DNA from: Trissonchulus latispiculum
Taxonomy: Eukaryota > Nematoda > Enoplea > Enoplida > Ironidae
Reading direction: 5' to 3'
Assembly (NCBI GenBank): GCA_030248195.1
Contig: JASAND010020580.1
Location: 1-64,000 of the forward strand
Length of the DNA: 64,000 nt
Shown: in pieces, positions 1-64,000 of the stretch
Numbering within the stretch: position 1 is the stretch's first letter
Layout: each line of letters starts with the position of its first letter
Notes under the pieces: model-generated
The model's database searches: none
Seen by the model: only the letters and a program-made list of their open reading frames with translations
Told to the model about the DNA's origin: nothing
Translations under genes and position numbers: made by a program

Positions 1-2110
1 AAAACGGTTTATACTGAAATTGAATTCTTTTCTTTTGTCGTATAAATCTGTTTCAAAGGTATTGTTATTTAGACTAATCTTCAGATCTAATACATTAGCT
101 TGAGTGTTATCTATATTTACTTTATTAAGTTCTAACTCATGAGGGGGTATATGTCATTTATAGTGAGGTCAAAAACGTTTTTATCATTGAAGGTGAATTA
201 TTACTCATCTATATATCTGCGTGCATTTAAGTAACTGGCTCTAACCGGTATTCTTTTCATTTAATATAAAATTGTATTCGAAATGATGTAAAGTGATATT
301 TGCTATAGTTGGGGCTGAATTCGTACCCATTGGAATTCAATTTGTTGTTTAAAAATTTTATCTCCTATGTTAAAGTAAGTGTTGTCGATTAGGCATTTAG
401 TGTAATATTACATCATAATAGTCAAATGTAGGGTATTTAGGTTCTCCATTTCCCCAGTATACTTTGTTGTATCTAAGGTGTAGTTTGGTGTGTAAAGTGT
501 CATTTGTATTTGTGCCTATAGATATTACAAATTTTCTTTCTTTTGTAAAAAAGAAATTTCAGAATTTTGTCCAGGGTTTGAGAGAGATGTTTAGTTGGTG
601 CATGCTTACTAGCGATAATTGTTCTGAATTTAATAGGGTCTTGTGAAATTTGGGTATTATATACATGAAAGGTAGCTTGAAAATGGGCTGCAGCATATTT
701 TAATTTATCGTTTATGGTTTTTATGTTATTGATAATGTCAGTTTCTGTCTTATTGTATATTTCAATGTATGTGTTGTTGTTATTGGTAATGTTGATTAGA
801 TCCACCTCTTTTAGAATAGAATAGTATATAAAATTGTTTACATATCATAGAGAAATTTTGAGGAGCTTTGTCAGTTAAAGTGAATACGAAGTGCTCGTGT
901 AAGTTAACTAATGCTTGCTTTAATGTCTGTAATCCGAATATTAGTAGGAATACTATGATTGAGTGGGAGATGTTTGAGATGGTCTTTTACCATTTCGCTT
1001 ACATACACGATCCAATCTCTTAATTTATCTATATCCCACTTATATTTCTTATTTAGTTTATTAATATATTTAATTAAAGATTGATCTATTGCGATCTGCG
1101 AACAATTAGTGTCTTTAACAGTGGGAAGTCTATATTTTGGTCCATAGTTTAATAGTTGTTTGACCTGACTATCTTCTATTATGTCAAAATTAGAAGTTAT
1201 AATGTGTTTATGATATTGATCTTTGTGATTAGATGTGTTACATTTGCATGTAAAACCATATTTATGGTGGTTATCTAAAAATTCAGTACAATTTAAGTTA
1301 GCAATTACTTGGCGATAATTTAAAATAAAAGTAGATATAGGATTATCATAGGAAAAGAATACGCGGGGTTTCCAGTCATTAGTCTTAGAATTGGGATATG
1401 GCCATTTGTCTTTACAAGATTCAAATATAGTATTTACTTTTATGTTGTCTAATAGTTTACTGTGAAAAGGAATAATAATATGCTCCTGATTTTTTCGTTT
1501 TGGAAATGTTTTGCGAGTATTTAAGTTCTGTTCTGAATTCTGTAATGTCCTTGATAAAATCATAAAGAACGTGGTTTTTGTAATTTTCGTTGAAGATTGC
1601 AATAGCCTTTATGCCATTCCAATCGATTGTATTTAATAAATGAAATATTTCTTTTTTGGTATGAGTATGTAGGGTGTCTAACATGTAGGGAGTTAATATG
1701 TTGTGACATTTATTTTTACGGTTGGTGCGGCATTTTTGCTATTGGCTTTGAGTCATCAGGTATCATTAAGTTGCGAAGTACGGAGGTTTTTGGATTTTCT
1801 CCATATAATAAGTCACCATTTTAATCCATAGGGATACTTAGTTTTTAATCGTTTTGTCCAATATTTTTCCTCATCTCTACGATACTTCTAGTGACGATTT
1901 CCTTTGAACTAGCTTTTGGGTAAGATTTCTATAATCTGGAATGCGGATCTACAGGTCCCCATATTAAAAAGTGTATGGCTAATCTTTTGCAACTGGCTTT
2001 TTGTGTGTTCTTTAAACTGTTCATAATGCTCTCTGACACGTTTGGAAAATTGTCTTCCCGTTTCACCTGGCATGTATCCTCCTCCCCTGCTACGGAGCCC
2101 CCGGAGGCAT
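1..2110 (-). mobile_element. Naiad-type Penelope-like retroelement, decayed, runs off left edge
   Basis: Read on the minus strand, a GIY-YIG-like endonuclease part (about 2093-1860, with PGETGRQF and KRVREHYE) is followed by a linker (KYWTKRLKTKYPYGL), then a CxC motif (TCKCNTS, codons near 1240-1248), then reverse transcriptase pieces: KFRTIIAS near 630, GIPMG-type PMGTNSAP near 335, and RYIDE near 215. Endonuclease before RT with a CxC linker is the permuted layout known for Naiad elements. Stops and frameshifts break the frame (for example two stops between endonuclease and linker), so this copy is dead. The first endonuclease residues (the YxxxC..C part) are missing, so it is truncated at about 2110, where DEPDC5 sequence resumes. 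RT type and domain order are seen; the Naiad name rests on knowledge of that clade. Confidence 0.85.
904..1602 (-). pseudogene. Naiad central domain with CxC motif and start of RT
   Basis: This is the longest open stretch of the left Naiad copy, 232 codons. It contains the CxC motif inside FTCKCNTSN, then a conserved block (KHIITSNFDII, LLNYGPKYRLP) that joins the endonuclease to the palm of the reverse transcriptase. A diverged version occurs in the second Naiad copy (LLSFGSKFRIP near 45290). It overlaps a neighbouring open frame (1457-1684) that continues the same protein upstream, so a frameshift lies near 1500-1600. Not expected to give a working protein. Confidence 0.75.
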
Positions 2111-2125
2111 TATTCGTATGAAGAC

Positions 2126-2184
2126 TTGCCATGAAGAAAGAAGAAAAAACCACAGGTTCCATGTGAACAGATCCGATCCGATAA
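2126..2184 (-). CDS. DEPDC5: DEPDC5/Iml1, possible exon after the DEP exon (tentative)
   Basis: The minus strand has an acceptor (TTAGTGAG) followed in phase 0 by LSDRICSHGTCGFFFF, then AA|GTCTTC as a possible donor. The position and the pattern (Ile-x-x-His-x-x...Phe-aromatic run) resemble the end of the DEP domain (LITHASG...FYGFYFY in animal DEPDC5), and the phase fits the preceding exon at 2609-2750. The similarity is weak and the donor is poor. It ends about 15 bp from the Naiad insertion, so the rest of the gene is either beyond the window or lost. Confidence 0.35.
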
Positions 2185-2608
2185 CTCACTAATCAAATAG
2201 AGACCAATAACAGCATCTACATCACGCTGAAATCACACGCAACTGGACGCACTTGCTCCATTTAATGTTACATAAAAGCCCACAACGAAAAACCGAAGAA
2301 TGTGTCAAGTAAAACATTGATGCTTTGCTTTGCGAAGCACAATATATTTGCATTTTTAAGCAAAGAAAGGAAGCAAATAAGATAGTAATGAAGAGTGCGA
2401 ACAGATAGTATTCTACTAGGCATACTGTGTCACCAGAGCAAAAACTATGCACTAATGGCTAACTTCCCAGCAAATGACCTTAGAGGGTACTCTATTACTA
2501 TTATTATCCATGTGCCTTGATATAATTAATTAGTTAATGTTCAACCAAACAACAGACTAAAAACTACCTTCCAAAAGAAGCACAAAAAGTCAATCATATT
2601 GAGTGTAC

Positions 2609-2750
2609 CTGGTCAAACTTAACGGTATCCTCAACGTTCTCAATGCCAGACACATTCTGAGTCAGCCAATGAACAAAATTGGCACTAATCAAAAGATGGG
2701 AAGGAAGTTTTCTTTTTCTCGACATGTTAGAATCAAATGGAAATCCTGTA
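2609..2750 (-). CDS. DEPDC5: DEPDC5/Iml1 exon: DEP domain
   Basis: Exon bounded by CTGTTTTAG on the acceptor side and CAG|GTACAC on the donor side. It enters in phase 2 and leaves in phase 0, matching the upstream exon. It encodes the first half of the DEP domain; HLLISANFVHWLTQNVSG matches the family pattern FISAEVVHWL. In DEPDC5 the DEP domain helps dock GATOR1 partners. The short STG at the exon start matches the STG that precedes this domain in animal DEPDC5. Confidence 0.93.
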
Positions 2751-3155
2751 CTAAAACAGTGAAACATGGTAAATGTCATGCATACAGTATATACAGTTTG
2801 TGCGTTGCGTAGAACTAGCTCTAAGCAAAAATATTGAGTAAAATTACATAGCTCTACGCAAAGAATTTTGAGCCAAACTAACTAAAAAGGCAAGGATTCA
2901 TTTGTCGAAACATTTGACCACTATAATAATAACGTTTCTAATTCCCTACTCAAGCACTTGCAATACATTTTAGGTGGAATTTCTCTACAAATGTAAGATA
3001 TTCAAGTATAATTTAAAAAAATTCGTTAAAATATTGTACTCGGACTACAAATATGTAAAATCAGCAAAATCTGAGAAGGTACAAAAATTAGAACCACGCT
3101 ACAACCCTCTATATCTTTAAGATCACAACAATTTTTTAGAACTCTTCGCTGATAC

Positions 3156-3437
3156 CTTGGATCCAAAAGTTTAGCCAAAACAGTGGCCGTCATGGCTGGT
3201 ACATCGGGACTGTTGGGAGAGGTCGAGCTAGCATCGCGAGGAAATCCCAACGGTACAAGATCCGGGGACATGGATCCATCCAAACGAGTGGTACTATCAC
3301 TGGTCGACAGCTGTGCTGACTGCGTTGTCACAGCTTTGGTGGTAAACTTGACAGGTTTGGATTCACGCACGGGCCTCAGATAGTTAACAATCTCAAGAAA
3401 GTGAACAAACGCTTCCAGTAAGGCCATCTTATCCATG
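3156..3437 (-). CDS. DEPDC5: DEPDC5/Iml1 exon: end of SHEN region and Ser/Thr-rich linker
   Basis: Acceptor TTTCAG, donor CCAAG|GTATCA; phase 2 in and phase 2 out. The exon starts with a helix (LLEAFVHFLEIVNYLRPVRE) that matches LLDGFVRFVEGLNRIRRR at the end of the family's middle region. It continues into a low-complexity Ser/Thr/Pro linker and ends with TATVLAKLLDPR, the helix just before the DEP domain. The frame is open throughout. Confidence 0.92.
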
Positions 3438-3715
3438 CTGAAACAAATCACAAATATATTACATTATACGATAGTTGAAAAGTCTGCAGATAAAATATGT
3501 GAAATTACAGGCTGAACAAGCGCAAGGAATTCAGGTAAAGGATCCATCAGAAACTACAGACCAAACATTTCAACAGAAAATCAGCGTTACAATATTTTGT
3601 CCCATACAACGCAATATTTGCAATTGTGTGGGACAAATTCAAAGCACCGCCGCGACAGCTTGTCTCATTCAGACATTAGCCAACCTCAAATCCAAAAATA
3701 GACAATCACACGCAC

Positions 3716-4012
3716 TTGTCACCCTCGTAGTAGTAAGAAAACAGATCACAGTATTGAGCACCATTAATTATGGCGGGAACACCTGGATGCCCACGGGGGA
3801 GGAGCATAAAGCGAGCCTCATAAAACTGAAGCAAATGACGAGGCAAAATATCGTCTTGCTCTCCTTTAGAGCAAATGAAGGGATCAACTCTGGACCAATT
3901 GTATCGCTCCAGTGCCTGATGATGAAAAAGAGTGCTGCTGGAAGCGTAGACAGAAGCATCCGGAACTTGAAACTGATAGCGATAGGAAAAATCGTCCAGA
4001 ATATAGCCATGT
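3716..4012 (-). CDS. DEPDC5: DEPDC5/Iml1 exon: SHEN-region core
   Basis: The largest exon seen (297 bp), between CTGTTTCAG and GACAA|GTGCGT, phase 2 in and phase 2 out. Diagnostic blocks are FSYRYQFQVPD, then YNWSRVDPFICS, then LLQFYEARFMLLPRG, in the same order as YKWNYLDQYIC and LKFWRTRFLLLP of animal DEPDC5. These identify the gene with little doubt. DEPDC5 is the GATOR1 subunit that contacts Rag GTPases and restrains mTORC1 at the lysosome; that function is family knowledge. Confidence 0.96.
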
Positions 4013-4227
4013 CTGAAACAGAAGAATCCACAATGCATCAAATCAAGTACACAATTGGTTATTGTGTAATAGTACTCGTTAAATAGTACAGACGTTTGCA
4101 CAGTACCAAAATTAAAGATACGGATACTGCATTAATCAGATGATACCGGTTGAATAGTGATTGGGTTTAGAGATAAAACGAAATGAAATATTTATACATT
4201 TTAAGAACGTAAAATCCAAGTGCACAC

Positions 4228-4313
4228 CTTGGTGTAAATTTGGTCACAATAACTTGATTCCCGCTAAGCACTAAACGATGATAAATTCGGTTGTTACTCA
4301 TGTAGCATTCCTT
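4228..4313 (-). CDS. DEPDC5: DEPDC5/Iml1 exon: SHEN-region strand block
   Basis: Acceptor GTTTTAG, donor ACCAAG|GTGTGC; phase 0 in, phase 2 out. The translation contains NRIYHRLVLSGNQVIVTKF followed by TPR, matching the family pattern GRTFHKVTL...ITVTRYLPK. It is split from its neighbours by two short introns (about 165 and 215 bp), typical of the compact parts of this gene. Confidence 0.93.
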
Positions 4314-4477
4314 CTAAAACAGGTAAGAGAAATCATTTTGTCCAAATCTTGATGCCCGCAAAATGTAACTGGTTTGAATGAATGATCTTTATGCAAAGTG
4401 ATACAAGGCATAATTATTGCAAAAGCAATGCAACCAGAAACGAAATGCTGACACGCAGAAAAGCAACCAAAACTGAC

Positions 4478-4567
4478 ACTAATGGGCCTCGAGTTGAAAG
4501 TTGGACCCAAGAGACATGCAGCAGCGGAATGAATCATCTCATTAGGTAAAGTAATAATCTGATAACC
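4478..4567 (-). CDS. DEPDC5: DEPDC5/Iml1 exon following ICQRL...GYQII junction
   Basis: Acceptor TTTTAG, then GYQIITLPNEMIHSAA in phase 0, directly continuing the family motif ICQRLxQ|GYQII from the exon at 5874-5934. I chose the donor AGT|GTCAGT because it is the first in-phase donor with good consensus. A later one (CCA|GTTACA) would lengthen the exon by up to about 130 bases, so the 3' end is uncertain. Confidence 0.85.
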
Positions 4568-4671
4568 CTAAAATGAAAAATTCTGATTCCGCACTAATTC
4601 TGTAAATCTACACTCTACAGACTATCATGTTCTTTGATAGGTGTAATCTAAAAAGCTTTGAATGCTAATAA

Positions 4672-5752
4672 AGCCCGGTTCATACTTGTCTCTATGTCTC
4701 TGTCTCTGAGTCTCTGTCTCTACGTCTCTGTCCCTTTGTCTCTACACTGATAGAGACGTCTCTACACTGATTAAAAGGACAAAAAGACAGAGACTAGGTC
4801 ATGTGACTAGAGTTGTGCCGTTAACAAATTTCCCGGGCCGGGACCGGGCCCGGGCCTGCGGAACCAACCGGGCCGGGCCTCGGGCCGGGCCGAGCCCGGG
4901 CCCGGAGGCCGCCCGGCCCGGAGGCCCGATTCAAGGCCCGGTAGGCCCGGTGGGCCCGGCGGCCCGGTGGGCCCGGCGGCCCGGTGGGCCCGGCGGCCCG
5001 GTGTAGGCCCGGTCGGCCCGGTGAAGGCCCGGCATACAAAAAACAGTGCCAAACAATAGTTAGTGCTATTTATTACAACTTAGACAACTCGCGTAAGCTT
5101 AAATTGGACTTTCTAGTGAAGAAATTGTGGAAAAAATTAGAAAATGGGTAGTAAAAATTTGACCGGGCCTCACCGGGCCCGGCCGTGCCTCCCAGGCCCG
5201 GTAGGCCCGGCTCGGGCCGGGCCTGCGCGACCGACCGGGCCTGGGCCCGGGCCGGGCATACCGCTCCAACAACCGGGCCCGGGCCGGCCCGGTGCAGGCC
5301 CGGCCCGGGCCCGGCCCGGAGCCCGAGGCCCGATTCAAAGCCCGGGCACAACTCTACATGTGACAACTAATTCAAATTCTATTGGTCACTGGGTTTAATC
5401 AAAAACGAGCAAAACGTATTTCAGTCGAAAAATATTATGCTACTATTGTTGTCCAATTAACAGCCGAAGTTCTATTATGTTGAAAATTGACTTTAAAATT
5501 AGTTAAAAATGTAGTTACTTTTAAATATCCAATTTAACAGACATATCACGTGTTAGAATCTGCTATTTTGATCGGCTGCCGCTTAAGGACAGGCAGAAAA
5601 GTTGAGCATTGTTCGACTTCGCTTAGAGACTCTTAAGGACAGCTTAGAGACAAAAGGACAAAAAGACAGAGACAGGTATGAACCGGCTAAAGACAGAGAC
5701 ATAGAGACAGAGACCTAGAGACAGAGACTCAGAGACAAGTATGAACCGGGCT
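4672..5752. mobile_element. TIR element (Harbinger-like, 3-bp TAA duplication) with GTCTCT repeats
   Basis: The termini are inverted repeats AGCCCGGTTCATACTTGTCT and its complement, flanked by TAA at 4669-4671 and 5753-5755. Inside each end are runs of GTCTCTGTCTCT / AGAGACAGAGAC in opposite orientation. There is no transposase ORF, so it is a MITE. A 3-bp TAA duplication is typical of PIF/Harbinger and ISL2EU elements; that assignment is inferred. A second MITE is nested inside (4808-5356). It lies in a DEPDC5 intron. Confidence 0.75.
4808..5356. mobile_element. hAT-type MITE with CCCGGG/GGCCCGG subterminal arrays
   Basis: Termini TAGAGTTGTGCC and GGGCACAACTCTA are inverted repeats, flanked by an exact 8-bp duplication CATGTGAC (4800-4807 and 5357-5364), the hAT signature. 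Both ends carry about 200 bp of very GC-rich short repeats built from GGCCCGG and CCCGGGCC, unlike the AT-rich surroundings; the middle 120 bp is AT-rich and unique. Open frames across the GC-rich parts are Pro/Gly/Arg repeats on both strands and are not genes. Confidence 0.9.
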
Positions 5753-5873
5753 TAAGAGTACAAAGATAATCGATAAAACAGTCACTTATTCACGGATCCA
5801 CAGGGGATACAAAGGAATCAATAAAATAAACCAGGTGCAATAAATAAATAAATAAATAAATCAAGCAATTGAC

Positions 5874-5934
5874 CTGTTGCAATCTTTGGCATATCAGTTC
5901 GTTGAAAATCACATCACACGACGCGTCCTGCCAT
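5874..5934 (-). CDS. DEPDC5: DEPDC5/Iml1 exon: ICQRL motif
   Basis: Acceptor CGTCAG, donor CAACAG|GTCAAT; phase 2 in, phase 0 out. It encodes WQDASCDVIFNELICQRLQQ, matching the family block VFEEFICQRLMQ just before GYQII. Its 61 bp and phases join the exons on either side in frame. Confidence 0.95.
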
Positions 5935-6210
5935 CTGACGAATACAAATAAGAACAGAAATAATAAAAATAATATCAAGACTGACAAGCAGTATAATATA
6001 GCATACTGAGGGAAATACACTGTGTTCTAATAATGTACGTGAACTACATGTACTACATGACCCAAATTTCCGCAAACGCCACACATAATTTGATATTGCA
6101 TATTGTGCACTACTTGCATACGCAACCAGATTAATAGATGAGAAAGAAATAAAGAACATATCAAAAATCTGTGAGTGAACATAGTAGGCAGGAAAGGTAG
6201 GACGACTTAC

Positions 6211-6349
6211 AGTTCCTTTCTCAAGCCATCATCCAGCTCAATCACGTGTTCAGAAAAGACATAATCATTCTGCAGAGAGTGACCATCTGGGAAGAAGTCT
6301 GTTGTGACCGGAAGACAAGCCGGTACTGATAAGGCCTTCCAATCCACGT
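6211..6349 (-). CDS. DEPDC5: DEPDC5/Iml1 exon: DWK...PACLPxTTDxFPD motif
   Basis: Acceptor TTTTAG, donor AACT|GTAAGT; phase 1 in, phase 2 out. It carries the most recognisable DEPDC5 signature, [20 protein letters not shown], followed by LQNDYVF (family: [22 protein letters not shown]...LQNDY). This fixes gene and strand. Confidence 0.97.
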
Positions 6350-6707
6350 CTAAAACATTAAACAAAGACAACGCATAAACATAATCAATAAGCTCACAGG
6401 ATTCTAAAAATGCTACATATGGCCCGACTAACTGGAAAGTTTTCAGTTATTAAAGTACAGGGGAAAGCATTGCTTTGTTGATAAATTGCTATCTGTTTTG
6501 CAGTTTTGTATCAGCCTATATATACACAAGACTTCAAGATAATTATCTATAATTGTGCAGTGTACTAAAAATGTTCCTCCTGCATTTGTAAAGAATAACC
6601 TTGATAAGAAAATTATGTACAAAAAATTGTCCTTGTCTACTTCAAAACTTCATAGCGATAAGCTTAAATACCCAAAAAGCTTACTACAGTTTACAATACA
6701 TAAATAC

Positions 6708-6784
6708 CAATTTGGATATCAGGATTCCACTGTTCCTCTCCCGTAACTCCCCAGGCCCAGACCAAACTTGACTTAGTCTCAGCT
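6708..6784 (-). CDS. DEPDC5: DEPDC5/Iml1 exon: WAWGVTGEExW motif
   Basis: Acceptor CAGGAAG, donor AATTG|GTATTT; phase 2 in, phase 1 out, which matches both neighbours. It encodes SLVWAWGVTGEEQWNPD. WAWG(V/A)TGEQxW just before the DWK motif is a conserved block in invertebrate Iml1 proteins, as far as I recall. The acceptor was chosen by phase; the alternative CAG seven bases earlier would put a stop in frame. Confidence 0.85.
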
Positions 6785-7361
6785 CTTCCTGGAAAAATTT
6801 AAGTTATTTCTTCAAGTATACAATAACAATCAAAGTAAAAGTCAGCGAAACTAAAGCTGGACACAAAAGTCTAAGTAGAAACTTGTTACCACTTGAACAG
6901 TGCGTGCGTATCAAAGCAATTGATACCTTGTCGAGGCATCATATTTCTGTCATGAGGAGAAGCCGAATCGCTGCTAAACAGTTCAAAAATGGAACATCGT
7001 ACACAAAACAGTATTTGGCTGTGTCCTTCTTAATATCTTCAATGTGGTAAATAATCACAGCGTGCCTATTCTGAAAATGAACACTGTGAAAAGACGGGCC
7101 TTTAACACCCCAGAAGTAATAGAATTTCATCCAAAAGCAGCTCATACGACGTCAAATTTTAAAAACATTCCTGATAACTTGTGGCCTTTACCCACAATAA
7201 AATATGTAAGGTTCACATTGACTTCAATGAACTGAAATAAACGTATGTCGGAAAGTTAACGAGCATCTTGGTGCGTCCAAATCATAAGAGTAGACAAAAG
7301 AAAAGCACTAAACTGTCAATATCTGTGTGCAAAACGTTTACTGGAACGAGAAATGATTTAC

Positions 7362-7503
7362 TCATCAGTTGGCGTCGTAGCAAGTGCTTCCGGTTCTTCA
7401 AGAACATTGGCTGCAACGCTTGCGCCAGGCTCCGAAGGATCCGAGAAAATCACCGGAATTCCAGCAAGGAAATGATGAGCCTGTTTGGCATAGCCTTTGG
7501 AGT
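7362..7503 (-). CDS. DEPDC5: DEPDC5/Iml1 exon: variable linker
   Basis: Acceptor ATTTAG, donor GATGA|GTAAAT; phase 1 in, phase 2 out. The translation (starting SKGYAKQAHHFLAG and rich in Ala, Pro, Glu) has little recognisable conservation, as expected for the linker after the RRRWxHxFP motif. Called from correct phases, good splice sites and position. Confidence 0.8.
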
Positions 7504-7712
7504 CTAAATAAAATAATGGATATAATAAAGCTTGGTCATTGTAAAAGCATTGTGAAATCAAGTTATTTACAAATAATTATTAAATAAATAATATAAATGA
7601 TAGAAACAAACTCAGCTTTCAGAAACAAGAAAAATTAGCGCAATCAAAAATATACATAAAAAATAAATAAACAATAAACATGCAAGTAATAGCATGCACA
7701 AAAGCAACAAAC

Positions 7713-7910
7713 CGGTCGGAAACACATGGATCCAGCGGCGCCTGTTGGATGTAACTTTCACTGAGAAATCGGCAGGTTTGAAAGGATTAAAGAGAGAGTG
7801 AGCAGGAGATATGGCCGACTGTTTCTTGCAGGCAGAACCGCCCAGAGGAGGCGAAACACAGCTGCTCTCACTGACAGTATGATGTCGATCGCCCTCAGAA
7901 CTCCGTCGCT
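7713..7910 (-). CDS. DEPDC5: DEPDC5/Iml1 exon: NPF...TSNRRRWxHxFP motif
   Basis: Acceptor GTTTAG, donor GACCG|GTTTGT; phase 1 in, phase 1 out. A Ser-rich start leads into LFNPFKPADFSVKVTSNRRR and WIHVFP, matching the family's INPFAPS...LTSNRRRWMHTFP. Strong evidence for DEPDC5. Confidence 0.95.
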
Positions 7911-8241
7911 CTAAACACAGAAAAACAAACAAAAAGCTAGCAAAATATGTGAAAACTCATTTATCCTTATTTTTGTCCAAAATCATATTCATAAACAAGA
8001 CCGTGCATGACAAACCGATCAGCTGGTAACGATAACAGAAAGTATTCATCTCAATCCATGACTGAAGGTCGACAAGCTGTGGTCTTGAATTCTTGAAGTA
8101 GATATTAAAGTCAATCTATGTAATTCCCACAATCAAATGCACAAAAGTAATAGAAGCTGATTCCTTGCAGAAAATGGTCATCAAAAAATTTATATCTATA
8201 AAACCTAACATTTAAATCTTTTTGCTAATGAAGGCAGGTAC

Positions 8242-8339
8242 CTCTCATGCCTCTCTGACCGCTGTCCGTCCTACCCCTTGTCATCGGACTGAGCCGGCTG
8301 GCAAATTCTTTAGACCCCGCATAAGAATCCTTATGAACT
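8242..8339 (-). CDS. DEPDC5: DEPDC5/Iml1 exon: variable linker
   Basis: Acceptor TTTTTTAG, donor GAGAG|GTACCT; phase 2 in, phase 1 out, exactly what the flanking exons need (joining them directly would give a stop). It encodes a basic, Ser-rich stretch (EFASRLSPMTRGRTD) with no strong match, as expected here. Confidence 0.8.
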
Positions 8340-8887
8340 CTAAAAAATCAAAAATTATTAACCAACCAACCAACCAACCCAACCAAAATCATAAACGAGT
8401 AACGTCCATAGCTAAAATTGAAAATGCATCTCATCAGGTTGTTGTTGCAGATATCCGTTCGCTAGGAAGGTGATGGTACGTATAGAAGTAGGTCCTGTCT
8501 AGCTCGTTTTGGATTGGCAAATATTTGTATAACACACACAAGCCTACAACTATATTTACTATAAACTCTAAGAAGCAGAGCATATAGCGTACAGCATGTA
8601 CATTAATTGCTAATCCTTCTCTTTGAACCCATCCACACTTCAGTGGGCAAATTCATACAAACAAAAGTGCTGTTTAGACAAAAGAATGCAAAGAAAAACA
8701 ACCATAATTTTGCCCCACATTTCTCAAAAAGAATTTAAAGGAATTCATGACTCACGAAATAAACACTGAGTTTTAAGGGAGGAGTCTCCCCACCACCTCC
8801 TGACCACTTCCCCTTCTATTCTTGCTTGAAACCCCAGAAACAGAGTGGGGAAATCGATAACACGGACAAACAGAGTGGCATTCAAAC

Positions 8888-9030
8888 CTTGCTGTTTTAG
8901 AAGTACTGCTGGGCAGCAGGTTATTTCTATCAAATTCATCAAAGTCCAAGAACTGAGTCAATGGTTGCTCTCCCTCTAAGCAGGAGCGCATTATAAAGGC
9001 TTTTCCATTCGGATTGACAGGTTGCATCAT
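8888..9030 (-). CDS. DEPDC5: DEPDC5/Iml1 exon: end of SABA region into linker
   Basis: Acceptor CTTTTTAG, donor GCAAG|GTTTGA; phase 0 in, phase 2 out. It encodes an acidic stretch, QFLDFDEFDRNNLLPS, that lines up with VDYDAYDAQVFRLPGPS of animal DEPDC5. The rest is variable. Confidence 0.88.
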
Positions 9031-9174
9031 CTAAAAAGAATATCAGAAACAACAAAAAAGTATGTAGTGAAATTCAAATAATACAAAAAAAGATTGTAAG
9101 CACTGTACTTCTAGTATTTAAAACAATTTTGTGGACCGAGCAATTATATACTTCATTTTTAAATGTATATATAC

Positions 9175-9300
9175 CGCTTCCGGCAATTTAATTCTCGGCA
9201 TAAATTTCACATAAGATCTTGAGTATCGAACAGGATTATAGTAGCTCAGATTCATCCAGTGCGGAACGTTGTAGTTTTGCTCACCACCTTTATAATGAAC
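9175..9300 (-). CDS. DEPDC5: DEPDC5/Iml1 exon: NVPHWMN...PRIKL motif
   Basis: Acceptor TTTTTAG, donor GAAGCG|GTATAT; phase 0 in and out (42 codons). It encodes YNVPHWMNLSYYN and FMPRIKLPEA, matching YNIPHWINHSFYTS and FTPRIKLAGK. The intron upstream of it holds the 7.7-kb palindromic element. Confidence 0.95.
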
Positions 9301-9515
9301 CTAAAAAGTTCACAAAATTCAGTCAGACCGACCACAATACACAGTTTGAGCTGCTTGAGACAGCAAATAAACCAATTTAATAAAACGTTTGCTAGCTGGT
9401 GTTTTGCTCAGATTTATATTAAAACGTAAGTGGATATCCTGACTATCCCATCCAACACCTGAGGTAAAGGGCAAGAAAGTAGCTGAAAAATGAGTGTTCT
9501 GCGACAGCAGCCTAC

Positions 9516-9548
9516 TATGTGTTAAAGATAGATTATCTTTAACACATA
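9516..9548. repeat. Perfect 15-bp dyad near left end of the palindromic element
   Basis: TATGTGTTAAAGATA, three bases, then the exact complement TATCTTTAACACATA. The same dyad lies at the mirror position on the right (17088-17120). Just inside it on the left, an element ATCTTTAACACATAAACCAC is repeated directly at about 9534 and 9611. Subterminal dyads and repeats could bind the element's integrase; that is inference. Confidence 0.8.
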
Positions 9549-10545
9549 AACCACACTTTTAATCAAACTAATTTTGAAGCAATATTCTGCGTTTTACATT
9601 TTGATATTAAGATCTTTAACACATAAACCACACTTTTACTCAAACTAATTTTGTTGTAATAGGCAGTATCTAGAAAGGGTTTATCGTCAGCTGTGTCTTT
9701 CAATATATACTGACACAAATTTTTTATATCACAGCAACTGGTTTGGTAAACATACATTATCCAACAGGTTTTCAAACAAGTTTTATGAAAGCAATACTGC
9801 TAAATTAATTTTTTCCGATTTTTTTTGATTGAAGGGTTCTTGTTAAACATGTGTTCAAACCAATTTTGAATTTTAATAATATTTTGTTCAAATAGAAACT
9901 TCCGATAATAAAATGTTCAGGTTCCCCAATTACCATTTTTTAATTTCCGATTTTGGTGGTCCTTTGTAAAGCTCACTATTAATATTTCAATTTTATCTCT
10001 ACAAGGTTTCAACAACAATCCGATTGCTTCTACCATTCTCTATTCATTAATTAAAATTTTCATCAGACAAACCATTACCAGTTTTGCCTGTCGCTTGTTG
10101 AACATTTGTTCGTAATCATCTCAAATTATCATAGCAAACCTTACTATATACGTTGTGGCGATATAATTTGAATGTTGATGTCAAGGAGGATATGCCAAAT
10201 TTATGGAAAAATAAAAGGTATTTTATTTTTGTTAAGCAATGATGAAGAATAAGAATTTATTATATGTGTACGTTTGACCGTGCATGTCATAATATGCCAA
10301 ATAAGACAGCCAAATTATATGTATTATAAAATTTTTAGACTCATTTGATTCAGCTAACCTTTAGTTTAAAAATATTTATATATTTAGTTTGAAACTCATG
10401 TTTATCTAAAGAATAGAACAATATTAATCTTCAAAGTTCCGAATTTATATATATCTAAATTCTTGCACAAGTTCAATGTTATTAAGACACTCCAAATAAG
10501 TTGATTACCGTTTCGGCCCCCGCCCATACGATTTTTTCTTTTTCT

Positions 10546-11014
10546 TTATTTTTTCAACACACAACACATATTACACACATCAGATACAAGACTAATAGCA
10601 TCACATTTATTAGTTAAGCCAATAATGAAAAATTTTCCGTTATGAAACAGTCTAATAGTACCTCCTTTCATTTTCCAAATAATTCCACTGTAAATTTCCA
10701 GCTCTAAACATGCACTAGTGTAGACGTTTCTTAATTTTTCGTACAGAGCTTCCAGGTCTACTTCATATCCCAGATGATGGGACACAACCAAGTTGCAAAC
10801 AGTTTGTTCCTTTACCAATAAATTCAAAATTTTGCTCAAGTCAGAAATGCAAGCATTAGCATCATCTTCGGATTTAGCTCCAAGACATAGGAAGCTTCCC
10901 GTTGAAAATATCAAAAATGTGCAGGGTTTCAGAGTAAGGATAGCACCACTAAACCGTCTAGGATTATAAACTGCACCCGGAATTGTAAGTAAGTCAAGTT
11001 TTGAGTCAAATTTG
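10546..11014 (-). CDS. TBP-like protein, left-arm copy (5'-truncated)
   Basis: This frame is open from the palindrome centre (about 11014) to a stop at 10546 and encodes most of a TATA-binding-protein fold. Repeat one: KLDLLTI, YNPRRFSGAIL, then FSTGSFLCLGAKSEDDA, which line up with YNPKRFAAVIMRI and SGKMVCTGAKSEE of cellular TBP. Repeat two: LELEIYSGIIWKMKGGTIRL and FHNGKFFIIGLTNK, matching YEPELFPGLIYRM and SGKVVLTGAK. It lacks the first dozen codons (the MKIVNLVLKG part is present only in the right copy) because the arm ends there. It has the codons that are frameshifted in the right copy. Confidence 0.82.
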
Positions 11015-11264
11015 CCTGGATTCTGTCGAAGAATGTAAAGAAGCGTATAAAATTGACCAATTTAATTACTATGGTTTACAGGACTTTGATACTATTGTAT
11101 GCGGTGAATATTGTATTTATTTTTAATAAAAAGACTGGGAGGTTGCAGTTTTGATGAAATTATAGACTATTTGAGAAAAAGGAGCGAAAAGAATGATTCT
11201 ATAGTGAAACAGTTTGCTGATAGATTACGAATTTATAAACATTACCCCTCTTTGCAGACTTGTC
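11015..11264 (+). pseudogene. Adenain-like cysteine protease, C-terminal remnant
   Basis: Most of the unique centre reads as the end of a Polinton/adenovirus-type cysteine protease: NYYGLQDFDTIVCGEYCIYF, then, after one inserted T near 11116-11121, LIKRLGGCSFDEIIDYLRKR. The Gln before the active site (oxyanion-hole position), the Cys of VCGEYC and the following FDEII helix are the family landmarks. The catalytic His and Asp/Asn lie upstream and are missing. In Polintons this enzyme is thought to process capsid proteins. It ends just upstream of the TBP-like start codon at 11277, so the two genes were neighbours in the parent element. Confidence 0.78.
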
Positions 11265-11276
11265 AGCGTAGAAGTT

Positions 11277-11809
11277 ATGAAGATTGTCAATTTGGTATTG
11301 AAAGGCAAATTTGACTCAAAACTTGACTTACTTACAATTCCGAGTGCAGTTTATAATCCTAGACGGTTTAGTGGTGCTATCCTTACTCTGAAACCCTGCA
11401 CATTTTTTAGATTTTCAACGGGAAGCTTCCTATGTCTTGGAGCTAAATCCGAAGATGATGCTAATGCTTGCATTTCTGACTTGAGCAAAATTTTGAACTT
11501 ATCGGTAAAGGAACAAACTGTCTGCAACTTGGCTGTGTCCCATCATCTGGGATATGAAGTAGACCTGGAAGCTCTGTACGAAAAATTAAGAAACGTCTAC
11601 ACTAGTGCATGTTTAGAGCTGGAAATTTACAGTGGAATTATTTGGAAATGAAAGGAGGTACTATTAGACTGTTTCATAACGGAAAATTTTTCATTGTTGG
11701 CTTAACTAATAAATGTGATGCTTTTAGCCTTGTATCTGATGTGTGTAATATATATGTGTTGTGTGTCGAAAAAATAAAGAAAAAGAAAAAAATCGTAACG
11801 GTTGCCTAG
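11277..11809 (+). pseudogene. TBP-like protein, right-arm copy (complete start, one frameshift)
   Basis: ATG at 11277 opens MKIVNLVLKGKFDSKLDL, the first strand of a TBP-like saddle, and both repeats follow as in the left copy. About 165 codons is close to the 180-residue TBP core, with no N-terminal tail. A one-base deletion near 11648 (TGGAAATG, where the left copy has TGGAAAATG) ends the first frame at 11651; the rest continues in another frame (KGGTIRLFHNGKFF) to about 11809. Cellular TBP bends TATA DNA to start transcription; whether this version does so is unknown. The start lies a few codons after the protease end, suggesting an operon-like layout in the parent. A TBP gene is not, to my knowledge, part of the standard Polinton set. 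Confidence 0.85.
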
Positions 11810-12404
11810 CCGTCTGATGAGGCCCTGTGGCGGGGGCCGAAACGGTAATCAATTTATTTGGAGCAATCAATCAATTAATAACATTGATCTTGTGCAAGAA
11901 TTTAGATATATATATATCTATAAATTCGGAACTTTGAAGATAATATTGTTCTATTCTTTAGATAAACATGAGTTTCAAACTAAATATATTCATATTTTTA
12001 AACTAACGGTTATCTGAATCAAATGGCACAAATTATTTGGCATATTATGACATGCACGGTCAAACGTACACATATAATAAATTCTTATGTATTCTTCATC
12101 ATTGCTTAATAAAAATAAAATACCTTTTATTTTTCCATAAATTTGGCATATCCTCCTTGACATCAACATTCAAATTATATCGCCACAACGTATATAGTAA
12201 GGTTTGCTATGATAATTTGAGATGATTACGAACAAATGTTCAACAAGTGACAGGCAAGACTGGTAATGGTTTGTCTCATGAAAATTTTAATTAAAGAATA
12301 GAGAATGGTAGAAGCAATCGGATTGTTATTGAAACCTTGTAGAGATAAAATTGAAATATTAATAGTGAGCTTTACAAAGGACCACCAAAACCGGAAATTA
12401 AAAC

Positions 12405-15400
12405 ATGGTAATACCTGAACATTTTTTTTATTATTTTATTTCCCTTCTCCAAGAAGGCAAGACCTCCCACGGTGTCCCATGTCCCCGTCCAGGCGGGTTT
12501 TTTGAAGCCGGCCCAGGCCACCCCGCCTTCTGGCGCCGGCTTCTAATACTGGCGGGCGATGTTGAAGAAAACCCGGGCCCCACATATCCGTGTGGTGCCT
12601 GTGGTCTGAACGTTACCAGAAAGGACTACTCCATGGCATGCCACGGCTGTGGCATCTGGTTCCACCGTGTCTGTCTCCGTTTGTCAGTCAAGGACCTACT
12701 GAGGGAATATTCCTGCGGGTGGACTTGCTCAAACTGTCCCTCCACCAGCTCAGCAGCCCAGGTCCAGTCACCCAATCCCCCCAGCCGCCCCCAAGCTTGC
12801 CCGCCGGCAAACCGACCCGGCAGGGCCCCCCGGGTCAAACCGCGACAGCAAACCCACAACAGCCCCAGAGCCCTCCGATTTCTGCAGTGGAATTCCAACG
12901 GCCTCAGCTCAAGCAAAAGAGCTGAATTGGCCAAATTGCTCCATGACCGCAACGTGGACGTTGCCGTCCTTCAGGAAACCCACCTCCAACCTGGCATGAA
13001 CTTTGAAATCAAGGGCTACACCGTATACCGGGCCGACCGTCTGGTTAGAAGGAACCGCAATGCCCGTGGAGGCAAAATTGGCGGAGGGGTAGCTACTCTC
13101 ATCAAACAGGGTATCCAGCACCACCTCCTGCCTGCCACCCCCACCGGGGATACCACCACTGAACTGTTGTCCGTCAAGCTGTTTGAGGCACGTGAACTGA
13201 CTGTTACGAACATTTATGTGCCACCTGTCGTCTCCTGCCAGCAGGACAACAGAACCCAGCAGTTCGACCCATCCGCCCTGCCCTCCGGTAGAGGATCCCT
13301 TATCCTAGGAGACCTAAACGGTCATAGCCCTCTCTGGGACACCTCAGCGTCTGCCTCCGATTCTGTCGGAGAGAAATTCGAGGACTGGATGGAATCGAAA
13401 GGTTTTGTTCCAGTTAACGACGGATCCAGAACTAGAACAAATCCCACCACCGGCAACGGATCGGCCCCAGACGTGTCGGCTGTGCACGCATCCCTGGTCC
13501 CTGCTGTCTCCTGGTCTGTCGACCCCACCCCCTCTGACTCGGACCATCACCCCATCTGGCTGTCTGTCTCTGCTGCCGGGCCTCCGACGAAGAAGAAGCT
13601 GAAGCGGCTACGGCTGGCCAAAACGGATTGGGCACAATTTGCGGATATCTTGGACCAAAAGCTTACCGAATCCTGCTCTGAACCAGACTGCAGCCTCAAT
13701 CACCTAGTCAGATCCTTCAGCTCCGCCATCGTGGAAGCCCAGGATGCCTCTGCCCCTTATGGGGACTCAAGGGTTCCTGCGCCCTGGTGGAATGCAGAAG
13801 CTGCCGCGGCCATTCAGACGAGAGAGCGTCTGGCAACTGAGGCTAAAGCGGATCGACGTAAGCTAGAAGAATGGAAAGCCGCCTGCCGGGAAGCTAGAAG
13901 AATTATTGCCAAGTCCAAACGGGACCACTGGATCCAGTATGTATCACGTCTGGATGCCAGAACCGATCCGAAAGAAATCTGGAACACTGTCAAGGGCCTG
14001 AACGGAAGACCGAGAGCTGCCCCTTCCGGGGCATGTCTTCAGCGAAATGGCAAATTCTTCTCTACTCCCAGGTCGAAGGCCACGGCATTCATCAAGGAAT
14101 ATGCCCGAGTCGCTGCCGTCAGATCCCGGAAATCTGACCGGAAAACCATCATTGAAACGAAGAATGATCTCAATAGCCCGTGTGGCCATCCCGACGACGA
14201 ACCCAGCGCCTGTGCTCCCTTCTCCATGGGTGAACTTCAAACGGTTCTCCAGAGACTCAGGGCCAACGCCGCACCTGGGATCGACCGGGTCAGGAATGCC
14301 AGCCTCCGCCACCTAACGGATAAAGCCAAATCGATCCTTCTCCACATCTGCAACCGCTCATTCAAAGAAGGATTCTGCCCTACTCCGTGGAAAAGGGCAA
14401 AGATTGTGCCCATTCCCAAGCCAGGGAAAGATGCCTCTGACATCTCCAGCTACCGGCCAATCGCGCTCACATCCTGTCTCGCCAAAGTGATGGAGAGACT
14501 GGTGCTGGGTCGGTTATCCTATCTGCTGGAAAAGAACGAGGCTATCACGAGATACCAAGCTGGCTTCCGATCTGCCCGGTCCACCCAGGATCAGGTTCTC
14601 AGGATCACACAATCGATCAGCGACGGTTTCAACCACAAAAAGCCGGCCCACCGAACTGTCATGGCTCTCATCGATTTCTCCAGAGCATTCGACAGAGTCT
14701 GGCACTATGGTCTGCTGCGGGCGATGTCGCTCCTCAGGGTGCCCAGATGCATATCCCGGTGGGTAAAAGCTTTCCTACAGGATCGGCTCTATTCCGTCGA
14801 ATTTGAAGGGGCCACTAGTCGGCCAAAACGATTCGGCTGTGGTGTTCCCCAGGGTTGTGTCCTCTCCCCAACTTTATTCCAGGTGTTTATAAACTCCCTG
14901 GCTGAGGCAGTTCCTGAAGAAGTGGAAATTTCCCTATTTGCTGACGATGTGGCCATCTGGTGCAAACACCCACAGATTGCGGTGGCCACCCGTAAACTCC
15001 AGGAAGCCCTTGATGCTATCACCAAATGGGCTAGATCGAACAAAATGGTCATCAACGTCCAGAAGTGTGAAGCCTCAGTGTTTACCACCTGGAACAAGGA
15101 GCAGAACGTCAAACCGCACCTAACCATTGACTCCCAGCAAATCCCAGTCACCAAGACCCCGACTTTTTTGGGAATCAAATTCGATCCATCTCTATCCTTC
15201 AGGGCCCACATCGACCAGCTCATCTCCAAACTCAGAAGAAGAAACAATATTCTTCGATCCCTAGCTGGTACCAAATGGGGATGCAAAAAGGAAGACCTTC
15301 GGATGGTGTACCTTGCTTATATTGCATCCGCCATAGAATATTGTGGCCCTGCCTGGATGACGACTACAGCTCCTTCCAACCTGAAACGGCTTCAAACAAT

Positions 15401-16679
15401 CCAGAACGAAGCCGCCAGAGCCATAACAGGCTGCCCTAGAGGATCCCCTGCTGAACTCACAGTCAACGAGGCAGGCCTGGTGCCTCTTCATGTCCGTGCC
15501 AAATCCCTAACTGCTTCAGCATACGAAAAGTATCAGTGCCTCCCGGATTCTAACCCCACTGCAGATTCTTTTGCGGCCCCAACTGCCCGTCGCCTGGCCT
15601 CCCAGGCCTCCTGGCGGGAGGAGGGCCGGTCTCTAACAGTGCTGGCCTCCACCGACAGCCTGGCCAAGAAAAAAATAGCCACAGTCAGCCCGTTTCCGCC
15701 CTGGGAAGCCCCATCCGGGCTGGAAATTGTGTCTGAGATCTACGGCATCTCCAGAAGAGACCCCCCAGAGAAGAAGAAATCTGCTACGGAAAGTATCCTG
15801 GATCGCCTGACCCCGGCCGATATCGAAATCTACACTGATGGATCAGCCCAAGAAGGAACCAGAAACGGAGGAAGCGGCGTCTATATTCTTCACCATCGGC
15901 TGGGTCTCACCCGGAACATAATCGAACCAGCTGGTCTGGTCACCTCGAGCTACGGAGCTGAGCTCCGGGCGATGGACCGCGCCCTGGAATGGATTGACGC
16001 GACGGCATCCGCTGAAGATCAAATCATCAGAATTTTTTCGGATTCCCAATCGCTGACCAGGAAGCTGTCCTCTGGTCCTGCCAAATCAACTACCTATAAG
16101 GAGTTTACCATCTGGCGCCGCATAAAGTCCATCCTGAACTGTCAACCACGAACCCTCCAAATCCACTGGCTGCCCGGCCATTCGGGCATACACGGCAACG
16201 AAATCGCTGACACGCTCGCTGGCCTTGGCTCAAATCTGGATCAGGCTGCTACTCCGGTAGATTTCAGAGCAGTGAAATCCCTAATTTCTAGACATTTCAC
16301 TAGCACCTGGCAATCCGGTTTATCCTCGGACAGACTAGACCTGCTTCGAATCCCCCGCAACCCTGACCCGAAGGAGACTGGACTATCCAGGGCTGACAGG
16401 TCAGTCCTGTCCCAACTTCGTGTCGGGGGCTTCTCTCCAATCCTAAACTGGTACCTCCATAGGATTGGAGCCCTTGATTCCCCCTCATGTGCCCACTGCC
16501 CTGACCAGGAAGACACACTGTCGCATGCCCTACTCTACTGCCCACAATCAGACCGCCCACGCCTGTCCCACTTGGGTCCTAACCCTAGCCTTGCGGTCCT
16601 CTGGGAAAAGCCTCGGGAGGTCCTTGCCTTTCTCAGAGAATGCGGCCGCCTCCGTCCTGGAGGTGTCCGGGCCGATTGA
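12405..16679 (+). CDS. I-like retrotransposon ORF: 2A-PHD-endonuclease-RT-RNase H-zinc knuckle
   Basis: One open frame of 1424 codons. In order: a 2A ribosome-skipping motif GDVEENPGP (residues 51-59); a C4HC3 PHD-type finger right after it (CGACG...CHGCGIWFHRVC...WTCSNC, about 62-111); an APE-type endonuclease (LQWNSNGLSS, VLQETHL, GDLNGHSPLWD, SDHHPIW); a reverse transcriptase (SSYRPIALTSCLAKVMERL, LIDFSRAFDRVW, GVPQGCVLSPTLF, FADDVAIW); RNase H (IYTDGSA, SSYGAELRAM, FSDSQSL, LPGHSGIHGNEIADTLA); and a C-terminal CCHC knuckle (CAHCPDQEDTLSHALLYC). The layout fits the I group. No stop or frameshift is seen, so it is recent and may be active. The ATG at 12405 lies in the flanking arm, not in the element (starts about 12426), and there is no in-frame ATG before the 2A motif, so the natural start is unclear. 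Confidence 0.95.
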   Translation: MVIPEHFFYYFISLLQEGKTSHGVPCPRPGGFFEAGPGHPAFWRRLLILAGDVEENPGPTYPCGACGLNVTRKDYSMACHGCGIWFHRVCLRLSVKDLLREYSCGWTCSNCPSTSSAAQVQSPNPPSRPQACPPANRPGRAPRVKPRQQTHNSPRALRFLQWNSNGLSSSKRAELAKLLHDRNVDVAVLQETHLQPGMNFEIKGYTVYRADRLVRRNRNARGGKIGGGVATLIKQGIQHHLLPATPTGDTTTELLSVKLFEARELTVTNIYVPPVVSCQQDNRTQQFDPSALPSGRGSLILGDLNGHSPLWDTSASASDSVGEKFEDWMESKGFVPVNDGSRTRTNPTTGNGSAPDVSAVHASLVPAVSWSVDPTPSDSDHHPIWLSVSAAGPPTKKKLKRLRLAKTDWAQFADILDQKLTESCSEPDCSLNHLVRSFSSAIVEAQDASAPYGDSRVPAPWWNAEAAAAIQTRERLATEAKADRRKLEEWKAACREARRIIAKSKRDHWIQYVSRLDARTDPKEIWNTVKGLNGRPRAAPSGACLQRNGKFFSTPRSKATAFIKEYARVAAVRSRKSDRKTIIETKNDLNSPCGHPDDEPSACAPFSMGELQTVLQRLRANAAPGIDRVRNASLRHLTDKAKSILLHICNRSFKEGFCPTPWKRAKIVPIPKPGKDASDISSYRPIALTSCLAKVMERLVLGRLSYLLEKNEAITRYQAGFRSARSTQDQVLRITQSISDGFNHKKPAHRTVMALIDFSRAFDRVWHYGLLRAMSLLRVPRCISRWVKAFLQDRLYSVEFEGATSRPKRFGCGVPQGCVLSPTLFQVFINSLAEAVPEEVEISLFADDVAIWCKHPQIAVATRKLQEALDAITKWARSNKMVINVQKCEASVFTTWNKEQNVKPHLTIDSQQIPVTKTPTFLGIKFDPSLSFRAHIDQLISKLRRRNNILRSLAGTKWGCKKEDLRMVYLAYIASAIEYCGPAWMTTTAPSNLKRLQTIQNEAARAITGCPRGSPAELTVNEAGLVPLHVRAKSLTASAYEKYQCLPDSNPTADSFAAPTARRLASQASWREEGRSLTVLASTDSLAKKKIATVSPFPPWEAPSGLEIVSEIYGISRRDPPEKKKSATESILDRLTPADIEIYTDGSAQEGTRNGGSGVYILHHRLGLTRNIIEPAGLVTSSYGAELRAMDRALEWIDATASAEDQIIRIFSDSQSLTRKLSSGPAKSTTYKEFTIWRRIKSILNCQPRTLQIHWLPGHSGIHGNEIADTLAGLGSNLDQAATPVDFRAVKSLISRHFTSTWQSGLSSDRLDLLRIPRNPDPKETGLSRADRSVLSQLRVGGFSPILNWYLHRIGALDSPSCAHCPDQEDTLSHALLYCPQSDRPRLSHLGPNPSLAVLWEKPREVLAFLRECGRLRPGGVRAD

Positions 16680-16722
16680 ATCTGTATTCAGGTGGCTGGA
16701 AGCATCAACAACAACAACAACA
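12426..16722 (+). mobile_element. Non-LTR retrotransposon (I-like) nested in the palindromic element
   Basis: The insert is bounded by a 7- to 8-bp duplication ACATTTT (12419-12425 and 16723-16729), shown by comparison with the intact left arm. It ends in a short (CAA)n tail (about 16706-16722) instead of poly-A, as many I-type elements do. The GC content is far higher than the surroundings. The untranslated ends are very short. Confidence 0.93.
12491..12543 (+). other. Possible pseudoknot just before the 2A motif
   Basis: Two interleaved complementary pairs: AGGCGGG (12491-12497) with CCCGCCT (12522-12528), and GAAGCCGGC (12504-12512) with GCCGGCTTC (12535-12543). The order a-b-a'-b' is that of an H-type pseudoknot. 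It lies close to the element's 5' end, where some retrotransposons carry self-cleaving HDV-like ribozymes, but the second hairpin and joining strand of that fold are not visible, so I do not call a ribozyme. Confidence 0.4.
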
Positions 16723-17213
16723 ACATTTTATTATCGGAAGTTTCTATTTGAACAAAATATTATTAAAATTCAAAATTGGTTTGAACACATGTTTAACAAG
16801 AACCCTTCAATAAAAAAATCGGAAAAAAATTAATTTAGCAGTATTGCTTTCATAAAACTTGTTTGAAAACCTGTTGGATAATGTATGTTACCAAACCAGT
16901 TGCTGTGATATAAAAAAATTTGTGTCAGTATTGAAAGACACAGCTGACAATAAACCCTTTCTAGATACTGCCTATTACTTCAAAATTAGTTTGAGTAAAA
17001 GTGTGGTTTATGTGTTAAAGATCTTAATATCAAAATGTAAAACGCAGAAAATATTGCTTCAAAATTAGTTTGATTAAAAGTGTGGTTTATGTGTTAAAGA
17101 TAATCTATCTTTAACACATAGTCGGCTGCTGGCGCAGAACACTCATTTTTCAGCTACTCAAGGAGTATATATAATCGATGAAAAACAAAAAGTGTAATAT
17201 TTTACACACTTAC

Positions 17214-17275
17214 AATAAACAACGGAACAGCATGCAGGGGTTGTTCACCAAGACATAACAGATCCAAGCTTATTC
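17214..17275 (-). CDS. DEPDC5: DEPDC5/Iml1 exon: [11 protein letters not shown] motif
   Basis: Acceptor AGTTTAG, donor TTTATT|GTAAGT (a strong site); phase 1 in, phase 0 out. It encodes [19 protein letters not shown], almost the family motif [18 protein letters not shown]. Another AG upstream (TACTAG) gives the wrong phase. The donor is 55 bp from the end of the palindromic element. Confidence 0.97.
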
Positions 17276-17703
17276 CTAAACTATCAACAAGACCGTTTCT
17301 AGTACATAGCTCGAAAACATGAAGTACGTACTGTAACTTTATGCACTTTATGCAAATTATGCATATAATGCGCAATTACGAACATGAACAACAAATGAGT
17401 GCAAAACACTAAAATTGCAGAAAAGCTCAGGGGGAGACGGATTGTGAAAGCTCGGCTTTGAGCGAGAAATAGGCGAAATTTCGAAATCGTTGAATAATCC
17501 CGTGAACTTTGTATATGCGAAAGAGTAGAGGGTAAGGCCCACAACTAATTCTAATTCAGGAGGAAGGCCAAACGTAGAAAGACCTAATGTTATCTAAAGT
17601 CGACAAAAGGCTGTAAATCTCTAACTGATTCCCTGCCTAGGCAAGGGCTCTCTCATCAAAAGTCAAATGCACGCGTAAATGCAAAAATAAACAATGAAAA
17701 TAC

Positions 17704-17838
17704 CATGATCAACCACACGTTGTTTGGTTAGATTCATGGAATTCCAATCAACTGAAAAGACGCCCCCTCCAGGCGTGATGATTACATTCATTAGACCAGT
17801 ACGTTCAAAAGAACGATCAGCATAATTTTTCATTTTAA
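17704..17838 (-). CDS. DEPDC5: DEPDC5/Iml1 exon: DRxFxRTG...VIITPG motif
   Basis: Acceptor TTTTTAG, donor CATG|GTATTT; phase 1 in and out. It contains YADRSFERTGLMNVIITPGG, then GVFSVDW and LTKQRVVDH, matching [22 protein letters not shown] and LTKQRMIDN. This is the core of the SABA region. Confidence 0.96.
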
Positions 17839-18599
17839 CTAAAAATAAAATGGTAACATTGTGAGGAATATTTTATCCAACATACAAATATTACATTACA
17901 CAGTGACCGTCTAAACCCGAAGTACTTGCTCTACACCTCGGTTTGAGTTGTTAACAGTTACAGCTAAACAAAACAGTGAATGGGGATTAACAGCATGTGG
18001 AAAGGTGAACGGTATGGCGTACTGAAGAAAACGTGCAAAAGTAGTCCTGTGGCGACAGTGTAGTTTTAAGTTAAAAATACTGCGCTTGTTGCGACCCTCA
18101 AAATTTTAAAGAAAAGTCAAACTTATTAACAATTTTGCAGTGATCAGACTTCCAATGCGTGAGTGAATAAAAGACCGTCCATAATAAATAAACAAATGTG
18201 CAATAACAGAAACCCAAAAATTAGACACATTGTGTATAGGGCACTCCCATTCTACATTCAGCGCGTTCTACCCCAAACCAAGTACGATGCTAGTGCATTT
18301 GAAAGCCACAAATAAAGTATGCATAACCATCACGACCATCCATTTCTATTACCTTGATAATCCGCTAAGCAGCAAAAACTATGCACAATGTTAGTTAATC
18401 GAAATTATGCAAGCCAAATTCCTAAGGCTCCAAGCTTAACCAAAAAATGACAGCTCTACCAATTACGGACCAAAACCAATTTATGCAAATTTTACCACAC
18501 TTCAGCTACCTGCACTTAAAATTTGAATTCCCCTAATTAAAAAACTGAACTTTGCTGAGAAACAAAGAACCTCTTCAAAGGAACTATCTGTTGTATTAC

Positions 18600-18787
18600 C
18601 ATTTAAGGCTAAATTAATAGTCTCCAAAAAGTTGCCATCCTCAGCATTGGAATTATGGGCTTCAGGCATTGCCGGATCCATAGCCTGGATATACTTCTTC
18701 ATTTCAGAATTGTAATCATTCATGATCGGCTTCAGACGTCGAATCACAGGAGTCCAGTCATCGTAATGCTCGTTTTGAACGATCAAA
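18600..18787 (-). CDS. DEPDC5: DEPDC5/Iml1 exon: VQNE...NFLETINLALN block
   Basis: Acceptor TTCTGTAG, donor AATG|GTAATA; phase 2 in, phase 1 out. It encodes LIVQNEHYDDWTPVIRRLKP and ends NFLETINLALN, matching VVQNERREEWTSLLVTIKK and NYLEAINLSFN. The donor was chosen by phase and family alignment; the frame stays open beyond it. Confidence 0.94.
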
Positions 18788-18987
18788 CTACAGAACAGGA
18801 AAAACAGTGCAGTTATAAAACGGCAGTATTCACTCAAAATAATCGACAGAAAAACAGGTCGCACCCTGCACTGAAGTGGAAGCGAAGTATCTCGAGATCC
18901 ACACTCTTTACAGAAAGAACTATTCCCATTAGAGTGATCTATGACAGACGAAAGAGTGCATCATTTATCTCTATTCATAACCAATAC

Positions 18988-19130
18988 CGGTAGAAATCCT
19001 GAAAGAAGCGTCCTCTGGAATCACACAAGATTCCTTGACGAACAGAAGAAGGAAACTGGTCAATACTGGTGGCCTTATAAAACCAACGAGAGAATATCAC
19101 AACGGTCACGTAGTGTGAACACTTCCTTTC
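18988..19130 (-). CDS. DEPDC5: DEPDC5/Iml1 exon: CSHxVTVVxFSR...GRFFQDFY block
   Basis: Acceptor CATTTAG, donor TACCG|GTATTG; phase 0 in, phase 2 out. It encodes ERKCSHYVTVVIFSRWFYKA and DSRGRFFQDFY, lining up with [20 protein letters not shown] and DHKGRFYEDFY. Well supported. Confidence 0.97.
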
Positions 19131-21025
19131 CTAAATGGGAAAATGTCGAAAATTAACAGCTGTGCAGACATTTTCTCAGCCGGAAATGCGAAGAAAGTCA
19201 ACGCCGCCCAGTAATATCTCAGGACATAAAACCACTAATTTTTATTCCTTCTGGAGCAGGAATATATAAAATGGAAACTTGTATGTTTAGTGTAGTGTGA
19301 GTCATTTCTCTATTCAGAAGCTCTATCTTCACCACAGGGCTATCTTAGGTCGGATTTTTTTGCATTCAGATTATGCAAATTAGGTTTTTAGAAACTACTT
19401 AAGCAACAGAACTGAGAGCCGTCGGCAGTCTGCGGTTGTCAGCAATCTAAACGGTTGCAGATTTTTGAGCACCAGTGTAGCTTGGGTGTACATCGGTGGA
19501 TTAGGGAATTAGATAAGGTACCAGCTTGCGCTGGACATCACAAGTTCAGCCCGACATGGCAAGCATAGGCCTGCTCTCCTTGATGAAGGAAGTCAAGTGA
19601 AACTGTAAACTAAACAATTTCGCAATTGAATAAAGAAAAGGTCTACAAAGGAATACTGCCCCATTTGGGGCCTACTTGTTTTTTGTGTTTTCGCATAGTT
19701 TTATAAAAATAACCACACAAAACTTTAGAAAACATCAAAATGCAATATAATTTTCACCTGAAGAATCAAATTTTTATTCGTTTTTAGCATAATTTTAAAT
19801 TGCTTCCGAAAAATTTCGAGCTTTCGGCGCAAACAAACATCTATCAATATTTAGCTTCTGTTTGTTTTCGTTTGGGCATAGTTGAGCACATTGTCGGTAT
19901 AACCTTCACTATTCCAAGCAACGCTGCCATTAGGAAATGTACGTTCAACGAAATTACACGTTTCAAAATTCTGGAAATTGCAAGAATAAAATTTTACTGT
20001 CGACAAATAAAAGTTTTTAAATTAAATAAGCTACTTTTAAAAATTCTCAACGCCTAGGACTCCGCCCCAGACCTCTGCTATAACGCAAAAAGAAGTCTTC
20101 AACGAATAATTTAACGTTCAGTACATTGAAATATCGTTTATAAAGGCTAAGCAACAGTATGTTTTCTTTTTCCTTAGTAAAAAACGAAAACTGCGGAATA
20201 TAGTTATAAACGATGTAAAACTCTGAAAAAGGTGTTCATACTGGGGAAAAACTGAATTTCGGGAAAAACAAAGAATTTTAAGAAACCCACACTTCCTTAC
20301 AAGAACATACTAAAAAGCACAAGTAAATTTTGAAAAATATCCTGATACAAAAATTAATCTTCGAAAATTGCAGAACATGCTGAACATGAACATGAACTGT
20401 GCAGAACATACTCAAAGACTTATCGAAGAAATTTTTGATGATTAATATTAATTTATCAGAGCATTACGTTAATCTTCACACAAGCTCAATGTGAATTTTA
20501 AGTAATACAGAATGTCAGATTACAAATATATAAATGAAAATTATGAAAACAATAAATGAATATTACTTTTCCGTATCTACCCGACTTCTTTCTAAGTCTG
20601 GGGAGGGGGTACCCGATTTCAGGAGAGGGGGAATATTTCGATGCTTATGCTTAAATGATTAAAATCTGCTATTTTGGTGCAAACTAAACAATACTTTTTA
20701 ACTTAAATTTAAGTTTAAAAGTGCTTAAAAGTGCGGAAAAAGACCTAAAAATTCAGCAAGGCTGGAAAATCTCTTGAAAATTAACGCAGTCTGATGTTGT
20801 AACCGATGCCATTACTATTGGATTAGAGCTTTTGTCCTTGTCTTGTGTTAAAACTCTATTTTTCGAGCACCTTTGAGTATTGGGGGGGAAGGACCGAATC
20901 CTGGGAGGGATTCTGGAAGCGGTGGCAAGTCTAGTGGGACCCAGTTTCTGGGAAGGAGCCTCTATCTCCTCTCCTCTAATAGAAAATAGAAAAAGCTAGA
21001 CTGTGTTGTCCATCCTGTGGTCTAC
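19131..21025. other. DEPDC5 intron, no gene seen
   Basis: AT-rich intron between exons 21026-21121 and 18988-19130. It has a G-rich patch with GGGGAGGGGGTACCC (20590-20960) like other repeat ends in the window. No protein or RNA gene recognised. Confidence 0.6.
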
Positions 21026-21121
21026 CTTCCAAAGATCGCAGAGCTCAGGGAGGAGCCAGTTGACACATTTCTCAAAATAGAGGTCTCCCTCTACATCAAA
21101 CTCCCACATTTCAGAGCTCAT
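21026..21121 (-). CDS. DEPDC5: DEPDC5/Iml1 exon: SSEMWEFD...GDLYFEK block
   Basis: Acceptor CATTCAG, donor TGGAAG|GTAGAC; 32 codons, phase 0 in and out. It encodes [20 protein letters not shown] and ends DLWK, matching [20 protein letters not shown]...KWK. A short exon for the preceding VVFRSxSAxVxI block should lie between here and 21390, but I could not place it with matching phase. Confidence 0.97.
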
Positions 21122-21389
21122 CTGAATGAAAATGTAAACCATTGCACTGCACGAACGAAACACAACCTACAACAGCATAAGAAAAGAACAAAGAAATAGA
21201 GCTACCTTCGCACACCCTTCCAGCAATAACACAAAAGAGAGCATAGAATCTCCAAAAATGGCAAGTGCATGAATAAGCCAGTATTCTTGAAAATAATTGT
21301 CACTAATACAGCTCAATACAGTACGCGATTAACTATATACCAAAACATTACTAGAAGTGGTAGAAAATAGCAACAACTGAACAACAAAC

Positions 21390-21459
21390 CTTAGTATGTT
21401 CATGAATCGTTCCACAGCTGACACGCTCACCTTTGCTCCACATTTCACTGACATAACAG
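21390..21459 (-). CDS. DEPDC5: DEPDC5/Iml1 exon: EMWSKGERVSCG block
   Basis: Acceptor ATTTTAG, donor ACTAAG|GTTTGT; phase 2 in, phase 0 out. It encodes SEMWSKGERVSCGTIHEHTK, matching [20 protein letters not shown] in the N-terminal domain. Confidence 0.93.
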
Positions 21460-21753
21460 CTAAAATATTCACAAAAAATTAGATTAGTCAAACAAAATCC
21501 AAATGCCAAAATAAAGCAAAAACTTCCAAATACTACAACATAAGATATTGATATCATCAGGTTAATCAAAAGCTGCGGTTGAAGCAACTAAACAAATGTT
21601 GGTGGTGGGGCGTCGTGATTGTTGAAACTTAAAGCAATCTAAAAATTCACAAAGCTAGCGGCTATAGGAACGACTCGAAGTAGGCCACCTTAATAAGGTA
21701 AAATCCACTTTCAATTAACCACTCCAGATTATCAATCAATTAACTACTATATA

Positions 21754-22155
21754 CAGGCGCGTAGCCAGGGGGGGGAATGGGGGGAATTCCCCCCCCCGAA
21801 ATTGTGTAGTCCCCCAGGAATTTTTTCCTGCTATGTGTAAAACGCCCATTTCTCAAAAAAGTTTCGCGCCTTCGGCGCGAAATAAGTCTATTGTACCGTT
21901 ATAATACATGTTTCGCGCTTAAAAACGAGTACCAATTACTCTATTTGGTGTACTTTGACCACCTTCTGCGTCATTTAGGTGTATGAACACGCACTGCTCC
22001 TTAAAAATTATTATAATTTCAACGGATACTCCGTAAAAATTCCACGAAGGTCACGAAATAAAAAATTTCTCAGCTTCTGGGGGGCTCCGCCCCCCAGACC
22101 CCCCGAACAACTTTTGCATTCCCCCCCCCGAAATTTTTTTCTGGCTACGCTAGTG
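21754..22155. mobile_element. hAT-type MITE (GCGTAGCCAG termini)
   Basis: Termini CAGGCGCGTAGCCAG and CTGGCTACGCTAGTG form an imperfect inverted repeat, flanked by an exact 8-bp duplication ACTATATA (21746-21753 and 22156-22163). Each end has a run of G or C next to a GGGGCTCCGCCCC-type hairpin; the middle includes GCGCCTTCGGCGCG. No transposase. Related G-run/hairpin modules recur at 31526-31809 and 36900. Confidence 0.88.
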
Positions 22156-23407
22156 ACTATATATATATATATATACTTGCTAAGGCAATTGTAAAAAATA
22201 TTGACAGAAGAATTAGATTCAGGAAGGCGAACAAATATACATATTATACTAAATCATTACGTAATCTCAAGAAATGTTTTCAAAACATGTCCTTGTACCA
22301 GACTACAATTCTTGTAGAACGGACTAATTTTATGATTTCATTATACCGGTATTTTCTTCAAATATATAATATTAAAACTTTAACATATGTTTCCTTTCAG
22401 TCATTTTTGCAAGCAAAGTTTCCTTGTGGGAATGGAGCAGTTTCGAACACAAAATAGTATATATATATATATCGCTGCCACGTAAACCATTTTAATTTGG
22501 TATCAATCAAGTCTCATAAATTAAGGCTGTCATTGTTACATATACAAAAAACACAAAGAAAGCTAAAATCCCGTTCACAAAGTTAAAGCCGCTATCACAA
22601 ACGAAATGCACACGTATATATAAAAGTAACCATCGACGCCCATGCTGCCGTATTCATCGAACTATTTCAATTCTTTTCGAGACACCTATATTATATAACA
22701 GGAGAGGGATCACACAGTTTACTATATGGATGGATCTAGTGCAGTGCCACGCTATTAAGGTAGGGTCCTATTTCTGCTAATATAGGAAAGGCATACTGTT
22801 GCCTTGGAGCATGTCATCCAGTAGGATGAATGTTAACTGAGGGGTTGGACCCTAACAGCGGCTCATCGTATGTAGTGATCTCATCAACCTTGGGAGATTT
22901 CATTGCTACTTTGTACGAGTATAGATCCTCGTGTGGTAAATGCCCAAGCCACATAAGGAACTTAATTTCCCGCAAGAGTAATGGTATGGGAGAGGCTCCG
23001 CTCCAACTCATGTACAATCCCTCTTGTCCGGCAGCCGCTTCCAATAGCCCGTTCTATAGGAGATTAGGTGGACACGGTAGGACCGTAGAACATCCCCACC
23101 TCCGACACGCACTTCTTTTTTGGCATACCCTCCTGGACAGGGCGTCTATAACGAGGGTAGCCCCCTCCTTGTTTGTATGTTTAGGCACTCTACACTGTAT
23201 ACATATTTTAAAATTATTAACGTGGAACATATCGCCACAGTACAAGGACAAACTTGGCAGAAGAAGTTAAAGCATGTGCTAATTTGGCAGCAAGCCACTT
23301 TGCTCCGCTTCTGTTATAATGTGTGTTTAGATTTTAACAGGACAAAGCATTCTCTTAGCAACGAAAGCGTCGTTCACAACATGAATAGGCCTCTAACTAC
23401 GTACAAT

Positions 23408-23790
23408 CCTAAGGTGGTGATTCCTTTTGGGCACATATTGTTATTTGGTGGCGTAAACAAGGATGAAATTTGACGAAACTTTCCGAAATAAGTTCTTTTA
23501 GCGTACTAACACCCTCCGCGCAATCCCGATTCAAAAATTGGAGATTTACGGTCAGAGAGGTTTTTCCCAATTTGCGAACGTTTGGCAGCTGCTATACAGT
23601 TACGACTATATTCATTCGAAAGATTGAGCTTCACATTTTCGCTTTTTCAAGCAAATTTCTAGCTTTTCTCTACCGTAAGATATAGCCGATTTTCTTGTTT
23701 TGGTGTCGAAAACTTGTCATTTTTGCAGAAATCAAATAATCCAACATTTTTTGAACTACGCAAGCCGTAAAATCTAAAAATCCGCTTTTG
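23408..23790 (+). repeat. Dispersed repeat, copy 1
   Basis: It starts AAGGTGGTGATTCCTTTTGG and is clearly related in direct orientation to 26017-26400, sharing GGGCAC, ATTCATTCGAAAGAT, GAAAACTTGTCATTTTTGCA and other blocks along about 380 bp. No protein is seen. The TTAAGGT-type start resembles the ends of the element at 60538-61517. Confidence 0.75.
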
Positions 23791-24420
23791 AAAATCAGGT
23801 CTCTGTCTTCCAAAGTGGTTTTGCTGGGCTTTTATTACTGGAGGATTTATAAACGAAAGTGGGTGCACTTTTCTTTAATTTTTTGGAAGTTGGGTACGAC
23901 AAATTAGGCAATCTTTGTCGGGCTACCCTGAACTGCTGAAAAGACCTAGACCAAAGCGGATTATACGGGCATGTAGGACATGTGTTGCGCTTCACAATGA
24001 CATAATATGCCATAATAACGACACACCCTAGAAAGGCGTTCTATAGCTCATAAAAAAGCTTACGACTAGGCCTAGCTGCCTATATAATCAGTCTTTCGAT
24101 ATCCAAAACCAACAAGAAGTTCTGTCCAAAAATCGAAAAAAGTGGGTTGTTTTTTCCCGCTTGACTATATTTGCTGACAAGTTCGCAGCCGAAAAATTGT
24201 GCTTGAATAAATTTGGACACATCTTGACTGTTGAGTTTAGAAGTAGAATTGCTTCAAGAGACTCACACCAACTAGTTCACACTAGTTCTATTGGCAGCAA
24301 CGTTTGCTTCTAGTTGGCTTTACTTTCATCGGGTTAATTTTTCTTATTTCCGAAGTTTGACGGGGAATGCGGGTGTATACGCCCTGACTGCGCCCCTGCT
24401 CGAGACACTTATTGCTACTG

Positions 24421-25040
24421 CAAGGGCGTATCCAGGAAGGGTCCATAAGGGATCCAGTCCAAACCCAGGGTACTATTTTTAGAAATTTTCTCCAGGGGCG
24501 CCCGGAGGGAGGAATTTTCGGGGAGATTATTGTCCCGCCGCTTTTGAACCATAACTTTGTTACGCAATATGCTCTCTGTATAAGCTGATTCAAAAACAGT
24601 ATCCAAGTTTTGTTTTATTAAGTGCGTATAAATTTTCCTTGGCTAATGTTCATCTCATCACTGCACGGTGGGACAGATTTTTTGCAAGAATACGCAAAAA
24701 ATTTGGTATTTTGGTGTAATTAGCACGTATAAACGTAAACAGTTCTCAAAAACGTCATGATTTAAGCTAAAAGAGCAAATAGCCATGTTTACGAAACAAG
24801 TTCTGACGAAGCCGGAAAATTTGCCTTGTTTGGCAAAACTTTGGACCCCCAACAAATCTCGGGGGGAGGGGAAAGTCAGTTTAAACTACCCCCTGTAAAA
24901 ATACCATGATATTCAGCCCCCATTTTAAGAGCTAATACAATTTTAACTATTCTTGCGTAAATCTGGCTTACTCGGGACCCTTCTCTTTGAATAGGACCAG
25001 TCCTCCTCGCATCATTTTCTAAATTCTGAACACGCCCTTG
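24421..25040. mobile_element. Probable MITE (CAAGGGCGT termini)
   Basis: CAAGGGCGTATCCAGGA at the left and TCTGAACACGCCCTTG at the right form an imperfect inverted repeat about 620 bp apart. A clean 8-bp duplication is not evident (TGCTACTG against TAACTATT), so the element is old or the ends are slightly misplaced. No coding capacity. Confidence 0.55.
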
Positions 25041-25799
25041 TAACTATTCACAAATGGCTAGTTTAAAGTTTGACTGTAACTACTGCGTTTTATATAGTTT
25101 CTGCTTAGCTTGGACCGCGAAAACTGGAACACTCCGTAATTAAGCGAAATAAATAAATAAATGCGTAAAGTAAGCCAGCTGCTAACAAGAGCTTTGGGTA
25201 CATCAGCTGTTTTAGCCTTTCAGAGACATGCAAGCAAGGTGATAAGCCCTGAAAAATGGAGTTGTCACACCAAAATCACACAGATGCAGATGTACATGAC
25301 TCACGCCTATCGGCTTTTATGCGTACAACAAACCCGAGTAATACTCACACGGCCCAATTTCGTCCTGTCTCCAAGGGTAATTGACTAAAAACTATTTCAA
25401 TTAGTATCCTGCAGGTATATTTCGTTTCCGTAGAGACGTAGAGACAGCAGCATTACAGGTAGGTGGATGCTTTCAACACTACGTAAGGGCATGTCGACTG
25501 GCAAATTAAATTCTAGACACACTTCGGAATAAGATAATATAGCACTGGTAAAAGTGCGGTGGCAAATGAGAAATCTTCATGGTGTATCAGTAGTTTTCAG
25601 AAAAACGCACAGTAGTAATTTTCCTCCCATTTCCCTGCGGCATGTATCAAGGAAGCGAAAAACACTCCACGACTAACATCCTTGGCAAATAATGGAAAAT
25701 ACGATGCCAGTATTTGTCGAAGACTTACCGAATGCCACAAAACGAAATAGACTTGTTGACATAAAGGCAAGGTAGTTCACTAAGCTAGAACACAATAAC

Positions 25800-25905
25800 T
25801 AATCTTAATTAATATACAATACGATATATACAATACAATACAATACAAATACATATATGCAATACAATATACAATACAATATACAATAATATACAATATC
25901 TATGC
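25800..25905. repeat. ATACA-type microsatellite
   Basis: Irregular tandem copies of ATACA and ATACAAT over about 100 bp. Simple sequence in an intron; no other content seen. Confidence 0.85.
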
Positions 25906-26016
25906 GTGACCAGCATATTTACACTTATAAATTCAGGCAGAAGCAGATGCAACTGAGAACAAGTCAAAAGGCATCAATCAGTTCCCGCCCGATTTTTTCG
26001 TTCATATAATTGCTTA

Positions 26017-26400
26017 AGGTGGTGATTCCTTTTGGGCACGTATTGTTGATTGACGGTTCAAATCAAGATGAAATTTGATGAAACTCCAAAATCAGTTCTT
26101 TTAGCATTCTAACACCTTACGCGCAATCCCGCTTCAAAAATCCGACGTCTCCGTTCAGGGTGGTTTTTGTCAAATTTTGACAGTTAGGCAGTTGCTGTAT
26201 AGCTATGATTATATTCATTCGAAAGATCTTGTTGAGCTCTACATTTTTGCTTTTTGAAGTACCTTTCTAGCTTTTCGCTATCGTGAAGAGATATAGTCGA
26301 TTTTCCTATTTTGGCGTTGAAAACTTGTCATTTTTGCACAAATCAAATAATGAGCCATTTCTTGAGCTACGTAAGCCGTAAAATTAAGCTACGGGTGTCA
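26017..26400 (+). repeat. Dispersed repeat, copy 2
   Basis: Second copy of the 23408-23790 repeat, same orientation, starting CTTAAGGTGGTGATTCC. It diverges after about 26395. Between the copies (23800-26000) lie the MITE at 24421-25040 and the ATACA microsatellite; I see no gene there. Confidence 0.75.
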
Positions 26401-27424
26401 ATTTGATTGAAGGTCTCGTCGAGACCGATTATATATCCTTGACATAATTTTCTAACTGCTACCCCGTACGCTGCTATCATAGAAAATGTAGTTTTTGCAA
26501 AAACATGACCAAATTTTTCCAGCGATTGTGGAGAATTAGTATGCATGCAAGCTAGATGGTTGCCACTTAGTAGACGTGTTTTACACTAAAATACCCAGGG
26601 ACCCTTTTTAGTTGTCCCGATTGCTGCTTTCTAGCTAAAGTGGTCGCTTGCCAAAGTTGGGAAAAGTAGGCAAAATCCAGGTTGCGCATACATTTTAGCT
26701 AATGTCTTTATAACGATAATAACTAAAAAGGGTTCCCAGCTATTTGATAGTGGAATCGAATGATGTGGCCGATGCCTCACGAAAAAATTTACATTCTGCA
26801 AAAAATCTGGAAACTTAAATTTACTTCGAAAATGCAGTAAAATAATTTCCAAGAACTGAAGTTAGTTTCCTTGTATTCATTATTCCTGTATCCTTATTTC
26901 CTTGTATTCCTTGTTTCCTTGTATTCATTAAAAAGAGCAAATGTTAAGCTGCATTTTGATATAATTATGGCTTCTTAACTCCAAGGAATGAATGAGTAAT
27001 AAGGGTTCAAAGTTTTACCGTAATTTGAGCAAACAGCGGAAAACCCATTATAACGGCCGTTTTGACCATTTTAACAATGGACAACTTTTTCCTGGGTTCA
27101 TACGGACTTTTGGATTTCATTTTCCCGGTTTTTCCAGGGTTTTCAGACCCATTTTCCCGGTTTTTCTTCCAGTAAATGGCAGGAAATTTAGAAGATTATA
27201 CGTAATTATAGTGACGATTTTGAACACATTTTGAGCCTTTTAGCTATCGAACGCAGTACTATACATTGTTTGATTTTCCTGAAATTCAAAGCTAGCAAAA
27301 ATCTGATACCAAAAACAGGCTTTAGATCAGGAGTGCTGTGCTACAAAAACACCCATATAAAAAATCTTGGTACTGTTGCAATGCAAAAATGGAAAAGAAT
27401 ACAAACATTGTCTTTTTCAGATTA

Positions 27425-27975
27425 TACCCCCATCACTCAAAAATTATTAAAATTTAGTATTTTACCAATTGAGCTGAAATTTATCTTTTCGACCACGCTG
27501 AGTTGAAATATAGCAAAATTTTTCGATTTCCCGTGATTCGATTTTTTTTCGATTCGCAAGGGGGAACCCAAGGGAAACCGAAAAATTTATTGTCGCCGAT
27601 TTTGCTGATAAGTTGCATACAGGGGTCTTCAGGGGCGATGAGCACGAATCTGAAATCCGTTTTTCGATTCATCTTTTCGTTAGCTCAATATAAGCTTACA
27701 TTTTAAGCTTACAACTTTAGCTTTATGTTAAGTTAACGAAAAGCTGAATTGGAAAACGGTCTTCAGATTCGTGTTCAGCGACCCAGAAAACCTCTGTATG
27801 CAACTTTTCAGCAAATTCGGCGACAAAACGTTTTTGGTTTTCCTTGTTCCACCCTTGCGAATCGAAAAATGAATACCTCGAAATCGAGCGATATTTGAAC
27901 TGAACGTGGTCGAAAACATACCCATATCAAATTTCACCTCAATTGGTCAAGTTTTAAGAATTTTGAGAGAGGGGG
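27425..27975. repeat. Palindromic (foldback) element, about 0.55 kb
   Basis: The left arm (about 27425-27700) and right arm (about 27728-27975) are inverted copies around a short AT centre near 27715. Paired blocks include CGACCACG / CGTGGTCG, GTTGCATACAGGGGT / CCTCTGTATGCAAC and TTTCGTTAGC / GTTAACGAAA. The arms are diverged, so the hairpin is imperfect. No ORF of note. Confidence 0.8.
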
Positions 27976-30037
27976 GTAATCTGGAAAAGACCCCAAAAAT
28001 TAATTGCTATTTTGAAATTGGGGTATTTTGTTTACTATTAATAGAATTTTTATTTCGTGCAATTCACATCTTTCTGCTCGTCCGGGAGGGTCACCCAAAA
28101 GTTAGCAGCAAAAAAATTTTACGTTTTGCTAATGTATTCGTAGCTTTGGGAAAAATATATACTGTGTGGTCTCATAGGCTATCCGCGATAAGTTGAAAAA
28201 ATTTTGAAAAATCACTGTAAAAAGATATTATAGACGTACATATATCCTGGAAACTTTGCTATATCTGAAAAAATTTAGAAAATGAGTAAAAATGGACAAA
28301 ATTTGGCGTTTTCTCAAAAATTCACATCAAATTTTCATTATTTTCCGAACATGATTTTCATTTGGCGAACGTCAAAAATAGATTTCAGCTTCAGCTGTTT
28401 TGATTTCAGGGTGTAAACTATTTTCATAATTTTGGTCAAAATTTTACTCTGTTGTCCTCGTCCTGCTCGCGACTCGCTTGCAGTATAGCATTCTTACATA
28501 TATCAGCGCTCCTGCCTTGCAGCATACCTTCTTGCATACCGCGACTAACTTTCCATACTATTCGAGGGGTATGGGAGGGCCAGCACATCCAGAAGTTAAA
28601 GAAATTTTTTTATTTTTCAATAAAATTGTTCTTAAATCCTTAAATTTTTTCATTTTGTAGGGCCAAGAAAATTTTTAGAAATTTACACATTTTTAGGGAG
28701 AATTAGATTTTTTCTACAAAAACGGAGATTTTTGATTCGTTTACTGCAAAAACTAGAGAAAAACCACAAATCTATTTCTGCACTAAATGTTTCCGGAAAA
28801 AACCATCCGTCACGGTTATATAAAGCAGAGCTAAATAGTTAATACAACAAAATAATTTAAGATTACTCGTGCACTCTTTCAAAAACTAATAGGTCAAATT
28901 CAGGAATTTTGCGGGAGGACAAGCTAGGTTTCGACATCTAGCTAGCTCGCATTCGTTTGAAGTTTCCAAAAGTAAAAATAATTTTTAGAATAATTATTTT
29001 GGTGGAAGCAGGCAAGCTGGCTCAAAATGTGTGTAACATATGCTTCAATTTCTGGGAAAATTCTCTCTGTACCATTCATCCAATTAGAATCCTGAAAACC
29101 AAATAAAGTGGCAAAAATTAAGATGGGAATTAAACCAACAAATTTGAAATTTGAAAATCGGCCTTATCGTGAAGAAAGTTAAGAACTAGAAGAATGCAAG
29201 TTTCGTAGGTAAAACTTCAAATTCGTTTTTAAAATTTAAACTGAAATTCATTATATTTGCACAAAAAATTCTCTGTCGTTCTAATTTTCCCTGTTTTTCC
29301 CGGTGTTTCACGATTTTCCCTGATATTCCCGTTTATTCTCGGTCGCACGAACCCTATTTTTCATTATTGGCATAAGCGTATCAACTATCCGACCCTACCG
29401 GGCCACCGAGTGTCCAGATGCAGTTCAGGTTTATATGCAGCCACATGCAAAATTTCATCCTGATTGGGATAGCGGATCTCGAGATAGATAGGGTGACACG
29501 AAAATGTGGACAATAACAAGAATATTAAACATGCCCAGAACAACAGTTTCAAACGCTTTGGAAAAGGGCGGAAACCCAATAATGTTTCTTGGCTAAGCTC
29601 AACAACCACATCCAAATTAAACTGTGTTCAGTAACAAGTCTTATATAAAGATTTTCAAATGTTATATGAAATATTGCTTCATTAAGTATGATGTATTCAA
29701 GTTTATTTCAGTAGTACTTCAGTGATAAGGAAGAAGAGCGTATTTTCTGCAGCATAATCGGCCGACAACACGAAACTCTAGATCCTAAAGATCTAACTGC
29801 TGACCAGTTGATCAATCCTGATATCTGATCATCTTTCAGGCTAAAAAGCGGGCCGCTATTAGCATCCAAACAGGAGAAACCTGCGTGCCCCCCTTGAGTA
29901 ATTTGCCAAGACTGTCCGGGTGGCCGCCTGACTGGTGGAGCTACCACAGGACCTCCATTACAGTGAAAGTAAATTGACGCAGACGTAGAACACCTAGAAT
30001 AACTGCACATGCAGTTGTCCAGTATCAGCTACCTAAC

Positions 30038-30099
30038 AGACAAAGTTCAAAATAGAGAGTATGCAAGCCAGCCAGGTTAACCGTATAACCCTTCGTAGT
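30038..30099 (-). CDS. DEPDC5: DEPDC5/Iml1 exon (tentative): N-terminal domain
   Basis: Acceptor TATGCAG, donor TGTCT|GTTAGG; phase 0 in and phase 2 out, which is just what the flanking exons (30176-30259 and 21390-21459) require. The translation TTKGYTVNLAGL resembles STCAYITQKVEFAGI with a three-residue gap; the last nine residues have no match. Phase agreement is the main support. Confidence 0.5.
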
Positions 30100-30175
30100 C
30101 TGCATACCACCTAGAAAGGGAGCATCATAAAACAGTAATTTTATATCTTAGCTGGTTATCAATAAAACTACTAAC

Positions 30176-30259
30176 CAGGTGGTTTTTCAGTCGCCACATA
30201 TCAGATCGGCTGACATACTGTTCGCGAAAACATAATTCCACGAGATCAACGCCGACGCT
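30176..30259 (-). CDS. DEPDC5: DEPDC5/Iml1 exon: DLVEL...SDMWRLK block
   Basis: Acceptor GCTTTAG, donor CACCTG|GTTAGT; 28 codons, phase 0 in and out. It encodes [20 protein letters not shown] then LKNHL, matching [25 protein letters not shown]. Confidence 0.97.
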
Positions 30260-30980
30260 CTAAAGCAAGACACGTTCAAAAATACAATTCGAAAATCATA
30301 GAAGTTAATCAAAACCTGGTAGGCTAACATAAGGAATGACAGAACTGTCGAAAAGTATACAGACAATGATTGAAAAGAGTTGGCTGATTTCAAGGAAAAG
30401 CAGCACTCTAACCACTAAACAACCTTCGGGCAATGACACTAGGTTACTGCACTTTTAGCATATTATATAGTTCCATAAGTGTTTCCAAATGTTGATTTAA
30501 TTCGCACTTATTAAAACACCTTTCAGCAATCAATACTGTTAATAATAATTATTATGTAATCAAGAAACTAAAAATGCTCCTGCGTCGTATGTAAAATACA
30601 AAAGTTGTTCAAAGTTACAATCTGTGTTTCTGCGGAAAAAAGCTAAATTCGGCATTTATTAAAAATTCTGCAACCTCAGCGCTTTGGAGATCTGATCTCT
30701 GGCAAAATATAGGTTTGGGAAAAACAAATCCGCAAGCAGTGGGGAAAAGCCACGCCCAACGTTAGAGCAATAGTGAACAGCTAGCTGGCTTAAATTTTAC
30801 AGGCAGGTTGGCAGGGCCCATCCCTTGACCCAGCCTTTTCTCAAGACTTTAAGACAACTAATTCCATTTTATAATACATCTGAAGACACAGACTTATTAA
30901 GCCAGTCCAGTCGTATACTAATTTTACGATTGACTAGTATGGAAATGTATACAGAAATAAAAGTGTATATATATATATAC

Positions 30981-31066
30981 CTCCGGATTTACTTGAGTGA
31001 CCTCTACATCCGCATAGTTTCGCAAGTCAAACGTCTGCGCAACCGTCTTATCAACGCTAATCGAAT
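30981..31066 (-). CDS. DEPDC5: DEPDC5/Iml1 exon: SVDKTVAQTF block
   Basis: Acceptor ATTTAG, donor CGGAG|GTATAT; phase 1 in, phase 0 out. It encodes SISVDKTVAQTFDLRNYADV then EVTQVNPE, matching [27 protein letters not shown]. Confidence 0.96.
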
Positions 31067-31525
31067 CTAAATTATTAACATAGATTATGAATAACAAATA
31101 CATACCACCTACATTAATATAGCTTACTTGCATGTAATGATCATAGATCAATCTATTGTTTCGTTTAATAGAAAGTCGTAAAGATTACTCCTTGCAGACA
31201 CATATAAATATGAGATAGGGTACGTAGTTCACAGTGAAGTAAACCAAGGAGCACAATGTAAGCACTTGGTCTGTTGATTTCAAAAATTCCAGAAGTACAA
31301 TACGTTCGGTGAACTAACAAAAACAAGCCATCTTGGTTTGGTAAAAGCTAAGCTATTTGGACGTGTGTGATGCAAATGGCGTCAAATACTGACCTTTCTG
31401 AGAAAAATCCTCAACAATTCTGACCACAGGCAAAAGCAGACGACTGAAATATAAAGCATGCTTTTATAAACAAAGAGAATATTGCTGGGTTTACGTTCGT
31501 TATGCGAAAAAAGGTAGAGTGGGGG

Positions 31526-31809
31526 CAGGCCCGCACCCAGGATTTTGAAAAGGGGGGGGGGTCCAAGGTCAAACGCAAGGGGGGTCTGGGGGCCGAGCCC
31601 CCCAGAAGTTGAAGAATTTTTGCATTTTTGCCAAAAAACAGTACATTGGACGTTTATTTCTTTTAAAAAGGAAATGTTCGCGCCGAAGGCGCAAAAATTT
31701 TTTATAAATAGCTGTTTTTGCCGTAAAAATATCAAAAATTTTCCATTTTGTCATCCCAAAAGGGGGGGGTCTAGACCCCTTGAACCCCCCCCCCCTGGGT
31801 GCGGCCTTG
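31526..31809. mobile_element. hAT-type MITE (CAGGCCCGCACCCAGG termini)
   Basis: Inverted ends CAGGCCCGCACCCAGG and CCTGGGTGCGGCCTTG, with an exact 8-bp duplication AGTGGGGG (31518-31525 and 31810-31817). G-tracts lie just inside each end, and the middle has GCGCCGAAGGCGC. Same build as the MITE at 21754-22155. Confidence 0.85.
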
Positions 31810-31817
31810 AGTGGGGG

Positions 31818-32145
31818 GGGACTGGCTATCCGGATATCCGGATATATATAAGTTTACATTTCACAAAGTAATGAAAAATTAGAAAATTTATGACAAAAAT
31901 TTCAACATTTTAAAAATTTTTCAAGAATGACTTTGAAAATATCTTTGCGATCAATGTTCTTGGCAATACGACAGAAACATTGCAGCGTACCAAAAAAATT
32001 GACAGAAAAGCCGAAATTTCAACTGTGAAATCCGTAAAGTTTCGTGAACTTAAGTTTGGAATAGGCGGATAACCGGATATCTGTTAAAGAAAAATAGGCG
32101 GACATCCGCATATGAAAAAATATCCGCTGCGCATGACTAGTGGGA
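31818..32145. repeat. Short, degenerate relative of the 55484-57023 hAT element
   Basis: It has TATCCGGATATCCGGATATA at the left, GGCGGATAACCGGATATC and a second GGCGGA repeat at the right, and AATGAAAAATTAG / TGACAAAAATTTCAA inside, all shared with 55484-57023. The ends are decayed, so no duplication could be defined. Confidence 0.65.
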
Positions 32146-32229
32146 ACCACCCCTTGTAGTAGTGGGAAAAATACCCTACGGGCATGCATGGACTAGAATA
32201 GGGAAAGAAGGAAGGGCAGAAAAATGCCA

Positions 32230-32500
32230 ATAGAATTGGCAGTCGGCGCTGAAAATGATAGAAACTAGATTCAGCGCCGAATACGGAAAGCAGCCGGCGC
32301 TGAAAATTATAGAAACTAGATTCAGCCTCGAATAGGGAAAGCAGTCGGCGCAGAAAATTATAGAAACTAGATTCAGCGCAGAATACGGAAAGCAGTCGGC
32401 GCAGAAAATTATAGAAACCAGATTCAGCGCCGAATAGGGAAAGCAGTCGGCGAAGAAAATTATAGAAACTAGATTCAGAGCCGAACAGGGAATGCAGTCG
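32230..32500. repeat. 60-bp minisatellite, about 4-5 copies
   Basis: Tandem copies of a 60-bp unit (GCAGTCGGCG..., TATAGAAACTAGATTCAG). Because 60 is a multiple of three, the minus strand has an open frame of a 20-residue repeat (LNLVSIIF...DCFPYSA); this is a by-product of the unit length, not a supported gene. Confidence 0.9.
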
Positions 32501-33471
32501 GATAGCGTAGAACAGGCAATTGCTCCGTCCATCCTATTCGCGTGAACTGCCCTGCACTAGTCGAGAACGTGGTATTTACTGCGTTTGAAATGAGGCAGGC
32601 TGCAGCCATATCGTTCGTGCGTGTAAGCAAAGTCTGCTTTTGAAGAGTAAAAGTGCGTTGTTGATTGTGGATCATGAAGTAACGCAGTTAACATTAGGTG
32701 TCATGATGTGATCAAAATGTGCTGTAGCTAGCTAGCTTTGTTCTTTAACATAAAGTTAAAGCCTCTAGCGATGCTGTTGTCTTCTGTATAAAGTACATAA
32801 ACCGCATTGCCCATGAGTAATACTAAAGTCTGACCAAAAAATCTTGGAACTGAACTGTGAGTGCCTGTCCTGAGTTAACCATTGAAGTTAGCCTATATAT
32901 AAAGTATATATTTTTAGAAACATCAGGAGGAGGAGAATCCGGTAAAACCATCATATCCGGTCTATATCCGGTAACCGGGTACCAAATCGATAAAAACGCT
33001 TCAGATTCGGAAAGAGAATGCTAATTATTTCCTGCTTTAGTATATTGGTCCTTGGCCCAAAACATTTCCGAAAATTCGGTCAAATCAGGTCTAGGCTTGT
33101 TATACTGTATTTTTGGCATTTTTAGCTCATTTTATTCACCCCACTTTTGGACCTCCCCCCACTAGTGGGGGGGCCCACTTATTTTTGACAAAAACCCCCA
33201 GGTTGGCACAATGAACTTCAAGTTAATTGCCCTTGCTCACCGTTGAAATATATCTATATGGGGAATTTTAGGAAGTGGACTATGTATGAATCTCCGAACT
33301 ACGTGCATACATCTTGAAGAAAATGTACGTACTACTTTGGCATATAAACTTGAAGGTTAGTTATTTTACATGGAAAATTAAATAAAGATGAAAAAATATA
33401 ACCAAACATGCTATTATATATATATATATACCTAATCCAAAACCATTTAGATAAAGGGTCTCTGTAATGTA

Positions 33472-33512
<41 letters not shown>

Positions 33513-33527
33513 TATACCTATATATAT

Positions 33528-33853
33528 TAGGGATCGACCGGAATTCCAAAAAACCGGAACCGGAACTGGCTTTAAAAAACCGGAACCGGAACCAGCACTT
33601 TAACACTACAGAAATCGAAAATTTTTTCTGACGTTTTGGACAGTTTTTGCACAATTTTTCGCTTTTTGTAGTTACTAGAACATTGTAATAACGTTTGAAT
33701 TACGTATATTTTAGTTATTCCAATGAACGAACTTGAAATTTGCAATTTATTATTAAGAGATTTTTGTCTTATAGCATAGTTATAAGTTAAACTTTACTAT
33801 ATAGCTTTAAAATTTAAAATTAATTATATATATACACTGTATGAATATGCTAT

Positions 33854-33893
<40 letters not shown>

Positions 33894-35345
33894 TATTCGA
33901 GCACATTTTTGATGGATAAATGGCATCTATATATGTATATTTTTACATTATATATACGAATTTTGATGAATAATTTAATCGAATGCACGTTGACTTAAAG
34001 GAGATTTACTGCCAAATAAAATTTAATTTCTTAATTAGTTAAGCTGAATTTTCAATTAAGAGAAATAAGTAGATAGAAACTGATTCCACGAAATTTTTGC
34101 GAGCACCAAAAATTGCTCTTACAGCATAAAATAAGTCAGAAACTTGTTTAGTTGTATCTGGCTTGTCTGATAGTTTCTAGTCATATATAATCAAAAAGTT
34201 CATTTACTTTACTAGAGCTCCAGGAAAATTTGCAACATTTTCAAAATACAAATTTAAAAAAGTAATGATGCCATTTACAATTTTAGAAAACAAAATATAT
34301 CTACTACCATTTTAGTTTACTTTTATTCTTTCTGCATTTCAGACAAAATTAAAATAATTTTTTTGAAAATTACTGTACAAATTCCGTGTAGTAAAATCTA
34401 ATCTGGTTACGAACTTATCTCAACAACATCAGTTACAAAATATTGGACTTGTTTAGAACATCGGCTTTTAATTCATTAGCTTGTAATTATATCTCAGTAA
34501 AATTACTTTGGAATTGGAATTTTCTGATTAAAATACAAATGTTTTCTGCCTGGTTACAATATATAAATTTTCGTCCATTAAACGTATATGTAAGCCAAAA
34601 GTATTTTTCACAAGTTTCAAAGAAAGTAGATTTGCACAATTTCTCCAAGTTGAATTAAGCGAATTTTCTTCTTTTTGGCTAGCTTCATCAGGGTTTTTTA
34701 ATTTTAAATGACGTTTATTCGAAATATTTTTTAAAACCCTTGCTATTTGTTCCATCCATAATTTTTTAGTAATTCTGTTGATCTCCGCACTGGATTAATT
34801 ACTAAACAAACAGCAATAAACTTCGTTCATATTTAAAGTCCAGTCTCGATTTAAGCAATTGCTTTAAGCTAAAACTTACATATTTTGATTATATAACAAT
34901 GCATTCTATAATTTTGAAATAGCATAGGTGGACGCCAGGCTTCAATAATTTCAGCTTAGCATTATAGCATTAGGTATCTTCTACCACTACTTAAATTTAA
35001 AGGTTCGGCGGCCTTGTATTATATATATATCTAATCTAATTTTAAGTATTAGTTTTGTTTATAATGAATTAATATTCATAACAACGATACATTAGACATT
35101 ATTATTACAAATTCTACATATTCTAATAGCGCCGCAGGCGGAAATTTTTGAATAAATCATATTCTGTTTATATAATGAGAGAATCGCAGTTTTTCAAAAA
35201 ATTTTAAATAAGTTTGATAAAATTTTTGAAAATTTTAGTAAAATTTTGCTTTTGATCATAGGCTAAAATTGGTTCCGGTTCCGGTATGTTTTCAAAAACC
35301 GGAACCGGAACCAAAAAGTACCGGAACCGGAATTCCGGTCGATCC

Positions 35346-35348
<3 letters not shown>
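33528..35348. mobile_element. Non-autonomous hAT-type element with CCGGAACCGGAA arrays
   Basis: Termini TAGGGATCGACCGGAATTCC and GGAATTCCGGTCGATCCCTA are perfect complements over about 20 bp, flanked by ATATATAT on both sides (8 bp, but in TA repeats, so weak). Each end has several CCGGAACCGGAACC units; the 1.6-kb inside is AT-rich without a convincing ORF. Confidence 0.8.
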
Positions 35349-35382
<34 letters not shown>

Positions 35383-35390
35383 CACGTACT

Positions 35391-35687
35391 TAGGGATGCA
35401 CCGGAGCCTGGCCCCAGCCGGTCGTCAAGCCCCGGTCAATTAACAAAATTTTGTAAATTTTTGACACTTTTTACCAAAATTTTGAAATTTCAAAAGTCAA
35501 CAAGTGTTACAAATAGTTGTTTTCCCACCAATTTGAATGAATAATATATATACGTATTACGTTTGTATATATATATCAGGAATTGTTGCAAAATTTTCAA
35601 TAACATTTCTTTAAATTTTCGATTTGGACCCCCAATTTCCAGGCCCCGGAAAGATGGGGTTTCGGACCCGGCCCCGGTGTATCTCTG
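35391..35687. mobile_element. Small hAT-type MITE abutting the first DEPDC5 exon seen
   Basis: Ends TAGGGATGCACCGG and CCGGTGTATCTCTG form an imperfect inverted repeat, with GGCCCCGG units inside each end. The flanks (CACGTACT and ATAGTAAT) do not match well, so the insertion is old. Its right end lies within or at the edge of the exon at 35690-35798. Confidence 0.65.
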
Positions 35688-35689
35688 AT

Positions 35690-35798
35690 AGTAATTGCAT
35701 CTTGCAGACGTACGTATGGGTTTCCTTGTGAAAAATATCTACAACATCACCAGGCTTCAACTGCGGAAAATCTTTTCGGTTAAACACAAAATCACAGT
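35690..35798 (-). CDS. DEPDC5: DEPDC5/Iml1 exon: N-terminal domain, 3' end uncertain
   Basis: Acceptor ATTTTAG, then DCDFVFNRKDFPQLKPGDVV and DIFHKETHTY, matching the first conserved block of DEPDC5 ([21 protein letters not shown]). It is not the start exon: it enters in phase 1 and no Met fits. The donor is unclear because the sequence runs into a MITE at 35687; AC|GTACGT at about 35711 is an alternative. The first coding exon was not found upstream. Confidence 0.85.
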
Positions 35799-36569
35799 CT
35801 AAAATTATGAGCATTATGATGTCATGTTCACGTGTATGAATATGTTATATAAAATATATGTATATATACAACCAGACAATAGACACCGTATGCAAAATCT
35901 TGAATGCATTTAGACATATGATAAAGTAAAATTGTTCCGTTTACTGGCTAATATGTAATTTCCGGTTCTTTTTAGGCAAAAATTTCTGGGGGAGGGGAAG
36001 ATTTTCTGGAAAAATGCTTAAAAATAGCAATTTTTACTGCTGATCTAAAAATTAAACTTTTTAACCTATATTTATGCTAAAACAGCTAAAAATGCTAAGA
36101 AATCACAAAAAATCGACAATCCGAAAAAACTTTTGACATATCACCCTAAAAACCTATTTTTCTGTTGACTTCTGAAGTCTGGGGGCCGGCAGGCCATAAT
36201 CCTGGAGGGAGTGATTCTGGGGGGAACCGATTCCTTGGCCCAAGGGGGGCCCTGTAGGAAAAAGCCGGTATGTAGTTTGTATCATCCAGTGAATCACAAT
36301 ACAGGGACAGATTTGTCAGTCGGTATAGAAGCCAGCGAACAAGCTAAGACAAGCCCTTTAACATATTTAACATAAACTTAAGGAACCCTCCCATGGCCCG
36401 TCAGCCTAGGCTGTGGATGTACGTCACATGACCACGGCGGCCACTCCACCACAGAATTTCCTGCAGGAAGTATGTGCTCCAGCACACGTGCCGAAGAAAC
36501 TGTTAACCAGTAGTCTGGGATGGGTCTGTGACCAAACTGCATGTCCAATCCTTACAATAAGATAGAATC

Positions 36570-37510
36570 TGCACTGACGCTATATAAATCTCTCATCCAG
36601 AAAATTGAATATGGCCCACGGAAACCGACGTAGCAATTAAAAAAGAACATCTGGCATAGACTCTGTCTGATCTAATCAACACAACAGCCATACGTATCGT
36701 CCTGCCTTCACCTGGTGCCTAACGTCCTAGCCAGTGTTTTTTGCTCAAAAACGCGTGTAATTACACACTTTTTTCTGGAAAATAGCAAAAATATTTTGGC
36801 GACTGTGTAACGTTACACCAAAATTTTAGACAAATTTTACCTAATGGTCGGAACTTTTTCCAATGCTCATGCATTTGTTTTCACATATTTACCGTTTCTG
36901 GGGGGCTTCGGCCCCCAGACCCCCCCTTTTGCACCATGTCTTGCATTTTATTTTCGGTATTATTTAAGGATATATTAGTTACTATTTGCTGTATTTGTTC
37001 GTTCTTGTATTAAAAACGCGTACACACCAAAATTTTTCAGCTTATGAAGCAAAACTTAACTGGTTCCTTGCCAAGTTTTGTGCTACAAGAGGCCTTTCGA
37101 AAAATTATGCTCCTCCGGTGCACTGGTGTTTTCCTTGGTTCTATCAAGTCAAAACCAATAAATGCAAATCATCGATGTAACTGCTCAATTTTTTAATTTT
37201 GTCGATCTGATTTGGTGAAACTCCAAATAAATAAAGTAGATAACTCCAAGTAAATAAGATGTTAAAATTTTGCTTATAATTTTTTAACGGAATAATTTTG
37301 TTAACTACAAAATTGTATACATGTGTTAAGCAAAACGCGCGTAAATTAGGAATTTTTAGGTTACACACTTTTTTCTGAAAAATAGCAAAAAATTTTGGAG
37401 AGGTGTGTAACGTTACACAGAAGCCGTCGGCGAAAAAAAAACACTGGCTCCTAGCCATGTGGGTGGGTGAGGCAGCTGACAGACTGGCTAAGACTGCAAC
37501 TACCCCTTGC
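36570..37510 (+). pseudogene. RNase H fragment of a non-LTR retrotransposon, split by a MITE
   Basis: 36570-36731 reads roughly as RICTDALYKSLIQKI (RNase H strand and helix); after the MITE, 37447-37503 gives HVGVGEAADRLAKTATTPC, the GHSGVxGNEAADxLA motif. Stops and a missing piece show it is dead. It resembles the RNase H of the I-like elements elsewhere in the window. Confidence 0.6.
36732..37446. mobile_element. hAT-like MITE with direct subterminal repeats
   Basis: It starts CAGTGTTTTTTGCTC and ends GGCGAAAAAAAAACACTG, with TCCTAG shared on both flanks (imperfect 8 bp). An 80-bp block including TTACACACTTTTTTCTG, AAAATAGCAAAAA and GTGTAACGTTACAC occurs at both ends in the same orientation (about 36757-36835 and 37350-37425), unusual for an inverted-repeat element. 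Confidence 0.7.
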
Positions 37511-37729
37511 CAAGATTAAATAGGATGAATAGATCTATACAACTTCTGGCAGGAGACTGCAATCAAACGATCGATATTGACAATACGAACAATGTTAACT
37601 TCTTCATAGCGACAGCGCCTAGAGCAAATTATACGTATATACCTCATTTGAAAACGAGGCGGGAAAGTCGCTCCTTAAATTGGCCATAAATCGGGTGATC
37701 TTAGGTTATTACTTTTTCAAAAAATGACC

Positions 37730-39110
37730 AATTTTATGGCTTAAAGTGTTCATTCTGGTGATAAATATACGTATATATATACACGTTTTAAACAGTTTTT
37801 TGACGCTATATTGACCTTATTTTGGAGTTAGAAACACATACACATATATATACGTATATATATATACATATATATATATATATGTATAATAGCAATCATG
37901 TTATTGAGTGTAAAACCCTTGTCTAATGTTAACGTTGAATGGTTGAATGTTTTTGACAATAAAATGGCTGAAAATGCAATTTTTGGCATAACAATTGTTG
38001 GGGGGGGGGAGGTTTGGGGATTCGTGGAAGGGTTTGGCGAGGTCTAAAATGGAGACCCGATCACAAAATTTCGGGGGAGGGGCCCCAACCGAAATCCCCG
38101 TTATATATACACCTACATGGGGCGGTCCCCCACTAGGGATAAAAGCAAGCACCTTTGGCTTGCCTCCCCCTTTTCGAAAGCCCTCCCAATTTCAAATCCC
38201 TAAAAAATACCAGCACGAACATGACTTACTAAATTTTGCCTTGTCATCATGGAATTTCAGTTTGACAATTTTTCCCATCAGGCAGCACCAGTAAACAGTC
38301 CCATGTAGAGTTACGCAGTGAACGAGAACACCTATATATACGTTATATAACCTATATAACTGCACAACAATCAAAGCTGCAACACTAACGCTTTTGTTAT
38401 TTTCATTGGTATACCATCACATTGTGTAGAGGTTGTGGTAGAGGTAGAGGTCCAAAATTTTCCCAGCAGCCCCGAGGATCTCCCATAGGTGCAAGACAGG
38501 GGAGGGGGGTTGGGGAGGTAAGGGAATTTATAGGGGTCGCAGGACAAAAATGTTGCCTTGGTCCCATAGGTGTAAGGCAGGGGGGGAAGTTGGGAGGAGG
38601 GTAGCTCTCCAGCGATTTTCTCAAACCAAACCCCCTTCGCCCAAAAATTTTAGGGGAGTCCCCCATAGTTTCCCTGGAAATTTTGGTTGGGGGGGCAAAC
38701 TTCGAAAATTTGGTGGTCGACCCCTGAAATGTGATGGGGAGTACCCCCCCCGAACCCCCCCCAAATTCGGACCTCAGAAAATTCAAAAAATGGCCTAAAA
38801 ACGCAAAATTTTCTGTATTTTAACGCTTTTTTGTCAAAACAAGGCTTGTTTTTATCGTTTTAGGCGTTTTTACACCGTTTTAAACCGATTTTAAGCCAAA
38901 ATTTGAAAAAAAATTTTCAAAAAATGACTTGATTTAGCTAACTTTTTGGTCCCAAAAAGTGCTGGGGGGGGTTCGGGGGGGGGGGGGGTAACCAAAAGTG
39001 GGGGGAGGGATAGTCAAAAAATCTGGGAGGGGTAAAGTTGGTCGAAAATTTTGGGGGGGAGTTCCCCCCCCCCCCCACCCCCCACCATAGGTGAACCAGG
39101 CTACAGTTTG
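37730..39110. repeat. G/C-tract repeat family, left block
   Basis: A patchwork of long G and C runs with ACACCTATGG / CCATAGGTGTA boxes and a module TGGCTGAAAATGC...TTTTTGGCATA. Much of it is present, partly inverted, at 58400-60500 (for example CACCATAGGTGAACCAGG here and CTGGTTCACCCATAGGT there). Long open frames here are low-complexity by-products. Confidence 0.7.
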
Positions 39111-39699
39111 CCCCCTGTGAGACCCCCCCCCACGGAGAGGCCAGACCCCCCTCCCCCCCTACCCGACCTCAACTACTCCCCCCCAAGCCGAGCTCAAACC
39201 CCCCTCCCTCCCTAAAATTGGATCCAAACCAGGTAAAAATGCAAAAAGTTTGAAAAATTTTTTTGCAATTTCTGAAAATTTTTGAAAAAAATTCGAAAAA
39301 ATGACTATAAATCACACATAAAGAGCTAAAGATGGTTATTTATAGCAATTAAAAGGTAATATACGCAATTATAAACCACAATCTGGGCTAATTTAGGCAT
39401 ATTTTAGCACAAATTTGTCAATTTTCAAGCCCTATTTTCGCATACGAAAACTATCGACAGAAGGTTTTGAGTATGTTTTATGTACTGTACATCGAAAAAG
39501 GAGCATTTTTAGCCAAAAAAACTTGGGTACAGTTTAGGGGGGTCCCCCTCCCCCAAATTTGGGATTTGGTGGGGTCCCCCGAGCCAAATTTGGACCTTCT
39601 ACTCCCCCCCCAACCCAAACAGGTGGTACACCTATGCCCCCCACCCCAGTTGCACCTTTTGATTTCGATTTCCCCTCCTCGCATTGAATAGCCCAAGCA

Positions 39700-41215
39700 A
39701 TTTTACCTACTTTTGAGATGTAATTTCGTTAAAACCGATAAACTAATCCAGCCTCCTAGAATAAAAGATTAGTGTGTGTTGTAGTACCGACATAGTAAGT
39801 AAACACTATTTGCTCCTTCAAATTCAACCGTATGAGCCCGCAAAATTGAGAATTACCACATTGACTCTTTTGGGAAGATAGATCAAGCATGTAGTTGCCT
39901 AGCAGAGGTTTAGCCCCAGGTGTAACGGAGATTTGGGGTGAGGGAGGCTCCCCCCCCAACATCTTCTGGGGGGGCCCTCTGGAAATTTTTCATTTTTTAT
40001 GCCAAAAATCGCATTTTCAGCCGTTTCTAATGATGAAAAACATCAAACCATAAAGTAATTTTAACATTAGACAGTGGTTTTAAACTCAAAAACTTGATTG
40101 CCAACGTGTTCCCAAGTCCAAAATAAGGTGAATGTTGAGTCATAAGATCCATAATACAGTTAACACGTTGGCTCCTAAAAGGAGCAATATCTCGACGTTG
40201 GGTTGCTCAGATCTGTTTTCGATTAAGCACAAAGGAGTACGGCTTTTGAAGTGATGCATGATTTGTAGATGTAGGGTAAGAGTGTTTTAGAAAAGGGAAA
40301 TAGGCTAATACAAAACCTATTACATATATGCTGGTATATTTTAATTTGCATTTCTTATCTTTCAAGTAAAGGCACGACAATTGGGCGTTTCTTGATCAAA
40401 GATTTCTCTCAACTCATAAGTTGAAAGTGAGTACATGTTGAAACAGTACATATTCTTGGAACTGTTGCTGAGTTTGTTGTTCCGGACTTGGCGGTTAATT
40501 TTTGTTTGAGATAAGCGCAATGTTTCTGGCAAACTTCAGACAAAAAGTATCTTCTAGTGCCACTTCACCAGACTTCTGTCAGCTAGTGAACTGAAAACAG
40601 AAGTTAATTTGCATATTACGTCAAATCAACTCTTACTTTTATTTCAACCAAGGGGGCGTTGTGAAAATCGTTTCTTTAAAACTTAATATCGCAGGTCATA
40701 AAAGCCCCCTCCATAAAAATTTATGCTAAAAATCTTTACATTCTCTCAAATAAAAAAGATAATTTAAAAAAAGAAAATCTCTGTCCAATTCAAAAAAGCA
40801 CCTGCGAGGCCCCCTTCTTACAAAAACTCTCACCGCTAATGAAAGCAGTGATAAGAATAGGGTTAAAATTTAGAGTTGAACATAAGCAGTTCATTTTGCG
40901 CCAGAAACGAAAACAGCTATCTCGCCTTTAGGCGAGATAAAAACGTGTATTTCTCATAATAATAAACAGTTTAAGCCAAAAATTTCGACACTTTTGAAAA
41001 TTTTTTCAAAATTTACCCTAAAAATACCCAATTCTTGGTCATTTTTCGCGCCTTTGGCGCGACTCCCCCCCCCCCAGTTGGGGGGGGGGGACGTCCCCCC
41101 CCCAAAAAGTTTTGGGGGAGGGTTGAAAAAAGGCTTGGGGGGGGCTACCCCCCTCCAACCCCCCCACCTTACACCTATGGGTTTAGCAGGCATTACACCT
41201 TTTCAGAATTTTTGA
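39700..41215. repeat. G/C-tract repeat family, second block with an inserted segment
   Basis: Another copy of the same family (GCCAAAAATCGCATTTTCAG, GTAATTTTAACATTAGACAG, ACGTGTATTTCTC). Relative to the copy at 59100-59340 it carries about 0.78 kb of extra, unrelated DNA between about 40158 and 40940, probably an insertion. No gene recognised. 41220-42230 holds G/C runs and nothing I recognise. Confidence 0.6.
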
Positions 41216-42235
41216 ATAGGCGATATCTCCCGCTGCAAAAATCTGCAAAAATGAGAACCTAGCCTGCAAAATTCTGCAAAAATCCTGCAAAATTCCTGTA
41301 CTTATGCAGGCGTCTCCCGTTAAATGTGTAATGCTGAGTTAACCCAGGTCCCCAACCCCCCCTAGGGAAACTATGGGTCCCCCCCCAACGGGCGAAAACG
41401 AAAAGGCGAAACGAAAACGCCGACGGTGCGAAAACCGGCCATTTTTTCAAACTTTTGGATGTGTAGAACTCATTTCTTGGAATTATGAGAAAATTCTAGT
41501 AGTTTGAAGAATGGCAAACTCTACGGATTATTTTCATGTATTATATATATAATGACTTCCCTGGACTGTAGCAATCGAGAGTAATTTGTGATTAATTTCC
41601 TGGGGAAAAAAGCCACTTGGCTGGCATTTTTTTAGTGGGGGGGGTGGGGTGGGCCCCCCACTTTTCGGTTCCCCCTCCACTATTCGGAGCCCCCTCCCAC
41701 TTTGGCCCCCCACTTTTCAGCAAGCCCCCACCCACTTTTTTGGGGGTCGCAGAAAAGTGTCAAAAAATTAGGTTTTTGAGGTCAAATTTTCAAAAATTTT
41801 CTCAATTTTTAGCTAATTTATGGACGTATAAGCTAATTTTAAGCTTAAAAACAGCGTTTTTTGCGTTTTTACCTTCAAATGTTAATTTTTCGCTAAAAAT
41901 TTCGGTATATATTACCGTTAGCTCGCCCTCGCCCCCCCACTTCCCCCTCCCTACGGGGAGCCCCCCCCACTTTCAAAACCCTAAAAAAATGCCAGCTTGG
42001 TCGAAGCATATCCTGAAGGCGTATTATAGATCAATTCTGAGTTTTCCATTATGTTCAGCGCCGCTTATTTACCCTAGGTTTGTTGTACATCGAGGCAAAT
42101 TGCATTAGTAAAGCATTAAAACAGCTTTTTAGTTTGCAGCTGCAGCATAAACTGGCTAGGTTTCATCAGGTCGGGGGAGAAACCAACCCGCAGATGTTAG
42201 GGGGAAACCAACCCCCACCCCACCACTGCTATACT

Positions 42236-43587
42236 GATACTAAAAGTCTGACCAAAAAATGTAGAAAGCGAAATTGTTTGCTTTATATCTCGTAAACGCT
42301 TCAAGATAACTGCCATAAATTATATATTTTCTGAACCGGAATGATGAGATCTTTCTTCTCGTGAAGAAAGTTTTTTGAAATTTCCCGTGCGATTTCAAAG
42401 GGTGCCGCTTTTATATGTCCAGAAGGATTGGTAAATGCTACACCCACGATTTTTTCAGGAAAATGTTCCCCTTGCCCGAATGTCCTACACACCAAATTTC
42501 AGCTTTGTTGGTTGAAAATTGCGTGAGTTATTCCATTTTTTAGATTTTCAAAATCCTTTGATCTTTGCCGCTTATTCGACTTTGACTGGTTGTTACTCGC
42601 CACTCGCTAACGAAAAAAATTTTTGATTGGATTTTCAGGACCGCCTGGGTGTCCGCTTTCATCTGATATACGTGGTATTTCAAAATTTGAAAGTCGATTT
42701 TTTCGAAAAATACCACTTTTTGACCCAAAATTCCGGCAAAGCGAATCCACCAAAAGTGAATAAAAATAACATAATCATAAAGTTCATTATGAGCTGAATC
42801 CAACTATATAAAGTTTTCGTGGCTACGACTTATATTGCGCCAGCAATGAATTTTTAAACATTTTACTTATTTCAGCTGGTTTTTGCTAGTTTACGCTGGT
42901 TCAGGTAAATCTAGGCGGCAACATCAAAGGAAGCCAAAAACCAGCTTGAAATAAGGGAAATGTTTAAAAATTCATTGCTGGCGCAATATAAGTCGTAGCC
43001 ACGAAAACTTTATATCGTTGGATTCAGCTCATAATGAACTTTATGATTATGTTATTTTTATTCACTTTTGCTGGATTCGCTTTGCCGAAATTTTGGGTCA
43101 AAAAGTGGTATTTTTCGAAAATATCGACTTTCAAATTTTGAAATACCACGTATATCAGATGAAAACGGACACCCAGGCGGTCCTGAAAATCCAATCAAAA
43201 AATTTTTTCGTTGAGCGAGTGGCGAGTAGCAACCAGTCAAAGTCGAAAAAGCGGCAAAGATCAAAGGATTTTGAAAATCTAAAAAATGGAATAACTCACG
43301 CAATTTTCAACCAAAAAAGCTGAAATGTGGTGTGTAGGACATTCGGACAAGGGGAAAATTTTCCTGAAAAAATCGTGGTTGTAGCATTTACCAATCCTTC
43401 TGGACATATAAAAGCGGCACCCTTTGAAATCGCACGGGAAATTTCAAAAAACTTTTTTCACGAGAAGAAAGATCTCATCATTCCGGTTCAGAAAATATAT
43501 GATTTATGGCAGTTATCTTGAAGCGTTTACGAGACATAAAGCAAACAATTTCGCTTTCTACATTTTTTGGTCAGACTTTAGTATTCG
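42236..43587. repeat. Palindromic (foldback) element, 1.35 kb
   Basis: Arms of about 670 bp (42236-42910 and 42940-43587) are close inverted copies around a short centre at about 42925. Outer ends: ACTAAAAGTCTGACCAAAAA and TTTTTTGGTCAGACTTTAGT. Each arm carries an apparent 87- to 101-codon frame (DSAHNELYDYVIFIHF), which is a repeat reading and not a known protein. A piece of the outer end (TACTAAAGTCTGACCAAAAA) also occurs alone near 32820. Confidence 0.9.
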
Positions 43588-43701
43588 GTGGGCGTCGTCA
43601 GTAGCATGCCGACTTACTAGTTGCAGCTTTAGGTTGTTTTCAACTCCCAGCGAAATAGGATAGAAACGTTTCTGCCCTGTGGTCCCATTCACACGTGCTG
43701 G

Positions 43702-46080
43702 TTAAGCTAAGGTGCTGCACACATCATTACATGTGGATGATACCGATTTGTCGAATTTTATATGAAACTTCTGTTTTTTAACAGTTTTTCGAATTTGCAA
43801 TTTAAAACTTTGCTGATTATATTCCTTGGAAATGGCTAAGTCCAGTAATTTCCTCGACTTAATAATAAAGCTATCATACGTATTACAAATACGGCCATAT
43901 CTATTAATTTTACCACCTACTACGTTATACAGACATCCTTTACTGATGTTGCTTTGTGCATGCGGCAAAACTATTGTGTTAAAAGGGAAATTATCCCTTT
44001 TATCAAAAACATCAGTAAAGAAGTGTTTATTCCTTATAGATATATTGATGTCGAGTACATCTGCGGATAAAGGGTCCGAGTTAACTTTTTTAAGGGTAAG
44101 CGAATTAGGGAACATATCTTTCTGATGGTTGTCAAACTCATTGTCATCATTAACAGCAGTAATATCATCAATATATCTATACATATGTCGTAGCTTTTCA
44201 ATTAAGCTATACTCTCCATTACGAAGTTTGACCATTACGTATTCATATTCGTAGCAAAAAAGAACAAGGTTGGCAATAAACGGGGCTGCATTAATACCCA
44301 TTGGTATTCCAAGTTTTTTGTTTGATTAGAATATTACCGACAGCGAAATATGAATTGTCAACTAACCAAATTAACATCTCATTAAGTTTGTTTTGATCAA
44401 CGACCATTCCTTTTTTCGTCTTATTACCCCAATTTGCTGAATTTTTATGAATAATCAGTTTTCTATTACTCTTCCCGAACCCCAAGGCAATAAATTTCTT
44501 CATGCATTGTATAATATCAGTGTGATGTAGATTAGTATACAGTTGACCGAAGTCATAAGTGCTAACAGACTTACACAATTTTCTTTTATTAAGCTTAGTT
44601 AAGTAGTTTAGTAAGTTAGTATTGTTGTTAATTATCTAAAACGGTTTGCAGAATTTGCTATTTCTTGAAATTGCGTCGCAGTAGTTTTTAATAGAGTTTT
44701 GTATAACTTTTAACCCATGGCCAAGTTTTATAGATAGAGGTTAACAGCAAGCATTTTTTTGCTGCGATAATGCTTCTAAATCCAATAGGAGTTTTATGAA
44801 ATTTAGGTATAATTTGCATGAAAGGTAGCCCGGATCCTTGATCAGGCTCTACATCTAAGTGTCGGAGCATAGAAATTTGATGATTGATAACATTAGCAGG
44901 CGTGTTAGTAGCAATTTCAGACGTATTGTTAGTGGAGTAATACCCGATTTCCTCGAGTATTTTTCACATAGAACTTCTTACAAATAATAGCAAAGTTATT
45001 GGATGCTTTATCAATAGTTGTGATAACATATTTCTTATGTAATTACTTAAGGTTATTACGATTAAAACGGAACGAAGATAGGTTAGTCGAATTTACAGGC
45101 GATTCTACATTAATCATTTTGTTAAATTTGTTAGTAGTTAAAGTTTTCCATGCTTCAAATTCGTAATCTGGTATGTTGAATCTCAAACACAATTTGTTTA
45201 TAAATTCATCTAGTCCTTTGCGAAATTCGAGTTTGATTTCCCCATAGTTTAGCGAACTAGGAATTCTAAATTTTGAACCAAAGCTTAACAATTTTTTGAT
45301 CTCTAAGTCTTCAATAACTTCTAAGCTCCAGGTGATAACATAGTTATGGTAACTGTCCTTGAAAGGGTTAGTTTCTCATTCACACATAAAATCTGAATCA
45401 ACCGTGTGTCTATTTCGAATGCAGTCTGTCTGTAATTACAGAAAATTTGTGCCAAAGTGCGTCCATATACAAAACAGGCATAGGTTTACTTGCTTCTTGT
45501 CTAACCCGGTGGGCCAGACCGCTTGTAAATTAGTGTCGTCAAAAATTTTGGTGAAGTTTACTTTATCAAATAATTTGTTTTTAAATTCGAAACGTATAAG
45601 ATTGTTACGAATTGTTTGTTTTGTATAAGGTTCAAAGTAATCTATTTTATATTTACAAAAATCGTGAATAATTTCTCCTAAGACAAACTGTCTTCCGTAA
45701 ATGCTAAAAGTATATTTAATGATTTTTTTATCTAAATTATGTAAGTAATGTAGCAAATTTGTTCTTGTTTGTTTAGGATTAGCCTCAAATTTTGCAACAA
45801 TTTCGTTGAAAAATGCTTCAGGATTGATTTTCTTATCCCTTAGATTTCTGTTTTTATTTCTGCCTCTTTTACGGCTAAATCTTTGTAGCTTATTGAAATT
45901 TGAGAAAACAGATTTATGAAAATTCTCCTTAGACAATCGTTCATTAAGACAATATGGGAATTTTGTTCTAAGCTCTCTAATCCAGAAAGCTTCCCGTTCT
46001 AGTCTAATACGATTGCGATCAGTTTCAGGGACGTCATCCCTAATTTTTTCTATAATTTTAACCATAGGTTTACCGCAGTT
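43702..46080 (-). pseudogene. Naiad-type Penelope-like element, main part (endonuclease end, CxC linker, RT)
   Basis: Minus strand, in order: the end of a GIY-YIG endonuclease (NCGKPMVKI, then RLEREAFWIRELRTKFPYCL, 46080-45960); a basic linker; the CxC block (DSDFMCE, then a stop at the second position; SFGSKFRIP near 45260); LPFMQIIPKFHKTPIGFRSI (about 44800); SVSTYDFGQLYTNL (44560); the RT core from MGINAAPFIANL to YRYIDDIT (44300-44160); and the thumb (43702). Stops and frameshifts split it into five frames, so it is dead. Its N-terminal endonuclease continues at 50252-50502 beyond an insertion. Confidence 0.88.
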
Positions 46081-46208
46081 ATTAAATTCAGAATTATTAT
46101 AGCAAGTAGTCAATCTTTTTTAAAACGTATATATTTCTTTTACGGTTTCGCGCTGCTTGAAATTAATATATGAAAAGATACAAAATTATTGCAAAGTAAT
46201 GGAAAGAA

Positions 46209-47115
46209 ATGGTAGATTCAGAAACGTTAATTAATGCTTTACATAAACTTAATAATTCGACATATGCTAATTCGGTATATACTTACGATTTTACGGAAAT
46301 GTACACTTCACTTGAACATGAAGTTATTATTAAAAATATGGAAGAACTTTTAGACAAATTTATGGGCAATAGTATTATATCAGCTACTCCAAAAACGGCT
46401 TTTTGGACAAACAAAATAGATTCAACAAATGCTATTGCAAAAGAAAAACTTTTAAGCTATATTAAATGCATTGTTCACAATACGTATTTTCGTGTTGGTA
46501 ACTTAGTTTTTCATCAAAAAATTGGCATCCCCATGGGAACAGATTGTGCACCTTTTATTGTAAATCCTATTCTTTTTAACTGTGAATTTAATTATATGAA
46601 AACTGTTTTATACTCCAAACACTGGAAATCTGCAAGCTTGTTATTAAATATTTTTCGTTACATGGACGATTTAACTGTGTTCACTGATAGAAATAAATTT
46701 GAAAGCATAATTTCAGACATGTATCCCATTTCCTTAACCGTAGTTCGTCAAAATGATAATCCTTTTTCAGCAGAGGTTCTTGATATTAACATTGAAATTA
46801 TAGATAAAAAATTTATTTTTAAGCCATTTGATAAAACAGAAAAATTTAATTTGAAAACTATAAAATTTCCTCATATTAATAGTAATTTTTCTACTGTATA
46901 TACTTGCATATATTATCGTTAGAAATGAATTAGACCGTCTGTGGAAATTATCCGAAAATGTTGACTTTTGGAAATATGCAGTTAATAATTTAATTCAAAA
47001 GTTATATCCTAGAGGATATTCAATTACAAAACTTAAAAATGAAATAAACAATTTTAAATCGAAAAATCTCAGAATACGTTTAACATACTCCATTCATTTC
47101 GTATTTAAAATTTAA
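46209..47115 (+). pseudogene. Penelope-like reverse transcriptase fragment
   Basis: 46209-46922 is open and carries RT motifs VYTYDFTEMYTSLEHEVI, GIPMGTDCAPFIVN and FRYMDDLTVF; the last differs from the usual RYIDD by Ile to Met. One extra base near 46910 shifts the frame, and the thumb follows (RNELDRLWKL, LYPRGYSITKLKNEI) to a stop near 47115. The endonuclease and fingers upstream are absent. Similar to, but clearly diverged from, the antisense Naiad RT next to it. Confidence 0.88.
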
Positions 47116-47212
47116 ACCGAAAATTATTTTATAATGGCAATAGCTGTTGTAATTTACTAAAATTATCTGTGTACTCACATTCACGTCACACATTGTGAAG
47201 TGAACACACAGT

Positions 47213-47563
47213 GAACAGTACATATCCGCCCAGTTTCCCCATGCCAGGTGCGCACCTGGTGTAGGCTGGGCGGTGAGACACATGGGGCTATGAGCACTCA
47301 TCCTTAGGATATGTACTTTAATTCCATGGCACATATTTGCATTTTTTAAATTGTAGCACATGTATGTAGATACCTAATTTTGTAATGCATAATATTTAAT
47401 GTAGAATGCACCTAAATCTGAGTTTAATTGTTGTCTTTTTGTGTTGGTTTATAATTATAACTGGTTCAACGGATAGCATTTATATATGATTTTGGTATAC
47501 ACTATGAAAATGTTGTCACTTAGGGTTAGCTTTTGTTTAACCTTTTGTTTCTCTCCATTTTTT
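47213..47563 (+). repeat. Pseudo-LTR-like direct repeat, copy 1
   Basis: It starts GAACAGTACATATCCGCCCA and ends TTTCTCTCCATTTTTT; about 95% like the copy at 49907-50251 by eye. It begins soon after the RT stop, as expected for the 3' part of a Penelope-like element. It contains an imperfect hairpin CCAGGTGCGCACCTGG. Confidence 0.85.
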
Positions 47564-47807
47564 CCATTAACGTACAGGGGTTCGAAAGGTGAGATTAGCT
47601 CCCACGCTCCCCTCTACGTTGGTGCAGTTAGCACAAAATTATTTTTCAGTTTGTAACGTCTGTTTAAGTCTATTTTGCCAACAACAAAAAGACAAAATTA
47701 TTATATTTTATTATATATATTTTTTACTTTTTAAAACGTTGATATTTGCTCCTTACCCTTTATTGGGTCTATCACTACCCTTAAATGGGTCTATCACTGC
47801 CCTTAAG

Positions 47808-48508
47808 GGGGGGGGTCGCTTTTTTTGGGCAATTTTTCGACCTTCTCCGATTTTGCTCATTTTTACATATTTTGTACTCCCAATGGGTCCGCGAAACAAG
47901 ACAAGTGCGTTTTGCACAATATTGCTTCTATCGTTCTGTAGAGTCCTTCAAAGGTGACTCCGACATGTGCTAAACATAGGAAAATGAAAAAGTTATGGTA
48001 AAAAAGATTGTGTCCAAAAATGTTTTCGCTGTGTAAGAGACTCAGCTCTGAAATTTTTTCACCCTTGTTAAGGACATAATGTAGGGTGCAGCAAATGACT
48101 TTGGTGCAATTCTGTTGAGAATTAAAATTTTGGCAAAGTTTTAAAGTCAGAATTTGTGAAAATTCCGAGTTTGGCTATTTGCCAAAATTCCAATTCTCAA
48201 CAGAATTGCACCAAAGTCACTAGCTGCACTCTACATTATGTCCTTAACAAGGGTGAAAAAATTTCAGAGCTGAGTCTCTTACATAGCGAAAAAGTTTTGG
48301 ACACAAACTTTTTTACCATAACTTTTTCATTTTCCTATGTTTAGCACATGTCGGATTCACCTTTCAAGGGCTCTACAGAACGATAGAAGCAATATTGCGC
48401 AAAACGCACTTGTCTTGTTTCGCGGACCCATTGGGAGTACAAAATACGTAAAAATGAGCAAACTCGGAGCAGGTCGAAAAATCGCTCAAAAAAGCGACCC
48501 CCCCCGTA
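47808..48508. repeat. Palindromic element D, 0.7 kb, G-run/C-run ends
   Basis: Arms 47808-48150 and 48168-48508 are inverted copies: GGGGGGTCGCTTTTTT at one end, AAAAAAGCGACCCCCC at the other, CAGAATTGCACCAAAGTCA shared at the centre near 48160. The left edge is CTTAAGGGGG. It directly abuts palindrome E. Confidence 0.9.
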
Positions 48509-49385
48509 AGGGGGGGGCTACTTGGGTCAAAAATTCGACCCTCACGGATTTCGCTCAAATTGTGCCCATTGATACTCCCTAGGCCCCTACGCAAGCCATT
48601 GAAATTTGAGCTGATTTCGTCCAGTAATAGAAAAGTTACAGCCATTCAAAATTTCCAATTCCTATTCAAAATGGCCCAAAATCGGAACTTTAAAATTTTC
48701 ACTTCTGACAACGATATCTTACTCAAATCAATACCGTTCGAAACGTTCTGTAGCTCATTTTGCAGCTTAATACAATATCTAAAACTTGTCGAAGAGATTT
48801 TTTCAAAATTCGGTTTCTAACTTTTACAGTAATTGTTTATGTGAGGTAACCCCCAAAACACAGAAATTGAAAAATCGTGAAAATACGGTTTTTGGCCTAT
48901 AACTTTGAATGGCTGCAAAATAAACGTTTATGCCAAGAAGAAAAGTTCTTTAAAATTGAAAAAGCTATCGATTGATATAGATATTGTGCATATTTGAAAA
49001 GTTCGAAAATTTTTGAAAAATGTCAGATTTTGACCATTTTTATGGGTTACCTCACATAAACGATTACTGTAAAAGTTAGAAACCGAATTTTGAAAAAAGC
49101 TCTTCGACAAGTTTTAGATATTGTATTAAGCTGCAAAATGAGCTACAGAACGTTTCGAACGGTTTTGATTTGTGTAAGATATTGTTGTCAGAAGTGAAAA
49201 TTTTAAAGTTCCGATTTTGGGCCATTTTGAATAGGAATTGGAAATTTTGAATGGCTGTAACTTTTTTATTACTGGACGAAATCAGCTCAAATTTCAATGG
49301 CTTGCGTAGAGGCCTAGGGAGTATCAATGAGCACAATTTGAGCGAAATCCGTGAGGGTCGAATTTTAGTAGCCCCCCCCTTAAGT
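48509..49385. repeat. Palindromic element E, 0.88 kb, adjacent to D
   Basis: Arms about 48509-48850 and 49045-49385 are inverted copies (GGGCTACT...TTCGACCCTCACGG against CCGTGAGGGTCGAATTTTAGTAGCCC), with a looser centre near 48945. The right edge CCCCCCTTAAG mirrors the left edge of D. Each arm shows an 86-codon frame (ending LVEEIFSKFGF), a shadow of the repeat. Confidence 0.9.
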
Positions 49386-49906
49386 GGGCAACTTCTTTTT
49401 CTTTTGATTTATTTATTTTTTTAATATATTTTTTATTTTTCTTTACTTTATTTTTATCCTTATATGGTCTATTACCACCCGTAATTGGGTTGCATTATAT
49501 TTTTTATTTATTTTTCGATTAAAAATTTTTTATTTATTTTATGTTACGTACTGATTATCCTTTTATTTTCTTATTTGATTATTTGGTTTTAGTTTTTACC
49601 CTTAATGGGTCTATCACTGTCCTTAAGTGGACTTAGTCCCTTTCTCTCTATCAATTGTTTATATCGAGTGTGGTTGACACTAACTATTTTTGATATATCA
49701 ATTGCTCAGTTTTCGATTTCTAATTATCGGAAGATTATTAATTTCTTGATAATTAAACCTCATATTTTTGCTAATTACTTTGCTAAACACACTTTTATCC
49801 TTAAAACTAGCTCAAATTTTATTTTTAATAGTTTTTGTCTCTCTAACATCGCAATATTTGCAAATCCGAGTAAGCCTCTCGACTACCTACTACTACTACA
49901 CACATG

Positions 49907-50251
49907 GAACAGTACATATCCGCCCAGTTTCCCCATGCCAGGTGCGCACCTGGTGAGGCTGGGCGGTGAGACGCATGGGGCTATGAGCACTCATCTTTAG
50001 GATATGTACTTTAATTCCATGGCACATATTTGTATTTTTTAAATTGTAGCACATGTATGTACCTAATTTTTGTAATGCATAATATTTAATATATATGCAC
50101 CTAAATCTGAGTTTAATTGTTGTCTTTTTGTGTTGGTTTATAATTATACCTGGTTCAACGGATAGCATGTATATATGATTTTAGTATGCACTATGAAACT
50201 GTTGTCACTTAGGGTTAGCTTTAGTTTAACCTTTTGTTTCTCTCCATTTTT
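49907..50251 (+). repeat. Pseudo-LTR-like direct repeat, copy 2
   Basis: Second copy of 47213-47563, same orientation. It ends exactly at the 11-bp target duplication, so this is the true end of the insert. Confidence 0.85.
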
Positions 50252-50502
50252 TACCGCAGTTTTCGTTCGCAAAATGATCCTTAACCAGTTTGCAATTAGA
50301 ATGACCATTGCTGTACACAGATCGGCGCACCAAATCTAGTTTGTAATGGCCTTTTAGTTTCCCCAACGTATTGTATACCACATCGATCACAAGTGATCAA
50401 ATAGACAAGATTGGCAGTACAGCAGTTAAGTACGTTAGTGTTGCTATCGTTATAAATACTGTACTGTTTAACATTGTAGGCGCTGCCGAAGTTTGAACCC
50501 AC
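50252..50502 (-). pseudogene. Naiad GIY-YIG endonuclease, N-terminal part
   Basis: Minus strand: NLVYLITCDRCGIQYVGETK then RPLQTRF, the GIY-YIG core with the two cysteines of the Penelope-like endonuclease, then in a shifted frame RSVYSNGHSNCKLVKDHFAN and ENCGK. The frameshift is near 50332. The final codons continue in frame at 46080 once the antisense insert is removed. Confidence 0.85.
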
Positions 50503-51325
50503 ATCAGCAAATTCACAGGTGAGGCATCTCGTTTTCTGATGTTATATACGTCTGCAATGGAAGCTGCCTTGCCGCGGTGGAGATGCTTACTGCCTCTGGC
50601 TTACCAAATGGTTTCCCCTCTCGGGCTGCCCCTGGTTTGGGTGAACGCATTCCCTCCTTGGATCTTGCGCAGTCTGAGGGCTGCCGGTCAGCCGTCGCTC
50701 CTACTCTATCAGTTGCAAAGTCTGTCAGCTCATGGTGCATGATGGAATGTGTAGTGAGATCTCACCTGGCTGTTTCAGGCGGGGACTGCCTCAGTGGACT
50801 ATAGACACTTTCCGGTGCAGTCGCTGCATTAAAACCTGACCACTCCCATGCTCCCACTCTCCTCCCACCTACGTCAGTGATGCCTACCCCAGCCCCGCGG
50901 GCAGTAAGGTCTAGCCCGCCCTCCACCACGTCAACCAACACGACAGGCTCCGCCAGTCGTCGCGGTGAAAACGCTCACCGGCCCCGCAGCGAGCTCAGAT
51001 CCTTGCAGTGGAACGCGGCAGCCCTCTCTTCCGCCAAAAGGCTATTCCTCTGGAAAATTTTAGAAATGTTGCCGCTATCCAGGAAACCTGATTAACAGAG
51101 GAGACCAGTTCTGACTCCCAGACTTCAATGAAGAACGCTGTTACAGGAAACGGGACCGGCGACTGACTACCCAAAAGCCCGTCGGGGGCGGAACCGCCCT
51201 GCTCGTGCGGAAGGGCATCGATTATCTGCGTATCGACACTCCGCTGACTGCGGCCTCGGACGACTCCACTGACGCCGTTGTGGTGCGACATCAAATAAAC
51301 GGGAAGCTTAAACCAGTCACCTCCG

Positions 51326-51555
51326 TGTACGTACCTCCGACCATCCGTACCGCGGACGACCAGCGCTCCCAGTCCTTCGACCTTGGACCCCTCTCCAGCA
51401 CCAGCAGCACTATCCTCTTGGGCGACTTCAATGCCCATAGTGTACGTACCTCCGACCATCCGTACCGCGGACGACCAGCGCTCCCAGTCCTTCGACCCTG
51501 GACCCCTCTCCAGCACCAGCAGCACTATCCTCTTGGGCGACTGCAATGCCCATAG
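51326..51555 (+). repeat. 115-bp tandem duplication inside the endonuclease region
   Basis: 51326-51440 and 51441-51555 are direct copies (TGTACGTACCTCCGACCATC...CAATGCCCATAG) with two visible base differences. Because 115 is not a multiple of three, it shifts the frame; the GDFNAHS motif occurs twice. Confidence 0.95.
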
Positions 51556-52529
51556 TGTGCTATGGGATCCATTCCAACCGGCCAACAGCATAGGCGAGGA
51601 TCTGGAGGAGTGCATCACTACGAACAATTTGGTGGTCGCAAACTCTGGAATCTAAACTAAAGCTACAGCCCAGTCGGTGCCAGACCTGGCGGTTCTGGGG
51701 AACACATGGGATGGAAAGTTTGTATGGTCATTGCTCGAAGATACAGTCTCCGACCATATGCCCATCCGCCTACGCCTGAACTGCGTCACCAGCCACAGAA
51801 ATCAGAAGAAGCCCACGCGCTACAACTTCAGAAACGCTGACTGGGCCAAATTTCGGAAGAAAACATCTGCAGCCCCTTCTCACCCTCGGAAATGGAATCA
51901 GCCATCTCGTGCCTTAGAACTAAGAAGGTGCCGGGCGTGGACGAAGTCACAAATGAAATTATCAGGAACTCAACGCCGCTATGCAGGGAATCCCTCCTCA
52001 GGCTATTCAACCGTTCCTGGACCCACAGCGAAATTTCAGCCTCCTGGAAGAAGGCAATGGTGGTGCCCATTCTCAAACAGGGGAAACAGGCTGAGTTGAT
52101 TAGTTCTTATCGCCCGATCACCCTGACCCCGCTGTATCCAAACTCATGGAGTCGATAGTCAAACGGCGTATCCAATATTTCCTCGAATCAAGGAACTTCT
52201 TCACTCCAGCACAAGCTGGATTCAGGATCAAGACCAGGTGCTCAGGCTCTCACAATCAGTCGTCGACGGATTTTCCAACTAGAGGAAGGCCAAACCAACT
52301 GCATTAGCTCTCATTGACTTCTTTCGTTCCTTCGACACCGTGTGGAAAGACGGGCTCATCAATAAACTAATTAGATTTAGCCTGCCTATTTGCACTATCA
52401 AATGGATTCATCAATTTCTGGTGGACCGGAGGGAATGTGGGAAAATTGGAAGAAAACACAGCAGTTTCCGGGTTATGCATCAAGGGGTCCCTCAGGGCAG
52501 CAGCCAGTCACCCCTCCTCTTTATCGTAT

Positions 52530-54180
52530 ACATTACAAACAAACAAACAAACAAACACTTTATTCAATAAGTCGCAAAGAAATTATATCTACAAAAGATC
52601 ATAAAAATGTTTACTGAATAGTACAACACAGAATTGTACAGACAATTACTTACGTGCGCCTCCATATAAAATCATACAATTGTTGAAACAAAATTACAAA
52701 ATATACATACTAACAGGACTGTCTAAAACACAAAAAACTCAGTAATTCAGCCTTAAATACCTACAAAACATCGAGATATCTGTGTCTTTCAGTTTTAATT
52801 TAAAGGACTGTAAGCTAGTAGCATTCATAGTTTCTGTAGGGAAAGAATTCCAGACGTTGACAACCCTGTTACCGAAAAAATGCATTTTTTCGTTTCTACG
52901 ACACGGAGCTGCCTGCAACATCAAACTATGACCCAGTAAACCCGATTCACCCCTGAACATAATATAATCAGTAAGGTCAACTTTGTCGAGCCCATTCACT
53001 AAACGATAACACTGGCAGAGGTCAGCCTTAATACGGCGTAATTCCAACGTTTCAAGACCTAAAGTTTTCAGTCTTTCGTAGTATGATTTATTCCTTAAAC
53101 CGGGAAATCTTTTCGTATACCTCTTTTGAACATTTTCGATCAAAATAATGTCTTTTTTTAGTGTAAGGACTCCAGACCGAAGAATTATACTCGAGGAGGG
53201 GTCTGACATACGTTACAAACATAGCCACCAAGAAAGCCCAATCCCGAGAAATAAAACATTTAAAAATCACGTTAGCACGAGCAGATGCAGTAACATGGAC
53301 TTTTTCGCACTGTTCAGAAAAGGTAAGCTTATTGTCAAAAATGACTCCTAGATCTCGAACGCTGTCTACACAAGGGATAGTAACATTATTGATTTCATAG
53401 TTTCGACCGGATTGTTGAACCGAAAATGCATCATCACACATTTTTCAAAAGCGAATTTTTAACTGGTTTTCCTTTGCCCACCTAAAAACCCCATCTATAT
53501 CTTTAAGAAACTTCTCATAGTCAGCAACCGTCTTACACGGGAGATACAATTTAGTGTCATCAGCCTATATCTGTATTTTGCTAAACTCGACACGGTTTAC
53601 AAATTACAACATCGTTTATGTACATGAGAAACCGTAAGGGACCCAAAACACTACCTTGTGGAACACCACTCAATACTTTTGAACGTTGCGAATCGATCCC
53701 ACCCACCGTCACAACCTGAGACCGGTTTGATAGAAAGGATTCTATCCATTTAATAAACTTAGTAGGAATCTTGTACTTTTTCAATTTGAAAATTTTGAGT
53801 GGCTAACAGTATCAAAGGCCTTGCTAATATCGATGTACACGGCATCCACTGGAACTTTCTTATCTATTTCCATAACCCAATCCCTAAGACAGTGTAATAG
53901 CTGTGTCTGGATGGACCTGCCCGGCCTAAATCCGTGTTGCACATCTGACAAAAGAGCAACGTCAAAGTATATATCGGTACAAAACAGTACGAAGTATATG
54001 TTCCATCAATTTGCAACAAATACAGGTTAAGCTGACAGGGCGATAGTTTACTGCAACTGATTTACTTCCCTTCCCTTTGTAAATGGGAACGACTTTGGCA
54101 GTTTTCCAATCTACTGGGATTTCACCATCATTGAATGATTTCTGAAAAATAAGTGTAAGGGGAACGCAATACGTAACGTT
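52530..54180 (-). pseudogene. CR1/L2-like retrotransposon fragment inserted in the I-like element
   Basis: Minus strand: RT from EIPVDWKTAKVVPIYKGKGS and NYRPVSLTCICCKLMEHI (about 54130-54020), then FIKWIESFLSNRSQVV and GVPQGSVLGPLRFLMYINDV (53750-53610), then DLGVIFDNKLTFSEQ, FVTYVRPLLEYNSSVWSP and the C-terminal ETLELRRIKADL block (52739-53441). The 3' tail is (TTTG)n, seen as ACAAACAAACAAAC at 52536-52557. It is 5'-truncated. CATTAC flanks both sides; host RT codons resume at about 54200. Confidence 0.88.
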
Positions 54181-55483
54181 GTACGGAATGCATTACGTAA
54201 CGATATACAGGACAGAATGCCCGAGGGAGTGTCCGCCTCACTATTTGCGGACGACCTAGCCCTCTGGACACAAGATGAAGACCTGGGTGCTGCGCAGGAT
54301 GAATGTCCTACACAGATGGTCCAGAAGTGGCATATGCAGATCAATGTTGGAAAATGCGAATCGATGGCCTTCACTACACATAATGCAGAAGCCAAGCGCC
54401 GTCTCAACCTCGACTTCAACGGAGAACCGAACCCTTGTAGGGACACCGTCACCCTTCTGGATGTCACCCTTTGACCGCCTCCTCAAGTTCGGATCGCATA
54501 TCACCAACCTCAAAGCCAAGCTGACCTCTCGGATGCAGGTGCTGTCGCCTCTGTCTGGGAAGGACCGGGGACTGACCAAAGAGGATTTCAGGGCCGTCTA
54601 CGTCACTTTCGTCCGGTCTGCCCTTGAATACTGTGCGAGCGTGTGGGGTCTCACCCTCAATGCAACCTCCACCCACACCTGCACGGCAGAAAAGATCCAG
54701 AACAGAGCGTGTCGACTAATCACTGGTTGCCACAGTGCGTCCCCTCTTGAGGCCCTGCAAACGGAAGCAGGGATAATGACACTCAAACTCCGGATATATA
54801 GTTTCTGGCAGCGAAATCGTATGAAAAGAACCTCGCCTATCCAGCTGGATCCTTCTGCTCCAGCTACCGGGCAGAAGTCCTTGCCGTTAGGCAGGGCCTA
54901 CATTGGCTTCAATCCAACCAACGCCCGCTGGCCCTCCACCAAAACCGTTCGAATCTGCACTGACTCTCTGTCTACGGTGCAGTGGTTTGCTCTGGTCCTA
55001 GAACTATATATGTGCATGCTAACCGAATCTGACATCTGGGCCTCCCACAACTGGCTGTCGTCATTTGGGATCAACTTCTATATGGTTTGGGTGCCCAGCC
55101 ACTGTATCATCTACGGCAATGAGCGAGCTGACCATCTAGCCCATCTGCCCGGCTGCGGCAGTAAACGGTTCCTGTCGACTACGACACAGCTGTGGCTGTT
55201 ACCAGGAGGAAAACTATATATCTCGGAGTGGTATTCAAGTCTTTCCCCTGCACGCTCCAAATCCATCTAGCGGGATAAGGTCCCAGTTCCGGCTCAGAAG
55301 CTGGTCTCCTGAAATCGGAACGAACTATGATATCCCAACTGCAATCTGGGAAAGCAGATGCTGCAAATTATGATGTTTGATTTTCTCACTTATTATATAT
55401 TAGGAAAATCGCAAAAATAACTGCAGATATTAAGTCAGCGACGCCGATTTTACCTGTTGCATAAAATCTCTAATATGAGTTAC

Positions 55484-57023
55484 TACTGATGGGCACGGAT
55501 ATCCGGATATCCGGATAATTTTTATATCCAGATAGTATCCGATTTGAGAAAAATATCCGGATATCCGTGTACATTTCAGTTAAAATAATGAAAAATTAGC
55601 AAATTTTTGACAAAAATTTCAAAAATTTTAAAATATTTCTCAAAAATTTCTCTGACAATATTTTTGAAACGAAGGTTGAGTCTTGGTTGCATGATAGACA
55701 TTCACAGCCTGCCGAAAAATTGACAGGAAACTGAACAAGCAGGCCCCTAAAAGGGGCATATTCCGAATTAGAGCAGTGGTGTAATGCATAATAAGAGAAA
55801 GAGTTGAAGCATATCAAGTGTTGTGAGCATTATTGCAATGGAAGGAAATTGAAAGAAAAGAAGGATTTTATTAATTTTATCAATTAGCTGCAGCTACAGT
55901 GTGTTTGAGGAGGAATGTATTATATAATTGTCCAATGCTATAATGGGAGTTAAGCGAACTGATGGATTAAACTTATTTTGTGAGTGCAAGTTTTGTGCCC
56001 GGAGTAGATAGGAAGTCCAAGCAGCAAACGGTTAGTTTGGGGCATTATTATTTCTGAAACACACATCTGGCGGGATCCCGATTTCAGAGGTATTTTTAAA
56101 TCAAAAATGTTTATAATATAACTTAATAATTAACAATTGTTTCGGAAACTTGCCTTAGCTCTTGAGAGAATAATTCTGCGAACTAGACTTGTATGTTCGC
56201 AAAAATATTTCAGTAACAGTTAAGAAGTAACAGTTGAAATATTTATAAAACTGGTGAAGAGAGCACGGCGCAAGCAGATACAATTTACCGGTCCAAACCT
56301 ATCATAGTTTAATGCCAATTATTAGATGGTAATACTGTAAAAATAATGGTGGAATTTGAAGGGATTTGGTGATTTAGCGATTAAACACTAAACCGGGTAA
56401 CTTTTCTGCATGCAATAGCCGTTGAGTCTCGCAAAAGCTTGAAATGTGCTACAATATGCGGTCAATACCAAGGCGACTGTACAATAATAATTTATTAAAG
56501 ATGGGCTGCATATTTAGCCGCACAGACACAAGACTGTTCAACTGAGCATTTCTTCTCTTATACCTAATTTGCATATTGTTCCAAATCCATCTATTTAAAT
56601 TTCTCTTTTCGATTTCGGCAGGGGGGGGGGGAAGAGAGAAAATGGACAAAATTAATACTTGCACCCCTTTATTGTAAAATGTAATGTGCTGTATAAAAGT
56701 ACACAATTTTCCCAATAGGAACAATCCCAAAAATTAAATAAGTCAAAGTTTTTGCTGTCAATCACTCGGGCCCCCGCGGCTAAAAAAAGCTATTAGAAAA
56801 TAGGGTTAAACATACAGAAACATGCCATTAGAAATTGGATCCCTAGTGTTAAGCATCCAATTTCCAAAGCAATAATTCCGCCTCCAGGCGGAATAAAAAT
56901 TAACAGTAGAATAAAAAACTTTCTTGAAGTTAAGTGTGGAATAGGCGGATAACCGGATATCCGTTAACGCAAAATAGGCGGATACGTGTCCGGATATGAA
57001 AAACTGTCCGGTGCCCATCACTA
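55484..57023. mobile_element. Non-autonomous hAT element with GGATATCCGGAT repeats
   Basis: Ends TACTGATGGGCAC and GTGCCCATCACTA are inverted repeats, flanked by an exact 8-bp duplication TGAGTTAC (55476-55483 and 57024-57031). A related sequence at about 57780-57800 (CTAATATGAGTTACC) is the same site without the insert. CCGGATATCCGGAT units lie inside both ends. Short ORFs inside show no transposase. Confidence 0.93.
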
Positions 57024-57659
57024 TGAGTTACCATGACCAAATAGTGGGGTTGGTTTTTTCCCATCCGTAGGTTTTTTCCCGCCATTGGTTTTTTGACCCG
57101 GCTAATTAACCGTTAATTATATATTGATGAATGGCAGGACCTAGAGAGGCAGTTTATATACCAAAATGACAGATAGTTATGATAGCAGTTAGATAATAGT
57201 TTTTCTGTAGTTTCTATGAGAACAACATGTGCTCTTTCCAAAAATGTCGGTCTCGTCTTGCTGCGACGCTTGGCAAGCTGCCAACAGAATTTTAAAGAAA
57301 TGGGAAAATAAAACCAAGGGGTGGGAAAAACCAATTTTTGCTTTTGCTGCCAAACTCCGAAAAATAGTTGCTCAAAAGCCATTCACATAGCCAGTTTAAT
57401 GCGTTCTTTCACGTGAACAGCTCAAATTGCATTTGGACTTGACAATTTTCTGCTAGCCGGTAAAAACTTCATTTTTATCAAATCGGCGGATCGACAGTTT
57501 GGCTCAGCTAAAGTGGTCAAAATGTACTCTGGGACAAAGAAATACGCGAAAAAATACTGAAACAACATTTTATTTTGTTTTATTTCATCGAATTTCAAAA
57601 GATTTACAAATTTTTGCATTTTATATAACATAGAAACTGGCAAATTTTATGAAAAATAG

Positions 57660-57930
57660 TCAGCTGATGGTGCAAGTTTTGATGCTTGATTTTCTAACTT
57701 ATTATAAGGAATATCGCAAAAATAACTGCAGATATGAAGTCAGCGACGCCGATTTTACATGTCGCATGCATAAGATCGCTAATATGAGTTACCCTGCCCG
57801 AATATTGGGGTTGGTTATTTCCCATCGGTTGGTTTTTTCCCGTCTTTGGTTTAATTACCCCGGCTAATAAACCGTTAATTACTAATTAACGACAGGACCT
57901 AGAGAGGCGATACCAAAATGACAGTCTCTA
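57660..57930 (+). repeat. Paralogous copy of the hAT target region (empty site)
   Basis: It repeats about 270 bp found around the hAT element: TTGATTTTCTAACTTATTAT, AACTGCAGATATGAAGTCAG, CGACGCCGATTTTAC, then GTTGGTTTTTTCCC and ACAGGACCTAGAGAGGC. The two copies lie in direct orientation, so the region was duplicated before the hAT insertion. Confidence 0.85.
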
Positions 57931-58399
57931 GACACGGCTTGATGAGAAAACAATTTATAGCCTGATTGCTCCACGGAGTAGTTCTGCAGAGTCCAAAAAG
58001 TGACTACCTTGGTTCCCCCCCCCGACCTCTATATAGGCGGATTGCTTCATTGAGTAGCTCTGCAGAGTCCAAAAAGTGACTATATACCTTGGTTTTTCCC
58101 TCTACCTCTATAAACACACAAATTAAATAGAAAATTAAATTACATTAATTGAAAACTTGTTAAAACGAAAGCTAGCTACAAAATAGTGTTTTCCAATGAA
58201 TTCGTAATGCTCTTTTTGGCCAAAAATGCCAGTTTAAGGATGGAATGTGGTATGTACCGGTCAGAACGGCTGACGTGACATATACGTATACAAAGTTGCT
58301 TATTTGAGGGACTAAACACCTACAAATATATTGCTATATATTGCTACTATATATATATTGCTTTGTAAAACATGTTGGCAACCAAGTTTTAGAGTTTAG

Positions 58400-60500
58400 A
58401 AACAATGTCATATGTCAACATTGCTTGATAGTTGAATGCTCAATGGCATTAAACTGGGTAAAAATGCGATTTTTAGAACAAAAATAGAACCATTTTTTTG
58501 GAGAACGGTTTGGCAGTCCTGGCGGTTTGGGGCATAGGTGTACCACCTGTTTGGGTTGGGGGGAGTATAAAATCAAAATCTGGCTTGGGGGACTAAAAAC
58601 TCGAAATTTTTTGAAAAAACTGTACATACCCAAACTGTATGTACTATGTACCCAATTTTTTTCAGTTGAAAATGGCCCTTTTTTGACATAAAATCGACTA
58701 TTTTCGACGTAAAAGTACTCAAAAACTACTTCATTGGGTTTTGCAACCTATTTTTTAGCGTTTTAAACTATTTCCAGCTAATTTTTTCGGAAAATGTTTG
58801 AAAACTTGCAAGAATTTTCTCAAAAATTGGGTATGTTTTCTTTTGTTTGGACCCTATTTTAGGAGGGGAGGGGGTCTGAGCTCGGCTTGAGGGGGAATTG
58901 TCGAGGTTGGGTTTGGGGTGGGGGTCTGGCCTTCTCGTGGGGGGTCTCACATGGGGCAAACTGTAGCCTGGTTCACCCATAGGTTTGGGGGCCTAGGTGT
59001 AACGGGAATTTGGGTTGGGACTTGGGGGCCCCTCCTCCTGAATTTTGGAGGGCCCCTTCCCCCTTTAAACTTTCCCCACGAGTCCATGACCCCCCAAACA
59101 TTTTTCTACTTTTATGCCAAAAATTGCATTTTCAGCCATTGCTATATAATGCCGAAAAACCTGAAATCATTTAGTAATTTTAACATTACACAGTGTTTTT
59201 CGAACTCGAAAACATGATTGCCAACATGTTTCTGAGCCCAGAATAAGGTCAATATTGAGTCTAGAAGCCCATAAAACCGTTATAAACGTGTATTTCTCGC
59301 GATACAACTTTACGCCAAAAATTTGGACTTTTTGAAAAATGTTGCAAAATTTACAATAAAAGGCTGGGGGGAATTACCCTCCCCCCCCCAATTACACCTA
59401 TGGTTGGGGGGTTCCAGAGGGGGCCCCTCCCAAAAAGTTGGGAGGGGGGAGCCCCACATAGGTGTAATTGGGGAAGGTTTCGGGGGTGGGGGGTTCCCCC
59501 CCAGCCATTTTTGCAAACACCCCCAAAATATTTGGGGGCCCCCTGCCCCCCCTCAACTGGGGGGGGGGGGGGTAGTCGCACTTTTTTTCCAAAATTTTTC
59601 AAAAAAGTACAAATGTTTGGCTTAAAGTGTTTATTATTGCGAGAAATACACGTTTTTAACGGTTATATGGACTTTCTGGCTCAAGATTGACCTATTTTAG
59701 ACTTAGAAACATGTTGCCAATCAAGTTTTCGAGTTTAAAACCCCTCTCTAATATCAAAATTACTTCATGGTTGAATGTTTTTCGGCATTAGCAATGGCTG
59801 AAAATGCGATTTTTGACATAAAAATAGAAAAACTTTTTGGGGGAGGTTTGGGGGGGGGTCGTGGGGAGGGTTTAGGAGGGTCTAAAAAGGGGGGACCCCC
59901 CAAAATTCCGGGGGAGGGCCCCCCAACCCAAATCCCCGTTACACCTATAGAGCCCCACCCACCCGCAAGCCTCCGTTACTTGGTCCCCCCTTATGATTTG
60001 AAAAAATTTTTGTCTCTAATTTGGCGGTGAAGGTGCCCATTGGTAAATCTAGGTTCTACTGATCGATCGATTGATCGGATCGATTTCTGAAATCAGAGAC
60101 CAGGGGACCTCGCATAGGAGTAAGGCGAGGGGTTGGGTGGGGGGGCTAGGGCATTTACAGAGATGGGGGGACAAAAAACAGGTGGTACATCTATGGCCTG
60201 GGGGGCATATGTGTATAGGCGTGGCTGGCCTGGCATAGGTGTAATTGGGGGGATGTTTGGGAGGGGTGACCCCCTCCCCCCATAGATATATATACCAATG
60301 TTTGGGTTGGGGGTGGGCCGGGGGGAATAGTAGGTCCAAATTTGGCTCGCGGAACCCCACTAAAATCCGAAATAGGGGGAACCCCCCTAAACTGTATATA
60401 CCCAAGTTTTTTTAGCTCAAAATGCTCCTTTTTCGATGAGTACAGTACATTAAACGTACTCAAAAGCTTCTGTCAACAGTTTTCGTATGCGAAAATAGGT
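58400..60500. repeat. G/C-tract repeat family, right block, partly palindromic
   Basis: Same family as 37730-41215, largely in the opposite orientation. 58985-59400 and 59520-59950 are inverted copies around about 59460 (CCTAGGTGTAACGGGAATTT against AAATCCCCGTTACACCTATA). ATAGGTGTAA boxes next to G-runs recur many times. Open frames rich in Pro and Gly are not genes. Confidence 0.75.
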
Positions 60501-60537
60501 CTTGAAAATCGACAAATTCGTGCCAAAATATGCTTAA

Positions 60538-61517
60538 GGTACTGGTATCCGTTTGTGCAGTGCTTTTGTGGTGATTTTTCGAAACGCTATAACTTTCGCA
60601 ATTTTGGGAGTTGGAAAGAGCTTTATACATCGTTTTAAAGCTTATAATCTGTGTATTAACATGGGCTTACGAAACTAGCAAAATTGGCAAGAAAATAGCA
60701 AAATATTTCCGTCATGCTGACATCTGACAGACTGGATATAGACCAAAAATTTTTGAACATCGATTTCTCAAAATTGCAGAATCGGTCAAAATTTCTTCTT
60801 GCGCTACGATATGAAGGGCATGTGGGCCGAGGGACATTTTTTTGGATTTGGCTCAACAAGCCTCAATACTTCAGAAAATCCGGCAAACGTGTGATGACAC
60901 GAAATTTCGCAACTTTCTATTCAGTTTTCTCACAACTGGAGTTGTTTTAGCTCAAACCAAGAAAAATGTCCCTCCGCAATAGGGCGAATTTTCATTCAGT
61001 CAAAAATCCCGCGAATCCATTGGGTAGTTTTTGAGAAATCAATGTTCAAAACAAAATAATCGCAATTTTGCCAAAATGGTTTTCGGCGAATTCTCTAGCT
61101 TAAAGCAACGAACTCCAACGAATACGTATTGATAAAATGCGCAGTTGGACGGTGTATCGATTGAGTATAAATAAGTCGAAATCGTCTGTAAAATTTGGCA
61201 GTAATTTTGAAAAAACTGATTTTTTTTTGGTTTTTGGCATACACTGCCTTAACCACTAGAGATAGCTTAAAGGTTCTAGAAGCAAAAATGTTCATTTTGG
61301 TGTCCTCTTTCCAGCCATAACAACCAATCCGGTATAGCTACCATGTACTAAGAGAAAAAGTGCAAAAACCAAAACTTTCTTATCTTTACACCTAAAAATC
61401 CGTCACTGGTCCCAGAATGTTAAAGAGCACGAAAATAATGTATTTGGAAAGTTTAATCCAATTTCATGAAGAATTGACGCTTGTAGGGTCGAATTTACAC
61501 AAAGCGATTCCAGCACC
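60538..61517. mobile_element. TTAA-flanked inverted-repeat element, about 1 kb
   Basis: GGTACTGGTATCCGTTTGTG at the left and CACAAAGCGATTCCAGCACC at the right are imperfect complements, each flanked by TTAA (60534-60537 and 61518-61521). A TTAA duplication is typical of piggyBac, but the end bases are not the usual CC[CY]; the family is unsure. No transposase seen. Confidence 0.7.
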
Positions 61518-61754
61518 TTAAATTAGATCATCATTTAGTTTGCACCGCCCATGTAGCATGACAAAATAAGAGATATTCAGAAATTATACAAGAATTTCTT
61601 CATTTCTGCTTTATTGTGTTTCTATTTTGTCGTTCTCCTACTTTGAGAAAAAATGGTGCCAGGATGCACAGCCAAAAAGCCCAAGAGACGGACTGCGTTA
61701 AAAACAAATCCACGCCTCCTTGACTTTCTGGGTGCATGTGTCACAGCCTAAACT

Positions 61755-61960
61755 TTCCCCTGGCTGATTTTCCCCCCGGAAAAATCGGCCTAGGCCGATA
61801 TTTCCCCCCCGAAAAAATAAGCCTAGGCTGATTTTTCCGCTTTTACTTTTCCCCCCGGAAAACTCAGCCTAGGATAATTCTTCCCCCCGGAAAAATCAGC
61901 CTAGGATGATCTTCCCCCCGGACAAATCAGCCTGCACTGAAATTTCCCCCTGAAAATCGA
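61755..61960. repeat. Array of a palindromic TTCCCCCCGGAAAAATCAGCC motif
   Basis: Six or so copies of a unit near 35-40 bp, built from TTCCCCCCGGAAAA followed by TCAGCCTAGG(CTGA). The CCTAGG part is itself palindromic, so units can pair with each other. Degenerate units in the opposite sense lie at 62740-63060. Confidence 0.85.
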
Positions 61961-62176
61961 GCTATTATCCTAAGTCCTCCAAGGAAGCTTTCTAGCAGGA
62001 AGCTCCATTTTCTTTAGTATATATTTACTACAGGAAATTCTTGTAATTATTATTATTCCAAATGTCAAAAATTAAGGCACAAAATTATGCATACTGGCAA
62101 AATACACGTATTACTTAGAACCGTAAGTAAATACACACCATTAGGGTTGACCGTGACAGCTTGTGTGCCCATCGAA

Positions 62177-62740
62177 TTAATGGGTATCTGTCTCGAATCC
62201 GATTCCTGACAAACAGACCCAACCTGAGACTTGAACCCTCTCACCATCACCAACACTACATATGGTCTCCATGGGGTTGGACTGGGTATCACCCTCCTCG
62301 ACCGCTTCTAAGATACATACGGCTCTCATGGAGATATCATTTGGCCTACGATGGTCCCAATTCTCGGCTTCAGCGAACGAAATGGCCACTTTCGCCCGTA
62401 ATGCCGACTTGAGTCCACGAGAGGCCCTTTCCACCACCTTAAGCTCCCGTTCCTTCAACTCGGCCGTTGAAAAGGCTTTACAGGTGATGGACCTCAACTG
62501 ATTGAGGTAATCTAAGCTGGATTCTGATACGAGTAGCTTCATTTCAAAGAATTCCCGAGCGTATTTGTCGGCCGATTTGGTGGCTGGCTCATCAAGTTGA
62601 TGGAGAATGGACACCAATTCTTTGTACGTCCCCCTGGTTTGTCCCTCCAGGTCTTGCTTGACCGATTCGTCAAGCAAATACCACAACAATGGTCGTTTGA
62701 GGTCAAGTTCGGCACCACTAGCCTCCTTGATTACAGGTCA
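62177..62740 (-). CDS. Gag-like (retrotransposon capsid) protein fragment
   Basis: A 170-codon open frame, extended upstream in frame to about 62730. It is helical, with LLWYLLDESVKQDLEG, YKELVSILHQL, KYAREFFEMKLLVSESSLDY, LNQLRSI, ELKERELKVVERASRGLKSA. The pattern (Q/E-S-x-x-x-Y/F-L-x-x-L-R, then a helix and GL...LR) resembles the capsid of LTR-retrotransposon Gag, but similarity is fold-level and I cannot name a family. No CCHC knuckle, protease or RT follows on this strand. It lies between the two arrays of the TTCCCCCCGG motif. Confidence 0.55.
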
Positions 62741-63070
62741 GCGGTAAAATCTTTTCCACGGAATATTTCACCGATGGTATTTGTCGGGGAGGGAGAATTC
62801 CACCGGTGAAATTTTTCCGGGGTAAAAATTTTCTAAGGGGAAATTTCACAGCGACAACGACATTTTAATAAACATGGTTAAGATTATGTTAGTTTATATG
62901 ATAAAAACTGAATTGCTTGCGGTAATATGTTTACTGCATTCAGATTTTGCACATGTCACACAGGTCATGTCGCACACACAATTTTTTATGGGACAACTTC
63001 AGGCCGATAGGTAGATTTTCAAGGGGAATATTCAATGTAGGCTGATTTGTCCGAGGGGAAGGATAGTAGT
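62740..63070. repeat. Degenerate inverted counterparts of the CCCCCCGGAAAA motif
   Basis: Units such as GGTGAAATTTTTCCGGGGTA, AAGGGGAAATTTCA and AGGCTGATTTGTCCGAGGGG are reversed relative to 61755-61960. Together they could be subterminal repeats of an element spanning about 61745-63070, with the gag-like gene as cargo. No sharp terminal repeat or target duplication was found. Confidence 0.5.
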
Positions 63071-63414
63071 TAGAAAAGGGGGGTTCTGGAACAACGATCA
63101 TCTGATATAGTGTTTACAACTAGAGAATGAAAGAGTTCATGGATTAATGATCGTCTGACATGGAGTTTGTCATATTCAAAATTTTATTTGATAAATGATT
63201 GTCACATAAGCATATTGTACGCTGAGAGTGTAAGAAATCTCAGTTTGCAAATCTTTGAGATTAACAGATAAAGATATTGAATCATGCTTTGTAAAGAGTT
63301 CTGTTCTGTGGAATTTTAGTTCTGAAGGCTACACTTTAATTGTTTAAAACGTCCTCTATGCTATGCCATAATATCTTGATATTTCAAATCAAATACAATT
63401 TACTTATTTATCGA

Positions 63415-64000
63415 AAAATGACCGTATGCTTTGGTTTCTATCCCATCGTCAGCTACATATCGTTTATCATCAAAAGCGGGAAAGTGATCGTTTGTTGACT
63501 TCCATGTAATAAATTTTATGTAGATGACTTCGAATGTTAGTCATCTTATGGTATTGAACACTCGGATGGAACGGTGCCTCCTTGTAGTCAGCATGGTGGA
63601 TGTTTCGTTTCACTACTGCCTTGGAAATACCCTTTGCCCGCTTCTTGCATTCTTCACCATATGTTAAGCTGTACATTTTTGAGCGCAGACCATTACGAAT
63701 TCAGAAATGGGCATTTCTGACGTTTCGTCTTTCATCTTCCCCATGACTTACTTTTTATTTATGAATAAGAAGTGATCTGAAGGATAGTAACTAGTATCAT
63801 ACCAATCAGAGTGCTTAAGCAAATCCTTGTAGATGTTTTTCGTCTTCACAAGATAAAAGAGTGAGTCCGTGTCTGTAAAGAGCAGTTTGCAGTAAGATCC
63901 ATATCTTTTCTTGAACTTGTTATAGTGAAAATCGTAAATCAGAAGTTTTGACAAGTAAAGCACCGTGAAGCCAACATAGATTGGTTTGTTCAGGATAGTA
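63415..64000 (-). pseudogene. Polinton-type DNA polymerase B, C-terminal part, runs off right edge
   Basis: Minus strand from the window end: LIYDFHYNKFKKRYG and KLLFTDTDSLFYLVKT, the DTDS catalytic motif of protein-primed family-B polymerases; then, across frame breaks near 63710 and 63676, MGKMKDET..ISEFV and MYSLTYGEECKKRAKGISKA followed by VVKRNIHHADY, the thumb pattern of Polinton polymerases; ending DDKRYVADDGIETKAYGH near 63425. Two or more frameshifts and at least one stop make it a pseudogene. The upstream part lies outside the window. Confidence 0.88.

Follow-up and report, generated by a model that had tools for sequence, protein, structure and literature searches.

In archaea and eukaryotes alike, the TATA-binding protein (TBP) is a core transcription factor that marks the start of transcription. 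Why should a gene for such a protein reside in a mobile element? This question is raised by a 64,000-nucleotide stretch of the Trissonchulus latispiculum contig JASAND010020580.1 (positions 1 to 64,000, hereafter called the window), in which the first-pass annotation had recognised a palindromic, Polinton-type element with a TBP-like gene in each arm. It had proposed a mobile, virus-like element that carries its own core transcription factor and perhaps its own promoter system.

The palindromic element and its TBP-like genes

Self-alignment and comparison of the ends delimited the palindrome to positions 9478-17158. Its four arm pairs (9478-9917/17158-16722, 9929-10304/12412-12033, 10342-10524/12025-11829 and 10527-11017/11797-11303) are 88-97% identical, which bears out the palindromic structure. 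The outer ends read 5'-AGTAGCTG...CAGCTACT-3' and are flanked by CAAGAA (9472-9477) and CAAGGA (17159-17164), a candidate 6-bp target-site duplication in which five of the six bases match. A single-copy loop (11017-11303, plus strand) separates the arms. It comprises 287 bp of the protease gene, namely the 3' part of an adenain-like protease (motif CGEYCIYF) whose frame is broken; positions 11082-11303 translate as DFDTIVCGEYCIYF, followed by a stop. The loop was aligned to positions 6897-7184 of the open copy L023, inside its protease ORF (6680-7186), and thus the protease end noticed immediately upstream of the TBP-like gene in the plus arm could be confirmed. Alignment to this open copy (C1068, L023) revealed that both arms represent the right end of one element. 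This arrangement of identical right ends, head to head around a single-copy loop, suggests that a fold-back form was integrated as such. The window copy is a defective fold-back form, a dead derivative of the Polinton-type element el1A, whose right arm was interrupted by insertion of a non-LTR retrotransposon. The ORF of the latter (12402-16679, plus strand; 1425 aa) is open and showed Pfam matches to endonuclease, reverse transcriptase and RNase H as well as a weak PHD-like match.

In the left arm, the TBP-like ORF (10546-11061, minus strand) encodes 171 aa with both TBP repeats and matched Pfam TBP (PF00352) in two stretches at E=1.1e-21 (76.8 bits, cut-off 22.9). The copy in the right arm (11303-11774, plus strand) gave a match in one stretch at 1.7e-15 with the ORF 11208-11651, so that a TBP-like gene is indeed present in both arms. 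The closest sequence match in the PDB was a TBP (2.2e-14). A chance match as the source of the signal was ruled out by the Pfam scores and by the many copies in the genome. Both copies had been described as slightly damaged. This holds for the plus arm, which contains one TGA and one TAA in frame and retains the start MKIVNLVL; in the minus arm this first strand was lost at the arm junction and replaced by other sequence, but there is no internal stop.

Fold-back forms recur in this genome. Among the matches listed, inverted pairs of TBP genes were also found on C10458, C1659, C16677 and C17620; those on C10458 (L025) and C17620 (L036) were examined, the other two were recognised by coordinates. 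In L025, complementarity amounts to 99-100% in the outer arms but to no more than 92% in the arms with protease and TBP. Such forms are reminiscent of the snap-back defective genomes of protein-primed viruses. The window itself contains two more palindromic regions (42237-43584 and 47800-49366), the arms of which are 89-97% complementary. A reverse transcriptase fragment at 46200-46922 matched RVT_1 below the cut-off (5.2e-5), and the ORF 43702-44325 resembles this fragment and is without a Pfam match.

TBP genes in Polinton-type elements of the host genome

The host assembly (733.8 Mb) was searched with the el1 TBP, which yielded 998 candidates. The best 150 of them were scored and showed 100 to 44% identity; 135 have no internal stop. 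Copies with intact frames are thus present elsewhere in the genome, where the first-pass annotation had expected a full-length relative. Nineteen stretches with TBP copies, one of them 75 bases long, were taken for reading. In open copies, TBP matches reached 2.3e-24 (85.4 bits) in family C (L030) and 4.7e-37 (126.1 bits) in a second lineage, el2, at a cut-off of 22.9. The TBP gene is closely linked to the protease gene: of the 150 protease matches that were scored (1052 candidates), at least 108 are followed on the same strand by a TBP gene at a distance of 11-71 bp. This count is a lower bound, based on the 150 TBP rows of the el1 query and 10 of the 150 rows obtained with human TBP; the other 42 protease matches had no TBP partner among the matches listed. 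Likewise, a protease gene lies just upstream in at least 100 of the 150 el1-query TBP rows among the matches listed. The expected neighbourhood of TBP and Polinton genes was thus recovered elsewhere in the genome, and the intact frames beside these genes support the view of a mobile, virus-like element with its own core transcription factor.

In seven el1 families (A-G), a gene block ends with the protease gene and, after it, TBP. The complete block starts with NADAR (with a zinc finger), a membrane-like gene of ~155 aa, a P-loop ATPase, a gene of ~210 aa and an integrase with a chromodomain, and continues with a penton-like gene (~285 aa), a basic gene (~150 aa), capsid, protease and TBP. 'Penton-like', 'basic' and 'membrane-like' are labels given in this analysis, and the position of the membrane-like gene, before or after NADAR, varies between copies. 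Beyond the block lies the polymerase, which shares the orientation of the block in B and has the reverse orientation in A and C (families A-C were looked at). That of family B (L028 5655-9950) matched DNA_pol_B_2 at 1.2e-45; the family C ORF at this place gave no polymerase match in Pfam at 0.1. In family C, the integrase (L030) matched rve at 1.5e-12 and Chromo at 3.7e-10, and NADAR (L030 8281-9051) was detected at 6.9e-36. The protease passed narrowly (Peptidase_C5, PF00770, 1.1e-4; 22.3 bits, cut-off 21.3). The ATPase was recognised by reading its P-loop (APTKAGKT), its Pfam matches of 0.02-0.04 being below the cut-off. Six of seven capsid members matched the DJR-like family PF21738 (best 3.5e-6), member 1 having 24.4 bits at a cut-off of 27; the capsid profile found no relative among solved structures. 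NCBIfam and PHROGs offered no usable names for the unnamed genes tested.

Terminal inverted repeats were identified in B (269 bp, 94.8% identity) and C (189 bp, 97.4%), and shorter ones in E; none were found between the stretches compared for family A. From the outer limits of these repeats, element lengths of ~14.7 kb (B) and ~13.0 kb (C) were determined. AG...CT ends, a hallmark of Polintons, are present in the window element, in L022 and L009 and in family B. A 6-bp target-site duplication is a further Polinton feature; none was found in families B and C, and the flanks in the window agree at the five bases mentioned above. With polymerase B, rve integrase, P-loop ATPase, adenain-like protease, DJR-like capsid, inverted repeats and AG...CT ends, the elements resemble Polintons/Mavericks (adintovirus-like). 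The excerpt of PMC4028283 available to us gives a size of 15-20 kb for Polintons and a core gene list in which TBP and NADAR do not appear. Compared with these, the two elements measured here are slightly shorter, and at least two lineages carry TBP.

This second lineage, el2, emerged from a search of the host assembly with human TBP (681 candidates, best 150 scored), accounting for about 50 of the best 150 rows. In el2, TBP overlaps a NADAR gene (2.9e-40; L046 1008-1529) and precedes a 111-aa gene followed by the capsid gene. The capsids of el1 and el2 are related (hhalign probability 98.5, E 1.9e-15). NADAR lies just upstream of at least 54 of the 150 listed TBP rows, including 49 of the 51 el2-type rows heading the list (150 NADAR rows were listed). 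In 31 of the 150 rows TBP resides within ORFs of 310-437 aa (e.g., on C1641, C10649 and C18194), which possibly encode an extended or fused TBP. In at least ten of these, NADAR follows at a distance of 4.7-5.0 kb; from the coordinates of this third arrangement we infer a third TBP-bearing lineage. Among the matches listed, at least 17 of the 150 el1 TBP rows possess NADAR 5.9-8.1 kb upstream. A NADAR-domain gene thus goes with TBP in el1, el2 and, by coordinates, part of the third set.

Relatives outside this genome were also sought. Among the best 120 of 240 protein matches, the el1 TBP has five close relatives encoded on short metagenome contigs (38-46% identity), the sixth match falling to 1.3e-20. 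The capsid profile matched 1730 of 8000 scored proteins; an 'F54H12.2-like' protein of Apostichopus japonicus and a protein of Littorina saxatilis were among the 120 matches listed. A search of prokaryote assemblies with the capsid alignment yielded six contigs in bacterial bins, which probably are animal contamination since some of the bins stem from tubeworm and mussel symbionts. Two of the six encode a TBP, L052 (2.2e-45) and L057 (4.4e-8). On L057 (Rickettsiaceae bin), which also carries relatives of integrase, protease and capsid, TBP lies directly beside a TFIIB-like gene (5703-6985; PF00382 at 1.6e-8, above the cut-off), the best solved relative of whose product is TFIIB at only 0.019. 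Judged by their adjacency, the two genes may form an element-borne pair. L053 spans polymerase to protease with no TBP seen, and L054, L055 and L056 are partial or broken. Scans of IMG/VR with TBP, the el1 and el2 capsids and a 30-row capsid alignment disclosed no relative.

Selection, fold and origin of the element TBP

Median dN/dS values, calculated with exclusion of pairs with a dS of 0.02 or less, were 0.144 for the el1A TBP (18 of 19 loci, 151 pairs), 0.070 for the protease (13 loci, 74 pairs), 0.120 for the el2 TBP (10 loci, 44 pairs), 0.106 for NADAR (9 loci, 36 pairs) and 0.061 for the el2 capsid part (8 loci, 28 pairs), decayed copies being under-represented since the copies were chosen from the best matches. 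The 111-aa gene gave no value. By these ratios, the element TBP is under purifying selection. At least two Polinton-type lineages in this genome, and probably a third, regularly carry a TBP gene whose dN/dS is low. The el1 protein evolves fast, having 41-62% identity to family A copies, compared with 76-89% for the neighbouring capsid protein.

The element TBP of ~165 aa has no N-terminal extension and is predicted to be essentially the saddle alone. An AlphaFold model of the open copy on C1068 was of high confidence (pLDDT 94.4, pTM 0.80), and its predicted order of strands and helices fits the two-repeat order expected of a TBP. At the positions which we take to be the DNA-intercalating aromatics and the TFIIB contacts in an alignment with human TBP, all ten el1 rows show F, F, Y/F, F and both glutamates; in el2, the first of these glutamates is replaced by Thr (9 of 10) or Ser. 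Both el1 and el2 have Thr at the position of yeast V203, and el1 has Arg at that of L205. The two residues are invariant in 15 of 15 el1-type rows and reside at what are presumably sites where mutants alter TATA specificity.

The host's own TBP was found on C14517, where two exons matched the human protein at 87% and 79% identity; a third coding stretch was read in L040. Trees of 65 and 62 rows were calculated with element, archaeal, eukaryotic and metagenomic TBPs, no other viral TBP being among the rows; the smaller tree omits four long rows (two archaeal, human TBPL1 and one metagenomic). The element TBPs form one side against the sampled archaeal and eukaryotic TBPs (100/98 and 99/92), a deep placement that is uncertain because the branches are long, as a program warning indicated. 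The labels 'archaeal' and 'eukaryotic' were assigned from search lists, and one 'eukaryotic' row (P0134) fell among the archaeal ones. In both trees the host TBP groups with human TBP (99/96). Tight clustering of the element copies with the host TBP, named in advance as an observation that would speak against the proposal, was not seen in either tree. The TBP of L052 was placed between the element side and the cellular side (98/91). The el1 and el2 TBP profiles match each other at E 2e-25 and both proteins have a deletion of four residues before the Y-x-P motif, where the cellular rows were aligned without it. This deletion may not be ancestral since P0005 on the el1 side does not have it either.

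TATA-like boxes and the possible function of the element TBP

To look for promoter sequences, 53 upstream windows of 100 bp from seven families were compared with 1348 overlapping windows within the same elements; the remainder of the 70 gene-family pairs was missed by the start patterns. The 6-mer with the highest z upstream was ATAAAA (23 occurrences, 6.9 in 60 shuffles). It was found in 23 of 53 upstream windows and in 102 of 1348 controls, and the pattern [ACT]ATAAA[AC] in 28 of 53 and 132 of 1348, respectively. Boxes of the form [ACT]ATAA[AG][ACG] precede NADAR (4/4), ATPase (4/4), the penton-like (7/7), basic (7/7), capsid (6/6) and membrane-like (2/2) genes and are rare within 100 bp of the starts of TBP (1/7), protease (1/6), integrase (1/5) and the 210-aa gene (0/5). 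The base in front of ATA is C or A in all six matched boxes of the penton-like gene (three each) and in all seven of the capsid gene (6 C, 1 A), T in all seven of the basic gene, and C or T (two each) in four matched integrase boxes; altogether, 25 of 37 pattern hits in el1 begin with C or A rather than T. In el2, TATAAAA was recognised by eye before the 103-aa gene in seven of seven copies, before the 111-aa gene in six of seven and before the capsid gene in some. In the outside contigs, [ACGT]ATAA[AG][ACG] within 110 bp was found in 2/8 upstream windows of L052 (with TBP), 0/6 of L057 (with TBP and TFIIB), 1/7 of L053 (without TBP; TATAAGG), 1/3 of L056 and 0/1 of L055, numbers that do not separate contigs with and without TBP and come from sequences that differ in sample and in base composition. 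The suggestion that the element has its own promoter system thus stood as far as conserved TATA-like boxes before many element genes are concerned; the two TBP-bearing outside contigs have few or none, and reading of the boxes by the element TBP is putative.

We consider it probable that TBP belongs to the genuine, conserved genes of Polinton (Maverick)-type elements and starts the host polymerase on element promoters. During element expression, the element TBP would bind to the TATA-like boxes and recruit host TFIIB through the two retained glutamates. Host RNA polymerase, probably Pol II, would then initiate at the capsid gene and other genes of the element without requiring host TFIID. TFIIB of the host is the likely partner because el1 keeps the glutamates and no TFIIB gene was recognised in the el1 elements read. 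A more far-reaching reading, which we put forward only tentatively, is that of a private core-promoter system, in which a fast-evolving TBP with changed DNA contacts reads the element boxes and belongs to an old viral TBP lineage outside the sampled archaeal and eukaryotic TBPs, common to several element lineages. We hypothesise that the el1 TBP would specifically read [CA]ATAAAA.

Are the boxes promoters at all? They might be by-products of coding constraint and A-rich composition, an explanation that we regard as unlikely. Several boxes do lie inside the frame of the upstream gene, in Lys/Arg-rich tails, and the scrambled motif AAAATA is also somewhat commoner upstream (6/53, controls 81/1348). 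The A content, however, differs little (0.352 upstream, 0.328 in controls), and the reverse motif is not enriched (2/53, controls 77/1348). Moreover, ATA accounts for 32.6% of the Ile codons overall, yet of the 14 Ile columns without variation across the seven families three have ATA in 7/7 and the other 11 in at most 4/7. The three coincide with the boxes of the penton-like, basic and capsid genes. As the families are related and the columns not fully independent, this result is no formal probability. Three of 23 further invariant Ile columns (4-6 families) consist of ATA throughout. The first lies in a box-like sequence preceding the integrase and the second adjoins the start of the 210-aa gene; the third, in the ATPase (4/4 families), is no box and would suit the by-product explanation. 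Judged from codon usage, the penton-like, basic and capsid boxes are not readily accounted for by coding constraint.

Alternatively, the TBP may act against the host by sequestering TFIIB or TFIIA or by occupying host promoters, the element genes being served by host TBP. The retained glutamates of el1 would suit this role, and boxes of the el1 types C/A/T-ATAAAA are tolerated by host TBP as well. For pure interference, though, conserved boxes in the element would be needless, even if host TBP could read them, and we assign this possibility a low probability. A role in replication, packaging or the choice of integration sites instead of transcription, e.g., by bending element ends or by tethering to TATA promoters, appears quite improbable. 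TBP bends DNA and in family C its gene adjoins the terminal inverted repeat, but in el2 it lies in the interior of the element, with NADAR on one side and the capsid gene on the other, and the boxes stand before genes. Finally, a recent retrocopy or capture of the host TBP, carried without function, is highly improbable in view of the low dN/dS and the trees. With the exon-split host TBP on the human side and the element TBPs on a separate branch, a host retrocopy was ruled out. Compared with host TBP, TRF and TBPL1, the element TBP shares family and repeat structure; it differs by its own branch in the trees and by the missing N-terminal extension.

Virus-encoded TBPs are already known; what sets the present case apart is a TBP in small integrating elements. 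According to the parts of PMC7498053 at hand, the TBP mimics of beta- and gammaherpesviruses, KSHV ORF24 and EBV BcRF1, direct host Pol II to viral promoters; their TBP-like central domain was found by threading, they serve TATT late promoters and they act among six viral proteins. Unlike these mimics, the element TBP is a TBP core alone, was found by plain sequence search and goes with ATAAAA-type boxes. Excerpts of further papers report TBPs in mirusviruses (PMC10132985), Yellowstone Lake phycodnaviruses (PMC4602308) and the RefMSA viruses of PMC7221094, in many together with TFIIB. As stated in the excerpt of PMC7221094, viral TBPs often differ at the TFIIB-contact glutamates, and most such viruses have a TFIIB-like protein. 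By the figures in these excerpts, the large dsDNA viruses are far bigger (mirusvirus 431.5 kb, phycodnaviruses 171-178 kb) than el1 with its 13-15 kb and no recognised TFIIB. Among the literature matches listed, no report of a TBP in Polintons or adintoviruses appeared in the titles and the beginnings of the abstracts, which is no proof of its being unpublished.

A TBP gene under selection in small integrating elements suggests that these elements may recognise promoters without the help of host TBP, and through the conserved boxes el1 promoters can be predicted from sequence. The trees pose the question of whether the TBPs of mirusviruses and large DNA viruses have a common origin with the element TBP lineage. 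If the private core-promoter system is real, no replicon smaller than these elements of ~13 kb would be known to recognise promoters by a TBP of its own.
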